Assembly: GCA_902796305.1 (NCBI GenBank)
Contig: CADBOJ010000049.1
Span: 1-49,624, forward strand
Reading direction: 5' to 3'
DNA length: 49,624 nt
Origin: an uncultured bacterium
Lineage (GTDB): Bacteria > Cyanobacteriota > Vampirovibrionia > Gastranaerophilales > Gastranaerophilaceae
How positions within the stretch are numbered: the stretch's first letter is position 1; each line of letters opens with the position of its first letter. The notes beneath the pieces were generated by a model, which saw only the letters and a program-made list of their open reading frames with translations, did not search any database and was not told the origin of the DNA. The position numbers were made by a program, and so were the translations under genes. Of the stretch, positions 1 through 49,624 are shown piece after piece.

Positions 1-789
1 CTCTCTTTTTGGTAATGGTATATACTCAATATTTCCGTAGACTCCTATATTTCTACGGTTTCCGATAGAGTTCCCGCCTTCAATCACATGTGATTCGGTA
101 AAGAAGTATTCAATATCATTATTCTGAAGGGTTACTTCTATAGCGGGACGCCATTTTTTCTTACCGTCTTTACCTGTATATTCATATCCTTGACGGTAAG
201 CGCATTCGGGAAGCCAGCATCCTTTTGCTTTCTTTCCGAATAATTTTTTAGTTGTATCAGAACCTACCTTAAATTGTGCATTTAAGTTTGTATCGGTTGC
301 AAGAAGCGGTGAAAAACCGTGAGTTGCACCTGAAGTCGTAATTTCAATACAACCTAAATCCTGATATTTTCTAAATCCTGCTACTAAATCCTTATTAAAC
401 TTATTAATAAACAGGTCTTTAATTCTGTTGTACCAATCGAAATAGTATTTTGCCAGATATTTTAAATGCTGGCTGTGGGCAACTTCAGGATCAGGATATC
501 TTTCCAAATCCTCCGATACTGCTTTAATTCTTGAATCAAGATATTCAATGAACCCGTTTTGTAAGTGTTCATCGTTTAATTGTTCAGCCAATATCGGTGT
601 TATACCGATTGTTAAATGAGCTTTAATTCCTTCATCGTAAAGCTCAGAAATCATGTTTAACAGGGGAACGTATGTTTCTTCCATACATTCATATAAACAT
701 TCCTCTCCAAATGGCCACATTCCTGCCATTCTGTAATACGGCAGATGCGAATGAAGCATAAAGACAAATTGTCCTATTTTTTGAACCAT
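1..789 (-). CDS. GH57 family glucan branching enzyme (5' part, cut by window edge)
   Basis: This is the first 263 codons of a minus-strand gene that runs off the left edge. The family makes alpha-1,6 branches in glycogen-like alpha-glucans in the cytoplasm. Seen: the N-terminus carries HSHLPYYR, the first conserved GH57 region; EITTSGATHGFSPLL matches region 2; CWLPECAY matches region 3, with the predicted nucleophile near Glu195. The first ATG of the open frame (787-789) lies six codons before the conserved core, with GGAG a short way upstream. The glycogen-synthase-like gene at 44.3 kb is a plausible functional partner. The remaining catalytic acid and C-terminal helical domain lie outside the window, so branching enzyme versus another GH57 specificity (amylase, 4-alpha-glucanotransferase) is inferred. 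Confidence 0.88.
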   Translation of the reverse strand, partial: MVQKIGQFVFMLHSHLPYYRMAGMWPFGEECLYECMEETYVPLLNMISELYDEGIKAHLTIGITPILAEQLNDEHLQNGFIEYLDSRIKAVSEDLERYPDPEVAHSQHLKYLAKYYFDWYNRIKDLFINKFNKDLVAGFRKYQDLGCIEITTSGATHGFSPLLATDTNLNAQFKVGSDTTKKLFGKKAKGCWLPECAYRQGYEYTGKDGKKKWRPAIEVTLQNNDIEYFFTESHVIEGGNSIGNRRNIGVYGNIEYIPLPKRE

Positions 790-1007
790 CTTTTATTGTC
801 TCCGATTTTCTATTTTTATATCACTAGTCTATCATAATTTTACATAAAAAATAATCATTTAGAATTAGTACATGAGTATAAATTTACTAAAGTTAATATA
901 ATTCTTTTAGAGTAGTTACAAAATAACTGCAAACATGGTTCCGGATTTATGGCTGTTAAATAGTAAATATATTAAACTGCGCTCAAATATTCACAATTTA
1001 TCAAAAG

Positions 1008-1038
1008 TTAACAAAATACAATAAGCTAAAATTATAAT
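1008..1038 (+). promoter_or_regulatory. Possible sigma-70 promoter for the tautomerase gene
   Basis: TTAACA at 1008-1013 and TATAAT at 1033-1038 are separated by 19 bases, a little longer than optimal, and lie about 40 bases before the start codon. In DNA this AT-rich chance matches are common, so support is modest. Confidence 0.3.
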
Positions 1039-1077
1039 ATATAATTAATTTAGCAAATATATAAAAAGGGAGAAATT

Positions 1078-1419
1078 ATGCCATATATTGAAGCAAAATT
1101 AAGTATTAAATTGGATGAAAATCAAAAGAATGAATTACAGACAAAACTGGCGGATGCTGTATCTTCTGCTTTTTCAAAACCCGCTGCTTATATTATGACA
1201 AACATTGAAGATGGAAAATCTTTATATATGGCTAAAAAGAAACTTGAAAAAGGTGCATATATTTCAATTCGCCTTGTAGGCAATGCTTCAAAATCTGCTT
1301 GTCAGATTTTGACAGGTGATATTTGCGGTATTTTATCAGGTTTTGGTCTTGATGCTTCAAGCATTTATGTAACTTATCATCCTGTTGATTTGTGGGGATG
1401 GAACGGTTCAATGTTTTAA
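1078..1419 (+). CDS. MIF / phenylpyruvate tautomerase family protein
   Basis: A 113-residue protein of the macrophage migration inhibitory factor superfamily, whose members are small homotrimeric keto-enol tautomerases. Seen: the start MPYIEAKLSI leaves Pro after Met removal, which is the catalytic base in this family, and the length matches MIF (about 115 residues). The C-terminal half has the family layout ending in VDLWGWNGSMF, which resembles the MIF C-terminus. AAAAGGGAG sits at good distance before the ATG. It stands alone, with an 81-base gap to the next start. The natural substrate of bacterial MIF homologues is generally unknown. In gut bacteria a host-directed role has been proposed for some homologues; nothing here shows that. 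Confidence 0.87.
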   Translation: MPYIEAKLSIKLDENQKNELQTKLADAVSSAFSKPAAYIMTNIEDGKSLYMAKKKLEKGAYISIRLVGNASKSACQILTGDICGILSGFGLDASSIYVTYHPVDLWGWNGSMF

Positions 1420-1571
1420 AAATAACCGTAAATCTATGCAAAGCAAAAATACTTGTGTACAAAAAACTATTGTTATATAATAACCTCATCGGCTATTAAA
1501 TTATTTGAGCATTCCGACAGTATAAATAGAATTTCAATAGCAAAAAGTTTTATTATAATTTTTATATAATT

Positions 1572-3710
1572 ATGAAAAAATATTTAAAATCTTTCCTCAT
1601 AACATTATTATGTCTGCATTCTTTTAATACTTGCTTTGCAAACACAGAAGAATCTTTATATCCTGATTTTTCATATATTTTCCTCGGAGAAGATAAATAT
1701 GAAAACTATAACCGTAAAATGTTCAATTTTAATCAGGGACTAAATAAATATGTAATTCGCCCTCTTAACGTAATCTGGGCATCCGTAATGCCTCAATACG
1801 GAATGGATAGAATATACGGAATTTCAAATAACATAGAATTTCCGATAAGATTTGTCAGCTGTCTTGTTCAAAGAGATTTTAAGGCTGCATTTCATGAAAG
1901 TGAAAGATTTATTATAAATTCAACAATAGGCATTGCGGGTATGTTTGACCCTGCAAAGCATATTTTAAAAATTGAACAGGTAAATGAAGATATGGAGCAG
2001 GCTCTTGCAAAGTGCCATGTTAAATCAAAAAGATTTTTTGTTTTTCCGTTTATTTATTTTACAACATACAGAGGTTTAGCAGGCAAGGTTCTGGATGCAG
2101 CTTTAAACCCCACGACTTATGTCGGCTCTCCAATTATAGCGGCAATTAAAGCAGGGCTTACAATAAACCGTGTTTCTTTTGCACAGGCAATGTTAAAAGC
2201 TTTGGAAATAAATTTTCCGGATGCTTATGATGTATATAAGACTTTATACGGGGTAGATCGTTATTCTAAACAAAATAACCTTGACAGAGTAGATGTTATT
2301 TCGCAGTTAACCACGGAAAAACCTGTCAAAACAAGGAAAAGAATTAAAAAGAAAATACGCCAAGCAGACTTAAAAGTTTCCGCAAGTATATCAAATGAAG
2401 CATCATACGAAGATAATGCTACTCGATATAAATATGAGGAAATCGTTATAGATACGATTATCACTCAGCCGAAAACAAACAAAAAGCCTGTAAAAAAAGA
2501 AAAATTAAACGTAGAGCCGAATATTCTTTTGGATAACTATAATGCTCAAAATCCTTTCACGGACTCCATGAGAACAACTCTGTTTTATATTCCCGAAACG
2601 GATAAATCAATATGGAATGAACTTTCAATTTGGAACAGAAGCTTTAAAAACAGAATTAAAGCTTCGAACATAAATCTTGCCGAAGGAAGAGAAAATTATA
2701 CTTACAGATACATTTTGCAAAAAGAAAAAAATGCGCCCCTTGCCGTTGTTTACCCGTCAACCGGCGCAGGTGTTTTTTCAAATCACCCCATTATGTTTGC
2801 AAAAATATTTTATGATTTGGGTTATTCCGTTTTAATAATCGGAAATCCTTTCCAGTGGGAATTTATGAAAAGCATGCCCGAAGATTATCGTCCCGGATTA
2901 CCCGAAAACGATGCCAAAATGGTCAGAATGGCAACAGGAAAAATCATTAATCATTTAGAAAAAAAATATAAAAGAGAATTTAAAAATAAAGTTATTTTGG
3001 GTACGTCATACGGTGCTATGACATCTTTATTTATGGCAAATCAGGAATACAAGGAAAATACTCTCGGAAATGCCGAATTTATTGCGATTAACCCGCCTGT
3101 TGATTTATTCTATTCCGTAAATTTACTGGATGATGTATATAAAAATTTAAATATGCAGCCTGATGAACTAAAAGATATGATGGCAGACATTGCAGCAAAA
3201 ACAATTAAATTGTATAAATCCAAAAAAGAAATTGATTTTACGGTTAACAATCTGCCTTATAGCGAAAAAGAAAGCAAATTTTTAACAAGTTTTCTTATGC
3301 ATCATAAATTGGCTGATGTTATTTTCGTAATTGAAAATACACCAAACAATAAAAAAAGCGGTATTTATGAAATAACAAACGACATGGGATATAAAGAATA
3401 CAGCGAAAAATATCTTCTTGTAAATACAAATTCGGAAAACAAGAAAATGCTGAATAATTCAAAATTAACATATATATCAAATTACCTTAAAAACGGAAAA
3501 AATTATAAAATATATCATTCCTCAAATGATTATCTGGTTAGTAAGGCTCAGTTGAAACAATTGAAACAAATGACGGGAGACAATCTTATTTTGATTGATA
3601 ACGGTTCGCATTTGGGCTTTTTATACAGAAGTGAATTTATGGAAGATTTAAAAAATACAATTATTGAAATTAAATCAAAAAATATGAACGTAGTTGACGA
3701 AAAGCTATAA
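1572..3710 (+). CDS. MlaA (VacJ)-like domain fused to an alpha/beta-hydrolase-type domain, exported
   Basis: A 712-residue two-part protein. Residues 1-24 look like a signal peptide ending CFA before NTEE. A lipobox is not evident, unlike classical MlaA lipoproteins. Residues about 35-215 match MlaA/VacJ, the outer-membrane component that removes phospholipids from the outer leaflet: YENYNRKMFNFNQGLNKYVI, then RFIINSTIGIAGMFDPA. A lysine-rich linker (about 240-310) follows. Residues about 370-705 look like a serine hydrolase: GTSYGA with Ser479 as nucleophile elbow, Asp653 in SSNDYLV and His680 in GSHLGFL are good triad candidates. Standard MlaA is about 250 residues, so the C-terminal half is an addition. 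Inference: a periplasmic lipid-transport protein with an attached lipase or esterase. No other mla genes are in the window. No clear ribosome site precedes the ATG. Confidence 0.82.
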   Translation: MKKYLKSFLITLLCLHSFNTCFANTEESLYPDFSYIFLGEDKYENYNRKMFNFNQGLNKYVIRPLNVIWASVMPQYGMDRIYGISNNIEFPIRFVSCLVQRDFKAAFHESERFIINSTIGIAGMFDPAKHILKIEQVNEDMEQALAKCHVKSKRFFVFPFIYFTTYRGLAGKVLDAALNPTTYVGSPIIAAIKAGLTINRVSFAQAMLKALEINFPDAYDVYKTLYGVDRYSKQNNLDRVDVISQLTTEKPVKTRKRIKKKIRQADLKVSASISNEASYEDNATRYKYEEIVIDTIITQPKTNKKPVKKEKLNVEPNILLDNYNAQNPFTDSMRTTLFYIPETDKSIWNELSIWNRSFKNRIKASNINLAEGRENYTYRYILQKEKNAPLAVVYPSTGAGVFSNHPIMFAKIFYDLGYSVLIIGNPFQWEFMKSMPEDYRPGLPENDAKMVRMATGKIINHLEKKYKREFKNKVILGTSYGAMTSLFMANQEYKENTLGNAEFIAINPPVDLFYSVNLLDDVYKNLNMQPDELKDMMADIAAKTIKLYKSKKEIDFTVNNLPYSEKESKFLTSFLMHHKLADVIFVIENTPNNKKSGIYEITNDMGYKEYSEKYLLVNTNSENKKMLNNSKLTYISNYLKNGKNYKIYHSSNDYLVSKAQLKQLKQMTGDNLILIDNGSHLGFLYRSEFMEDLKNTIIEIKSKNMNVVDEKL

Positions 3711-3845
3711 TAACAATTAGTTTAATAAATATTATTAAGTTATGTAACAAATATTATATATTTTTTATTTATTTAGCAATTAATTATTTCAGATATACTT
3801 TATATATATGTAAGAAGAAAAGCACACTACTATAAAGGAGATAAA

Positions 3846-4034
3846 ATGGCACGAGTACTAATTTCAATGCCTGAAAAGTTCTTATCAAAAATTGATTCTG
3901 TAGCTGAAGGCGAAAACAGATCAAGAAGTGAACTGATAAGAGAAGCTTTAAGAACTTATATTAATCGTTCTAAAGTAAGAGAAAGTTCATTTGCAACCAA
4001 AAACGCAGCTATATTAGAAGCCCTGCTGGATTAG
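3846..4034 (+). CDS. Ribbon-helix-helix (CopG/NikR-type) DNA-binding protein
   Basis: A 62-residue protein with the classic RHH fold signature: strand ARVLISMPEKFLSKIDSVA, then the helix-turn-helix RSRSELIREALRTYI. Such proteins are dimeric repressors or antitoxins. A strong ribosome site (AAGGAG) precedes the ATG. No toxin reading frame follows; a hairpin terminator comes about 75 bases later. Directly after the stop, the reading frame shifted by one base continues for 18 codons as a charged helix (LERYQELNKELNQARKKL), which suggests the gene has lost or gained a base near 4030 and once encoded about 80 residues. What it regulates cannot be told from the window. Confidence 0.82.
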   Translation: MARVLISMPEKFLSKIDSVAEGENRSRSELIREALRTYINRSKVRESSFATKNAAILEALLD

Positions 4035-4110
4035 AACGGTATCAGGAGTTAAACAAGGAGCTTAACCAAGCTCGAAAAAAGTTATAATTGCAAGAGAGAG
4101 AAAAAAATGT

Positions 4111-4142
4111 AAGACCTGTTGCTAGAGATAGCGCAGGTCTTT
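4111..4142 (+). terminator. Hairpin terminator after the RHH gene
   Basis: AAGACCTG and CAGGTCTT pair around an inner TGCTA/TAGCG stem with a GAGA tetraloop, followed by a short T-rich tail. The tail is weak, so termination efficiency is uncertain. Being nearly palindromic, it could also serve the converging XRE gene. Confidence 0.65.
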
Positions 4143-4164
4143 TGATTGTTATAACAATTTAAGA

Positions 4165-4491
4165 TTATTTTAATTCTTTATAAGAAACAAGAATTTTATA
4201 GAAAAATTGCATTTCCTCGGTTGAAGAGTTATCAAGAATACTTTCTATTGATTTAAGCAGCTCTTCCCTTGATTTCATATGTTTAAAATCAAATAAATCC
4301 TTAACGTCGCAATCCAAAGACCTTGTTAATTTATTTATTGTTTCTTCTTTCGGCAAGTGTACCCCTTTTTCAAGCTTGCTCAAGTTTGTCGGCTCTATTC
4401 CGATTAATTCGGCAAGCTGATTTTGTTTTATTTTTTTCGATTCCCGAATTTCTTTAATTCGGCTTCCGACAAGTACACTTAATTTATCCAT
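4165..4491 (-). CDS. XRE-family helix-turn-helix transcriptional regulator
   Basis: A 108-residue protein. Residues about 7-62 form a Cro/CI-type HTH_3 domain: RIKEIRESKKIKQNQLAELI, then GIEPTNLSKLEKG as recognition helix region, then the LPKEETINKLTRSLDCDVKDLF tail typical of this family. The remaining C-terminal part is a short helical segment without a known effector domain. It is divergent from the prepilin-like gene at 4638, so it may control that gene and itself from the shared 146-base region, which contains candidate palindromes. No partner toxin is adjacent. The HTH assignment is firm; the target is inferred. Confidence 0.85.
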   Translation of the reverse strand: MDKLSVLVGSRIKEIRESKKIKQNQLAELIGIEPTNLSKLEKGVHLPKEETINKLTRSLDCDVKDLFDFKHMKSREELLKSIESILDNSSTEEMQFFYKILVSYKELK

Positions 4492-4579
4492 TATTACTCC
4501 TGAATATTAAGTATACTCTGTATGCAATTATATAAAAAGATTATATTAAATCAATATTACTATAAATTATTGATGTAAA

Positions 4580-4599
4580 TTTACCATAAATGGTGTAAA
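4580..4599. promoter_or_regulatory. Candidate operator palindrome between XRE gene and prepilin gene
   Basis: TTTACCA and TGGTGTAAA form an inverted repeat (one-base bulge) about 40 bases before the prepilin start. A second small palindrome, AGTATACT, lies at 4510-4517 just upstream of the XRE gene, and a similar AGTATAT occurs at 4599-4605. Dyads of this size suit an XRE dimer, but no family-specific operator is known here. Confidence 0.3.
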
Positions 4600-4637
4600 G
4601 TATATCATAATTGGATTAAAAATAGATATAACCGATT

Positions 4638-5453
4638 ATGAAAAAAATTTTAAAACAAGCTTTTACTCTGACGGAAGTATTGATAACTCTAACCGTTATC
4701 GGGGTATTGTCGATGATACTAATTCCCGTAGCGCTTCACAGTATGCCTGACGAAAATGTTATGAAATTTAAAAAAGCCGATGCGAAGTTGTATGATGTTA
4801 TAAACCAGCTCGTAACAACTGATAAATACTATTGCAATGGAGATTTAGGGCTAAAAGCAGATTGCGAAACTTTAGTTAATGTCTACACAGGAAGTTTTGG
4901 TTATTTTTGTAACAGTATTGCGGATTTGCTATCAACAAAATATGTAAGATGTCGCAATCAATCATTTAGCATTGGTGATATAAATGGTGTTATAGGACAA
5001 ATAATTCTAACAAACCAGGATATAAATCAGATACATCTATTTACACCTCCTGCCAAATTAGAAGTTACACAAGAGAGCATATTGGCAACAAAAAATACTT
5101 TGGATAGAAGTTGTAAAGTAATTGGCACACTCATTGAAGGACCTGATATTATAACAACTGATGGTATACAATATTATACACCCGGCACTGTTTCGCAAAT
5201 TGGCACATTAATAGATGGCGTAAGAGCATTTTCGCCACCGGGACAGTTTCCTGCAAATATCAGCGATCAAAACGGATTTGATATAGCATATTTAACTTTT
5301 TGTGTCGATATAGATGGTATACCTGATAATGCTACACAAGATGACTGTATTAATGAATGTCCTTTTGGCTATGGTATCAGGGCAGACGGAAAAATTATGC
5401 GTGGTGCAAGAGCGGAAGAATGGATGAATAAAAGCGTAGAGCGTAAAGATTAA
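4638..5453 (+). CDS. Prepilin-like protein (type IV pilin / pseudopilin N-terminus)
   Basis: A 271-residue protein beginning MKKILKQAFTLTEVLITLTV, a typical class III prepilin leader: cleavage by prepilin peptidase before Phe, Glu at mature position 5, then a hydrophobic helix for inner-membrane insertion and filament packing. The body is cysteine-containing and unlike known pilins. The C-terminus (FGYGIRADGKIMRGARAEEW) recurs almost unchanged in the decayed gene at 48.5-49.3 kb. No pilus assembly genes are nearby. It could be a major or minor pilin of a type IV pilus, a type II secretion pseudopilin or a competence pilin. No clear ribosome site precedes the ATG, unlike its dead relative, which has a very good one. 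Confidence 0.82.
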   Translation: MKKILKQAFTLTEVLITLTVIGVLSMILIPVALHSMPDENVMKFKKADAKLYDVINQLVTTDKYYCNGDLGLKADCETLVNVYTGSFGYFCNSIADLLSTKYVRCRNQSFSIGDINGVIGQIILTNQDINQIHLFTPPAKLEVTQESILATKNTLDRSCKVIGTLIEGPDIITTDGIQYYTPGTVSQIGTLIDGVRAFSPPGQFPANISDQNGFDIAYLTFCVDIDGIPDNATQDDCINECPFGYGIRADGKIMRGARAEEWMNKSVERKD

Positions 5454-5555
5454 CCATCACATACATTTTCACCATAAATTAATTTGCAGATTAAAGTTAA
5501 AAATTAATTGCCTCATCCTTACAATAATTTAAAAAAAACAACAAAGGAGTTTAAC

Positions 5556-5684
5556 ATGACAAAAAAAGAAAGAATAATTTCAATATGTCTTTGTATATCA
5601 ATGGCGCTGCTTTTAATATCATCATACACAACCGTTATTATATTAAGACATAAGGCAAATTGTTTAATTGAATTAATCAAATAA
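5556..5684 (+). CDS. Small single-pass membrane protein, 42 residues
   Basis: An open frame of 42 codons with an excellent ribosome site, AAAGGAGT, six bases before its ATG. The peptide starts MTKKERIISI, continues as a hydrophobic helix of about 22 residues (positions 8-30) and ends with a short basic then mixed tail (RHKANCLIELIK). Positive residues before the helix predict a cytoplasmic N-terminus. A strong hairpin terminator begins right after the stop codon, giving a complete transcription unit. It follows the prepilin gene by 102 bases. Function is not recognised. Confidence 0.62.
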   Translation: MTKKERIISICLCISMALLLISSYTTVIILRHKANCLIELIK

Positions 5685-5722
5685 CAAAAAACAGGTTGTT
5701 ACATGATAACAACCTGTTTTTT
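5685..5722. terminator. Bidirectional intrinsic terminator
   Basis: A long perfect hairpin (ACAGGTTGTTA / TAACAACCTGT, loop CATGA) flanked by an A-run on the left and a T-run on the right. It sits between the converging small membrane gene and rplT, so it can end transcription from both sides. Confidence 0.88.
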
Positions 5723-5741
5723 ACCAAAATCTTTTAATAAA

Positions 5742-6089
5742 TTAGCCTTTTTGAGCAGTTTCAACCAGTACTTTAAATGCATCAGGTTCATTAACGGCTA
5801 AGTCTGCAAGCATTTTTCTGTTAACCTGAATGTCAGCTTTTTTAAGCATATTCATAAATTTAGAATAGCTTAAGCCCATTTCACGAACTGCTGCATTAAT
5901 TCTAACAATCCAGAGAGCTCTCATGTTTCTCTTTAGAACTCGTCTGTCTCTGTATTGATATTTAAGTTTTTTCATTACGGCAATATTTGCCACTTTGAAA
6001 ATTCTGCTTCTTGCGCCAATAAAGCCTTTTGCTAATTTTAAGATTTTTTTATGTCTTTTTCTTAATACGTTTCCACGTTTAACTCTCAT
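5742..6089 (-). CDS. rplT: 50S ribosomal protein L20
   Basis: A 115-residue, very basic protein matching L20 over its full length, including the start [20 protein letters not shown], which extends into the 50S subunit, and the globular C-terminal half with [17 protein letters not shown]20 is needed for early assembly of the large subunit and in many bacteria represses its own operon by binding the mRNA leader. It lies 13 bases after rpmI in the same transcription unit, with terminator 5685-5722 downstream. Start and length agree with the family. Confidence 0.97.
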
Positions 6090-6102
6090 AGTTCAACCTT
6101 CC

Positions 6103-6312
6103 TTATCTTGCTTTCTTTACATAGGGTAACTCTTTGGAAATCATTTTCAAATTTCCTTCAAAGACTTCAGTTGTTCCTGTAAGTCTGTTTTTTCTTGCCG
6201 AACTTTTGTGAGCAAGCAAGTGACCTTTACCTGCTTTTTGACGTAGAATTTTGCCGCTTCCTGTTACTTTGTAGCGCTTTGCGGCTGATCTGTGTGTTTT
6301 CATTTTAGGCAT
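6103..6312 (-). CDS. rpmI: 50S ribosomal protein L35
   Basis: A 69-residue basic protein. The open frame extends ten codons further upstream (to 6342), but the family start is MPKMKTHRSAAKRYKVTGSG, and AAAGGA lies just before the ATG at 6312, so the shorter start is chosen. L35 is a small 50S subunit protein. It is first in the rpmI-rplT unit. The common third member, infC, is absent: the next gene upstream is divergent. Expression is probably controlled through the structured leader at 6348-6435. Confidence 0.95.
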   Translation of the reverse strand: MPKMKTHRSAAKRYKVTGSGKILRQKAGKGHLLAHKSSARKNRLTGTTEVFEGNLKMISKELPYVKKAR

Positions 6313-6347
6313 TTTGTTTTTCCTTTCATTCCCTTGTGGCATACCAA

Positions 6348-6435
6348 AGCCACTTCAGGCTATTTTCAAATATATTCTATTTAAAACATGATTTTATTGC
6401 AACAAAAATCTTTTAAGCTATTGCAAAATAAAATC
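6348..6435 (-). promoter_or_regulatory. Structured leader of rpmI-rplT, possible L20 autoregulation site
   Basis: Two hairpins lie in the 5' leader on the minus strand: a long imperfect one pairing 6390-6402 with 6421-6435 (GATTTTATTGCAA against its complement with a two-base bulge, 18-base loop) and a short one at 6348-6361 (AGCC/GGCT). L20 leaders of this kind are known in other bacteria, but I do not recognise a canonical L20 consensus here. Confidence 0.35.
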
Positions 6436-6639
6436 AATCGTGATAGCATACTTTCTATGACAAACTTACAAAGCATATTTAAACATCATCATCATTCACA
6501 TATTTGCCCCGAAAGAGGCTGATATTGTTATGATGATTTAGTTTTTTCTTTGTAATTTTAATCCGTTGTAATAATATTTAAGCCTTTTTCGGGGGCTTGG
6601 TTCAGTTTCGTATTATTACTTTTAAAATGGAGAAAAATT
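6436..6639. other. Divergent intergenic region between rpmI and the gene at 6640
   Basis: No gene is seen here. It contains a spaced inverted repeat (ACATCATCAT at 6482-6491 against ATGATGAT near 6530) followed by a T-rich run, and a short AAGCC/GGCTT hairpin near 6580. Either could be part of the leader of the 6640 gene. GGAG lies close before its start codon. Confidence 0.4.
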
Positions 6640-7920
6640 ATGTCATTAGTAAATATTGTATCTGCCCTCGGTGATAACAACAGCGTATATCCCCTTCTTG
6701 TAAGGGATTGCGGAATTGAAAATGTCGCAAAATGTGCTCTAACATATAAACAAAACGCAAAAGAATCAAAATATATCGCAAGAGAAGCAACAAGAGAAAG
6801 AATTATAGATGAATACGGCACTTCTGCGGTATGGCTCGGCGGAGTTCCGCTTTTAAACAAAGTTTGCGATACTTTTATTAAAAAAAGCAAATTTGCTCCC
6901 GAAGTTAATTTAAAACTCTTTAATGAAACAGCTTCACAAGGGATAAACGTAAATATTGAAAAATTTAAAGACAAACTGCCTGAAATAACAGAACAGCTGA
7001 AAAAAGTAAGAGATAACAAAAAAACTTTTCAAAATCTTCAGGCTTTTAAATTTATTGCAACAACCTCAATTCCTATTGCTCTTATGGGTTTTTTGCTTCC
7101 AAAACTCAACTTTTTATATACAAAAAATAAAAATGAGAAGAAAAAATCTCTGATAACACAGCCTTTTGAAGGTAACAGTTCCTTAAAACCAAGTATGCAA
7201 GGATTTTTAAAAGAAATAAAAAATTCCAAAAAAACTAATAATGTTTCTTTTTCGGGTCTTGAAAAGCTTGCAAATTTATCAAATCTGCAAAAAATGATGA
7301 TACTTGATGCGGGTTTAACCGCAGGCAGGGTAAAAACCGGAAGAAACCCCGAAGAAAAAGCGGAACTCGGGTTCAAAATGCTTCTTATGTGCTATTTGAA
7401 TTATCTTGCGCCGAAAAACATTGAAAAACTGCTGAATAAACCGACCAAAAAGATTTTCGGCATTAATACTTCGCTTGATGTCAAATTATTGAACAGCAAG
7501 GATTTTATAAAGGAAATTAAAGAAAATAAACTTGCCCTTCCGAAAGGAATTGATGAAAAAAGCATAATTGATTTTATTGACCAAAACCCGACCTCAAGCT
7601 TTGTCAAACAGGCGCAAAAAACAAATCTTGTTTCAATGTTAAAAAATAATATAAGAGATCCGAGAAAATATGTTGAAACAGGAAAACTTGCCGAATTTAA
7701 AAAGGCAATCGAAGAATTTGCATCTGATGCCGTTAAATCAGGTTCGGTTGAAAAATTTGCAAAAAAAGCATTATATGCTAAAAGTTTTAATACAATTGCA
7801 AATGTTGCAATAAGCAGTTTCTTGCTTGCGGGTGTCTTGCCCAAAGTTCAATTTTTATTTAGAAAAGTGCTCACAAAATCGGACTTAGACCCCGGCGTTA
7901 AACAATATGACAAAAAATAA
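6640..7920 (+). CDS. Unknown protein, two hydrophobic helices in a repeated motif
   Basis: A 426-residue protein I do not recognise from a named family. It resembles a lineage-specific type. Seen: an N-terminal helical part starting MSLVNIVSALGDNNSVYPLL, a hydrophobic segment near residues 146-166 (IPIALMGFLLPKLNFLYTK), a hinge containing NVSFSGLEKLANL, and near the C-terminus a second, similar segment (SSFLLAGVLPKVQFLFRK, about 393-410). The two segments share the pattern (L/A)-x-G-x-L-P-K-x-x-F-L, which suggests an internal duplication or a paired membrane hairpin. It ends two bases before the converging ABC transporter gene, without a terminator. Probably membrane-associated; role unknown. 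Confidence 0.7.
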   Translation: MSLVNIVSALGDNNSVYPLLVRDCGIENVAKCALTYKQNAKESKYIAREATRERIIDEYGTSAVWLGGVPLLNKVCDTFIKKSKFAPEVNLKLFNETASQGINVNIEKFKDKLPEITEQLKKVRDNKKTFQNLQAFKFIATTSIPIALMGFLLPKLNFLYTKNKNEKKKSLITQPFEGNSSLKPSMQGFLKEIKNSKKTNNVSFSGLEKLANLSNLQKMMILDAGLTAGRVKTGRNPEEKAELGFKMLLMCYLNYLAPKNIEKLLNKPTKKIFGINTSLDVKLLNSKDFIKEIKENKLALPKGIDEKSIIDFIDQNPTSSFVKQAQKTNLVSMLKNNIRDPRKYVETGKLAEFKKAIEEFASDAVKSGSVEKFAKKALYAKSFNTIANVAISSFLLAGVLPKVQFLFRKVLTKSDLDPGVKQYDKK

Positions 7921-7922
7921 GC

Positions 7923-8708
7923 TTATCCTGTTTTAATTGTTCTTATTGAAGATAACAAAAGCTTTGTATAATCATTTTCAGGATTATTAAACAGGCTTTC
8001 CGTATCTTTATATTCAACAATTTCACCGTTATTCATAATCGCAATTTTATCACTCAAATATCTGATAAGATTAAGGTCATGGGAAATAAAAAGTATGGTT
8101 AGGTTTAATTTCTCTCTTAATTCAAGCAAGAGGTTAATTATTTGGGCGCAAATGCTCACATCCAATGCACTTACCGGCTCATCCGCAACGATTATTTCGG
8201 GTTTTAAAATTAAAGCTCTTGCTATTGCAATTCTTTGTCTTTGCCCTCCCGAAAATTCATGAGGGTATTTTTTCAGCGCATCTTCGGATATCCCTACCAT
8301 TTCAATTATTTCACGAATTTTATCTTCACGGTTTTTTTCTTTATGAATAATTAAAGGCTCTGCCAGTGTATCGTATATTTTCATCTTAGGATTAAGACTC
8401 GAATAAGGATTTTGAAAAACCATTTGTATTTTTTTTCTGTATTCAAAAGTTTGAGCTTTGTTATATTCTAAAATATTTTCACCTCTGAATAAAATTTCGC
8501 CTTTTTCGGGGGTTATTAATTTTAAAATACAGTTAGCTAAAGTTGTTTTTCCGCAGCCTGATTCTCCTGCAAGTGATACAATTTCTCCTTTATTAATTTC
8601 AAGATTTATATTTTTTAAAACAAGGTGCGGTTTTTTTGCTTTTTGCAAAAAAGCCTGCTCCTCTTTATATGTTTTTTCCAAATTAATTATTTTTAAAACA
8701 GATTCCAT
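7923..8708 (-). CDS. OppF/DppF-type ABC transporter ATP-binding protein
   Basis: A 261-residue ATPase of the peptide/nickel uptake class. Seen: Walker A GESGCGKTT, Q-loop FQNPYSSLNP (typical of OppF/DppF), signature FSGGQRQR, Walker B IIVADEPVSALD and the switch histidine in ILFISHDLN. OppF proteins work with OppD, two permeases and a binding protein at the inner membrane. None of these is adjacent, and the protein lacks most of the usual C-terminal oligopeptide extension (family about 310-330 residues). It lies 12 bases after the sigma factor gene and is probably cotranscribed with it. Substrate cannot be told. Confidence 0.88.
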   Translation of the reverse strand: MESVLKIINLEKTYKEEQAFLQKAKKPHLVLKNINLEINKGEIVSLAGESGCGKTTLANCILKLITPEKGEILFRGENILEYNKAQTFEYRKKIQMVFQNPYSSLNPKMKIYDTLAEPLIIHKEKNREDKIREIIEMVGISEDALKKYPHEFSGGQRQRIAIARALILKPEIIVADEPVSALDVSICAQIINLLLELREKLNLTILFISHDLNLIRYLSDKIAIMNNGEIVEYKDTESLFNNPENDYTKLLLSSIRTIKTG

Positions 8709-8720
8709 AATTTATATTAA

Positions 8721-9662
8721 TTATAGCAAATATTCTTTTAAATATTGTGTTTGTTCCGATTTTCTTAATTTTTTTAAACTTTCGGTTTCTATTTGCCTTA
8801 TTCTTTCTTTTGAAAAACCGAGGATATTTCCAAGTTCCTCCAGTGTCTTTGTTTTTCTGTTATTTAGACCGAAACGATTTAAGATTATAAAGCGTTCTCT
8901 ATCGTTTAAAATATTAAGCGCATTATAAATATCTTTTTTAAAGTCAATTTTTTCAATTCTCTGATTAGGCATATTTTCGACCGTGTCGGCTATATAATCC
9001 TCTAAAGATAAATCCTGCGCCACGGGTGTATCAAAACTTACGGGTTCTTTTATTATTGCGGATTGTATCATCTTTATTTTTTTAACGGAAAGTTTCATAT
9101 ATTCGGCAAGTTCTTCTTCATTTGGTTCTCTTCCCAATGTAACCGAAAGTTTAACTATTGCTTTTTTGAGGTTTCTTATCTTGTCGCCCATATGAACAGG
9201 GATTCTTATTGCTCTTGAATTGTTGGCAATAGCTCTTATTATGGTCTGCTTTATCCACCATGTTGCATAAGTTGAAAATTTAAACCCTTTTTTGTAATCA
9301 AATCTTTCCGCAGCTTTAATTAAACCTATTGAACCCTCCTGAAGCAAATCCGTAAATAATATACCCTGTCCCGTATATCGTTTGGCTATCGAAATAACAA
9401 GCCTTAAATTAGCCTGAATTAATTTCTTTTTTGCAATAATTGCTTCCTTGCTTGTTCCCTCTTTAATTTGTTTTCCTATTTCAAACTCTTCCCCGTGCTT
9501 TAAAAGTTTTATTCTGCTTACATCTTTAAGATACATCTGTAAAACTTCATCTTTGTTTGCAATAACATTAAATGTTTTAACTTCTTCAAAATCTTCTTCG
9601 TTATTGTTTTCCGAAAAATTTTCCGACTCTTCTAAATCCAAGTCATTACAGTTTATACTCAT
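8721..9662 (-). CDS. RNA polymerase sigma-70 family factor (group 1/2, RpoD/SigA-like)
   Basis: A 313-residue sigma factor. After an acidic N-terminal stretch (about residues 1-35) come region 1.2 ([16 protein letters not shown]), regions 2.1-2.4 with [20 protein letters not shown] and [18 protein letters not shown], region 3 with [14 protein letters not shown], and region 4 with the promoter -35-binding helix-turn-helix [20 protein letters not shown]. Region 1.1 is missing or reduced to the acidic tract, so this could be the housekeeping factor in compact form or a group 2 alternative. AAAGAGG precedes the start. The OppF-like gene follows at 12 bases. Confidence 0.92.
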
Positions 9663-9776
9663 TCCTCTTTACTCCCATATAAATTGACAGCTTAAATTAC
9701 GTTTTTTAAGACGAAATTTTATATGATTTTGTTCCAAAACTTTATAATTTTAATTTAAAGTCCTAATTATAAAGGA

Positions 9777-9806
9777 TTTACAGATAATATTTCAAATTGG
9801 TACAAT
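9777..9806 (+). promoter_or_regulatory. Sigma-70 promoter of the DUF475 gene
   Basis: TTTACA at 9777-9782, an 18-base spacer ending in TGG and TACAAT at 9801-9806 form a promoter with an extended -10 (TGnTACAAT). The start codon is at 9826, with AAAAGGAG between. Confidence 0.6.
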
Positions 9807-9825
9807 ATTTTAAAAGGAGAATATA

Positions 9826-10872
9826 ATGAAACATTTTAGAGGTTCGTTTATATTTACAATCGTATGCCTTATTCTGGCATATCTCTGGTCGCATAAAATG
9901 CATGCAGGTTCAGAGCTTGCGTCATTATTCATTGTGCTTGTTTTAAGTATTTTAGAAATAAGTTTATCTTTTGATAACGCCGTAATTAACGCAACAAAGC
10001 TTGAAAAGATGACTCCTGTCTGGCAGCACAGATTTTTAACATGGGGTATTTTTATTGCGGTATTCGGTATGAGATTTTTATTTCCCGTTTTGATTGTTGC
10101 AATATTTTCGGGTTTAAATTTAATGAATGTTATAGATATAGCGCTTCACGACTCCAACCAATACGCTCATTATCTTCATATAGCCCATCCTCCGATTATA
10201 ACTTTCGGCGGAGCATTTCTTATTATGTTATTTTTTACCTATTTTTTCAATCACAAAAAAGAACTTCACTGGATTAAACCGATTGAATCGAAAATGTCGC
10301 TTCTCGGACATTTTAGAAGCATAGAAGTTATACTGACTCTTATAATTATATATGTTACACAGCATTTTGTAACGGCATCCTCGCGCCATGAAGTAATGAT
10401 TGCAGGTATATGGGGGATAGTAACTTATTTATTTGTTAATGATTTATCCGAACTTTTGGAGCATCATGCCCCGAATGGTAACGGATGTTCAACAGGCTGT
10501 TTCAATTTAAAAAATTCATGCCTGATTAATTTTATATACCTTGAAATTATAGATGCCTCATTTTCTCTTGACGGGGTTCTCGGCGCTTTTGCTTTAAGTA
10601 AAGATATTTTAATTATTACCCTCGGACTTTCGATAGGAGCTATGTTTGTACGGTCATTAACACTGCTTCTGGTTGAAAAGAAAACACTTCATGAGTATAA
10701 ATATTTAGAACACGGTGCTCACTGGGCAATAGGTGCGCTTGCCGTTATTATGTTTATCTCATCATTTAAAGAAGTAAGCGAAGTTATAACCGGATTAATC
10801 GGTCTTGTATTCATACTTCTTGCATTTTTCTCTTCCGTAATTTCAAATAAAAAAGAGGCGAAAGAAGAATAA
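9826..10872 (+). CDS. DUF475 / TerC-like integral membrane protein
   Basis: A 348-residue protein with about eight or nine hydrophobic segments. The paired acidic motifs of the TerC superfamily are present: ISLSFDNAVINATKLEKM near residues 45-62 and ASFSLDGVLGAFALS near 245-259. TerC relatives are implicated in metal-ion (notably manganese) export or tellurite resistance, and DUF475 is the closest subgroup I recognise. Length agrees with DUF475. It has its own promoter and a strong ribosome site. No ter operon is nearby and no yybP-ykoY manganese riboswitch is visible in the leader. Transported ion not determined. Confidence 0.85.
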   Translation: MKHFRGSFIFTIVCLILAYLWSHKMHAGSELASLFIVLVLSILEISLSFDNAVINATKLEKMTPVWQHRFLTWGIFIAVFGMRFLFPVLIVAIFSGLNLMNVIDIALHDSNQYAHYLHIAHPPIITFGGAFLIMLFFTYFFNHKKELHWIKPIESKMSLLGHFRSIEVILTLIIIYVTQHFVTASSRHEVMIAGIWGIVTYLFVNDLSELLEHHAPNGNGCSTGCFNLKNSCLINFIYLEIIDASFSLDGVLGAFALSKDILIITLGLSIGAMFVRSLTLLLVEKKTLHEYKYLEHGAHWAIGALAVIMFISSFKEVSEVITGLIGLVFILLAFFSSVISNKKEAKEE

Positions 10873-10877
10873 AGTTT

Positions 10878-11030
10878 TTACATATTTTCAGGATGATTTG
10901 AATTAGAAAGTATAATTTCTTTATACTCATTTTTGTTATAGTCAATTCCCCAATCTTTTGTATTTAAAGATTTATACTTGGGTTTCTTCTTTTTCTTTGA
11001 AATAAAAGAGGGTTTCATATCATTTTTCAT
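10878..11030 (-). CDS. Small basic protein, 50 residues
   Basis: A short minus-strand frame starting MKNDMKPSFISKKKKKPKYK and ending SNHPENM. It begins four bases after the stop of the 620-residue envelope protein gene, a spacing typical of translational coupling, and ends close to the converging DUF475 gene. The first half is lysine-rich, the second half polar. No clear ribosome site is visible, which fits coupling but weakens the call. Function unknown. Confidence 0.45.
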   Translation of the reverse strand: MKNDMKPSFISKKKKKPKYKSLNTKDWGIDYNKNEYKEIILSNSNHPENM

Positions 11031-11034
11031 AATT

Positions 11035-12897
11035 TTATAAAGTTATTTCAAGCTTCATTGACTTATTGCTTACTCTTATAATCATTTTATCTTCGGCAAC
11101 TTTAACTATATAAAGCGAGCTTGAAATATCTCTTTCCGATAATCTTGACTGTATTTCATAACTTTCAAGTTCGGGCTTTTTGAAATTATGAAGTACAAAA
11201 ATATCATCAAAAATATAACCTATTAAACTTACGTTATTTTCATAGGAAACACACATAAATCCGCGTTCTGGAGCAATTTCAACACTTGATAAAACCTTAA
11301 GTTCGGGTTGCACTTGAATTTCGGATTTTATTTCTTCTGTTTTTTGCTGAATTTCTTTTTCCTGTGCTATCGGAGAAGTTACAATATTGCTCTTTTGTAT
11401 ACTTTCTTCAACTTCTTCTTCTTTAACCCTTGATTCGATTTTTTCTTTTGTAATGGTTTCAGCCTGACCCGGTTCAATATCAACATATACGTCTTCTTTT
11501 AAAATCTTTTGAATAATATCGTATTCGCTTGAACCTTCTTCGCTGTTTTTAGCGGAATTATTCTTATAATCAATTCTGATATCAGGATCATATGTTGAAA
11601 GCTCGTAATTCTTTTTAATATCGGAAGTTGCAGGTTTTAAAAGACCGGTTTGTTTAACATTCTTATCGAAAACAAAATACTGCCCTTTGCTTTTTGAATT
11701 TGAATCTGACTCTTTCTTTGGAACAAGAGAACTCTTGGCATTTTCGTTAAATATATCCGCTTTTCTTTTAATTGAATAATTTTGTCTGTTGGATGCAATA
11801 AAAAGAACAATAAAAAAGCCGATTATACCCGTTATTAACATTAACAAAACGTCAAATATGCCAAGATTATACTCCATAAGCTTTGATTGAATTAATTCAA
11901 ATTTATCCTGCAAAAATTCAATCAAATTGTTTTCAGCGGGAAGTTTTGCAGCATAAGCAAAATTATCCGTATTTTCTAAATCATTATTGGCAATGAGATT
12001 TTTATTCTGTCTTTTTTCAAATTTATCAATTACATTTTCCTGTTTTTCCGGTTCTTTTATTTCTTCGGTTTCTTCAGGAGTTTTAACCGGTTCGGTATAT
12101 TTTTCTTCATCTATGTATTTTTCTTGAATTACTTTTTCGGTTTTTTTCTTTACAACCAGTTCCTTATCGGAACGAATTGCAATTTTACGGTCATTTGCTT
12201 TTGCTGCCTTGTTTACTTTTTTTACGCTTGTATCATTTGCGACAGCTTTTGAATAATTAGTCTTTGATTTATTTATTGAATTTTTTATATTATTATTTTT
12301 ATTTTGAACAAGTTCAGTGCTTTTCTTAGATTTATTTTCGGCAATCTTTGTATTTGCTGCTATTTTTTGTTTTAAATCTGCAGTTTTAGAACCTGCATCA
12401 GATTTCTGTACTTTTGTTTGTTCCTTTAGTATATGCTCTTTTAGGACAGGTTCAGGTTTTTTATCTGCAACAACTTGCGGTTTGGCGCTTGAAACAGAAT
12501 TCTTTATTGCAGATTTAATATTTAAATTAAAATCAACGGGTTTTGTTGTATTAATGTTAATTTTAGTGTAACCGTTGTTAACATCAACTCCCGCATAGGG
12601 GTACATTTTTGTATTTACGTTTTGTATTTCCGCAGTATTAATTTTTAAAGGGACAGCAGAATTTCTAGTTTCGGGAAGTAAAATATAATAATTGAGGTCA
12701 TTTTTCTTAATAACTTTAACGGGTTCACTGTAATCCTTTTTGGTATATAAATTAATGTTATAACTGCCTGTGCTCGTTCTTTGTAATTCAATTCCGTCTA
12801 ACGAATTTTTATATTCGGAATTAACCGCACCTGCAATATTATTTATAAATAACAATAAAACAATAAGAATAAACCTGCTGTAATGAAATCTGCTCAC
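11035..12897 (-). CDS. Exported/membrane protein with AMIN-like N-terminal domain
   Basis: A 620-residue protein. A signal peptide or first membrane helix (residues 5-24, FILIVLLLFINNIAG) precedes a beta-rich domain (about 30-130) that resembles AMIN domains of PilQ/AmiC type (LDGIELQRTSTGSYNINLYT, then GYTKININTTKPVDF). A long Lys/Glu-rich, low-complexity linker follows (about 135-325), then one clear transmembrane helix (LLMLITGIIGFFIVLFIAS, about 350-370), a charged region and a compact C-terminal domain (about 545-620). AMIN domains localise periplasmic proteins of cell-wall or pilus machinery. The AMIN match is weak, by pattern only. Followed by the 50-residue basic gene; divergent from era. 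Confidence 0.7.
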   Translation of the reverse strand: MSRFHYSRFILIVLLLFINNIAGAVNSEYKNSLDGIELQRTSTGSYNINLYTKKDYSEPVKVIKKNDLNYYILLPETRNSAVPLKINTAEIQNVNTKMYPYAGVDVNNGYTKININTTKPVDFNLNIKSAIKNSVSSAKPQVVADKKPEPVLKEHILKEQTKVQKSDAGSKTADLKQKIAANTKIAENKSKKSTELVQNKNNNIKNSINKSKTNYSKAVANDTSVKKVNKAAKANDRKIAIRSDKELVVKKKTEKVIQEKYIDEEKYTEPVKTPEETEEIKEPEKQENVIDKFEKRQNKNLIANNDLENTDNFAYAAKLPAENNLIEFLQDKFELIQSKLMEYNLGIFDVLLMLITGIIGFFIVLFIASNRQNYSIKRKADIFNENAKSSLVPKKESDSNSKSKGQYFVFDKNVKQTGLLKPATSDIKKNYELSTYDPDIRIDYKNNSAKNSEEGSSEYDIIQKILKEDVYVDIEPGQAETITKEKIESRVKEEEVEESIQKSNIVTSPIAQEKEIQQKTEEIKSEIQVQPELKVLSSVEIAPERGFMCVSYENNVSLIGYIFDDIFVLHNFKKPELESYEIQSRLSERDISSSLYIVKVAEDKMIIRVSNKSMKLEITL

Positions 12898-12973
12898 GTT
12901 TTACTAACCTTTTATTTTTTTCTATTGATATTATAATATAAACATCTGATATTGTAAAAGTTTGGATATTACC

Positions 12974-13885
12974 ATGAAAAAGATAGCCGAAAATGAAAAT
13001 TTTAAATCGGGCACGGCGGTTATAGTCGCCCGTCCGAATGTAGGCAAATCAACTCTTTTAAATAAAATTTTAGGTCAAAAAGTTGCAATAACTTCACCTG
13101 TTAAACAAACAACAAGAAAAAAACTTAAAGGAATTTATACCGATTCAACATGCCAGATTATATTGATAGATACTCCCGGTATACATAAACCTGTTAATGA
13201 GCTCGGAAATTACCTTTCAAATCAATCTAAAAGCGCTCTTGAAGATGCGGATTTAATACTGTTTCTTGTAGATGCAACGGACATGCAGGGAGCGGGAGAT
13301 AAATGGATATATGAAAATTATTTAAAAAATGTTAAAACTCCGATTTTACTTGTTGCAAATAAAGTTGATTTAATAAAAGACTTGGAAAAAAGAGAATTAA
13401 ACATTTTCAGTTATAAAAAAATGTTTGAAAAGAACATTGATACTATTAAAATCAGCGCTAAAACAGGCAGGAACATAGATGATTTAATGGATAAAATTAA
13501 ATCATATATGCCATACGGGGAAAAACTTTATGATGATGATATTGTATCCGATACTACAATGAGAGAAACGGCATCGGAAATAATAAGAGAAAAGATAATT
13601 TTAAATACAAAAGATGAAGTTCCCCATAGCGTTGCGGTTAAAATTGAAGATTATAAAGAATTTGAAGATATAGATAAAATTTATGCAAAAATTATAGTAA
13701 ATTCAGAAAGCCAAAAGGGAATTATCATAGGGAAAAAAGGCTCAATGCTTCAAACAATCGGTAAAAGCGCAAGGCTTGAGCTTGAAAAAATGTTAGATAA
13801 AAAAGTTTATCTTGAAATAAATGTTAAAACACAGAAAAATTGGCTTAAAGATAAAATTGCAATTAAAAATTTAGGATATAACTAA
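12974..13885 (+). CDS. era: GTPase Era
   Basis: About 303 residues. Era is a GTPase that binds 16S rRNA near its 3' end during 30S maturation. Seen: G1 RPNVGKSTLLN, effector-region TTRKKLKG, G3 DTPGIHKP, G4 NKVDL, G5 SAKTG, and a C-terminal KH domain (GIIIGKKGSMLQTIGKSAR) for RNA binding. A frame-open TTG exists at 12962; the ATG at 12974 is preferred because TGGA lies at suitable distance. Oddity: the first glycine of the P-loop (normally GRPNVGKS) is Ala here (GCC codon). A strong terminator follows immediately. Confidence 0.95.
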   Translation: MKKIAENENFKSGTAVIVARPNVGKSTLLNKILGQKVAITSPVKQTTRKKLKGIYTDSTCQIILIDTPGIHKPVNELGNYLSNQSKSALEDADLILFLVDATDMQGAGDKWIYENYLKNVKTPILLVANKVDLIKDLEKRELNIFSYKKMFEKNIDTIKISAKTGRNIDDLMDKIKSYMPYGEKLYDDDIVSDTTMRETASEIIREKIILNTKDEVPHSVAVKIEDYKEFEDIDKIYAKIIVNSESQKGIIIGKKGSMLQTIGKSARLELEKMLDKKVYLEINVKTQKNWLKDKIAIKNLGYN

Positions 13886-13909
13886 AAAAGCGGTTTAAAC
13901 CGCTTTTTT
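13884..13909. terminator. Intrinsic terminator after era
   Basis: A perfect palindrome with stem AGCGGTTT/AAACCGCT between an A-run and a run of six T. It overlaps the era stop codon and can also act on the converging prepilin gene. Confidence 0.92.
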
Positions 13910-13936
13910 ATTAACAAAATCTATTTATATCAACAC

Positions 13937-14584
13937 TTAGTCGTGTTGGAACATCGCACGCTGACCTACAACACCGTAAGGATAAGCGTTAATATCGGTT
14001 ACAATAATCGGGAATACATCAAGGATTTTTGAACGACCCTGTGTACCCGGAACTTTATATTTTTTAGTACTCTTTCTCGGATTAGGTCTTCTCTGTCCGT
14101 TAACATCGACAACAATTAAGCAAGGTAAACTTGCCGTATTACCTGCATCATCCTGAATATCACCACCGGGTCTTGCACAGTGGTAATTGGAGTCATTAAA
14201 TGTTCCGCCCGTAATAGAGGGTTTCGTCGGAAATTCATATCTCATACCGTCAGCTGTAAAGAATGTATAATTTGTTGTACCGCCCCAATCATATGCACTT
14301 GAAGTTGAAATAACATTCATTCTGTTCTTAAACATCATAAACAGACTATCTTCTGTTGTGGGTTTAGTCATCGGTTCTGTTTCGATAGGACCGTACCCTT
14401 CAAGAGCGATATTAAGTTCAATTACCTGATTTAATGCAGACAAGGCTTTTTTGAGGGCAGACTTATATTCATGTTGTTCTGTATTAACAAGAATAGCAGG
14501 AATGGTCAGCGCTGCAATTACACCGATAATAACCAATGTAATTAAGGCTTCAGCCAATGTAAACGCTCTATTCTTCTTTTTCAT
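13937..14584 (-). CDS. Prepilin-like protein
   Basis: About 215 residues. It carries a type IV prepilin leader, MKKKNRAFTLAEALITLVII: cleavage before Phe, Glu at mature position 5, then a hydrophobic helix. The frame is open to a TTG at 14614, but the ATG at 14584 gives the usual short basic leader and is preferred. The body contains CARPGGD and VVDVNGQRRPNPRKS, which resembles the C-terminal region of other lineage pilins (a DxNG-like acidic motif that in some pseudopilins binds calcium). It is distinct from the 4.6 and 48.5 kb pair. Bounded by the era terminator downstream. Confidence 0.82.
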   Translation of the reverse strand: MKKKNRAFTLAEALITLVIIGVIAALTIPAILVNTEQHEYKSALKKALSALNQVIELNIALEGYGPIETEPMTKPTTEDSLFMMFKNRMNVISTSSAYDWGGTTNYTFFTADGMRYEFPTKPSITGGTFNDSNYHCARPGGDIQDDAGNTASLPCLIVVDVNGQRRPNPRKSTKKYKVPGTQGRSKILDVFPIIVTDINAYPYGVVGQRAMFQHD

Positions 14585-14708
14585 AACTTTTTTAGGGTTC
14601 ACTTTTTTTTCCAATGTTAATACATTTTTTTATATTATATACTAATTCTATATTATATTTTTTTTTGTGTCTATATTGTAACAAAAAAACATCCATTTGT
14701 ACGATGAA

Positions 14709-15575
14709 TTAAGTTTTGTTAATTAACATTTGTTCAAATACTTTATTTTTCAACAGGTTAAAATCCGGAGTTTCGCCTGTCCAAATTTCAAAAGCTTTGA
14801 TTGCCTGCCAGATTAACATATCTATACCTAAAATATATTTTTTATTATATTTTACTGCTTTTGAAATTAAAGCCGTTTCGAGCGGGTTATATACTATATC
14901 GTATACAATAGCATGCTCCGGCAAACTTTCTATATTTTTATCATCTACCGGCGAATTATCTTCATCAAAATTTTTCATTCCCACGGGAGTTGTATTAACA
15001 AGGATATCCACATCTTCTAAGCCGTTCATCAGGGAATTTTGAACAGCTTTAATTGTAACAGACGGAAATCTGTCCCTGAGTCCTTTAATAACATCGGATG
15101 AGTTTATTACGTTCCGTGTATAAATATCCATATTTTTTATTCCTTTTTTGTACAATCCTGTACAAACAGCTCTTGCAGCACCGCCAGTGCCTATTACTAC
15201 CGCTTTTTTACCCTCCAGATTTATATCTTTCGGGATGGCTTTCATAAAGCCGAAGACATCGGTATTGTATCCTGTTAGAGTAGTGTCTTCTTCTATTTTT
15301 ACAGTATTGACAGATCCTGTTAAATTAACATCGTCGTCATATCTTGTTAAAAATAAACCTACCGGAACTTTATGAGGGATGGTTACATTAAAACCGTAAT
15401 ATTTGTTAGCTCTCAAGTATTTTATTCTTGAAACCAAATCTTCGGGTTTTGTTTCGAGTATTTCATAACTACCTTGTATATTTAGTTCCCTAAATGCAGT
15501 ATTATGTAACAAAGGACTGTAAGAATGTTTTATCGGATATCCAATTAAACCTAATTTATAATTTTGAGTCATCAT
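14709..15575 (-). CDS. aroE: Shikimate dehydrogenase
   Basis: A 288-residue enzyme that reduces 3-dehydroshikimate to shikimate with NADPH in aromatic amino-acid synthesis. Seen: N-terminal substrate domain with GYPIKHSYSPLLHNTAF and FNVTIPHK (catalytic Lys), Rossmann motif GTGGAARAVC, DILVNTTPVGM, and the C-terminal DMLIWQAIKAFEIWTG. Length matches the family. The start overlaps the topA stop by four bases (ATGA type), so the two are translationally coupled. It is the last gene of the glyA-aroE operon. Confidence 0.95.
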   Translation of the reverse strand: MMTQNYKLGLIGYPIKHSYSPLLHNTAFRELNIQGSYEILETKPEDLVSRIKYLRANKYYGFNVTIPHKVPVGLFLTRYDDDVNLTGSVNTVKIEEDTTLTGYNTDVFGFMKAIPKDINLEGKKAVVIGTGGAARAVCTGLYKKGIKNMDIYTRNVINSSDVIKGLRDRFPSVTIKAVQNSLMNGLEDVDILVNTTPVGMKNFDEDNSPVDDKNIESLPEHAIVYDIVYNPLETALISKAVKYNKKYILGIDMLIWQAIKAFEIWTGETPDFNLLKNKVFEQMLINKT

Positions 15576-17836
15576 TCTTCCATCGGTCTTGAGTATTTAC
15601 AATTTTTATTTGAGCAGGCAATTTTATTGCCTCTTTTTAAGAATTTTTTAACAAGCAAACTTCCGCAATCGGGACATTTTTCTCCTGTTGGTTCAGCCCA
15701 GAGGGCAAATGAACAATCGGGATATTTTGAACATCCCCAGAAGAATGTTCCGTATCTTGATTTTCTTTTAACAAGCTCACCATCTCTGCCTGCTTTTTCA
15801 CATTCCGGACATTTTACACCCGATGATTCAACTATTGAAAACCGTTTTTTACATTTTTCATTCAAACACTGATAATATTTTCCGTAAGGTCCTGTTTTGA
15901 TAACCATTTCCGAACCGCATTTTTCACATTTTTTATCCGTGGGCTCATCTTCAGGTATTTCAACTTTTTTATCACCATCAAGAGGAAGTGCTGTCTTACA
16001 TTCAGGATACCCCGAGCATGCTAAAAACTGTCTTCCGAAACGTGAGAGTTTAACAACCATTTTCTTCCCGCAATTGGGACAAACTTTATCTGTTTCAACA
16101 TCAACTCTTGTCATATTTTTTTGAGCATTATCGAGTGTTTTTGAAAAAGGTTTCCAAAAACCGTTTAAAAATTTAATACTGTCCTGCTTATCTTCCGCTA
16201 TGTCGTCAAGACTTGCTTCCATTTGAGCGGTAAATTTATAATCCATAATATCCGTAAAATATTCAACAAGTTGTTTACAAACGGCTCTGCCGAGCGGTGT
16301 CGGTTTTAAGGATTTATTTTCAATCTTTTCAACATAATTTCTCTGCTGAATTTTAGTAATAATCGGAGCATAAGTAGACGGTCTGCCTATTCCGTATTCT
16401 TCAAGCTGTTTGACAAGACTTGCTTCCGAATATCTTCCCGGAGGCTGGGTAAAGTGTTGTTCCGAATTTAATTTTTTTAAATTGAGTTCATCTCCGACTT
16501 TTAAATCAGGGAATTTTTTTGCAACTTCAACTTCCTCATCATCGGAATATATTTTTGTAAAACCGTCAAATACAACTTTAGACGAACCCATTTTGAAAAT
16601 ATACTTATCTGCCGTTATATCAACGGTTAAATTTTTAACCTTAGCAGGTGTCATCTGGGATGCCATAAATCTTTCCCAGATTAATTTATAAAGTTTATAT
16701 TGCTCCGGTGTTAAATATTTTTTAATACTGTCCGGAGTTTTATCAATATATGACGGACGAATAGCTTCATGTGCATCCTGCGTATTTTGCTTTTTCTTAG
16801 CATAAACATTCGGCTTTTCAGGATAATACTCGTTTCCGTAATTTGATAATATAAAATCATGTGCAGCATCTCTGGCATCGTCCGATATTCTTGTCGAATC
16901 CGTTCTCATATATGTTATAAGACCGTGTGCGCCGTCACCTAAATCAATACCTTCATATAATTTTTGAGCTATCTGCATTGTTTTAGATACACCATAACCC
17001 AATTTGGAACTTGCTTCTCTTTGAAGAGTCGAAGTTATAAAAGGCGGTTGAGATTTTCTTTGCGTATCTCTGGGTGTTATTTTGGATACTATATATTTTT
17101 TGCCTTTTAAGTTTTTTAAAACCTCGTCTACTTCTTCTTTATTATGAAGCTCTAGTTTTTCATCCTTTGAACCTTTAATAACACGGGATAATTCTGCCGT
17201 GAAATCAGATTTTTCTTTGTTTAATAAAGTGTCAACACTCCAATATTCAACAGGAACAAATGCTTCAATTTCATCTTCTCTTTCGCAGATAATTTTAAGC
17301 GCAACAGATTGAACTCTTCCTGCAGATAACTTATAGTTTTTCATTTTTTCCCATAAAATAGGACTTATTTTAAAACCTACAAGTTTATCCAAGATTTGTC
17401 TTGTTTTCTGTGCTTCAACTTTTAACATATCAATTTGATGATAATTTGCAACTGCTTCTTTTATGGCATGGGGCGTTATTTCGTTAAATACAATTCTGAA
17501 TATCTTATCTTCGGGGAATTTAAGACATTCCTTAACATGCCATGCTATTGCTTCTCCTTCACGGTCAGGGTCGGATGCAAGATAAATTCTGTCTACCGTT
17601 TTTGCAAGCTTATTTAATTCGGTTATAATCTTTTTCTTTTCCGGAATAATTTCAAAAGTCGGTTTAAAATTATTTTCAATATCAAACCCGAGTCCTTTGG
17701 AAGCTAAATCTCTGACATGTCCCATTGAAGCTTGAATTATATAATCTTTACCCAAAATTTTTCCGATTGTTTTGGATTTTGCCGGAGATTCGACTATAAC
17801 AAGAGTTTTATTTGATTTTTCGGTTTTAGTAGCCAT
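15572..17836 (-). CDS. topA: DNA topoisomerase I
   Basis: A 754-residue type IA topoisomerase that relaxes negative supercoils. Seen: Toprim domain starting LVIVESPAKSKTIGKILG with DPDREGEAIAWH, and the active-site tyrosine in LITYMRTDSTRIS. Four C-terminal zinc-ribbon units of the topoisomerase I type follow: CPNCGKK..CSGYPEC, CEKCGSE..CLNEKC, CPECEKA..CSKYPDC and CPDCGSL..CSNKNC (residues about 608-745). The number of zinc units varies among species; all four look intact. It sits six bases after dprA and overlaps aroE by four. Confidence 0.97.
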   Translation of the reverse strand: MATKTEKSNKTLVIVESPAKSKTIGKILGKDYIIQASMGHVRDLASKGLGFDIENNFKPTFEIIPEKKKIITELNKLAKTVDRIYLASDPDREGEAIAWHVKECLKFPEDKIFRIVFNEITPHAIKEAVANYHQIDMLKVEAQKTRQILDKLVGFKISPILWEKMKNYKLSAGRVQSVALKIICEREDEIEAFVPVEYWSVDTLLNKEKSDFTAELSRVIKGSKDEKLELHNKEEVDEVLKNLKGKKYIVSKITPRDTQRKSQPPFITSTLQREASSKLGYGVSKTMQIAQKLYEGIDLGDGAHGLITYMRTDSTRISDDARDAAHDFILSNYGNEYYPEKPNVYAKKKQNTQDAHEAIRPSYIDKTPDSIKKYLTPEQYKLYKLIWERFMASQMTPAKVKNLTVDITADKYIFKMGSSKVVFDGFTKIYSDDEEVEVAKKFPDLKVGDELNLKKLNSEQHFTQPPGRYSEASLVKQLEEYGIGRPSTYAPIITKIQQRNYVEKIENKSLKPTPLGRAVCKQLVEYFTDIMDYKFTAQMEASLDDIAEDKQDSIKFLNGFWKPFSKTLDNAQKNMTRVDVETDKVCPNCGKKMVVKLSRFGRQFLACSGYPECKTALPLDGDKKVEIPEDEPTDKKCEKCGSEMVIKTGPYGKYYQCLNEKCKKRFSIVESSGVKCPECEKAGRDGELVKRKSRYGTFFWGCSKYPDCSFALWAEPTGEKCPDCGSLLVKKFLKRGNKIACSNKNCKYSRPMEE

Positions 17837-17842
17837 AATTAC

Positions 17843-18976
17843 CTATTCACATCTATAATACTTATTGTTTGACTGTTTTATTAAGCCCATCAGTTCAAGT
17901 TCGGTTAAAGCAACCATAATTTTGGAAACATCATCCTTAATATTTGTTATAATATCATCAAATGTTTTTGATTCAAGTTCTAAAACTTTTATTATCTTTT
18001 TTTGAATATCATTTGCAGGTTCAATATTATTCTGCTTATTGCTTATAATATCCCAACCCAGATAATTTAACAAATCTTCCCCGCTTGATACTATTCCCGC
18101 ACCATTTCTGATTAAATGATAAATACCCGAAGTATTGGGATTTAAAATATTTCCGGGAATGCACATAAGTTCCCTGTTATAGTCAAGTGCAAGGTTAGCA
18201 CTAATCATAGCACCGCTTTTGAGGCGGGCTTCTCCGACAAGTGTCCCTTTAGACATTCCGACAACAATTCTGTTTCTTTGAGGAAAATTTTGCGCCATCG
18301 GGGGCATACCAAACGGATATTCGCTCAAAATTGCACCGTTAGCTTCAATTATATCGGAATAAAGTTTTTTATTTTGTTTCGGATATACTATATCAATCCC
18401 TGAACCTATTACCCCTATTGTTCTTAAGTTATTTTTAAGGGCTAAAGTATGCGCCGTTGCATCAATTCCATATGCAAGCCCCGAAACAATAGTTATATTT
18501 GAATTTTTAAAATTGGATATTATGCTTGAAAGTGCAATTTTAGCTTCAGTCGAAGCATTTCTTGAACCCACAACCGAAAGAGCATAGTTATAATCTATGT
18601 TTTCAATATTCCCTTTATAATATAAAGCAATCGGATAATCGGGTATTTCTTTTAAATATTCGGGATAATTATTATCTTCTGCCGTTAATAAATTTACATC
18701 TTCATATCTTAAAAATTTTTCATAACAAGCATCTGTATCCACTTCGCTTCTTTTTTGAATAAAGCTCCTTGAAGCAGGTATTTCAAAATATTCCGCTACT
18801 TTGTTAATTTCTGCGGAATTAACGTTATATGCTTTTTCAACATCATAATCAAAATATTCAAGAAGTTTTGTTTTAAATAAAGGCCGAACATTAATATGGC
18901 TTAACGCAACATAATATTTTAATTTATCCGATTCTTTATTTTTCATAAAAGAAAGTTGTTCGACTTTTTTATTCAT
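17843..18976 (-). CDS. dprA: DNA-processing protein DprA
   Basis: A 377-residue protein with the central Rossmann-like DprA fold: SVVGSRNAS, VSGLAYGIDATAH, IGVIGSGIDIVYP, NFPQRNRIVVGMS and SGAMISANLALD, plus a C-terminal winged-helix-like domain (about 310-377). DprA loads RecA onto incoming single-stranded DNA during natural transformation. With prepilin-like genes in the window this is consistent with competence, though dprA occurs widely in non-competent bacteria. It is six bases upstream of topA, a common neighbour of dprA in many genomes. Confidence 0.95.
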   Translation of the reverse strand: MNKKVEQLSFMKNKESDKLKYYVALSHINVRPLFKTKLLEYFDYDVEKAYNVNSAEINKVAEYFEIPASRSFIQKRSEVDTDACYEKFLRYEDVNLLTAEDNNYPEYLKEIPDYPIALYYKGNIENIDYNYALSVVGSRNASTEAKIALSSIISNFKNSNITIVSGLAYGIDATAHTLALKNNLRTIGVIGSGIDIVYPKQNKKLYSDIIEANGAILSEYPFGMPPMAQNFPQRNRIVVGMSKGTLVGEARLKSGAMISANLALDYNRELMCIPGNILNPNTSGIYHLIRNGAGIVSSGEDLLNYLGWDIISNKQNNIEPANDIQKKIIKVLELESKTFDDIITNIKDDVSKIMVALTELELMGLIKQSNNKYYRCE

Positions 18977-19014
18977 AAACCTAGTGTAACATAATATTTA
19001 ATTTTCAAAATTTT

Positions 19015-19887
19015 TTATTCAAAACTCACTCTATCATCCAGATATGGTTTGATATCAAGCCCGATTGCATTTAATTCTTTATAATCTTCACCGATTTCAT
19101 ATTTTTTATCCGATGAAATCATAATTAAATTTGTTATGTCAAAAACATCTTCTTCTATATTAAAAAATGTTTTATAGTATATTTTATTTGAGGTTTTTCC
19201 GCTGTAACAATCCGTATTTTTAAAATTATCTTTATATTTCTTCATAAGATTTTGAACAAATATATTTTTCTTATTTAAAATATCCGAGCTTGAAGGCATA
19301 TTTGAAACAAAAATCCCGTCTGATTTTAAATGAATTTTAATTAAATTTAAGTATTCTTCGCTTATAAATCTTTCGTCAATTCCCTCATTTCCTGCAACAT
19401 CAACAACAATTAAATCATATTTCTTGCGTGTTGTTTTTAAATAAATGAGAGCATCCTGAAGATGAAAATTAAATTTTTCATTATTTTTAAAATTGAAATA
19501 TTTTTCAGCAAGAGGAAAAATATATTCCTCAATATCAACAATATCAATTCTTTTTAATTTTTTAAATATTTTTTCGTATTGATTAATAATAATTCCCGAA
19601 CCGAAACCGATAAATAAAATATCTTTTATACTTTTATTCATAAGATAAGGAATAAGAAAATAGTTAATATACGGCAGATTACCTTTATATTCCTTGGTTT
19701 TAATATATCCTGCCTGATAAGTATCAAGGTATTTTAAAAATCTTCCGAATTTATTTTCGACAATGTAAATTGAATGAAAATCGGACTCTTTTTTAAAAAG
19801 AATTTTTTCTTTAATATTAATATCCGTTTTTTTGATTAAATCTTCAGCAGGTTTGTGAATTGCAAGCTTTTCAGGAATTATAGTCAA
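19015..19887 (-). CDS. Spermidine-synthase-like methyltransferase-fold protein
   Basis: A 290-residue protein of the spermine/spermidine synthase superfamily. Seen: an SAM-type Rossmann core with DILFIGFGSGIIINQYEK, IDIVDIEEYIFPLAEKYF (acidic residues that contact the aminopropyl donor or SAM) and YDLIVVDVAGNEG. The last motif has DVAG where aminopropyltransferases have D-x-x-D/P, so true spermidine synthase activity is uncertain; a methyltransferase is an alternative. No speD or speA is nearby. It lies two bases after the wecA-like gene and 38 bases before dprA. Confidence 0.75.
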   Translation of the reverse strand: MTIIPEKLAIHKPAEDLIKKTDINIKEKILFKKESDFHSIYIVENKFGRFLKYLDTYQAGYIKTKEYKGNLPYINYFLIPYLMNKSIKDILFIGFGSGIIINQYEKIFKKLKRIDIVDIEEYIFPLAEKYFNFKNNEKFNFHLQDALIYLKTTRKKYDLIVVDVAGNEGIDERFISEEYLNLIKIHLKSDGIFVSNMPSSSDILNKKNIFVQNLMKKYKDNFKNTDCYSGKTSNKIYYKTFFNIEEDVFDITNLIMISSDKKYEIGEDYKELNAIGLDIKPYLDDRVSFE

Positions 19888-19889
19888 AA

Positions 19890-20936
19890 TTAATTTTCTT
19901 TCTTTTTAATTAATTTTGAAACGATATTCAAAACAAGAAGTACGCCGATTAAGCTCAAAGCGCCGATTATAAATTTACTTTTTGTCGTAACGACAAAAAT
20001 CGACAATAAAGCGCAAACCATTGAAAAACCTGCAAGCAACAGTACGAGTTTATCCTGCGATAAGCCGGCATGTAGAAGCTTGTGGTGTATATGTTCGGCA
20101 TCAGCTACAAAAGGACTTATTCCTTTCATTATTCTTCTTATCGAAGAATACGCAACATCCATCATAGGAACAGCAAGAATTAAAATGGGAAGATACATCG
20201 ATATTCCGCCCGTATATTTAACAACACCGTTGACAGATAATGTTGCAAGCAAAAAACCTGTATACAAAGCACCTGAATCTCCCATAAAGATTTTTGCGGG
20301 ATTATAGTTAAAAGTTAAAAACGCAAAGACAGCGCCCATTAAAATAAAAGCCATAAGAGCATTAATTGAAGTAACAGGAGCAAGTACAATGGATATAATA
20401 CCTATTGCAAGAGATGAAATACTTACTATTGAACCTGCAAGCCCGTCTATGCCGTCTATAAAATTAATTGCATTAGTAATACCCACTATCCAAAGCAGTG
20501 TAATGGGATACGAAAACCAGCCGAGGTCAATATTAGCACCCCAAGGGTTATAAAGCGTTTCTATTCTAACACCTAAAAGTATAACTATTGTTGCTATTGC
20601 AATTTGTATGAACAGCTTAAATTTTGCATTTAAGCAATATACGTCATCAATAAAGCCCATAAGAAACATAAGAGAACCGCCCGTAATAATAGCGGAAAGC
20701 CCCTGACCTTTCGGGTAATAGCTTAACAGTATAAGAAAGAAAAAAGTCAGCATAACGGAAAGCCAGATGGCTACTCCGCCAAGACGTGAAATTTTTCCGT
20801 GATGTATTTTTCTTTCATTCGGAACATCTACAAGTCCGACTTTTTTTGAATAATATATTACGCAGGGAACAATAAATATCCCCAGAAGATATGCTATTAT
20901 TGTACCTAATATATGCGCCTGTGATAACTTAATCAT
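19890..20936 (-). CDS. wecA: Undecaprenyl-phosphate sugar-1-phosphate transferase (WecA/TagO/MraY family)
   Basis: A 348-residue polytopic membrane enzyme with about ten hydrophobic segments. It starts a lipid-linked glycan by moving a sugar-1-phosphate, usually GlcNAc, onto undecaprenyl phosphate. Seen: VPNERKIHHGKISRLGG near the N-terminus, the aspartate pair in GFIDDVYCLNAKFK, NAINFIDGIDGLAG, FMGDSGALYTGF and the loop AEHIHHKLLHAGLS. The HIHHxL signature favours WecA/TagO over MraY. It sits nine bases after glyA. The polymer it starts (O-antigen, exopolysaccharide or other) is not indicated here. Confidence 0.9.
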   Translation of the reverse strand: MIKLSQAHILGTIIAYLLGIFIVPCVIYYSKKVGLVDVPNERKIHHGKISRLGGVAIWLSVMLTFFFLILLSYYPKGQGLSAIITGGSLMFLMGFIDDVYCLNAKFKLFIQIAIATIVILLGVRIETLYNPWGANIDLGWFSYPITLLWIVGITNAINFIDGIDGLAGSIVSISSLAIGIISIVLAPVTSINALMAFILMGAVFAFLTFNYNPAKIFMGDSGALYTGFLLATLSVNGVVKYTGGISMYLPILILAVPMMDVAYSSIRRIMKGISPFVADAEHIHHKLLHAGLSQDKLVLLLAGFSMVCALLSIFVVTTKSKFIIGALSLIGVLLVLNIVSKLIKKKEN

Positions 20937-20945
20937 TCTAATTCC

Positions 20946-22181
20946 TTACATATTTTTATAGAGAGGAAATCTTTTACATAATTCCAAAGATTGTTTTCTT
21001 AAATTTTCTTTTGTGTCACGGTCAAGTATAGCATCTGCAATTATTTTTGCAATTATTTTCATTTCAGGAACTTTCATGCCCCGTGTAGTTGTTGCAGCCG
21101 TTCCTATTCTGACCCCTGAAGTTATAAAGGGACTTTGCGGATCATTTGGAACAGTGTTTTTGTTTGCCGTTATGCCGACTTCTTCAAGCAGGTTTGCAAC
21201 ATCTTTCCCTGTTCTGTTCAGTTTTCTAAGGTCTATTGTCATAACGTGATTTTCCGATTTTCCGCCGACAATATCAATTCCGTTATTAATTAATTCTTGA
21301 GCCAGATATTTTGAATTTTCAACAACCTGTTTTGCATATTCTTTAAATTCTTCGCTTTGAGCTTCTTTAAGCGCTACCGCTTTACCTGCAATAATATGTT
21401 CCAAAGGTCCGCCTTGAATTCCGGGGAATACGGCTTTATCAATTCCTGCGGCATGTTCTTCTTTGCACATAATAATTCCGCCTCTCGGACCTCTTAAAGT
21501 TTTATGAGTTGTTGTAGTTACAAAATCAGCATAAGGTACGGGGCTCGGGTGAACTCCGGTTGCAACAAGAGCTGCAATATGAGCTATATCCACCATTAAA
21601 TATGCACCGACACTTTTTGCAATATCGGAAAATCTTTTAAAATCAATAATTCTTGAATAGTTGCTTGCGCCTGCAATAATTAATTTCGGTTTATGTTCAT
21701 GCGCTTTTTTTTCAACATCGTCATAATCTATAACGCCGTTTTCATCAACGCCGTATGAAATTACATTATAATTAATTCCCGAAAAATTAACGGGTGAGCC
21801 GTGGGTTAAATGTCCGCCATTTGATAAATCCATTCCCATAACGGTATCGCCTGTTTTTAGAGCATATAAAAATACCGCCATATTAGCTTGTGCGCCTGAA
21901 TGAGGCTGAACATTAGCATGGTCGCATCCGAATAATTCGCAACATCTTTTTTGCGCCAATTCTTCAATTTTATCTACATTTTCACAACCGTTATAAAATC
22001 TTTTATAGGGTTTGCCTTCAGCATATTTATTCGTTAAAACACTTCCGCATGATGCCATAACTGCAGGGGAAGTAAAATTTTCGGATGCAATAAGTTCAAT
22101 TGTATTCCTTTGTCTTTCAAGTTCAAGCTCAATATAATGAGCAACCTCGGGGTCCGTATTTTTAATTATATCCAGTTCCAT
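20946..22181 (-). CDS. glyA: Serine hydroxymethyltransferase
   Basis: A 411-residue PLP enzyme that interconverts serine and glycine with tetrahydrofolate. Seen: [20 protein letters not shown] near the N-terminus, [34 protein letters not shown], and the PLP lysine in [15 protein letters not shown]. Length is normal. A strong GGAGG ribosome site precedes the ATG. It is the first gene of a six-gene minus-strand operon (glyA, wecA-like, spermidine-synthase-like, dprA, topA, aroE). Confidence 0.97.
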
Positions 22182-22284
22182 ATTGCCTCCTTGAAAATTA
22201 GTCGTCTATTTAATTTTACACAAAACAAATTACTATGGCAAAATGATTTTGAATTTTAATTCGATATATAAATGTAAGATTTTT

Positions 22285-22359
22285 ATTTCCCGATAGCCCG
22301 CTTAACTTTTCTTGAGTCAAACCGAGTTTAACTCTATAGAATTTTAAATTATTTCTGAA
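22285..22359 (-). pseudogene. Remnant of an XRE-type HTH gene
   Basis: The minus strand reads FRNNLKFYRVKLGLTQEKLS then GLSGNK, an unmistakable first half of a Cro/CI HTH domain (usually followed by NYISDIERG). The match ends abruptly there and the frame then drifts into unrelated sequence to a stop near 22215. No start codon precedes it in frame. It lies between a GNAT-like gene and glyA and looks like a leftover of a deleted regulator gene. Confidence 0.6.
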
Positions 22360-22377
22360 TGTAAGACACGGATTGCA

Positions 22378-23025
22378 TCAATCAATATAATCATTAATTC
22401 TTTCAGGGTCAAGGTACATATTTAATTCATCCGGACCTCTGTATAAACCTGTTATTTTTGATTTTTCAATTGCATCTTCAATCTGTTTTTCGGTATTAAA
22501 ATCCGTTCCTCTAAATCCCATTTTATGATAAAAAGGAACGGGCGAACCTGCATCATAATTCACGGTGCAGGCAAAAAGGCTTACTCTTCCTCCATATCCC
22601 ATATCAAAGCTTCTTTTGACAGCTTCTTTTATTAAAAATTTTCCCGCATTATGCCCCTTGGAATAAATAAGGGCAATTTCTGCCGTTCCGTTATTTTTTG
22701 AATAAAAATCGTTGTTACATTCAAATACGTCCTCATTGTTTATAACTTTCATTGCAGCTTTAATTCTGTTATTTTTCGAAGTTAAAACATAATATTTATC
22801 TTTATATATTTCAAGTTTTGCTTTTGTACCATCTATTTCAACTTCTCTTATTTCCGGCAGAAAGAACGGACAGGCTCTTCTGTAATTTTTTATCATATTG
22901 TTTACTTTTGCATCAAATTCATTTCGTCCGTATTCTCCTGCTATATCTTTATAACCGCCCTTAAAATTCGTTTTATTTAAGGTCGGCAGGGAATAATTAT
23001 AAAATTTGATTTTTTCTATATTCAT
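22378..23025 (-). CDS. GNAT-like acetyltransferase, copy 2 of a tandem pair
   Basis: A 215-residue protein. An N-terminal leader of about 25 residues contains TNFKGGYKDI. The C-terminal half has a GNAT acetyl-CoA motif A pattern, YSKGHNAGKFLIKEAVKRSF, then GRVSLFACTVNYDAGSPVPF and YHKMGFRG, the strand-helix-strand typical of GNAT enzymes. It ends NMYLDPERINDYID. Its upstream neighbour (23071-23718) is a paralogue with the same length and order. GNAT enzymes acetylate amines on proteins or small molecules; the acceptor is unknown. Gap to the paralogue 45 bases. Confidence 0.72.
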   Translation of the reverse strand: MNIEKIKFYNYSLPTLNKTNFKGGYKDIAGEYGRNEFDAKVNNMIKNYRRACPFFLPEIREVEIDGTKAKLEIYKDKYYVLTSKNNRIKAAMKVINNEDVFECNNDFYSKNNGTAEIALIYSKGHNAGKFLIKEAVKRSFDMGYGGRVSLFACTVNYDAGSPVPFYHKMGFRGTDFNTEKQIEDAIEKSKITGLYRGPDELNMYLDPERINDYID

Positions 23026-23070
23026 AATTTTTTAAAAACAAAAGGATAAAAAAATTGCTTTTTTGAATTA

Positions 23071-23718
23071 TTATCCTAAATACTCTTTAATTCTTTCAGG
23101 GTCAAGGTACATAAATACACCTTCGATATCTACATCTTTTCCTGTTTTTTCATATCTTTGAATTTCTTTATCAATTATTGATTGTTCTTTAGGGTCAAAT
23201 GCTTTAAATCCTAACTTATTATAAAAAGGAATGGGTGAACCCGCTTTTTCGAATATATTGCAGGCAAATATTATAACTCTTCCCTCGTAACCGAGCTTAA
23301 AACTTTTTTTAACAGCCTGTCTAACCATTTCTCTGCCTGCGCCGTTGCCTTTTGAATAAAGCCCTTTAATCTGGATTGCACCGATGTTATCGGAATAAAA
23401 ATCGGATGAACATCCTTTGGTTTTAGATTCTTGTATGCGCAGACTCATTGTGGCTTTTATATCGCCAATGCCTGATTTTAAGACATAAAAACCGTTATCA
23501 TACGAAACGAGAGTCAGTTTATTTCCGTTAACATTAACCGCTTCTTTTTTACAACTTGTTGCCAATGTATTATTGTGATTTATGTGTAGCCTTAAAATTT
23601 TATCAAATAAAATTTTATCCTCATCAGATTTGATATCTTTATATCCCGTAAAAGCCGGTTTTTGAACTTTCGGGCAGGAATTAGAATATATTATCGGATT
23701 AATTCTTGTGATTTTCAT
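23071..23718 (-). CDS. GNAT-like acetyltransferase, copy 1 of a tandem pair
   Basis: A 215-residue paralogue of the next gene. The leader has KPAFTGYKDIKSDED, then a beta-rich middle, then YSKGNGAGREMVRQAVKKSF, RVIIFACNIFEKAGSPIPF and YNKLGFKAF; the tail FMYLDPERIKEYLG matches that of copy 2. The R/K-x-x-G-x-G/A pyrophosphate loop is better preserved here (KGNGAG) than in copy 2 (KGHNAG). Located 34 bases after the U32 gene, so probably the fifth gene of the same operon. Role unknown. Confidence 0.72.
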   Translation of the reverse strand: MKITRINPIIYSNSCPKVQKPAFTGYKDIKSDEDKILFDKILRLHINHNNTLATSCKKEAVNVNGNKLTLVSYDNGFYVLKSGIGDIKATMSLRIQESKTKGCSSDFYSDNIGAIQIKGLYSKGNGAGREMVRQAVKKSFKLGYEGRVIIFACNIFEKAGSPIPFYNKLGFKAFDPKEQSIIDKEIQRYEKTGKDVDIEGVFMYLDPERIKEYLG

Positions 23719-23752
23719 ATATTTTTACAAAACATAAAAAAGTTAAAAATTG

Positions 23753-25537
23753 CTAGGGTGAAAGAATGACCATTTCACAGTTTTTGCAATCAAATTTGAG
23801 CGGATATTTCACATTTTTTTCATCAACAAGATAAAGTTCTTCCCTGCTTTTACAGTCCAGGAATGCTCTTTTAAGGCAATGTTTTGTTCTCATTAATTCA
23901 CAATTTTTCTTATTTTTTAATTTTTCAAAGCTATCCTGCTTTACCTTGCATCCGCAAAGTTCATAAAATTCCCGAGCTTTTAAATTATGAACATTTAATC
24001 TGTAATCGCCCTCATCTTGCGGAAATTTTGCTATGTCCAGGGGTGACTGCTTTTTAACTTTATATCTTGATAAAATAAGCTCTTTTAATTTCTCAACTAA
24101 CTCTCTTCTTAATTCATTTATTCTTGAAACGGGAAGAAAAGGAATATTATCGGTTTTAAATTTGACATTTTTTGTAAAAAACGGGGTATCGGAGGTTTTT
24201 GATAAAGATTTTATAAAATTATCTTTCATTTTATTTTTATCTTTAGCAATTTCCGAAATTTCAAATTCAACAAAAGTTTTATTGTTATCTTCATCAAAAA
24301 CGGTTATTTTGTTTTCAAAAATTTCAAATGAAACATCAAGTTTCCTTTGGATTTTACTGTTTTTAAGTTTTTTATTAAACTCTGTATCGAGATTTCTATA
24401 AACACTGTCCCCTTTTTTCAAATTAAAAAGTTTTTTATTCGGATAGATTTTATAGCCGTCTTTTATTTTATCGGCTTTATTTACAAGACATCCCGAAAGA
24501 GAATTATTTGAAATAAATATTAATCCGTCCTGCGAAGATATTTCCTGATTTGTTTTAATTGTAAAATTATCTTCGCTTATCGAGAGGATTTTTCCTATAA
24601 ATTCACCTATTGACTTCGGGTTTAAAAAATTATAAATATTATCTTTTTTATTGAATAAATAATCGTCAGAAAATCCTCTGTTAAATGTTTTTTCCAATTT
24701 CGGAACAAAATCTGCCACAACCCTGCCTTTTGAAATTCTCGGGTATTTTTCCAGAAGTTTATGGTAATAATAAACGTTATTTTTTATGTAATTTTCATCT
24801 TTCAATCTTCCCTCGATTTTAAAACTTACTATTCCCGCTTTAATAAGTTTATCAAGGTGATTGGAAAGGTTATTATCTTTTAAGGATAGGAGATACTTGT
24901 TCTTTACAAGGTATTCTCCTTTTTTATTTATTAAAGAATATTGCTTTCTGCAAGCTTGGGCACATTCACCCCTGTTTGCGCTTCTTCCTCCTATATATGA
25001 AGATAAGTAGCATTGCCCCGAATAACAAACACATAAAGCACCCGCTACAAAATGCTCAAGCTCAATATTTGTATTCTTTCTTATTTTTTCAATATCTGCT
25101 AATGATAATTCCCGTGCAAGAATTACTCTTTTTAAACCGATATCTTCAAAAAATTTAACTTTTTCCAAGCTCCTTATATCGCATTGAGTACTGGCATGAA
25201 ACACTATCGGCGGAAGTTTATTCTCTATTGCCAGATTTAAAATCCCGAAATCTTGAATAATAACGGCATCAACCTTTATCTTATATAGCTCTTTTATGAT
25301 CTCTTCCGCTTTTATAAGTTCATCGTCATTAAGAATGGTATTTAAAGTTACATATACTTTAACATTAAACAAATGCGCATATTCGACTGTTTTTTTGATA
25401 TCTTCAATAGAGTTAGATGCACCTTGTCTTGCGCCGAAGAGATTAGCACCGATATAAACGGCATCTGCGCCTGAATTTATAGCATCAATTGCCGTGGTAT
25501 AATTTTTTGCGGGGGCTAAAAGTTCAAGTTTCTGCAT
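23753..25537 (-). CDS. Peptidase U32 family protein (RlhA/collagenase-like)
   Basis: A 594-residue protein starting LELLAPAKNYTTAIDAINSG, followed by GADAVYIGANLFGAR. A cysteine cluster CVCYSGQC..GECAQACRKQY (residues about 168-200) is the U32 hallmark and in RlhA and UbiU/UbiV relatives binds iron-sulfur. RlhA hydroxylates C2501 of 23S rRNA; other members are annotated as collagenases without firm proof. Further cysteines near the C-terminus (CGCKVKQD, CKSREE, CKNCEM) could form another metal site. Length is close to the longer U32 subgroup. Which activity applies is not settled. It follows the exported protein gene by six bases. Confidence 0.88.
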   Translation of the reverse strand: MQKLELLAPAKNYTTAIDAINSGADAVYIGANLFGARQGASNSIEDIKKTVEYAHLFNVKVYVTLNTILNDDELIKAEEIIKELYKIKVDAVIIQDFGILNLAIENKLPPIVFHASTQCDIRSLEKVKFFEDIGLKRVILARELSLADIEKIRKNTNIELEHFVAGALCVCYSGQCYLSSYIGGRSANRGECAQACRKQYSLINKKGEYLVKNKYLLSLKDNNLSNHLDKLIKAGIVSFKIEGRLKDENYIKNNVYYYHKLLEKYPRISKGRVVADFVPKLEKTFNRGFSDDYLFNKKDNIYNFLNPKSIGEFIGKILSISEDNFTIKTNQEISSQDGLIFISNNSLSGCLVNKADKIKDGYKIYPNKKLFNLKKGDSVYRNLDTEFNKKLKNSKIQRKLDVSFEIFENKITVFDEDNNKTFVEFEISEIAKDKNKMKDNFIKSLSKTSDTPFFTKNVKFKTDNIPFLPVSRINELRRELVEKLKELILSRYKVKKQSPLDIAKFPQDEGDYRLNVHNLKAREFYELCGCKVKQDSFEKLKNKKNCELMRTKHCLKRAFLDCKSREELYLVDEKNVKYPLKFDCKNCEMVILSP

Positions 25538-25543
25538 AAAAAA

Positions 25544-26113
25544 TTATTCTTCCGTTTTTTCTCTTCCTTTTCTTGTAAGTTTAAAGAGCTTTTCGCTTAC
25601 AAGTTTTTCTCCGACCCAGTGAGCAATAAGTTTTCCGTTTTCATCATAAACGAATTGCTCATCATCCTCAGCCGAAAGAGAAACATTAATGAGATTACCA
25701 AATCTTGAATATCCCATTGTTTTCATATAGTCATTTTTATATTCAACAACATCAAATCTTAATAAATTACCGAAAATATTGTAGTAATATATTACTTCCC
25801 TTTCGTCCTTATAAGTTACGGCATATGAAAGAAGTGTTTCTTTAAAATAAAAAGGACAAAGCACTCTTGAATCTATTTCATATACCTTGTTTTTAATTGA
25901 TTGTATGTTTTCTTTCCTGTTAGGATCTTTAAGATAATCACGATAAAATGATTTTTCTATTTTTCTCGGCAAATCTTTAAACAGCTCTATTCTTGCCGTT
26001 GCTTCATTATATCTTATTCCGGCTTTTATAACTTCTTCCTCTTCTTCGGCAATTGCAAATGAAAAAAGAAGTATTGCAATAACCAAAAATAGTTTACTTA
26101 TTGTCTTTTTCAT
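25544..26113 (-). CDS. Exported protein of unknown function
   Basis: A 189-residue protein with a clear signal peptide (residues 1-22, MKKTISKLFLVIAILLFSFA), an acidic stretch EEEEE right after the predicted cleavage site, then a beta-rich region with YYNIFGNLLRFDVVEYKN and GYSRFGNLINVSL, and VYDENGKLIAHWVG, which resemble YD/toxin-type short repeats in spacing. Its start overlaps the end of miaA by 20 bases, so translation is likely coupled. Family not recognised. Confidence 0.75.
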   Translation of the reverse strand: MKKTISKLFLVIAILLFSFAIAEEEEEVIKAGIRYNEATARIELFKDLPRKIEKSFYRDYLKDPNRKENIQSIKNKVYEIDSRVLCPFYFKETLLSYAVTYKDEREVIYYYNIFGNLLRFDVVEYKNDYMKTMGYSRFGNLINVSLSAEDDEQFVYDENGKLIAHWVGEKLVSEKLFKLTRKGREKTEE

Positions 26114-26990
26114 AAAATTTTTCAGCCTTTCCGATTATCTCATCCGCATTTTTTAAAGGTACGATTTCTTTGTTGCTTCTAAAATATGTAAGTTGTCTTT
26201 TTGCAAAATTTCTTGTGTGCTGTTTTATTTTTTCAATAATTTCTTTTTTACCATTATACAATTCTTTGTCAAAAAATTCTTTATATCCGATTGTTGAATA
26301 TAAAATTTTATTGTCCGGATATTTTTCTTTATTTCTTTGCCATTCTTCTTCCAGTCCGAGTTCAATCATCTCATCCACTCTTTTATTTATTCTTTCATAA
26401 AGAACATCTCTTTCAATATCAGGCATAAGATAGCATACATCATATTCGGGATTTTCTTTTCTTTTATATTCGCTTATCGGCATATTAAGTTCAATGCACA
26501 TTTCAATAGAGCGTATAACCTTATCTTTATTATTCGGATGTATTAAAGATGCTCTTTTAGGGTCAAGCTTGTTTAATTTTTCCCAGAGCGAATTATTATC
26601 CGATTTAGAAAGCTCTTCTCTTAATTCTTTATTTATTTTACATTCGGGTAATGCTTCTTTATTTAATAAACTTTTTATATAAAACCAGGTTCCGCCTGCT
26701 ATAATCGCTCTTTTATTTTTTAAAAAAATTTTATCAAGTGCTTTTGTTGCTTCCAAAACAAAATCACCTGCGGAAAATTCTTTTTCAACCGTTAAAATGT
26801 CAATTAAATGATGCTTAATTCCGCACCGCTCTTCCAATGTCGGTTTTGCGCTTACAATATCCAAATCTTTATAAACAATTCTTGAATCGGCACAGATAAT
26901 TTCGGCATCAAGTCTGTTCGCCAGTTGTATCGCCGTTGTTGTCTTCCCCGACGCTGTCGGACCTGTCAGAATTAGAATTTTTTTGTTCAT
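26094..26990 (-). CDS. miaA: tRNA dimethylallyltransferase
   Basis: A 298-residue enzyme that adds a dimethylallyl group to A37 of tRNAs reading U-starting codons. Seen: P-loop LTGPTASGKTTTAIQLA, the DSRIVYKDLDIVSAKPT region (family DSRQ-x-Y-x-x-x-x-I-G-T-A-K-P; here with RIVYKDLDIVSAKP), GGTWFYIKSLL and the C-terminal TRNFAKRQLTYFR. The ATG must be at 26990 because the P-loop starts nine residues later. Consequently the first 83 bases lie inside the upstream membrane-protein gene in another frame, an unusually long overlap. Confidence 0.95.
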   Translation of the reverse strand: MNKKILILTGPTASGKTTTAIQLANRLDAEIICADSRIVYKDLDIVSAKPTLEERCGIKHHLIDILTVEKEFSAGDFVLEATKALDKIFLKNKRAIIAGGTWFYIKSLLNKEALPECKINKELREELSKSDNNSLWEKLNKLDPKRASLIHPNNKDKVIRSIEMCIELNMPISEYKRKENPEYDVCYLMPDIERDVLYERINKRVDEMIELGLEEEWQRNKEKYPDNKILYSTIGYKEFFDKELYNGKKEIIEKIKQHTRNFAKRQLTYFRSNKEIVPLKNADEIIGKAEKFYEKDNK

Positions 26991-27768
26991 AACAGTTAAA
27001 TATTATCATAACAACATAAGATACAAAATATATGTGGATAAATAAATTAACAACGCTCAAAATAGGGTTAAATGAAGTAAGAGCCTTTAGTATACCCATT
27101 AACATAAAAGCAAGACAGAATATTGCATAAAGTCCGATTGATATGCCGAAATTTTTAAATATAAATTTAAAGCATTCAAGATATGCATTTAAAGGTTTTA
27201 GAAAAACGTTTTTGGCTTCCGTTTTAATAAATGCCGGAGGTAAAAACATAAAGAAAAAATTAAAAACGGAATATAAAAGAGTAAAAGTAATCTGCCACCC
27301 GTAAAGTATAAACATTTTATCCGATGAAAGATTATTTATATAGTCAAGATAAGCATTACTGTCCCCTGATATAGCCGAAATGTCTTTCATTAAAAATGAC
27401 GGGTCGCCAAATGCTTTTAAAGATATTGCTATTGCTATGTATGATACAAGTACTATTGCGATTGAATAGATAATTATTGCTATTATTGAGGGAATAATAT
27501 TTTTTCCCGCACCTTCAAAAAATACTCCCGTTAAAGGCTTTTTTTCTTCTTTTCCCGCTTCATCAAATAATTGAAGCCATCCTCCGAAAAATACGGCAAA
27601 TAAAAGAAATATGCACACAAGTACCAAAAGCCCGAATATTTTCGGCTGAAGTATAAATACATAAGGGATAAATAAACTTAATAAGATTAAAAATAACACC
27701 AGAAATAAAGTTATTGCCGGAGAATTATTTACGTCTTTAAAAGATTTTTTTATTAATTTTGAAATCAT
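26908..27768 (-). CDS. Polytopic membrane protein of unknown function
   Basis: A 286-residue protein with about six hydrophobic segments (near residues 18-58, 92-120, 155-178, 205-230, 235-258). The last 28 residues are hydrophilic (EQKNSNSDRSDSVGEDNNGD) and are encoded by the same bases as the MiaA P-loop in another frame, so this tail is probably under little selection of its own. The general layout resembles DUF-type glycerophosphoryl-diesterase membrane domains or YihY-like proteins, but no motif allows a call. It heads the operon leading to miaA, the U32 gene and the GNAT pair. Confidence 0.78.
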   Translation of the reverse strand: MISKLIKKSFKDVNNSPAITLFLVLFLILLSLFIPYVFILQPKIFGLLVLVCIFLLFAVFFGGWLQLFDEAGKEEKKPLTGVFFEGAGKNIIPSIIAIIIYSIAIVLVSYIAIAISLKAFGDPSFLMKDISAISGDSNAYLDYINNLSSDKMFILYGWQITFTLLYSVFNFFFMFLPPAFIKTEAKNVFLKPLNAYLECFKFIFKNFGISIGLYAIFCLAFMLMGILKALTSFNPILSVVNLFIHIYFVSYVVMIIFNCYEQKNSNSDRSDSVGEDNNGDTTGEQT

Positions 27769-27864
27769 TTTTACCCCTTGTTTACAATCAATTAAAATTT
27801 ACAAATCCTTTCAAATAATCTATTATTAAATATAGTACGAGCAATCAAAAATACAAGGTAAAAA

Positions 27865-28566
27865 ATGTTAAAATTTTCAAAAAAACACAATTACTCAGGA
27901 GTCCTGATTTGCACCGAGGGTATAGACGGCTCGGGAAAATCAACTCAAATTGAACTTTTATATAGCTGGCTGAAATCAAAAAATGCGGATGTAATTTTAA
28001 CACAGTGGAACAGCTCCGAGTTAATTGCAAATACTACAAAAAAGGCAAAAAAGAAAAATTTGTTATCCGGAAGAACATTTTCTCTTCTTCATGCCGTTGA
28101 TTTTGCGGACAGGTTGGAACGAACAATTAAACCTGCCCTAAAAGCGGGATTTATTGTCCTTGCAGACAGATATGTATATACTGCTTTTGCAAGAGATGTC
28201 GCAAGAGAGGTTGACCCCAAGTGGGTTAGAAATTTATACGGTTTTGCAATTAAACCCGATTTAACCTTTTATTTCGATGTATCTCCGAGAGATAGTCTGG
28301 AAAGGATTTGCTCAAACAGACAGCCGGGGTATTATGAAGCCGGAATGGATATGAAATTATCCAACAATCCTTATAAAAGCTATGTAATATTTCAAAACAG
28401 AATTGCCGAGCAGTATAGAAATATGCTTGATGAGTTTGATTTGATAAGAATTGATGCCAAGGATTCAATTCACAAAAAACAGGAGTTTATAAGAGCAAAG
28501 GTTTTAGAAGTTTTACAAAAAAATAAAATTAAGGTTGAAGATGAAAACAAAAGAAAAACTAAATAA
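27865..28566 (+). CDS. tmk: Thymidylate kinase family protein, copy 1
   Basis: A 233-residue P-loop kinase. Seen: CTEGIDGSGKSTQIELLYSW, the TMPK-type Walker A; HAVDFADRLERTIKPALKAG, matching the family helix before the second strand; and LADRYVYTAFARD, the DR(Y/W/H) motif. Thymidylate kinases make dTDP from dTMP. The usual DRY-x-x-S-S-x-A-Y-Q is replaced by YTAFARD, and the LID region (RQPGYYEAGMD) is unusual, so substrate specificity may differ. A second copy follows with a 26-base overlap. No other thymidylate kinase is in the window. Confidence 0.78.
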   Translation: MLKFSKKHNYSGVLICTEGIDGSGKSTQIELLYSWLKSKNADVILTQWNSSELIANTTKKAKKKNLLSGRTFSLLHAVDFADRLERTIKPALKAGFIVLADRYVYTAFARDVAREVDPKWVRNLYGFAIKPDLTFYFDVSPRDSLERICSNRQPGYYEAGMDMKLSNNPYKSYVIFQNRIAEQYRNMLDEFDLIRIDAKDSIHKKQEFIRAKVLEVLQKNKIKVEDENKRKTK

Positions 28567-29245
28567 AAAATCAAAAGAAATAAAAAAAGCGCACGGATAT
28601 GACGGTATGCTTATAGTGGTTGAGGGAACGGACGGTTCGGGAAAATCAACTCAGGTTAATATGCTTTCTCAATTTATTAAAGATAAAAGCTACGGTTGTA
28701 CGGTTTCCGAATGGAAAACTTCAAGACTTATATCGGGTGTAATTAATGAAGCAAAAGAAAAAAATATGCTGAATACCACAACATACTCTCTTCTTTACGC
28801 AGCAGACTATACCGACAGACTTGAAAACGAGATAATTCCCGCCCTGAAAGCAGGTTTTGTCGTTTTAATGGATAGATACATTTATACGGCATACGTTAGA
28901 GATTCTGTCAGAGGACATGACATAAACTGGGTAAAAAATCTGTACGGTTTTGCGCCGAAGCCTGATTTAGTGTTTTATCTTAATGTTCCGACCGAAATTT
29001 TAATAAAAAGACTTATAGCAAAGAACGGCGTTCTTGATTACTTTGCATCAGGCAGAGATATAGGTCTTTCAACGGATATTTACAGCAGTTTTGAAATTTA
29101 TCAAAAAAGATGCCTTGAAGAATATAAAAAACTTAAAAAAGAATATAATTTTATTGAGCTTGACGGCACAAAATCAAAAGAAGAACTGCACGAAAAAATT
29201 AAAACAAAAGTTCAGGAGCTTCTTGATAAAGGATTTGTTCAATAA
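28541..29245 (+). CDS. tmk: Thymidylate kinase family protein, copy 2
   Basis: About 234 residues, paralogous to copy 1 with the same order of motifs: VEGTDGSGKSTQVNMLSQF, YAADYTDRLENEIIPALKAG and LMDRYIYTAYVRDS, then LYGFAPKPDLVFYLNVP. The frame is open to a TTG at 28535; the ATG at 28541 is preferred because AAGG lies at suitable distance. The start lies inside copy 1, so the two are coupled. The N-terminal 15 residues are lysine-rich. Both keep Walker A and DR, so both may be active. TMPKs are homodimers, and a heterodimer is possible. Confidence 0.78.
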   Translation: MKTKEKLNKKSKEIKKAHGYDGMLIVVEGTDGSGKSTQVNMLSQFIKDKSYGCTVSEWKTSRLISGVINEAKEKNMLNTTTYSLLYAADYTDRLENEIIPALKAGFVVLMDRYIYTAYVRDSVRGHDINWVKNLYGFAPKPDLVFYLNVPTEILIKRLIAKNGVLDYFASGRDIGLSTDIYSSFEIYQKRCLEEYKKLKKEYNFIELDGTKSKEELHEKIKTKVQELLDKGFVQ

Positions 29246-29255
29246 AAGCTATAAA

Positions 29256-30158
29256 CTATTGTTTCTTTACTTCATTATGAGCAATCTTATCTTTTAATTT
29301 AACACCGAGAGTTATGCCGATGCTCGTGAATAATGCCAATGAAACATAAGTTAACAACCCGAGAACGTTTGTTTTTGCTATTTTTTTCACTAAATCCGGA
29401 CTGAGTGTCTTTTTAGCAAGTCCGAGTCCTTTTATTGTTGCTAAACTTTCTTCGGCAATAACCGGTAAAAATGATGCAAATGCTAATTTTCCGGCATTGT
29501 TTTTAATAAAATCACCGGCTTTATCAAGTTTATTTTTAGGCTGTTCGCCTTCCGCTTTTTTGGTTTTTAAAAGAGAAATTAATAGTATCGGCAATACCAA
29601 CATACTTGCAGCACGGCTTTTTTGGAGTATTTTGCCGAATTTTGAACAATTTGCATTCAATGCATGTCCTATTTCATGGAAATTAACCAACTTCATACCA
29701 TTTTCAGGAAGTACAATTTTTTTACTTGCGTCTGCATAAAATGCATTCATACCGTCTAAAACCTGATTTTGTACATTGGCTACCATATCTTTGGTATAAC
29801 TTTCGGGCAAAAACCTTGCAAATCCTTTTTTAACTTCTTTTTTTAATACTCCGGAAATTTCTTCGGCATTATAAGAAGTAGCTTTAAGTATGCTTACACC
29901 TTTTTTATCAAGTCCTGATGTTTTAATTGCCTCTTCGGTAGCCTTGCCAATCTGTTCAAACTGATCTTTTGTTAATGTGGTATTTATTTTAGCCATTTTA
30001 AACATAATGCTTGGAGAAATAAAAATCGGTGCACAAATTTTTACTAAATTTGAAGCCAGAATTCCTGCAGCACACCCGCCTGCTTTTTTTAAAATACCCG
30101 GTTTTTTATACTGTATTTGTTCTGCTGAGCAATTATTAACACCTGTTACATTCGTCAT
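29256..30158 (-). CDS. Membrane-associated putative zinc metalloprotease (HExxH)
   Basis: A 300-residue protein I do not recognise as a named family. A zincin motif, NFHEIGHALNANC, lies at residues 159-171 (His161, Glu162, His165). A possible third ligand is Glu241 or Glu242 in PVIAEESLATIKG, about 80 residues later. Hydrophobic segments near 30-50, 182-197 and 262-285 suggest membrane association. The N-terminal part has GGCAAGILASNLVK. It converges with the thymidylate kinase pair and is divergent from polA. Activity is inferred from the motif and not certain; the HExxH pattern also occurs by chance. Confidence 0.65.
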   Translation of the reverse strand: MTNVTGVNNCSAEQIQYKKPGILKKAGGCAAGILASNLVKICAPIFISPSIMFKMAKINTTLTKDQFEQIGKATEEAIKTSGLDKKGVSILKATSYNAEEISGVLKKEVKKGFARFLPESYTKDMVANVQNQVLDGMNAFYADASKKIVLPENGMKLVNFHEIGHALNANCSKFGKILQKSRAASMLVLPILLISLLKTKKAEGEQPKNKLDKAGDFIKNNAGKLAFASFLPVIAEESLATIKGLGLAKKTLSPDLVKKIAKTNVLGLLTYVSLALFTSIGITLGVKLKDKIAHNEVKKQ

Positions 30159-30251
30159 AATAAATCCTTTAATTCTTGATGCACACTACATTAATTAATA
30201 AAACAAAACATATTTAATTATTTACAATTAGTACAATAAATCTATCATAAA

Positions 30252-30281
30252 TTTACAAACAGTAACAATTAAATTTATGAT
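30252..30281 (+). promoter_or_regulatory. Likely sigma-70 promoter of polA
   Basis: TTTACA (30252-30257) and TATGAT (30276-30281) are 18 bases apart, about 28 bases before the polA start codon, with AAGGGG between as ribosome site. Confidence 0.5.
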
Positions 30282-30308
30282 ACAATTATTAAATATTAAG
30301 GGGTTTTT

Positions 30309-32939
30309 ATGGAAGATAAGAAGACACTCATTTTAATAGACGGGCATGCGTTAGCGTTCAGAATGTTTTTTGCGTTGGAAAGAACGGGAATGCAAACAAC
30401 CGAACATATTCCGACTTGGGCGGTTTACGGATTTTTTAAGGCAATATTTGACCTTTTAGCCGATAAAAAACTCTTGATTAAACCCGATTCAATAGCTGTT
30501 GCATTTGATGTATCAAAAGCAACATTCAGACTTGAAAAATATCCCGAATATAAAGCAAACAGGCTTACCATGCCCGATACTTTAAGAAGCCAGCTTGACA
30601 CAATTCAAGAAGGATTGAATGCTCTTGATATTCCGATTTATACAAGTATGGGATACGAGGGAGATGACGTTATAGGAACAATATGCTCCAAAGCTCGTAA
30701 AGAAGGGCATAAAACATATATTTTAACGGGTGATAAGGATAGTTTTCAGCTTGTTGACGACGATGGGCTTGTAACGGTTTTAATTCCTCAAAAAGGTGAA
30801 ATTAATAAATATAATAAAGAAAAAGTATTCGAAAATCTGGGTGTATACCCTTCTCAGGTTGTTGATTATAAAGCATTATGCGGTGATACATCCGATAATA
30901 TTCCGGGAATCAGAGGAATAGGGCCTAAAAGTGCATCCGGATTACTAAATGAATACCAAACACTCGACAAAATCTATGAAAATATAGACAAAATCACAAA
31001 AAAATCCCTGAAAGAAAAACTTATTGAAGGCAAAGAAAGTGCTTATTTATCACAATTTCTGGCAACAATAAAAAAAGATTTGGATATAAATTTTAATTTT
31101 GAGTCTGCCTGTCTTACAATTCCCGACAAGGAAAAGGTAAAAGCCTTTTTCCAAAAGGTTCAATTTTATTCTTTTGTAAAAAATATTGATAAATTACTTC
31201 TGCCGTTCAGTGAAATCGGAAAAAATTCAATTTGCGCCTCAGCCGGCGACAATAAAAATTCTCAATTGTCCTTGTTTGGTTTTGAAGAAGAAAAAAAAGA
31301 AGAAAAATTTGAAAAAAAAGAGATAAAAAAGCTTGATATAAATCATTCTAAAGAATTTCTTTCAAATATAAAAAGCGGAGATAAAATATCTTTTCTTGTT
31401 GATTTTATGGAAAACGATATGTGTTATATAGCACATAATTCAACCGTTGCAAAAGCAAGAATAACAGATGTTAAAGACATTCTTCAAAATGAAAATATTA
31501 AAAAATGTACTTATGATTGTAAAAGCATAAACGAAGAAATAAAAGGAATAATATCCGATGTTCAACTTTCAAGCTATGTAAAAGACTCGTCAAGAAAACA
31601 CGACCTTATTACTCAAATAAACGAGTGCCTCGGAGCAGTTCCCGATGAAGAAGATTATTATCTTTTATGTTCATATATTCTTGATTTGGATGAATATTAC
31701 AATAAAAACTTAACCCAAAAAGAGCTGGAACTCATAAATAAAACAGAACTTCCCTTAAGCTTTGTTTTAAAAGATATGGAGGATACGGGAGTAAAACTTG
31801 ATACAGAGTGCTTAAAATCCATAGGGGATGAAATTGATGTTAAAGTTAAAGATTTTGAAGAAAAAATTTACACTGAAGCAGGATGCACTTTTAATATAAA
31901 CTCTCCAAAACAAGTTGCAGAGGTTCTTTTTGATAAAATGCAAATTAAACCCAAGAAGAAAGGAAAATCCGGAAATTATTCAACAAATGCTAAAATACTG
32001 GACGAACTTGCGCTTGATTACGAGATAGCATCAAATATACTTGAGCATAGACAATTAATGAAATTAAAAACAACATATATCGATGCTCTTCCTAAACTTA
32101 TTAAAAGCGACGGCAAAATTCACACTCATTTTAATCAAATAGTAACAACAACGGGAAGATTATCTTCATCAGACCCGAATTTACAAAATATTCCGATTAG
32201 AACGGATTTTTCAAACAGAATAAGGGGGGCTTTTATTCCGTCAAATGATAATTCCTATATAATGAGTGCGGATTATTCACAGGTAGAATTAAGACTTCTT
32301 GCACATTATTCGGGAGATGAAGTACTTATTAATGCTTTTAAAAATGATATTGATATTCATAAAGTAACCGCATCAAAAATATTTAATGTTCCAATGGATG
32401 AAGTTACAAAAGATATGAGAAGAAAGGCAAAAACCGTTAATTTTGGAATTGTATACGGACAAACCCGTTACGGACTTTCTTCAACTTTAAAAATTGACCC
32501 GTGGGAAGCACAAGAACTTATTAATAAATATTTTAAAACATATCCTAAAATTTCACATTATATAAATTCAACCTACGAAATGGTTAATGAAAAAGGATAT
32601 GTTGAAACACTCTTCGGAAGAAGAAGATATCTCGGAGCCGAATTAAATTCAAGAAATGCAAACATAAGAGATTTTGCAACACGCGCCGCCATAAATGCTC
32701 CGCTTCAGGGAACAAGTGCAGATATAATTAAAATGGCAATGGTGGATTTGCATAAAAAATTAAAAAATTATAAATCTAAAATGATACTCCAAATCCATGA
32801 TGAACTTGTTCTTGAAGTACCCGAAAATGAACTTGAAGAGGTTAAAAAATTAACAATTGAAGCAATGGAGTTGAATCAGCCTTTAAAAGTGCCTCTAAAA
32901 GTTGAAGTAGGATACGGAAAAACATGGATGGAGAAATAA
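30309..32939 (+). CDS. polA: DNA polymerase I
   Basis: An 876-residue enzyme for Okazaki-fragment processing and repair. Seen: N-terminal 5'-3' exonuclease/flap domain (residues 1-290, with GYEGDDVIGT and CGDTSDNIPGIRGIGPK), a middle region (about 335-460), and a family A polymerase domain with motif A SADYSQVELRLLAHYSGD, motif B RRKAKTVNFGIVYG and motif C QIHDELVLEVP. The middle 3'-5' exonuclease domain seems degenerate: where active enzymes have DTE the sequence has DFM, so proofreading is likely lost, as in several other bacteria. Two bases separate it from the small exported protein gene. Confidence 0.97.
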   Translation: MEDKKTLILIDGHALAFRMFFALERTGMQTTEHIPTWAVYGFFKAIFDLLADKKLLIKPDSIAVAFDVSKATFRLEKYPEYKANRLTMPDTLRSQLDTIQEGLNALDIPIYTSMGYEGDDVIGTICSKARKEGHKTYILTGDKDSFQLVDDDGLVTVLIPQKGEINKYNKEKVFENLGVYPSQVVDYKALCGDTSDNIPGIRGIGPKSASGLLNEYQTLDKIYENIDKITKKSLKEKLIEGKESAYLSQFLATIKKDLDINFNFESACLTIPDKEKVKAFFQKVQFYSFVKNIDKLLLPFSEIGKNSICASAGDNKNSQLSLFGFEEEKKEEKFEKKEIKKLDINHSKEFLSNIKSGDKISFLVDFMENDMCYIAHNSTVAKARITDVKDILQNENIKKCTYDCKSINEEIKGIISDVQLSSYVKDSSRKHDLITQINECLGAVPDEEDYYLLCSYILDLDEYYNKNLTQKELELINKTELPLSFVLKDMEDTGVKLDTECLKSIGDEIDVKVKDFEEKIYTEAGCTFNINSPKQVAEVLFDKMQIKPKKKGKSGNYSTNAKILDELALDYEIASNILEHRQLMKLKTTYIDALPKLIKSDGKIHTHFNQIVTTTGRLSSSDPNLQNIPIRTDFSNRIRGAFIPSNDNSYIMSADYSQVELRLLAHYSGDEVLINAFKNDIDIHKVTASKIFNVPMDEVTKDMRRKAKTVNFGIVYGQTRYGLSSTLKIDPWEAQELINKYFKTYPKISHYINSTYEMVNEKGYVETLFGRRRYLGAELNSRNANIRDFATRAAINAPLQGTSADIIKMAMVDLHKKLKNYKSKMILQIHDELVLEVPENELEEVKKLTIEAMELNQPLKVPLKVEVGYGKTWMEK

Positions 32940-32940
32940 T

Positions 32941-33309
32941 ATGATAAAAAAATTACTTATACTTACGATTATAATGCTATTTTCTCTTGTTTATGCCGAT
33001 GACAGCGTACTTCAAAGAAGTTATAAAATATACCCTAAAGACGCAGACAGCTTATTTATGTATGCGCTAAACGCCATAAGCTCGGATTACAGATATAACA
33101 TATTTGAAATTCAAACAAAAAACGGCTATATTTTGTTTGCAAACGGTTCAAAATATTATCTTTTAACAGTTACAAAAAGATATCAGAATCAATCCGAAGT
33201 TAAAGTAATGCCGAGAAACAGTGATTTTTCACTCGGATATGAAACTGCTCAAAATATTTTTGCTTTAATAGATAATGAAATTAAAAAACCGATGGAGCTT
33301 GTTAAATAA
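32941..33309 (+). CDS. Small exported protein of unknown function
   Basis: A 122-residue protein with a signal peptide (residues 1-19, MIKKLLILTIIMLFSLVYA) and a compact mixed domain: SYKIYPKDADSLFMYALNAI, then short beta strands up to TAQNIFALIDNEI. It lies one base after the polA stop codon and one base before the priA start, so it is part of a polA-x-priA transcription unit. It resembles lineage-specific periplasmic proteins, not a family I can name. Confidence 0.75.
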   Translation: MIKKLLILTIIMLFSLVYADDSVLQRSYKIYPKDADSLFMYALNAISSDYRYNIFEIQTKNGYILFANGSKYYLLTVTKRYQNQSEVKVMPRNSDFSLGYETAQNIFALIDNEIKKPMELVK

Positions 33310-33310
33310 A

Positions 33311-35338
33311 ATGGAACAGCAAAAATATGCCGAAGTTCTCGTTGATATAAATAAGCTGGGTACAAAAACTTTCAGCTATATTATTCCTGATGATTTAAAA
33401 AATGAAATTAAAATAGGACAAAGTGTAACTGTTCCTTTCGGAAGAAGAAAAGAAGGTCTGAAAGCCTATGTTGTAGGTTTTACAAATTATCTCGAAGAAG
33501 GAATAAAAGCAAAACCTATAGAAAATATTCTTGAAACCACACCTTTATTTTCTCTTGAGTACTTAAAACTTCTGGAATGGGTAGCGGAGTATTATTTTTG
33601 CGATATTCAGGCTGTTCTTAATACCGCATTGCCTCAAAAATTTTTTGAAAAAAATGTAAAAAAATACAGGAAACCGAAAAAAGAAAATATTATTTACGAT
33701 TTTGACAAAGAAAATGATGAAATAAAATTATCGCCCGAACAGGAAAATGTATATAAGGAAATTAAAAGAACAAACCCCAAAACATCCTTAATATATGGGA
33801 TTACAGGTTCAGGGAAAACGGAAATTTATTTTAAATTAATCGAAGACACTATTAAAAGCGGAAAAAATGTTATTTTCTTGGCACCGGAAATCGCTCTTGT
33901 ATCTCAACTGACTATTAGAACAATCGAAAGATTCGGAAAAGAATCCGTCGCAATATGGCATAGTTCTATAACGGAAGCGGAAAAATATGAAACATGGAAA
34001 AAATTAAAAAATAATGAAATAAAAATCCTGTTTGGCGCAAGAAGTGCTGTTTTTGCACCTATAAAAAATGTTGGGCTGATTATTATTGATGAAGAACACG
34101 ACCAGAGCTATAAACAAACCATGCCAAATCCGAGATATAACGCAAAAGACGTTGCAAAAAAACTTTGCGAACTATATAACTGCAACCTTGTATTGGGTTC
34201 GGCTACTCCATCCATAGAAAGTTATTATGAAGCCGTTAATACAAATTCTTTGTTTACCCTGAAAACAAGATATAATAACGCAAAGCTTCCTTGTGTTACC
34301 GTTGTTGATATGAAAGAAGAAAGAGCGGAAAAAAACTACTCTCTTTTTTCAAGAACACTTGTTAAAAATGTCAAAGAAACAATCGAAAGAGGCGAGCAGG
34401 TAATATTTTTAATAAACAGGAGAGGATTTGCAAGCTATACGCAGTGTATGGAATGCGGAGAGGTTATAATGTGCGAAAAATGCGCAATTCCGCTTATTTA
34501 TCATAAAGCGACAAACTCCCATAAATGTCATTATTGTAACTCGGAAAAGCAAATAACAGCCTGCCCCAAATGTAATTCAACCGCATTAGAGCATTTCGGG
34601 CTTGGTTCGGAAAAAGTCGAAGAAACGGCAAGAGTATTTTTTCCGGAATACAGAATTGAAAGGCTTGATTCGGATAGTTTAAATCAGAAAAACAAACATA
34701 TTGAAATTTTAAAAAGGTTTCAAAAGGGTGAAATAGATATTTTAATCGGAACTCAGATGATTGCAAAAGGTTTGGATAATAAAAACGTTACGCTTGTCGG
34801 GGTTATTAATGCTGATTTAAGCTTCAATCTCCCTGATTACAGAAGTTCGGAACGTGGTTTTTCAATATTAACACAGGTTGCAGGACGCTCGGGACGTGGA
34901 GATAAAGAAGGGAAAGTTATTTTCCAAACTTATAATTCAAGCAATGAATTTTTAAAAAATGCAAAAGAACAGGATTATGAAAATTTTTATGAAACCGAAT
35001 CCGCACTTCGACAAATGTTCAACTATCCTCCGTATTCAAAAATGATAAGAATAATACTGTCTTCCAAAAATGAATACAGAGCGCAAAAAGCATCATCCGA
35101 AATTGAGCTTAATTTATCGAATTATCTTAAAAAACTTTCGTATGACGAGGCAACAGAAATACTGGGACCGGTTGAATGCATAATTAAAAAGATAAAAGAA
35201 GAATACAGATATAATATAATAATTAAAAATCAACTCGGCATAACAGGACACAGAGCGGTATTGAGGTTTTTAAAATCCGTAAAACTTCCGTCGGATATTA
35301 AAATGGTTACGGATATAGACCCGAGCGATATATTATAA
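33311..35338 (+). CDS. priA: Primosomal replication restart helicase PriA
   Basis: About 675 residues. PriA reloads the replisome at collapsed forks. Seen: an N-terminal DNA-binding domain with VTVPFGRRKEGLKAYVVG, helicase motif I GITGSGKTEIYF, motif II IIDEEHDQSYKQ, PNPRYNAKDVA, a cysteine-rich zinc insert (CMECGEVIMCEKC, CHYCNSEK, CPKC) and motifs V-VI with IGTQMIAKGLD and QVAGRSGRGDKEG. The frame is open twelve codons upstream (ATG at 33275), inside the previous gene. The ATG at 33311 (MEQQKYAEVLVDIN) gives the family N-terminus and is preferred, although no good ribosome site is seen; coupling to the preceding stop is likely. Confidence 0.96.
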   Translation: MEQQKYAEVLVDINKLGTKTFSYIIPDDLKNEIKIGQSVTVPFGRRKEGLKAYVVGFTNYLEEGIKAKPIENILETTPLFSLEYLKLLEWVAEYYFCDIQAVLNTALPQKFFEKNVKKYRKPKKENIIYDFDKENDEIKLSPEQENVYKEIKRTNPKTSLIYGITGSGKTEIYFKLIEDTIKSGKNVIFLAPEIALVSQLTIRTIERFGKESVAIWHSSITEAEKYETWKKLKNNEIKILFGARSAVFAPIKNVGLIIIDEEHDQSYKQTMPNPRYNAKDVAKKLCELYNCNLVLGSATPSIESYYEAVNTNSLFTLKTRYNNAKLPCVTVVDMKEERAEKNYSLFSRTLVKNVKETIERGEQVIFLINRRGFASYTQCMECGEVIMCEKCAIPLIYHKATNSHKCHYCNSEKQITACPKCNSTALEHFGLGSEKVEETARVFFPEYRIERLDSDSLNQKNKHIEILKRFQKGEIDILIGTQMIAKGLDNKNVTLVGVINADLSFNLPDYRSSERGFSILTQVAGRSGRGDKEGKVIFQTYNSSNEFLKNAKEQDYENFYETESALRQMFNYPPYSKMIRIILSSKNEYRAQKASSEIELNLSNYLKKLSYDEATEILGPVECIIKKIKEEYRYNIIIKNQLGITGHRAVLRFLKSVKLPSDIKMVTDIDPSDIL

Positions 35339-35340
35339 TT

Positions 35341-35904
35341 TTAGTGCTGTTCGGGTGCTGTCTGCTGGTTGGCATTGTCAGCGGCTCTCATTTCCTGAAG
35401 TCTTTGCTGACCGTTCATAACAACCTGATATAGTTTGTTTAAATCCTGCTCAAGATTGTTTAATAATTGCTGAGCATAGCTTTGAGATTCTTCTTTCATT
35501 CTTATCGAATCATTTTTTGCACTTAATCTTAATTCTTGAGCTTCATTAAAAGCAGCCATTTTTATCTGCTGGCATTCATCAAAAACGGTCTGTCTGAATT
35601 TTTCGGCATATTCTTCCATTGCTTTATTTAAGCTTGATTCATTCAGAAGCTTGTATCTTTGATTTTCGGCATCCTGAATAATCCTTTCCGCTTTTAATTT
35701 TGCTTCCTGTAATATTTCATCTTTCTTTTTTAAAATTATTTTTGCATCATTAATTTCATCAGATATCGCATTAGGAAAAGCATCAACAATTCTGCACAAT
35801 TCTTTTGAATTTATAAGTATACGTCCCGGAAAAATACCCGGACTTTCATCTAAAAGTGCGGTTAAATCATCTATTAAATCGAACATTTTTTCTGATTTAG
35901 ACAT
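35341..35904 (-). CDS. Coiled-coil protein (DivIVA / ATP-synthase-b-like), unknown
   Basis: A 187-residue protein. A short N-terminal domain (residues 1-50, FDLIDDLTALLDESPGIFPG) is followed by a long alpha-helical coiled coil rich in Ala, Glu, Gln and Lys (about 52-170: AKIILKKKDEILQEAKLKAE and more) and a polar Gln/Asn tail. No membrane segment is seen. Similar coiled-coil proteins sit beside coaD in cyanobacteria, where they are annotated as DivIVA-like; that comparison is from memory and unverified. It lies six bases after coaD and converges with priA with two bases between. Confidence 0.7.
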   Translation of the reverse strand: MSKSEKMFDLIDDLTALLDESPGIFPGRILINSKELCRIVDAFPNAISDEINDAKIILKKKDEILQEAKLKAERIIQDAENQRYKLLNESSLNKAMEEYAEKFRQTVFDECQQIKMAAFNEAQELRLSAKNDSIRMKEESQSYAQQLLNNLEQDLNKLYQVVMNGQQRLQEMRAADNANQQTAPEQH

Positions 35905-35910
35905 TTTATT

Positions 35911-36417
35911 TTAAACCTTTCCTGTGTTCTTCTGTAAATATTCTACTACATTTTTCGGGACAAATTTTGATATATCCGTCTTATAATTTGATAATTCTTT
36001 AACTATACTGGATGAAATAAAATTATGCTCGGGTTTGGTTGACAGAAAGACAGTATCAATATCGGGTGCTATAACTTGATTTGTCTGGCAGAGCTGTACT
36101 TCATATTCGAAATCCGTAATTGTTCTTAAGCCTCTGATTAGAAAATTTGCTCCGACGTTTTTCGCATACTCAACCGTTAAACCGTTAAAACTTGCAACGG
36201 TAACATTTTTCATATTTTTTACAGCTTCTTGAATTAGCTCCACTCTTGTTTGAACAGGCAAAAGTGATTTTTTTTCCGAATTGTTCAATACGGCAATAAC
36301 AACTTCATCAAACATTTTTCTTGCACGTTCAAGCACATCAAGATGCCCGTTTGTTATAGGATCAAAACTGCCCGGATATAATGCTTTTTTTACTTTTGGC
36401 ATATTATTATCTGTCAT
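35911..36417 (-). CDS. coaD: Phosphopantetheine adenylyltransferase
   Basis: A 168-residue enzyme that makes dephospho-CoA from 4'-phosphopantetheine and ATP. Seen: the nucleotidyltransferase start ALYPGSFDPITNGHLDVLER, NFLIRGLRTITDFEYEVQ and NFISSSIVKEL. Length is normal. The frame permits a later start at MPKVKKALYPGSF (36402), closer to family length; the ATG at 36417 is kept because of the open frame and is not strongly supported over the alternative. It follows the response regulator gene by 74 bases and precedes the coiled-coil gene by six. Confidence 0.95.
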   Translation of the reverse strand: MTDNNMPKVKKALYPGSFDPITNGHLDVLERARKMFDEVVIAVLNNSEKKSLLPVQTRVELIQEAVKNMKNVTVASFNGLTVEYAKNVGANFLIRGLRTITDFEYEVQLCQTNQVIAPDIDTVFLSTKPEHNFISSSIVKELSNYKTDISKFVPKNVVEYLQKNTGKV

Positions 36418-36491
36418 AATTCATATTATATTATCAACAAACAATTATATCCAAAAATTAAGACAGCATTTTAAAAAATGTAAATATTTCT

Positions 36492-37076
36492 TTACAATTC
36501 GGGTGGTACTGTAACCGCATCGGAATTTCCGTTGATTAATTCAATGAGTTTATCCTGCCAGCCGACATCTTTTTTCAAGAAATAGTCAGCTCCGCCGTTT
36601 AAGCATCTTACCTTGTTTTCAGCTTTATTTGAAGCGGTAATAACAATTATTTTTGTATCAAGATTGTTCTGCGCAATGATTTTTTTGGTTTCATTCAAAA
36701 GAGTATATCCCTCTTGTTCGGTTGAAACAAATAAATCCATAACTACATATTTAAAACTCGAATGCACAAAAGCGTTTAATCCGTTAAAAATATCTTTTGC
36801 AACCTGAACACTGTAACCGAGATTTTCCAGAGTAATTCTTATCTGATAAGTTACAACACCGATATCGTCAATTACAAGTATATTATTTGAAGCGCCGTCT
36901 TTTTGATTTTCGCTTTCCGATTGAACATTATTTTCCGTTTTATCCTTAGTTTTAATTTTCTTTACGACATTCATAAGGCTGTCTTCCGATATATTCTCGG
37001 GCATTTCCATATTTGCCGCTTTGTAAAATTCTTTTAAAAGCTTTTTATCTACTTCAACTTTGGAGTTTTCTTCCAT
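36492..37076 (-). CDS. Response regulator receiver-domain protein (CheY-like) with N-terminal extension
   Basis: A 194-residue protein. The first 64 residues are polar and helical (LLKEFYKAANMEMP), without a recognised domain. Residues 65-190 form a receiver domain: acid pair Asp70-Asp71, phospho-acceptor Asp114 in YVVMDLFVS, Thr147 in IIVITAS and Lys168 in YFLKKD. There is no output domain, so it should act by protein contact. It lies nine bases after fliN and is probably the third gene of a fliM-fliN operon, which points to flagellar motor control. The usual proline after the acceptor (DLxMP) is missing. Confidence 0.87.
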   Translation of the reverse strand: MEENSKVEVDKKLLKEFYKAANMEMPENISEDSLMNVVKKIKTKDKTENNVQSESENQKDGASNNILVIDDIGVVTYQIRITLENLGYSVQVAKDIFNGLNAFVHSSFKYVVMDLFVSTEQEGYTLLNETKKIIAQNNLDTKIIVITASNKAENKVRCLNGGADYFLKKDVGWQDKLIELINGNSDAVTVPPEL

Positions 37077-37085
37077 ATCTTCCCT

Positions 37086-37412
37086 CTAATCTTTGGTTTT
37101 GACATTTTTTTCATTTATATCGGTAATTCTTAAACCGAAATTATCTTCAATAATTACAACCTCGCCTCTTGCAACTTCACGTCCGTTTGCAAGAAGTTTA
37201 ATCGGTTCTGATGTTTTATTATCAAGTTCTATTATAGACCCTTTTGTTATATCGAGAACTTTTTTTAAGCTTATATCGGTTTCGCCGAGTATTGCCGCCA
37301 TTTCAAGCTCAACATCAAGAAGAAGATTGTAAGTACCATTCTTTTTCGTTACGGGCGGTCTTTCAACATTTTCCAGTTTACTTATGTCAAGGTCTTTAGG
37401 TTCTTTTGACAA
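37086..37412 (-). CDS. fliN: Flagellar motor switch protein FliN
   Basis: A 108-residue protein that is essentially the SpoA/SURF1 domain of FliN: LLLDVELEMAAILGETDISL, KGSIIELDNKTSEPIKLLAN, then GREVARGEVVIIEDNFGLRI. FliN forms the lower C-ring of the flagellar motor with FliM and FliG. It lies three bases after fliM and nine before the response regulator. The family is also related to type III secretion SctQ proteins, but the neighbouring FliM decides for a flagellum. The remaining flagellar genes are not in this window. Confidence 0.93.
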   Translation of the reverse strand: MSKEPKDLDISKLENVERPPVTKKNGTYNLLLDVELEMAAILGETDISLKKVLDITKGSIIELDNKTSEPIKLLANGREVARGEVVIIEDNFGLRITDINEKNVKTKD

Positions 37413-37415
37413 AAC

Positions 37416-38393
37416 TTACTCCTTTTCCCGATATTGGCTCATAATTTTAACACATACTTTATTTTTAATATTTCCCGGTGCCACATAGAATTTCTTCTTG
37501 TTATTCACGCATCCTATAAGTTCGTCTTTAAGTTTCTGGTCAAGTTTAATAATATCATCTTTTTTCAAAGAAATCACATCATTTATTTCCATGCCGGCAG
37601 TACCCAGTATTACACGAAAATCAACTTCTGCGCCTTTAATTTTTTCTAAAGTTTCATTTTTTCCGATTTCATTTGCAGCAACATTGGCATGCTGATAAAT
37701 GTATTGAGGTGTTAATTTCGGCAACACCGTTTCAAGAACCGGATACGGGAAACAAATATTCATTAAACCGAAACTTTTTTTACCGAAACGAACTTCAAAA
37801 GAAATCAAAGTTACAATTTCCCCCGAATTTGTAATAGGAACGGTGTGATATCCGTTTACAAGAGCAATAAATTCCGACTTAACGGGTAAAATCGTGCCCC
37901 AGGCTTCCTCTAATATTTTTATTATTTTTTCGGTGAATTTTGTTGTTAAAAGTTCTTCAATTTGAGTTAACTCCTTGCCGTGTTCGGATGATATTCCCGC
38001 ACCACCAAGCATTCTGTCAAGAACAACCGCAAGCACCTCGGGGCTCATCCCCATTGAAATTTCGCCTGTCAAAGGATTTAACTTAAATATCATATTTTGC
38101 ACATGGGATGGCATAGAGCATACATATTCTTCATATGTTAACTGGTCAACCGAAATAACATCAATTTCAACCTCCATACGCAAATATCCGGTTAGATTTT
38201 GCGCAAGATGTCTTACGAAATCCCTATGAATATCCTGCAAGGCTTTTAAGTGTTCTTTTGAAAATTTATCGGGGCGTCTAAAATTATAAAGTTTACAGCT
38301 TCTTTTGAATTCGTCCGATACCGTTGAATTTAATTCAATTGCCGTTTCTTCCCCGTTTGTATTATCCTGTAAATTAAGTTCTTGTTCTTCCAT
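37416..38393 (-). CDS. fliM: Flagellar motor switch protein FliM
   Basis: A 325-residue C-ring protein. Seen: RPDKFSKEHLKALQDIHRDF, matching the family start of the middle domain, LAQNLTGYLRMEVEIDVISV, MGMSPEVLAVVLDRMLGGAG (family L-x-x-x-x-x-D-x-L-F/L-G-G) and a C-terminal SpoA domain (about 250-325). In most flagellates the N-terminus has S-Q-x-E-I-D-A-L-L for binding phosphorylated CheY. Here it reads MEEQELNLQDNTNGEETAIE and I see no such motif. A promoter matching consensus well lies upstream. It heads the fliM-fliN-response regulator run. Confidence 0.94.
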   Translation of the reverse strand: MEEQELNLQDNTNGEETAIELNSTVSDEFKRSCKLYNFRRPDKFSKEHLKALQDIHRDFVRHLAQNLTGYLRMEVEIDVISVDQLTYEEYVCSMPSHVQNMIFKLNPLTGEISMGMSPEVLAVVLDRMLGGAGISSEHGKELTQIEELLTTKFTEKIIKILEEAWGTILPVKSEFIALVNGYHTVPITNSGEIVTLISFEVRFGKKSFGLMNICFPYPVLETVLPKLTPQYIYQHANVAANEIGKNETLEKIKGAEVDFRVILGTAGMEINDVISLKKDDIIKLDQKLKDELIGCVNNKKKFYVAPGNIKNKVCVKIMSQYREKE

Positions 38394-38417
38394 CTTAAAG
38401 TATACTTTCCTTACTAC

Positions 38418-38446
38418 AATATACTATCAGTATCTTTTAATGTCCA
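38418..38446 (-). promoter_or_regulatory. Sigma-70-type promoter of the fliM operon
   Basis: On the minus strand TGGACA (38446-38441), a 17-base spacer and TATATT (38423-38418) match the sigma-70 consensus well. Transcription would begin near 38411, about 18 bases before the fliM start. It is not a sigma-28 type site, so the switch genes look housekeeping-driven. Confidence 0.6.
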
Positions 38447-38613
38447 TCGTATTCAAGATGGAAATTATATTTTCGGGTATTTGTTTCTTTATAAATTTGT
38501 TCAATTTGTAACAAAATGTAAACATGTCCTTTTAAAACCTAAAGTTTGGATGAAAATGTGACGATATTCATTATGTAAGTTATAAGGTAACAAACAATAA
38601 GGAGAACAAAACA

Positions 38614-38982
38614 ATGGCAATAGATGGTGTTAATCAAGCAATATTCGGTAATAGTTACTCCATCGGAAATTCAAGCGCAAAACAATCAAAAAACAGCGCA
38701 GCTTCCGAAGAAAGTAAAGCATCCGAAGCAAAATCCGCACAACAGAACTATAATCCTGAAGATGTCTTAAATGCTATGAATATCACGGGATTACAAAACA
38801 AAATTCATGTTAATTCGACATCAAAAGAGCTTGATGCTGATAGAGTTGCATCAATTGAAGCCATGATGGAAGAATTTGATAACGGTGTTAATGAGGTTTC
38901 CGAATTTATAGCGGGAGAATTCCCCGGATTATCGGAAGCCGACAGAAATGCTCTCGCAGCAGCCGTATTTGCTCGTGAGTAG
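38614..38982 (+). CDS. Small protein of unknown function, polar N-terminus
   Basis: A 122-residue protein with a clear ribosome site (AAGGAGAAC). The start MAIDGVNQAIFGNSYSIGN is followed by a Ser/Ala/Lys/Glu-rich low-complexity stretch (about 20-45), then a helical C-terminal domain: NPEDVLNAMNITGLQNKI, VASIEAMMEEFDNGVNEVSE and LSEADRNALAAAVFARE. No membrane segment is seen. It stands as a single gene between the divergent fliM operon and a terminator before rnpB. Soluble and acidic; not recognised. Proximity to flagellar genes is suggestive only. Confidence 0.7.
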   Translation: MAIDGVNQAIFGNSYSIGNSSAKQSKNSAASEESKASEAKSAQQNYNPEDVLNAMNITGLQNKIHVNSTSKELDADRVASIEAMMEEFDNGVNEVSEFIAGEFPGLSEADRNALAAAVFARE

Positions 38983-39024
38983 TTGGTAGTTTTCCTTATT
39001 CTCCTCTATTGTTTAACTTTTGAT

Positions 39025-39055
39025 GCCGTTAAATTTATTTAACGGCTTTATTTTT
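39025..39055 (+). terminator. Intrinsic terminator before rnpB
   Basis: GCCGTTAAA and TTTAACGGC-type arms form a stem (39025-39046) followed by a T-rich tail. It ends the 38614 transcript; the rnpB promoter starts right after. Confidence 0.88.
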
Positions 39056-39060
39056 ATTTA

Positions 39061-39069
39061 TGCTAAAAT
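39061..39069 (+). promoter_or_regulatory. Extended -10 element for rnpB
   Basis: TGCTAAAAT (39061-39069) is an extended -10 pattern placed about 11 bases before the expected 5' end of the RNase P RNA. The -35 region is poor. Confidence 0.4.
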
Positions 39070-39079
39070 AATTTTAAAA

Positions 39080-39516
39080 AGTCGGCTGATAATCGCGTAG
39101 CATATTTGTTATGAGGAAAGTCCGGACAGTCAGATAGCATATTGCTCGGGAAACCCGAGTGCCCGTGAGGGTGAGGACAGTGCCACAGAGATGAAGAATA
39201 CTATGCGTAGCTTCTATTCAACAGAAATGTTGAATTTCTGTTGAATTAAGCGAAGACATCAGAATGGCGACGTTTCAAATTCTTGCCTGCAAAGGCGAAT
39301 TTGACAGGAGCCACGATGAACGCAAGTGATTGTGCAACGGCGGAGTAAGAGCCCACCGCTGATATCGTGAGATATCAGGCAAGGTAAACCCCGATAGACT
39401 GCAAGTTTAGGTTTGTAACAGGTGCTATCCCGTTTCTTATAAAATAAGAAGTTACAAGAAAAAACGCATTAGACAGATGATTATTTTAGTTACAGAATCC
39501 GGCTTATAACTGACTT
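39080..39516 (+). ncRNA. rnpB: RNase P RNA (bacterial type A)
   Basis: The catalytic RNA of RNase P, which trims tRNA 5' leaders. Seen: GAGGAAAGTCCGGAC near the 5' end (CR-I/P4 strand), GGACAGTGCCACAGAGA, GGTAAACCCC, and near the 3' end AGACAGATGATTA followed by ACAGAATCCGGCTTAT, the partner of P4. The ends AGTCGG and CTGACT form P1. Length of about 437 bases suits type A. A long hairpin in the P12 position (TTCAACAGAAA / TTTCTGTTGAA, near 39218-39245) stands out. The exact ends are estimated from the P1 pairing. Confidence 0.95.
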
Positions 39517-39517
39517 T

Positions 39518-39544
39518 CTGCCTTATTTTGTAAGGCAGTTTTTT
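39518..39544 (+). terminator. Intrinsic terminator of rnpB
   Basis: CTGCCTTA / TAAGGCAG stem with a TTTTG-type loop, followed by six T. It begins directly after the P1 strand of rnpB. Confidence 0.92.
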
Positions 39545-39563
39545 ATGTCTGTAAATATTTTCA

Positions 39564-39572
39564 TGATATAAT
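39564..39572 (+). promoter_or_regulatory. Extended -10 promoter element of metG
   Basis: TGATATAAT (39564-39572) is a full extended -10 element (TGnTATAAT), 29 bases before the metG start. The -35 is weak, which an extended -10 can offset. Confidence 0.5.
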
Positions 39573-39600
39573 CAAATTCGATAGAAAGCAGGTTTAAAAG

Positions 39601-41157
39601 ATGGAAAAATTTTATACGACAACAGCAATAGATTATGTTAACGGCGCTCCTCATATAGGTCATGCATATGAAAAAATCTTGACAAATGTTATATTCAGGC
39701 ATTTTCAAAAAAGAACAGATGATGCTTATATGCTGACAGGAACGGATGAACACGGAATAAAAATTCAAAAAACCTCTGCTCAAAACGGTCAAACGCCGAA
39801 AGATTTTTGTGACAATAATGCTCAAAAATTTATTGATTGCTGGAAACTGCTTGATATCAACTATTCTCAATTTATAAGAACAACGGACGAAAATCACAAA
39901 AAAACCGTTCAAAAAATATTTAAAAAGCTTGTTGAAAAAGGCGATATTTATAAACATTCTTACACCGGATTATATTGTGCAGGGTGCGAAGCCTTTTTAT
40001 CGGAAAAAGATTTGGATGAAGAAGGATGCTGTCCAAATCATAAGAAAAAGCCCGAAATAGTATCCGAAGAAAATTATTTTTTCAAACTTACAAAATATAA
40101 AGAACAGATTGAAAAACATATAAAACAAAATCCTGATTTTATTATCCCCTCGTTCAGAGCAAATGAAGTATTAAATCAGCTTGAAAATATTGAAGATATT
40201 TCGGTTTCAAGAGCTAAAACAAATGTAAGCTGGGGAATTGACGTACTTGATGACCCCGAACAGGTAATTTATGTTTGGATTGATGCTTTATCAAACTATA
40301 TAACGGCTCTGGGGTATGATACAGAAAATCCGTCCGCCGATTTTAAAAAATACTGGCCGGCAGATGTTCATGTTATAGGAAAAGATATTTTAAAATTCCA
40401 TAGCATTTATTGGCTCGCTATCTTAATGGCGCTTGAACTTCCTTTGCCTAAACATATTTTGGCTCACGGCTGGATAACGATTGATGAAACGAAGATGTCT
40501 AAATCGCTTGGAAATGTTGTTTCCCCGTCAAGCGTAATTGAATCTTTTAATATGGATATACCCGATGCTTTAAGATACTATATGGCAACTTCTGCTCCAT
40601 GCGGAAAAGACGGAAATTATTCGGATGAAGATTTTAAAGAAAAGGTTAATGCACATCTTGCAAACTCTATGGGAAATCTTTTAAACAGAACTTTATCAAT
40701 GCTTGTTAAATACTTTGACGGTGAAATAAAAGAAGAATTTATTGTTAAATCAGAGTTATTTGATGAAGCTAAAAAAACAATAGCAGAAGTTAAACACCAT
40801 TTTGATTATTATGAAGTTCAGGAAGCATCTTTAAAGATTGTTGAACTTGTTGATAAAGCAAATAAATTCGTAACCGATAATGCCCCCTGGACACTTGCTA
40901 AAGAAGAAAAAATGACGGAATGCGGAAAGGTTTTGTATATTGTTTTAGAAACAATGTGTACAATCGCATCTTTAATTGAACCGTATTGTCCGAATATTGC
41001 AAGAAGAATGGCAAGTCAGCTTAAATACGATATAAATACAAAATATGATGATATTACATTTAATAATATTAAAGCGGGCAAATTAATTTCAAAAGAAGAA
41101 ATTACTCCCGTATTTTTAAGACTGGACAGCGAACTTGCCGATAAAGCCAAAAAATAA
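39601..41157 (+). CDS. metG: Methionyl-tRNA synthetase
   Basis: A 518-residue class Ia synthetase charging tRNA-Met. Seen: the start FYTTTAIDYVNGAPHIGHAY with the HIGH motif, LTGTDEHGIKIQ, the connective domain with YCAGCEAFLSEKD and CCPNH (zinc knuckle type), WIDALSNYITALGY, HVIGKDILKFHSIYW, the KMSKS loop in DETKMSKSLGN and the anticodon helix bundle with NAPWTLAKEE. The C-terminal EMAPII-like tRNA-binding domain of longer MetGs is missing, which is common. AAAGCAGG precedes the start. htpX follows at 16 bases. Confidence 0.97.
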   Translation: MEKFYTTTAIDYVNGAPHIGHAYEKILTNVIFRHFQKRTDDAYMLTGTDEHGIKIQKTSAQNGQTPKDFCDNNAQKFIDCWKLLDINYSQFIRTTDENHKKTVQKIFKKLVEKGDIYKHSYTGLYCAGCEAFLSEKDLDEEGCCPNHKKKPEIVSEENYFFKLTKYKEQIEKHIKQNPDFIIPSFRANEVLNQLENIEDISVSRAKTNVSWGIDVLDDPEQVIYVWIDALSNYITALGYDTENPSADFKKYWPADVHVIGKDILKFHSIYWLAILMALELPLPKHILAHGWITIDETKMSKSLGNVVSPSSVIESFNMDIPDALRYYMATSAPCGKDGNYSDEDFKEKVNAHLANSMGNLLNRTLSMLVKYFDGEIKEEFIVKSELFDEAKKTIAEVKHHFDYYEVQEASLKIVELVDKANKFVTDNAPWTLAKEEKMTECGKVLYIVLETMCTIASLIEPYCPNIARRMASQLKYDINTKYDDITFNNIKAGKLISKEEITPVFLRLDSELADKAKK

Positions 41158-41173
41158 TTAAAGGGTATTTTTG

Positions 41174-42055
41174 ATGAATAATGTTAATAAAACCATGTTT
41201 ATAAATGAACTGAAGCTTGTATTTTTTATATCCCTAACTTCAGCCATTATCTTGTTTTTCGGGTATATTATTTCCGAAATGTTCGGTTTCGGGCTTGACG
41301 GAATATTGATTTCACTCTTGCTTGCGGCAGGAGTTAACTTTTTTTCTTATTTCTTTTCAAAAAATATTGTACTGAAATCTCAAGGTGCAATAAGAATGAA
41401 AGAAGAAGAATATCCCGAATATTATAACAACGTTAAAATAATGTGCGAAAGAAATAATATAATAATGCCCGAATTATATTACATTAACAATTCATCTTTA
41501 AACGCTTTTGCAACGGGGAGAAACCAAAAAAACGCAGCCGTTGTTGTAACTTCGGGTTTATTAAAAACGCTTCCGATGAATGAAATTATGGGAGTAATAG
41601 GACATGAATTATCTCATATAGTTCATAAAGATATTATGATAACAAGTTTTGTATCTACTCTTGTAGGATATATAACAATTCTTGCAACCGTTTTAAGAAA
41701 TGCTTCAATATATAATACATCCGGCAGAAACAGAAACTCTTCTTCCGCTCTTCCTCTGTTAGCACTAACGGCTACAATAATTACACCTGTTGTTGCAACT
41801 TTAATCAGAATGGCAGTTTCCCGTTCAAGAGAATATATGGCAGATGCCACGGGCGGTCAAATCTGCGGAAATCCGCATGATTTAGCAAGTGCATTATATA
41901 GAATAAGCCATAACGGAAGTGCTATGCCTATGGCAAATGAGGCTGTTGCACCTTTATATATTTCAAATCCGCTTAGAGGCGGTATATTATCCAATCTTTT
42001 TTCTACGCATCCCGATATAGAAGACAGAATAAAAAGACTGGAAAATATGGTATAA
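41174..42055 (+). CDS. htpX: M48 family membrane metalloprotease HtpX
   Basis: A 293-residue inner-membrane zinc protease that degrades misfolded membrane proteins. Seen: two N-terminal hydrophobic segments (about 12-35 and 40-60), GHELSHIVHKDIM with the HExxH ligands, two further hydrophobic segments (about 160-180 and 195-215), and SRSREYMADATGGQICG carrying the third-ligand glutamate. The end STHPDIEDRIKRLENM is typical of HtpX. The frame is open three bases upstream to a TTG; the ATG at 41174 is preferred, with AAAGGG at suitable distance. It lies 16 bases after metG and is probably cotranscribed. Confidence 0.93.
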   Translation: MNNVNKTMFINELKLVFFISLTSAIILFFGYIISEMFGFGLDGILISLLLAAGVNFFSYFFSKNIVLKSQGAIRMKEEEYPEYYNNVKIMCERNNIIMPELYYINNSSLNAFATGRNQKNAAVVVTSGLLKTLPMNEIMGVIGHELSHIVHKDIMITSFVSTLVGYITILATVLRNASIYNTSGRNRNSSSALPLLALTATIITPVVATLIRMAVSRSREYMADATGGQICGNPHDLASALYRISHNGSAMPMANEAVAPLYISNPLRGGILSNLFSTHPDIEDRIKRLENMV

Positions 42056-42065
42056 AATTGAATTT

Positions 42066-42710
42066 TTAATAAAATGTAAGTTTTGTAATATTTTCATTAT
42101 GTGACTCTATCATTTCGTCACTTATAATGTAGCATTCCGAATTGTCATCATAAGAAATTGTATTTATATCTTTTGTCTTATCTTCGTCTTTTGATGTAAT
42201 CATAACGCTTTTAGATCCTGCCACATTTACAGAGTCACTTCCTTCGCCTGTATTTACCGAAATACTCTTGGAATTTGTTATGTTTACCGTGTCGTTGCCG
42301 TTGCCAGAATTAATTTTAAAATTTTTAGAATTGGTTGCATTTATTGAGTCATCACCGTTTCCGGAATCTACTTTAAAATTGGAACAATTTACAAAAGAAT
42401 ATTTGTTTTCTTTTTTTGTTCCCGTTACATTTGTTGGATTGTCATTTTTGGAACTGAAGCCGTAAAATTCAATTGTACCATCTTCAAGTGCCGTAATATA
42501 AGCTTCTTCAAGCTGTTTTTCGGTTGTAATTACCGTTCCGTCCTTTAAAGATATTTTATATGTATTATTTCCCGTTTGGTAGCTTCCCGTACTTGAGAAA
42601 TCAAAAATACTTGTATCAATCTTTATAGAACCAAATATAAAATAGTTTTTTCTGTCTTTTATATTGCCGGCTGCAGCGTTACTGTCAACACTTGAAACAT
42701 TTAAATCCAT
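42066..42710 (-). CDS. Small repeat protein with RTX-like Gly/Asp motifs
   Basis: A 214-residue protein. After a beta-rich first part (NYFIFGSIKIDTSIFDF) come three tandem 19-residue repeats (residues 114-170), each S/T-G-x-G-x-D-x-(I/V)-N then N/G-S-K. The GNGDDS, GNGNDT and GEGSDS units recall calcium-binding RTX nonapeptides, though the period is longer. A beta-roll or beta-helix is likely. No signal peptide is seen; RTX proteins usually use a C-terminal type I secretion signal, and the C-terminus (SHNENITKLTFY) ends with hydroxyl and hydrophobic residues as some do. No secretion genes are adjacent. Confidence 0.7.
   Translation of the reverse strand: MDLNVSSVDSNAAAGNIKDRKNYFIFGSIKIDTSIFDFSSTGSYQTGNNTYKISLKDGTVITTEKQLEEAYITALEDGTIEFYGFSSKNDNPTNVTGTKKENKYSFVNCSNFKVDSGNGDDSINATNSKNFKINSGNGNDTVNITNSKSISVNTGEGSDSVNVAGSKSVMITSKDEDKTKDINTISYDDNSECYIISDEMIESHNENITKLTFY
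42201..42371 (-). repeat. Three tandem 57-bp coding repeats
   Basis: Three in-frame units of 19 codons (residues 114-132, 133-151, 152-170) share the order [VI]-[DN]-[ST]-G-x-G-x-D-[ST]-[IV]-N-x-x-x-S-K. Units 1 and 2 are closest and unit 3 has diverged. The DNA copies are not identical, so the duplication is not recent. Confidence 0.8.
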
Positions 42711-42806
42711 ATATTTCCTCGTAAAAATATCCTTATATAAATTAAGATAATTTAGGAAAAGTTATTGACAGATTTTCGGGCTATTTGAAACAATTCTTAA
42801 TATCTT

Positions 42807-44141
42807 TTATTTCAATCCCGCAACAAGAACTCCGATTAGCACAACAGGTATAATAAATTTTAAGCCTATATCAAACAACATTGCGAAAAATTTATTATTT
42901 ATAAATTGGCTTCCTTTAATTTTCAAGAACCATCCGGCTATAATACACAAGAAAAATGTATTTAGAGGCATAAGGATATTTGAAGTTGTAAAATCAAGAA
43001 AATCAAAAATTGATTTTTTAAATAAGGTTATATTGTGTAATCCTCCGAAGGATAAAGATGCAGGAATTGCAATAAGGGAAATAATTATAAACAAAATCAC
43101 GGATGCTTTTATTCTTGAAATTTTCATTCTTTCGGTTAAAGATGCTACCGAAACTTCTAAAATGCTTATCCCTGAAGTCAGCGCCGCACAGAATAAAAGC
43201 GTAAAAAATGCTGCGGACACTATATTTCCGAAAGGAATTTTTGCAAATATATTGGGTAAAGTTACAAAAACAAGCCCGGCACCTGAATCAGGCTCAAGTC
43301 CGAAAGAAAAAATTGCGGGAAATATCATAATTCCTGCCATAAGAGCAAACATTGTATCCGAAAAAATTATCGTGTAAGCCGATTTAACCATACTTTTATC
43401 TTCTTTTATATAGCTTCCGTAGGTTAATAACGCCCCCATACCGATACTTAAAGTAAACAAAGCCTGACCGAGCGCTGCAAGAAACATTTCGGGATTAACC
43501 TTTGAAAAATCGGGCTTAAACATATATTCTAAGCCGAGGTTTGCATTTGGGAGGCTTAAAGAAAATATAATTAAACCTGCAAGAAGAAAAGCAAACAAAG
43601 GCATTAAGACATTATTTGCAAATTCAATTCCTTTTTTTATTCCACGGGATGTAAAAAATATACAGATAAATAAAAATAACAGCGTAAATAATATTGACAG
43701 CATCGGACTTTGAATAAACGAAGAGAAATATCCGCCGTAATCCGCCGTTTTATAATTTATAAAACTGAGATAAATATAATTTATAATCCATCCGCCTACA
43801 ATAAAGTAAAAAGAAGAAATAAGAATACCCGTCAGAGGGTTTAAAAAGCCAAGGAGTTTAAATTTTGGATTTATTGATTCATAAGCACCTATACATTCTT
43901 TTTTTAAGGTTTTTCCCATGGCAAGCTCTGCCAGTAACGGAATAAAGCAAATAGTTAAAATTAAAAGCAAATAAATAACAAGAAATACCGCACCGCCGTA
44001 TTTACCCATGATGTAAGGAAAGCGCCAGATGTTTCCAAGCCCCACGGCAGAACCTATGCTTGCTAAAATAAACGAATATCTTGATGTCCAGTTTGGTCTT
44101 GTTGAATTCAAAATTTTTTCCTTTATATACTTCTTAAGCAA
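42807..44141 (-). CDS. Sodium-dependent transporter, SNF/NSS family
   Basis: A 444-residue polytopic membrane protein of the neurotransmitter:sodium symporter family (LeuT fold), importing amino acids or related compounds with sodium. Seen: the N-terminal signature WTSRYSFILASIGSAVGLGN followed by IWRFPYIMGKYGG (sodium and substrate site in helix 1), ALGQALFTLSIGMGALLTYG (helix 6 region, unwound part) and SGISILEVSVASL (helix 8 region). About eleven helices fit the length, one short of LeuT's twelve, as in other bacterial NSS such as MhsT-like types. Single gene; substrate not predictable. Divergent from the GT5-like gene. Confidence 0.92.
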   Translation of the reverse strand: MLKKYIKEKILNSTRPNWTSRYSFILASIGSAVGLGNIWRFPYIMGKYGGAVFLVIYLLLILTICFIPLLAELAMGKTLKKECIGAYESINPKFKLLGFLNPLTGILISSFYFIVGGWIINYIYLSFINYKTADYGGYFSSFIQSPMLSILFTLLFLFICIFFTSRGIKKGIEFANNVLMPLFAFLLAGLIIFSLSLPNANLGLEYMFKPDFSKVNPEMFLAALGQALFTLSIGMGALLTYGSYIKEDKSMVKSAYTIIFSDTMFALMAGIMIFPAIFSFGLEPDSGAGLVFVTLPNIFAKIPFGNIVSAAFFTLLFCAALTSGISILEVSVASLTERMKISRIKASVILFIIISLIAIPASLSFGGLHNITLFKKSIFDFLDFTTSNILMPLNTFFLCIIAGWFLKIKGSQFINNKFFAMLFDIGLKFIIPVVLIGVLVAGLK

Positions 44142-44205
44142 CGAAATTATACTACAAGTTTAATTTTTTAAAACCGTATTTATATATGAAAAAATGTTAA
44201 AACAC

Positions 44206-44233
44206 TTGCGCATTCTGCTTTTTATGGTATATT
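44206..44233 (+). promoter_or_regulatory. Promoter of the GT5-like gene
   Basis: TTGCGC (44206-44211), a 16-base spacer and TATATT (44228-44233) with TG in the extended position (TGnTATATT). The start codon is at 44284, about 43 bases after the expected transcription start, with AGGGGG just upstream. Confidence 0.55.
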
Positions 44234-44283
44234 AAGTACAGATTTTGTGTTGTTAATTTAATAAATAGACAGGGGGCTTTCAA

Positions 44284-47040
44284 ATGAAAGTAGATTTTTG
44301 TTTGCATACCGGCTCTGCCGTAAGAAATCGTGTTGCAATAAAAAATGCAAAGATGCAAGACCCGATTTCAAGGACAAATCCGTATAACAGCGGATATTTT
44401 TTAAGTTTTACGGCCAATCCTTTTAAAAATACAGCTCAAACAGCTTCTATTGCACCTGAATATCAAGGGATATTGAACAGTGTATATAAGCTGGGCGGAC
44501 TTGGAAATGTAGCGGGAGAAGCTTCTATTGCTTTTTCCGATAACGGAAAAATGGATTTTAGAAGTTTTGTTCCTTATTATGCACCCGAAAATGAAAGCGG
44601 TTTGATAAAGATAAGGACTCCTTTAATTCAGGACGGAAAGCGAGTTGAATGGGATGTTCCAAAAATGGTTAACGGCTCTCCGGTTGTTCAAGACGGAAAA
44701 GTTGTAACCGATAAGGTTCCTGCATTTGAATTTAAAGCTGTTCCTTTAGATTACACTCTTAAAGAAGAAGAAAATTTTGTTATTCATGAAGCCGTTAATA
44801 AAAGCGCTCCGTGGAAAACGGCGTATAAAGTACTTGATGACACAGGGGTGAGCGGAAGCGTTAAATCAATTAACGATGATTTATCGGGAATGAAAATAAC
44901 TCCGTATAAAGTATTTTCGGTTCAGGGAACAGGAATAAATAAAGCAGGCAACCCCCCTGTATATATCGTTCATACACCCCAGCTTGCAAAATTTCCCCGT
45001 GCATACGGCGGAGTTTCGGCTTATGCGGGCGGGTCATTTGAAGATGCCGATTATGCGGTATTTTCTAAAGCCTCGGTTGATGCTATGCCGAAATTTAATA
45101 AAGAAGAATTCGGGGATTTTAACCCTGCAAACTTCTGGCTTCACGACAGACAGGCATTTCCTTCAATAGTTGAAATGTCGGAAAAATCAGCACAGGGAGA
45201 TGAATATTGGAGAGGTATAAAGGCTCATTCGAGCTTTCATAACCCCGGAAGAGATTATCAGGGACACTATACAAGCCCTATTGATTTTATGAGAATAATA
45301 GGCTCTGATGAGGATTTAAAAGAAATACAAAAAAATCCCGATGATTATAAATTTATCCAAAGAATGATTAGAAAAGTTGAAAGCGAAAGAAAATTAAAAA
45401 ACGGTAAGTTTGCACCCGAACAAATTCTTTCAAAAGAAGAAATGACAAGGCTTAATGAAATATTTGAACCGCTTTACGGTAATTTTAAAGATGAAACGGG
45501 ACAATATAATTTATGCAAAATTCCAATTGACGGGGTAAGAAAAAATCCGTTCAACTTCAGCGCAGGAACTGTTTCAACAACATTCGGAAAAGAAATGAAA
45601 AATCATAATACAAGCGAAATTGCCCCCGGTCTGACAAAAGATTTGGCTTCAATTCCAACCGTAGATATTGTAAACGGTTCTTCCGCAAAAAGTATGCGTC
45701 TTGATATTACAGGGGATTTCGGCAGAAATAACGGTTTTACATCCGAAGTTAAAAAAGGCTATACTCCTTTAACCAAAGAAGTTACATCATCCGCCGATTT
45801 ATTATTTAAAACTAAACAGCAAAATAAAAAGTGGCTTATTGATACATTTGCTTCTCATGGTAAAAATCAGGATACTCTTGCTTCGCTTGTATACAGCAAA
45901 GATGCAATAGAAAAAGGTGCAACTGTTCTTGGCAGTTTAAGTGAATATAAAGATAAAGACGTTTTATTTGTAAGCTGGGGCAGACCCGACCCGCAAAAAG
46001 GTTTTCCGACAACACTGGAAGGAATTTTAGATTATTTTAAAAATGACACCGTGCCCCAAGATAAAAAAATACATGCCAAATTCCTTGTCGGCGCAGGTCC
46101 ATGGAGTGCTAAAGCAAAAGACTGGGAAACCATACAGGCGCAAATGAAAGCAATTCAAGAGCTTGACGGCGGTGCATATAAAGGAAATGTTTGTTACCTG
46201 AACGGATTTTTCACAAACAGAATAGTGGCATGTGCTGACTATTCAAACATTACAAGCAGATATGAACCCTGCGGAATAACTCCTCTTGAATCTTTTGCGG
46301 GAGGAACACCTGTTATTTCAAACAGAACAGGAGGGTCGCCTGATTTTGTCGCACCTTTTACAAAAGGGAAAAAAATCACAAATGAAACAGGATTTTTAAC
46401 AAAAAATGCTTATCTTGTAAACCCTGAAGTTATAGGTGCTGATGCTTCTCTTAAAGGTTTAGAACTTGATACGGCAAGAAGAGTGGCTCTGGGTAAGGAA
46501 AATGCCGCTTGCATTGAAGAAGCAATGACTTTATTGCAGGATAATCCAAAAGAGTACAAAAAAATGATGATGAATGCAATAAATGCAAAAATAGACTGGC
46601 ACGAAAACGGTTTATTTAACGGCGGTAAAAGTGCGATAGAACGCTATAAAGAATATGCATGGGCAATAGGCTCGGACAATAAAACACTTGCAGGACAAGA
46701 AAGAAACTTGAGTCCGCTTACAACACTTAAAGGTAAAATTTTTAAGAAAGAATCCGTTGCGGCAATAGTCGAAAATAAAGTTGAAGAAGCGGCTTCAGAA
46801 GTAAAAAAAGCTCCGTCCGGCTTAAAACAATACTTTAATTCTTTCTTAACAAAAGTTAAAAATCATAAAGCGCTTGCTCTTACAGGTGCGCTTGTTGTTT
46901 TGGGATTTGGAGCATTAAAACTCATCACAGCAAGAAATAATGCGTCGACGGTTGTAAATTCATCATTTGCACAATACGGAGCAATTCCGACTTCACTCAG
47001 CAAGTTATCATTCGATAAGTTTGCAAAACAGCCAAAGTAA
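44284..47040 (+). CDS. Glycogen/starch synthase-like GT5 glycosyltransferase with C-terminal membrane tail
   Basis: A 918-residue protein. Residues 60 to about 800 carry a GT-B glycosyltransferase of GT5 type: KLGGLGNVAGEA at 69-80 (family K-x-G-G-L-G-D-V, ADP-glucose site), HTPQLAKFPRAYGGVSAYAG, KDVLFVSWGRPDPQKGFPT and the retaining E-x7-E motif EPCGITPLE (Glu661, Glu669) followed by GGTPVISNRTGGSPDFV. GlgA is normally about 480 residues, so this one has large insertions. An N-terminal leader contains SFTANPFK. A hydrophobic segment near residues 864-882 (ALTGALVVLGFGALKLI) and a 35-residue tail follow, suggesting membrane anchoring. Together with the GH57 branching enzyme it points to glycogen-like polymer synthesis. 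It keeps the core motifs, so it is probably active, but donor and product are inferred. Confidence 0.85.
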   Translation: MKVDFCLHTGSAVRNRVAIKNAKMQDPISRTNPYNSGYFLSFTANPFKNTAQTASIAPEYQGILNSVYKLGGLGNVAGEASIAFSDNGKMDFRSFVPYYAPENESGLIKIRTPLIQDGKRVEWDVPKMVNGSPVVQDGKVVTDKVPAFEFKAVPLDYTLKEEENFVIHEAVNKSAPWKTAYKVLDDTGVSGSVKSINDDLSGMKITPYKVFSVQGTGINKAGNPPVYIVHTPQLAKFPRAYGGVSAYAGGSFEDADYAVFSKASVDAMPKFNKEEFGDFNPANFWLHDRQAFPSIVEMSEKSAQGDEYWRGIKAHSSFHNPGRDYQGHYTSPIDFMRIIGSDEDLKEIQKNPDDYKFIQRMIRKVESERKLKNGKFAPEQILSKEEMTRLNEIFEPLYGNFKDETGQYNLCKIPIDGVRKNPFNFSAGTVSTTFGKEMKNHNTSEIAPGLTKDLASIPTVDIVNGSSAKSMRLDITGDFGRNNGFTSEVKKGYTPLTKEVTSSADLLFKTKQQNKKWLIDTFASHGKNQDTLASLVYSKDAIEKGATVLGSLSEYKDKDVLFVSWGRPDPQKGFPTTLEGILDYFKNDTVPQDKKIHAKFLVGAGPWSAKAKDWETIQAQMKAIQELDGGAYKGNVCYLNGFFTNRIVACADYSNITSRYEPCGITPLESFAGGTPVISNRTGGSPDFVAPFTKGKKITNETGFLTKNAYLVNPEVIGADASLKGLELDTARRVALGKENAACIEEAMTLLQDNPKEYKKMMMNAINAKIDWHENGLFNGGKSAIERYKEYAWAIGSDNKTLAGQERNLSPLTTLKGKIFKKESVAAIVENKVEEAASEVKKAPSGLKQYFNSFLTKVKNHKALALTGALVVLGFGALKLITARNNASTVVNSSFAQYGAIPTSLSKLSFDKFAKQPK

Positions 47041-47053
47041 AACTAAGATATAT

Positions 47054-47085
47054 AAAAAACAGGAAACGATTGTTTCCTGTTTTTT
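47054..47085. terminator. Bidirectional intrinsic terminator
   Basis: ACAGGAAAC / GTTTCCTGT stem around a short loop, with A-run on the left and six T on the right, between the converging GT5-like gene and rsfS. It touches the rsfS stop codon. Confidence 0.9.
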
Positions 47086-47482
47086 ATTTTGAATAAATTG
47101 AATATTCTTTAGAATTTTCTTCCCAGATTTCTCTTTCAAGTGTAAGCGCATGCGACCAGAATTTTTCAATTTTATATGTTTCTCTTTCATTCGGATGCAT
47201 AATATGAACAACAACTTCGCCGTAATCAAGCAAATTCCACCTGTTTTGTTTTTCCGTTTCTTCTCCAATCGGAATTCTTTTAAAAAGTTCTTTAATTTTT
47301 TTTCGTACAATTTCGGTAAGACCTCGAACCTGTGTAGTTGAAGTTCCTGTTGCAATTATAAAATAATCGGATAAAGAGCATACTTTTTCCACATTTAATA
47401 TTACAATATCCTTTGCAAGATTATCGTCAAGTATTCTTGCAATTACAGATGCAAATTTTTCGCTTGTAAAATTATTTTCCAT
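47084..47482 (-). CDS. rsfS: Ribosomal silencing factor RsfS
   Basis: A 132-residue protein (Iojap/DUF143 family) that binds L14 and keeps 50S subunits apart from 30S during starvation. Seen: KDIVILNVEKVCSLSDYFII (family V-x-D-x-S-x-x-T-D-Y-F-V), ATGTSTTQVRGLTEIV, WNLLDYGEVVVHIM and the C-terminal YKIEKFWSHA. Length is normal. It lies 15 bases downstream of the ricT/PSP1 gene in the same direction, so probably one unit. Confidence 0.95.
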   Translation of the reverse strand: MENNFTSEKFASVIARILDDNLAKDIVILNVEKVCSLSDYFIIATGTSTTQVRGLTEIVRKKIKELFKRIPIGEETEKQNRWNLLDYGEVVVHIMHPNERETYKIEKFWSHALTLEREIWEENSKEYSIYSK

Positions 47483-47497
47483 AAAGTTAATATTTCC

Positions 47498-48412
47498 TTA
47501 TATATCACCTGTTGATGAATTCTTCTCATCTTCGAGAGATTTAATATCAACAACTTCATCTTCCTGATAATTCAAATTATTACTGATGTCTATATCAATA
47601 TTTACTTCGCCGTCTATCATTTCGATATCTGATTTTTGATATTCTTTTAATTTTCCGTCTTCAAGCTTAACATTTACGGTTTTCTTTAAGAAATTAACCA
47701 TAAATACTTTTCCTATTCCCTCGGGAGTCATAACACCCGAACCCACAGGAGGAAGAGTTTTTGCAGCATCAATATAATTTTTATATTCATAATTCAAACA
47801 GCACAACAGTCTTCCGCATGCGCCCGTAATTTTCCCCGGTGTAATCGGAATACCCTGATCTTTTGCAAGTTTTGTATTAACCTGTTCAAATTTCTTTAAA
47901 AATCTGCAGCAGCAATAATCCTGTCCGCAAATTCCCTGCCCTTGAATAATTGAAGTTTCATCCCTTACACCTATATGTCTTAAATCAATGCGGACTTTCT
48001 TAAATTCCTGTGTCAAATCTTTTAAAAGTTCTCTGAAATCAACTCTTTCGGGAGCGGTATAGTAAAAAGTTATTTTTTTTCTGTCAAATGTATACCTTGC
48101 CTGCGTAAATTTCATGACAAGATTTCTTTTTTGTGCTAAATCACGACACTTATAAAATGCCTGAACTTCAAGCATTTTCTGTTCTTCATACGTTTTCATA
48201 TCCTCATCCGTCATAATTCTTACAACAGACAAAGGTTCAGGCTGGTATTTTTCCCATGTGCGCTGAATTAAAGAATTTACAAGAAATGCCCGAAAAACTT
48301 CTTCTCCTTTATCCGTTTTAACAAGGATGTACTGCCCGTGTTTAATGTTGGCGTTTTGTACAACCTTGAGCGGATGAAATGTATTTTTTATTGTTCTTAC
48401 CGCAAATTTCAT
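47498..48412 (-). CDS. ricT: PSP1-domain protein (RicT/YaaT-like)
   Basis: About 304 residues. It has the PSP1 C-terminal domain: GQYILVKTDKGEEVFRAF, ARYTFDRKKITFYYTAPERV, VRIDLRHIGVRDE, and the cysteine clusters GQDYCCCRFLKKFEQVN and GACGRLLCCLNYEY. In Bacillus the homologue acts with RicA and RicF as an iron-sulfur complex needed for mRNA maturation by RNase Y, competence and biofilm formation. The frame is open to an ATG at 48448; the ATG at 48412 (MKFAVRTIKN) is nearer the family start and is preferred. Neither has a good ribosome site. Acidic C-terminal tail (about 265-304). Confidence 0.87.
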   Translation of the reverse strand: MKFAVRTIKNTFHPLKVVQNANIKHGQYILVKTDKGEEVFRAFLVNSLIQRTWEKYQPEPLSVVRIMTDEDMKTYEEQKMLEVQAFYKCRDLAQKRNLVMKFTQARYTFDRKKITFYYTAPERVDFRELLKDLTQEFKKVRIDLRHIGVRDETSIIQGQGICGQDYCCCRFLKKFEQVNTKLAKDQGIPITPGKITGACGRLLCCLNYEYKNYIDAAKTLPPVGSGVMTPEGIGKVFMVNFLKKTVNVKLEDGKLKEYQKSDIEMIDGEVNIDIDISNNLNYQEDEVVDIKSLEDEKNSSTGDI

Positions 48413-48506
48413 AGTTTTAATTATAACCGAATAATTGTAAATATTCAAAATAATAATCAGATTTTAGTGTATAATTTTAATGTTGCAAGTTTAAGGGAGT
48501 TTAACT

Positions 48507-49299
48507 ATAAAAGCGAAAGCTTTTACTCTAGTGGAAGTGATGATAGTTTTGACAATTATCGGTGTGCTATCCGCAATTTTAATTCCCGTAGCGCTTCACA
48601 GTATGCCTGATGACAATGTTATGAAATTTAAGATGCGTTGTTGTTTGATACTATTAACCAGCTTGTAACGGATGATAAACACTATTTGAACGGGGATTTT
48701 ACAAAAAAACCTGATGGAAGCTATGCTACAAAATATTATTTTGTAATTCGTTTGCAGATTTGGTAAGCACCAAAAAAGTTGTTTGTGAGTATGAGAGCAA
48801 TCAAAATGGCTTTGAAGTATCACATACATGGTATGACGTGGAAAACATTTACCCGAAACCGTCGACATATACCACACTTGATCAAGATTGCAAAACCACC
48901 CAGCAAAACGTAGGACAGAATGATATTGGGGTTTTAGCTACGAATAATATCTTTTATTATGAAGCTTCAACTAATAATTACTTTGGCTGTATATTGAATG
49001 GTTCTACTAATTCCTGCAAGTACTCTAATTCAAAATTTTCTTGTTTTTATGGACAGAGTTTATTTGGTTATAATGCAGAATTTGATTATGTTGAACCAAA
49101 GTGCCTAACCGAGTGTAAATCTGTCGATCCCGGTTCCGGTTTAAAAATTTTGAGAGCATATAAGGTTTTTTGTATAGATATAGACGGTATTAATCAAGGT
49201 GAAGACCCGTTCGGATATGGTATTAGAGCGGATGGAAAAATTATGCGTGGTGCAAGAGCGGAAGAGTGGCTTGAAAAAAGCATAGAGCACAAGGATTAA
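48507..49299 (+). pseudogene. Decayed prepilin-like gene, paralogue of 4638-5453
   Basis: Frame by frame the sequence encodes a prepilin leader KAKAFTLVEVMIVLTIIGVL, then HSMPDDNVMKF as in the 4.6 kb gene, and ends with FGYGIRADGKIMRGARAEEW as there. Three lesions are visible. The start codon is ATA (48507), although an ideal ribosome site AAGGGAGT lies six bases before it. About seven bases are missing after KF near 48632 relative to the paralogue. A second frame change lies near 48741, after which the frame is open to 49299. TATAAT at 48470-48475 could still promote transcription. Sequencing error for one lesion is possible, but three are unlikely. Confidence 0.75.
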
Positions 49300-49378
49300 T
49301 CATCTGCCCAACCTTGCTTTTTTCAAGTGGCTTGCCTCATATTCCCTCCCATAACCGAGGCTGAGTATTAATAGTAAA

Positions 49379-49413
49379 AAACCTGTCTTAAAATTTAAAA
49401 CACAAGACAGGTT
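49379..49413 (+). terminator. Intrinsic terminator after the prepilin pseudogene
   Basis: AACCTGTCTT pairs with AAGACAGGTT around an AT-rich loop, with flanking A-run and T-rich tail. Its preservation suggests that transcription still ends here. Confidence 0.75.
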
Positions 49414-49427
49414 TCTTTTGTTTATTT

Positions 49428-49610
49428 TTATATGACATAGTTAAATATAATTTTGCCTGCCGGGTTAAAACATTCACCTTGAGACAGTTTAAAGTCCACC
49501 AAAAATTCTTCACTTTCGGTGGACTTTAACAATTCTTTGCCCTCAACTTCGCTTGCTAAGCTGTCGCTAAGCTCGCTCGTTTGGGGTACGGTTACATGCT
49601 CTGCGGTTGC
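49428..49610 (-). other. Possible remnant coding stretch at the right edge
   Basis: The minus strand is open for about 60 codons and reads like protein: SELSDSLASEVEGKELLKST, then EEFLVDFKLSQGECFNP and AGKIIFNYVI before TAA. No start codon is present and an in-frame TGA lies at 49613-49611. It may be the end of a gene broken near the edge, or a repeat-derived reading frame. The stretch also holds an inverted repeat. Confidence 0.3.
49488..49529. repeat. Inverted repeat
   Basis: TTTAAAGTCCACC (49488-49500) and GGTGGACTTTAA (49518-49529) form a 12-base perfect stem with a 17-base loop. There is no T-run after it, so it does not look like a terminator. Confidence 0.7.
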
Positions 49611-49623
49611 TCATCGCAACCGC
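49603..49623. repeat. GC-rich hairpin at the window edge
   Basis: GCGGTTGC and GCAACCGC form a perfect eight-base stem with loop TCATC. It lies next to short direct repeats of GCTAAGC (49555-49571 region) in a stretch clearly richer in GC than the rest of the window. Possibly the border of a repeat or mobile element that continues outside. Confidence 0.55.
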
Positions 49624-49624
49624 C

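What the first reader, a model, noticed from the sequence alone, without database searches (positions are those of the whole stretch)
1572..3710. MlaA lipid-transport domain fused to an alpha/beta-hydrolase domain
The N-terminal 215 residues carry MlaA hallmarks; the C-terminal half has a GxSxG nucleophile elbow (Ser479) and plausible Asp653 and His680. MlaA normally extracts outer-leaflet phospholipid and has no catalytic domain. A single polypeptide that could extract and hydrolyse lipids would be a new arrangement for outer-membrane maintenance, or for attack on host or prey lipids. There seems to be no lipobox, so it may be soluble in the periplasm.
Basis: partly seen in the sequence, partly recalled or inferred. 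Interest (0 to 1): 0.7.

Follow-up and report, generated by a model that had tools for sequence, protein, structure and literature searches.

The report
MlaA lipid extractor fused to phospholipase
Gut-dwelling non-photosynthetic cyanobacteria carry a single protein that joins an outer-membrane lipid-extracting ring (MlaA) to a lipid-cutting enzyme related to Pseudomonas MlaY, so a repair pathway known elsewhere as two separate proteins has become one polypeptide.

Summary
ORF 1572-3710 (712 aa) is a real fusion. Residues 40-230 are MlaA (Pfam E=1e-40; the model matches MlaA crystal structures at Z 18). Residues 325-712 fold as an alpha/beta hydrolase. Ser479, Asp653 and His680 sit in canonical positions and never vary in 106 homologues.

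It is not an assembly error. In 386 genomes of the phylum, every MlaA hit lies in this fusion, apart from one copy cut by a contig end. All carriers belong to one order, Gastranaerophilales. This genome has two copies.

The C-terminal half is homologous to MlaY, the phospholipase of the P. aeruginosa MlaYZ pair (hhalign E=3e-26). The triad aligns with MlaY Ser187, Asp388 and His415, and the MlaA-family partner mlaZ is the neighbouring gene there. The fusion is best read as a one-polypeptide MlaZ-MlaY: it takes misplaced phospholipid out of the outer membrane and hydrolyses it. That function is inferred, not shown.

Differences from MlaYZ: reversed order, a linker of about 80 residues, no lipobox, and a host genome without detectable MlaC, LolA or PldA. 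A published survey reported MlaA absent from diderm Terrabacteria; this is an exception. New variant of a known kind.

The parts
1572..3710 (+). whole fusion gene, 712 aa (MlaA domain - linker - MlaY-like alpha/beta hydrolase)
   Evidence: same architecture in about 100 homologues
1572..1643 (+). signal peptide, cleaved by signal peptidase I by inference (NTCFA-NT); no lipobox
   Evidence: sequence; 96 of 99 homologues lack even a loose lipobox pattern
1689..2261 (+). MlaA domain, aa 40-230
   Evidence: PF04333 E=1e-40; model pLDDT 83, Z 18.1 to MlaA 5nup over 200 residues
2289..2543 (+). disordered linker, about aa 240-324; length varies 31-142 aa among homologues
   Evidence: low pLDDT; length count
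2544..3707 (+). MlaY-like alpha/beta hydrolase domain, aa 325-712
   Evidence: hhalign to MlaY alignment E=2.7e-26; Foldseek/VIA to esterases Z 19.7
3006..3008 (+). Ser479, nucleophile (GTSYG), after strand 472-478
   Evidence: aligned with MlaY Ser187; invariant 106/106
3105..3494 (+). helical cap, aa 512-641, between strand 500-506 and strand 645-650
   Evidence: secondary structure of the model
3528..3530 (+). Asp653, catalytic acid, after strand 645-650
   Evidence: aligned with MlaY Asp388; invariant 106/106
3609..3611 (+). His680, after strand 672-676
   Evidence: aligned with MlaY His415; invariant 105/105

Best explanation
The gene encodes a one-polypeptide version of the MlaZ-MlaY system. 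After Sec export and cleavage (inferred), the MlaA ring sits in the outer membrane and lets phospholipid that has strayed into the outer leaflet pass inwards (inferred from the MlaA fold). The lipid is taken up by the tethered hydrolase on the periplasmic side, and Ser479-His680-Asp653 hydrolyses its acyl ester (inferred from homology to MlaY and the conserved triad). The flexible linker of about 80 residues keeps the enzyme near the exit of the ring. Products would be recycled by other routes, perhaps the MlaFED transporter that this genome also has. Shown here: both domains, their folds, triad topology and invariance, homology of the second domain to MlaY, and fixation of the fusion in the lineage. 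Not shown: location, substrate, activity, direction of lipid flow.
For: MlaA domain over Pfam cut-off and with the MlaA fold. Hydrolase fold with canonical Ser/Asp/His placement and an invariant triad. Of 72,556 plasmid records the hydrolase half hits only six, and a MlaY query hits the same six; in the five loci opened an MlaA-family gene lies next to it (annotated in four; read from the ORFs in Fusobacterium). Profile match to MlaY E=2.7e-26; a MlaY profile finds only the two fusions in this genome. The triad aligns with the published MlaY Ser187/Asp388/His415. MlaY is described as a phospholipase working with MlaZ. The two halves diverge in step (Mantel r=0.855). Neither half was seen alone in the phylum. 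The lineage has diderm and lipid A genes (PMC4040986).
Against: No biochemical evidence for this protein. Identity to MlaY is only about 20%. Unlike P. aeruginosa MlaY (called a lipoprotein) there is no lipid anchor. The MlaA half did not group specifically with MlaZ (not rejected either, p-AU 0.26). Domain order is the reverse of the mlaY-mlaZ gene order. The substrate could differ from phospholipid. A sizeable share of well-assembled genomes of the family lack the gene, so it is dispensable in parts of the lineage.
Confidence: 0.75

Rival explanations
1. The hydrolase domain acts on lipid delivered by the MlaA ring but transfers the acyl chain (to lipid A, a lipoprotein or a glycan) or cuts another ester, so the fusion modifies the envelope instead of clearing phospholipid.
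For: Alpha/beta hydrolases include transacylases and thioesterases, and the structural matches are spread over many esterase types. The large helical cap is not diagnostic of a substrate.
Against: Specific homology to MlaY, a phospholipase, and not just to the superfamily.
Confidence: 0.15
2. The polypeptide is cut in the linker after export and works as two separate proteins, as in P. aeruginosa.
For: Long, variable, disordered linker.
Against: No split-gene form was found in about 100 homologues. The two halves diverge in step, though this would also hold for two co-working products.
Confidence: 0.1
3. A secreted or surface enzyme that attacks host or prey lipids.
For: Signal peptide; gut habitat of the lineage (record titles).
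Against: The MlaA domain is a device for the cell's own outer membrane; the MlaY homologue acts on the cell's own outer membrane; no conserved neighbours.
Confidence: 0.03
4. Assembly error or chance GxSxG in an unrelated C-terminal extension.
For: Single-protein Abhydrolase_1 score is below threshold.
Against: Fixed architecture in about 100 genomes, invariant triad, fold match Z 19.7.
Confidence: 0.01

Closest known systems
Pseudomonas aeruginosa MlaYZ (PA3238-PA3239; Guest et al. 2023 PNAS, as cited in PMC11131202, PMC11977310, PMC12569750)
   Same: An MlaA-family protein paired with a homologous alpha/beta hydrolase with the same Ser-Asp-His triad.
   Different: Here one polypeptide, MlaA domain first, linker of about 80 aa, no lipobox, Cyanobacteriota instead of Pseudomonadota, about 20% identity in the hydrolase.
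E. coli MlaA-MlaC-MlaFEDB
   Same: MlaA domain and fold; an MlaFED-type transporter in the genome.
   Different: No MlaC match in this genome or in 60 family genomes; lipid seems to be cut rather than shuttled; no lipobox.
MlaEFD-only systems of diderm Terrabacteria (Veillonella; PMC10665443)
   Same: A long MlaD-like protein (454 aa), no MlaC, no LolA match.
   Different: That survey found MlaA totally absent from diderm Terrabacteria; here it is present, always fused.
PldA (OMPLA)
   Same: Proposed role: destroy misplaced outer-leaflet phospholipid.
   Different: PldA is an outer-membrane beta-barrel (established knowledge) and unrelated in fold; no PF02253 hit in this genome.

Membership tests
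MlaA family (PF04333) | Sequence match over the curated cut-off across the whole domain | tested here: met
   139.8 bits vs cut-off 25, profile 2-192/195
MlaA family (PF04333) | Ring-shaped helical MlaA fold | tested here: met
   Z 18.1, 200 aligned of 204, next unrelated row Z 3.9
MlaA family (PF04333) | Lipoprotein anchor (common, not defining: SPaseI-type MlaA exist, PMC11131202) | tested here: not met
   No lipobox in the window protein; 3 of 99 loose pattern matches
MlaA family (PF04333) | Complex with a trimeric porin | not testable with these tools
   No experiment or complex prediction available
alpha/beta hydrolase superfamily | Fold | tested here: met
   Foldseek E 2.2e-7, VIA Z 19.7 with 237 aligned
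alpha/beta hydrolase superfamily | Ser on nucleophile elbow, Asp and His after later strands, conserved | tested here: met
alpha/beta hydrolase superfamily | Triad distances compatible with catalysis | not testable with these tools
   The structure tool returns no coordinates
MlaYZ system | Hydrolase homologous to MlaY with aligned triad | tested here: met
MlaYZ system | MlaA-family partner coupled to the hydrolase | tested here: met
   Same polypeptide; adjacent gene in the MlaY relatives
MlaYZ system | MlaA half belongs to the MlaZ branch rather than to canonical MlaA | tested here: inconclusive
   Fusions form their own clade; grouping with MlaZ neither supported nor rejected (p-AU 0.26)
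MlaYZ system | MlaY as a separate lipoprotein (as in P. aeruginosa; may not be defining) | tested here: not met
   Fused, no lipobox
MlaYZ system | Phospholipase activity and outer-membrane asymmetry phenotype | not testable with these tools
   Needs a bench assay

The most novel reading that the evidence does not exclude
A MlaC-independent 'extract and cut' machine in one polypeptide is the main outer-membrane asymmetry pathway of the Gastranaerophilales that carry it, replacing both the MlaA-MlaC shuttle and PldA; this genome carries a second, divergent copy with a different role.
Probability: 0.4. Interest if true: 0.7.

Novelty: new variant of a known kind. Interest (0 to 1): 0.55.

Why it matters
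How MlaZ passes lipid to MlaY is only inferred in Pseudomonas. A natural fusion is strong comparative evidence that the two work at one site, and it gives a single construct for structure and assay. It is also an exception to the reported absence of MlaA from diderm Terrabacteria, and it occurs without detectable LolA or MlaC, so it offers a test of how an MlaA ring works without a lipid anchor and without its usual carrier.

Tried and rejected
Assembly artefact: rejected (the one split case, G328, is cut by contig ends). Context clues: 80 loci with up to 4 kb of flank show no conserved neighbour. Sequence search of the hydrolase profile against PDB gave nothing useful. Viral-contig scans with both hydrolase profiles gave no relatives. 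The MlaA half modelled poorly in the full-length job (27 sequences) but well alone with 63. Using the E. coli locus as a centre for a survey of other phyla was not accepted, so fusions outside Cyanobacteriota were not surveyed beyond one genome-contig scan, of which only the best 80 of 205 hits are listed; those listed are Gastranaerophilales/Melainabacteria MAGs, or unnamed or apparently mislabelled MAGs, all with the same fusion. A look for the window copy in two congeners at the expected offset found nothing. The Guest et al. paper itself is not held; its content is taken from citing papers.

Full report
What is there. The window ORF 1572-3710 (+) encodes 712 residues without an internal stop. 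It starts with a signal peptide lacking a lipobox, continues with an MlaA domain at 40-230 (PF04333, E=1.1e-40), a disordered linker at about 240-324, and a C-terminal domain of about 388 residues. Pfam gives only a sub-threshold Abhydrolase_1 match for this domain, but 9 of 27 homologues match it at E as low as 1.3e-5.

Fold and triad. The full-length AlphaFold model (27 sequences) has confident C-terminal structure (pLDDT mostly 83-94 in 361-510 and 86-93 in 641-700). Foldseek against PDB gives alpha/beta hydrolases (best E 2.2e-7), and VIA-align gives Z 19.7 over 237 residues with the Pf2001 esterase. Ser479 follows strand 472-478, Asp653 follows strand 645-650, His680 follows strand 672-676, and a helical cap spans about 512-641: the standard layout. 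Distances could not be measured, as coordinates are not returned. The MlaA half, modelled alone with 63 sequences, reaches pLDDT 83 and matches MlaA structures at Z 18.1, the next unrelated row being 3.9.

Conservation and distribution. Ser479 and Asp653 are invariant in 106 aligned fusions and His680 in the 105 with sequence there, at 40-48% identity to the window protein in the first 27. PF04333 over 386 genomes of the phylum rings in 93, all in the window's own family or one further family of the same order, and every hit lies in a frame of 650-827 aa except one. That exception, G328, has the MlaA half at one contig end and the hydrolase half at another. With the hydrolase profile, 72 of 292 genomes match, all in the own family. 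A genome-contig scan found 205 encoding stretches; the best 80 are MAGs named Gastranaerophilales, Melainabacteria, cyanobacterium or just 'bacterium', with a few labels that look wrong, and all 80 encode the fusion. The two halves diverge in step (Mantel r=0.855). The linker varies from 31 to 142 residues.

The known counterpart. A review of MlaA describes P. aeruginosa MlaZ (PA3239), an MlaA homologue that hands misplaced phospholipid to MlaY (PA3238), which degrades it (PMC11131202). Further papers describe MlaY as a phospholipase with Ser187, His415 and Asp388 (PMC11977310; PMC12569750). tblastn of the window's hydrolase half against 72,556 plasmid records gave six hits (best E 1e-12): three P. 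aeruginosa, two Skermanella, one Fusobacterium. In each of the five loci opened, an MlaA-family gene follows directly. The P. aeruginosa protein (P0002, L154) has Ser187, Asp388 and His415 at exactly the published positions, so I take it to be MlaY; the record does not name it. In alignment these residues fall on Ser479, Asp653 and His680; in Fusobacterium the Asp388 position is Glu, with an Asp just before it. Profile comparison gives E=2.7e-26 over 319 columns, a MlaY search finds the same six plasmid records, and a MlaY profile searched in the window's own genome finds only the two fusions.

Differences. The extant operons run mlaY then mlaZ, whereas the fusion has MlaA first, so it did not arise simply by losing the stop codon of that gene order. 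The fusion has no lipobox, while P. aeruginosa MlaY is called an outer-membrane lipoprotein (PMC10474453); MlaA-type proteins without a lipoprotein signal are known, in P. aeruginosa among others (PMC11131202). The window's genome has MlaE, MlaF and a 454-aa MlaD in a row, but no match to MlaC (0 of 60 in the family), LolA or PldA. A survey of 1083 genomes stated that MlaABC are totally absent from diderm Terrabacteria (PMC10665443); the fusion is an exception. The lineage does have lipid A genes and a diderm envelope (PMC4040986).

Evolution. The window's genome carries two fusions. L002 groups with the single copies of its genus with full support, whereas the window copy groups with copies from other genera, so it is either an old paralogue or an acquired copy. 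The contig itself belongs to the genus (DNA polymerase I 72-93% identical to congeners). Among the 386 genomes only this one has two copies. A tree of the MlaA half against MlaZ and other MlaA did not resolve its origin: the fusions form one clade on a long branch, and joining them to MlaZ is neither supported nor rejected (p-AU 0.26).

Mechanism. Shown: both domains, their folds, triad topology and invariance, homology to MlaY, fixation in the order. Inferred: export, outer-membrane placement, phospholipid as substrate, handover within one molecule. The best reading is a one-polypeptide MlaZ-MlaY that removes misplaced phospholipid by extraction and hydrolysis.

Verdict. Real, well conserved, and a new variant of a known kind. 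The catalytic coupling is known from MlaYZ; the fusion, its phylum, the reversed order and the missing anchor and MlaC are, as far as the held literature shows, undescribed.

Noticed in passing
L002 (G000:C2, ORF L002:1378-3411): Second fusion paralogue in the same genome, about 40% identical overall; it is the copy that follows the genus tree, while the window copy does not.
   Followed up: partly
L154, L156, L157, L158: Two-gene mlaY-mlaZ operons in P. aeruginosa, Fusobacterium vincentii (overlapping genes) and Skermanella (followed by tamB); Fusobacteriota and Alphaproteobacteria therefore also have MlaYZ.
   Followed up: partly
L029 (G000:C13): A second, short MCE/MlaD-like gene (219 aa) without neighbouring MlaE/MlaF on the stretch read; MlaE also occurs twice (L030, L031).
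   Followed up: no
L050, L045, L156: Probable mislabelled records: 'Fusobacterium sp. CAG:439' and 'Muribaculaceae' contigs encode the Gastranaerophilales fusion; a 2.1 Mb 'plasmid' pSB055A looks like a chromosome.
   Followed up: no
window 22378-23718: Two tandem related 215-aa genes (acetyltransferase-like by eye) that look like a duplication.
   Followed up: no
window 27865-29245: Two tandem thymidylate-kinase-like genes (by eye), 233 and 236 aa.
   Followed up: no
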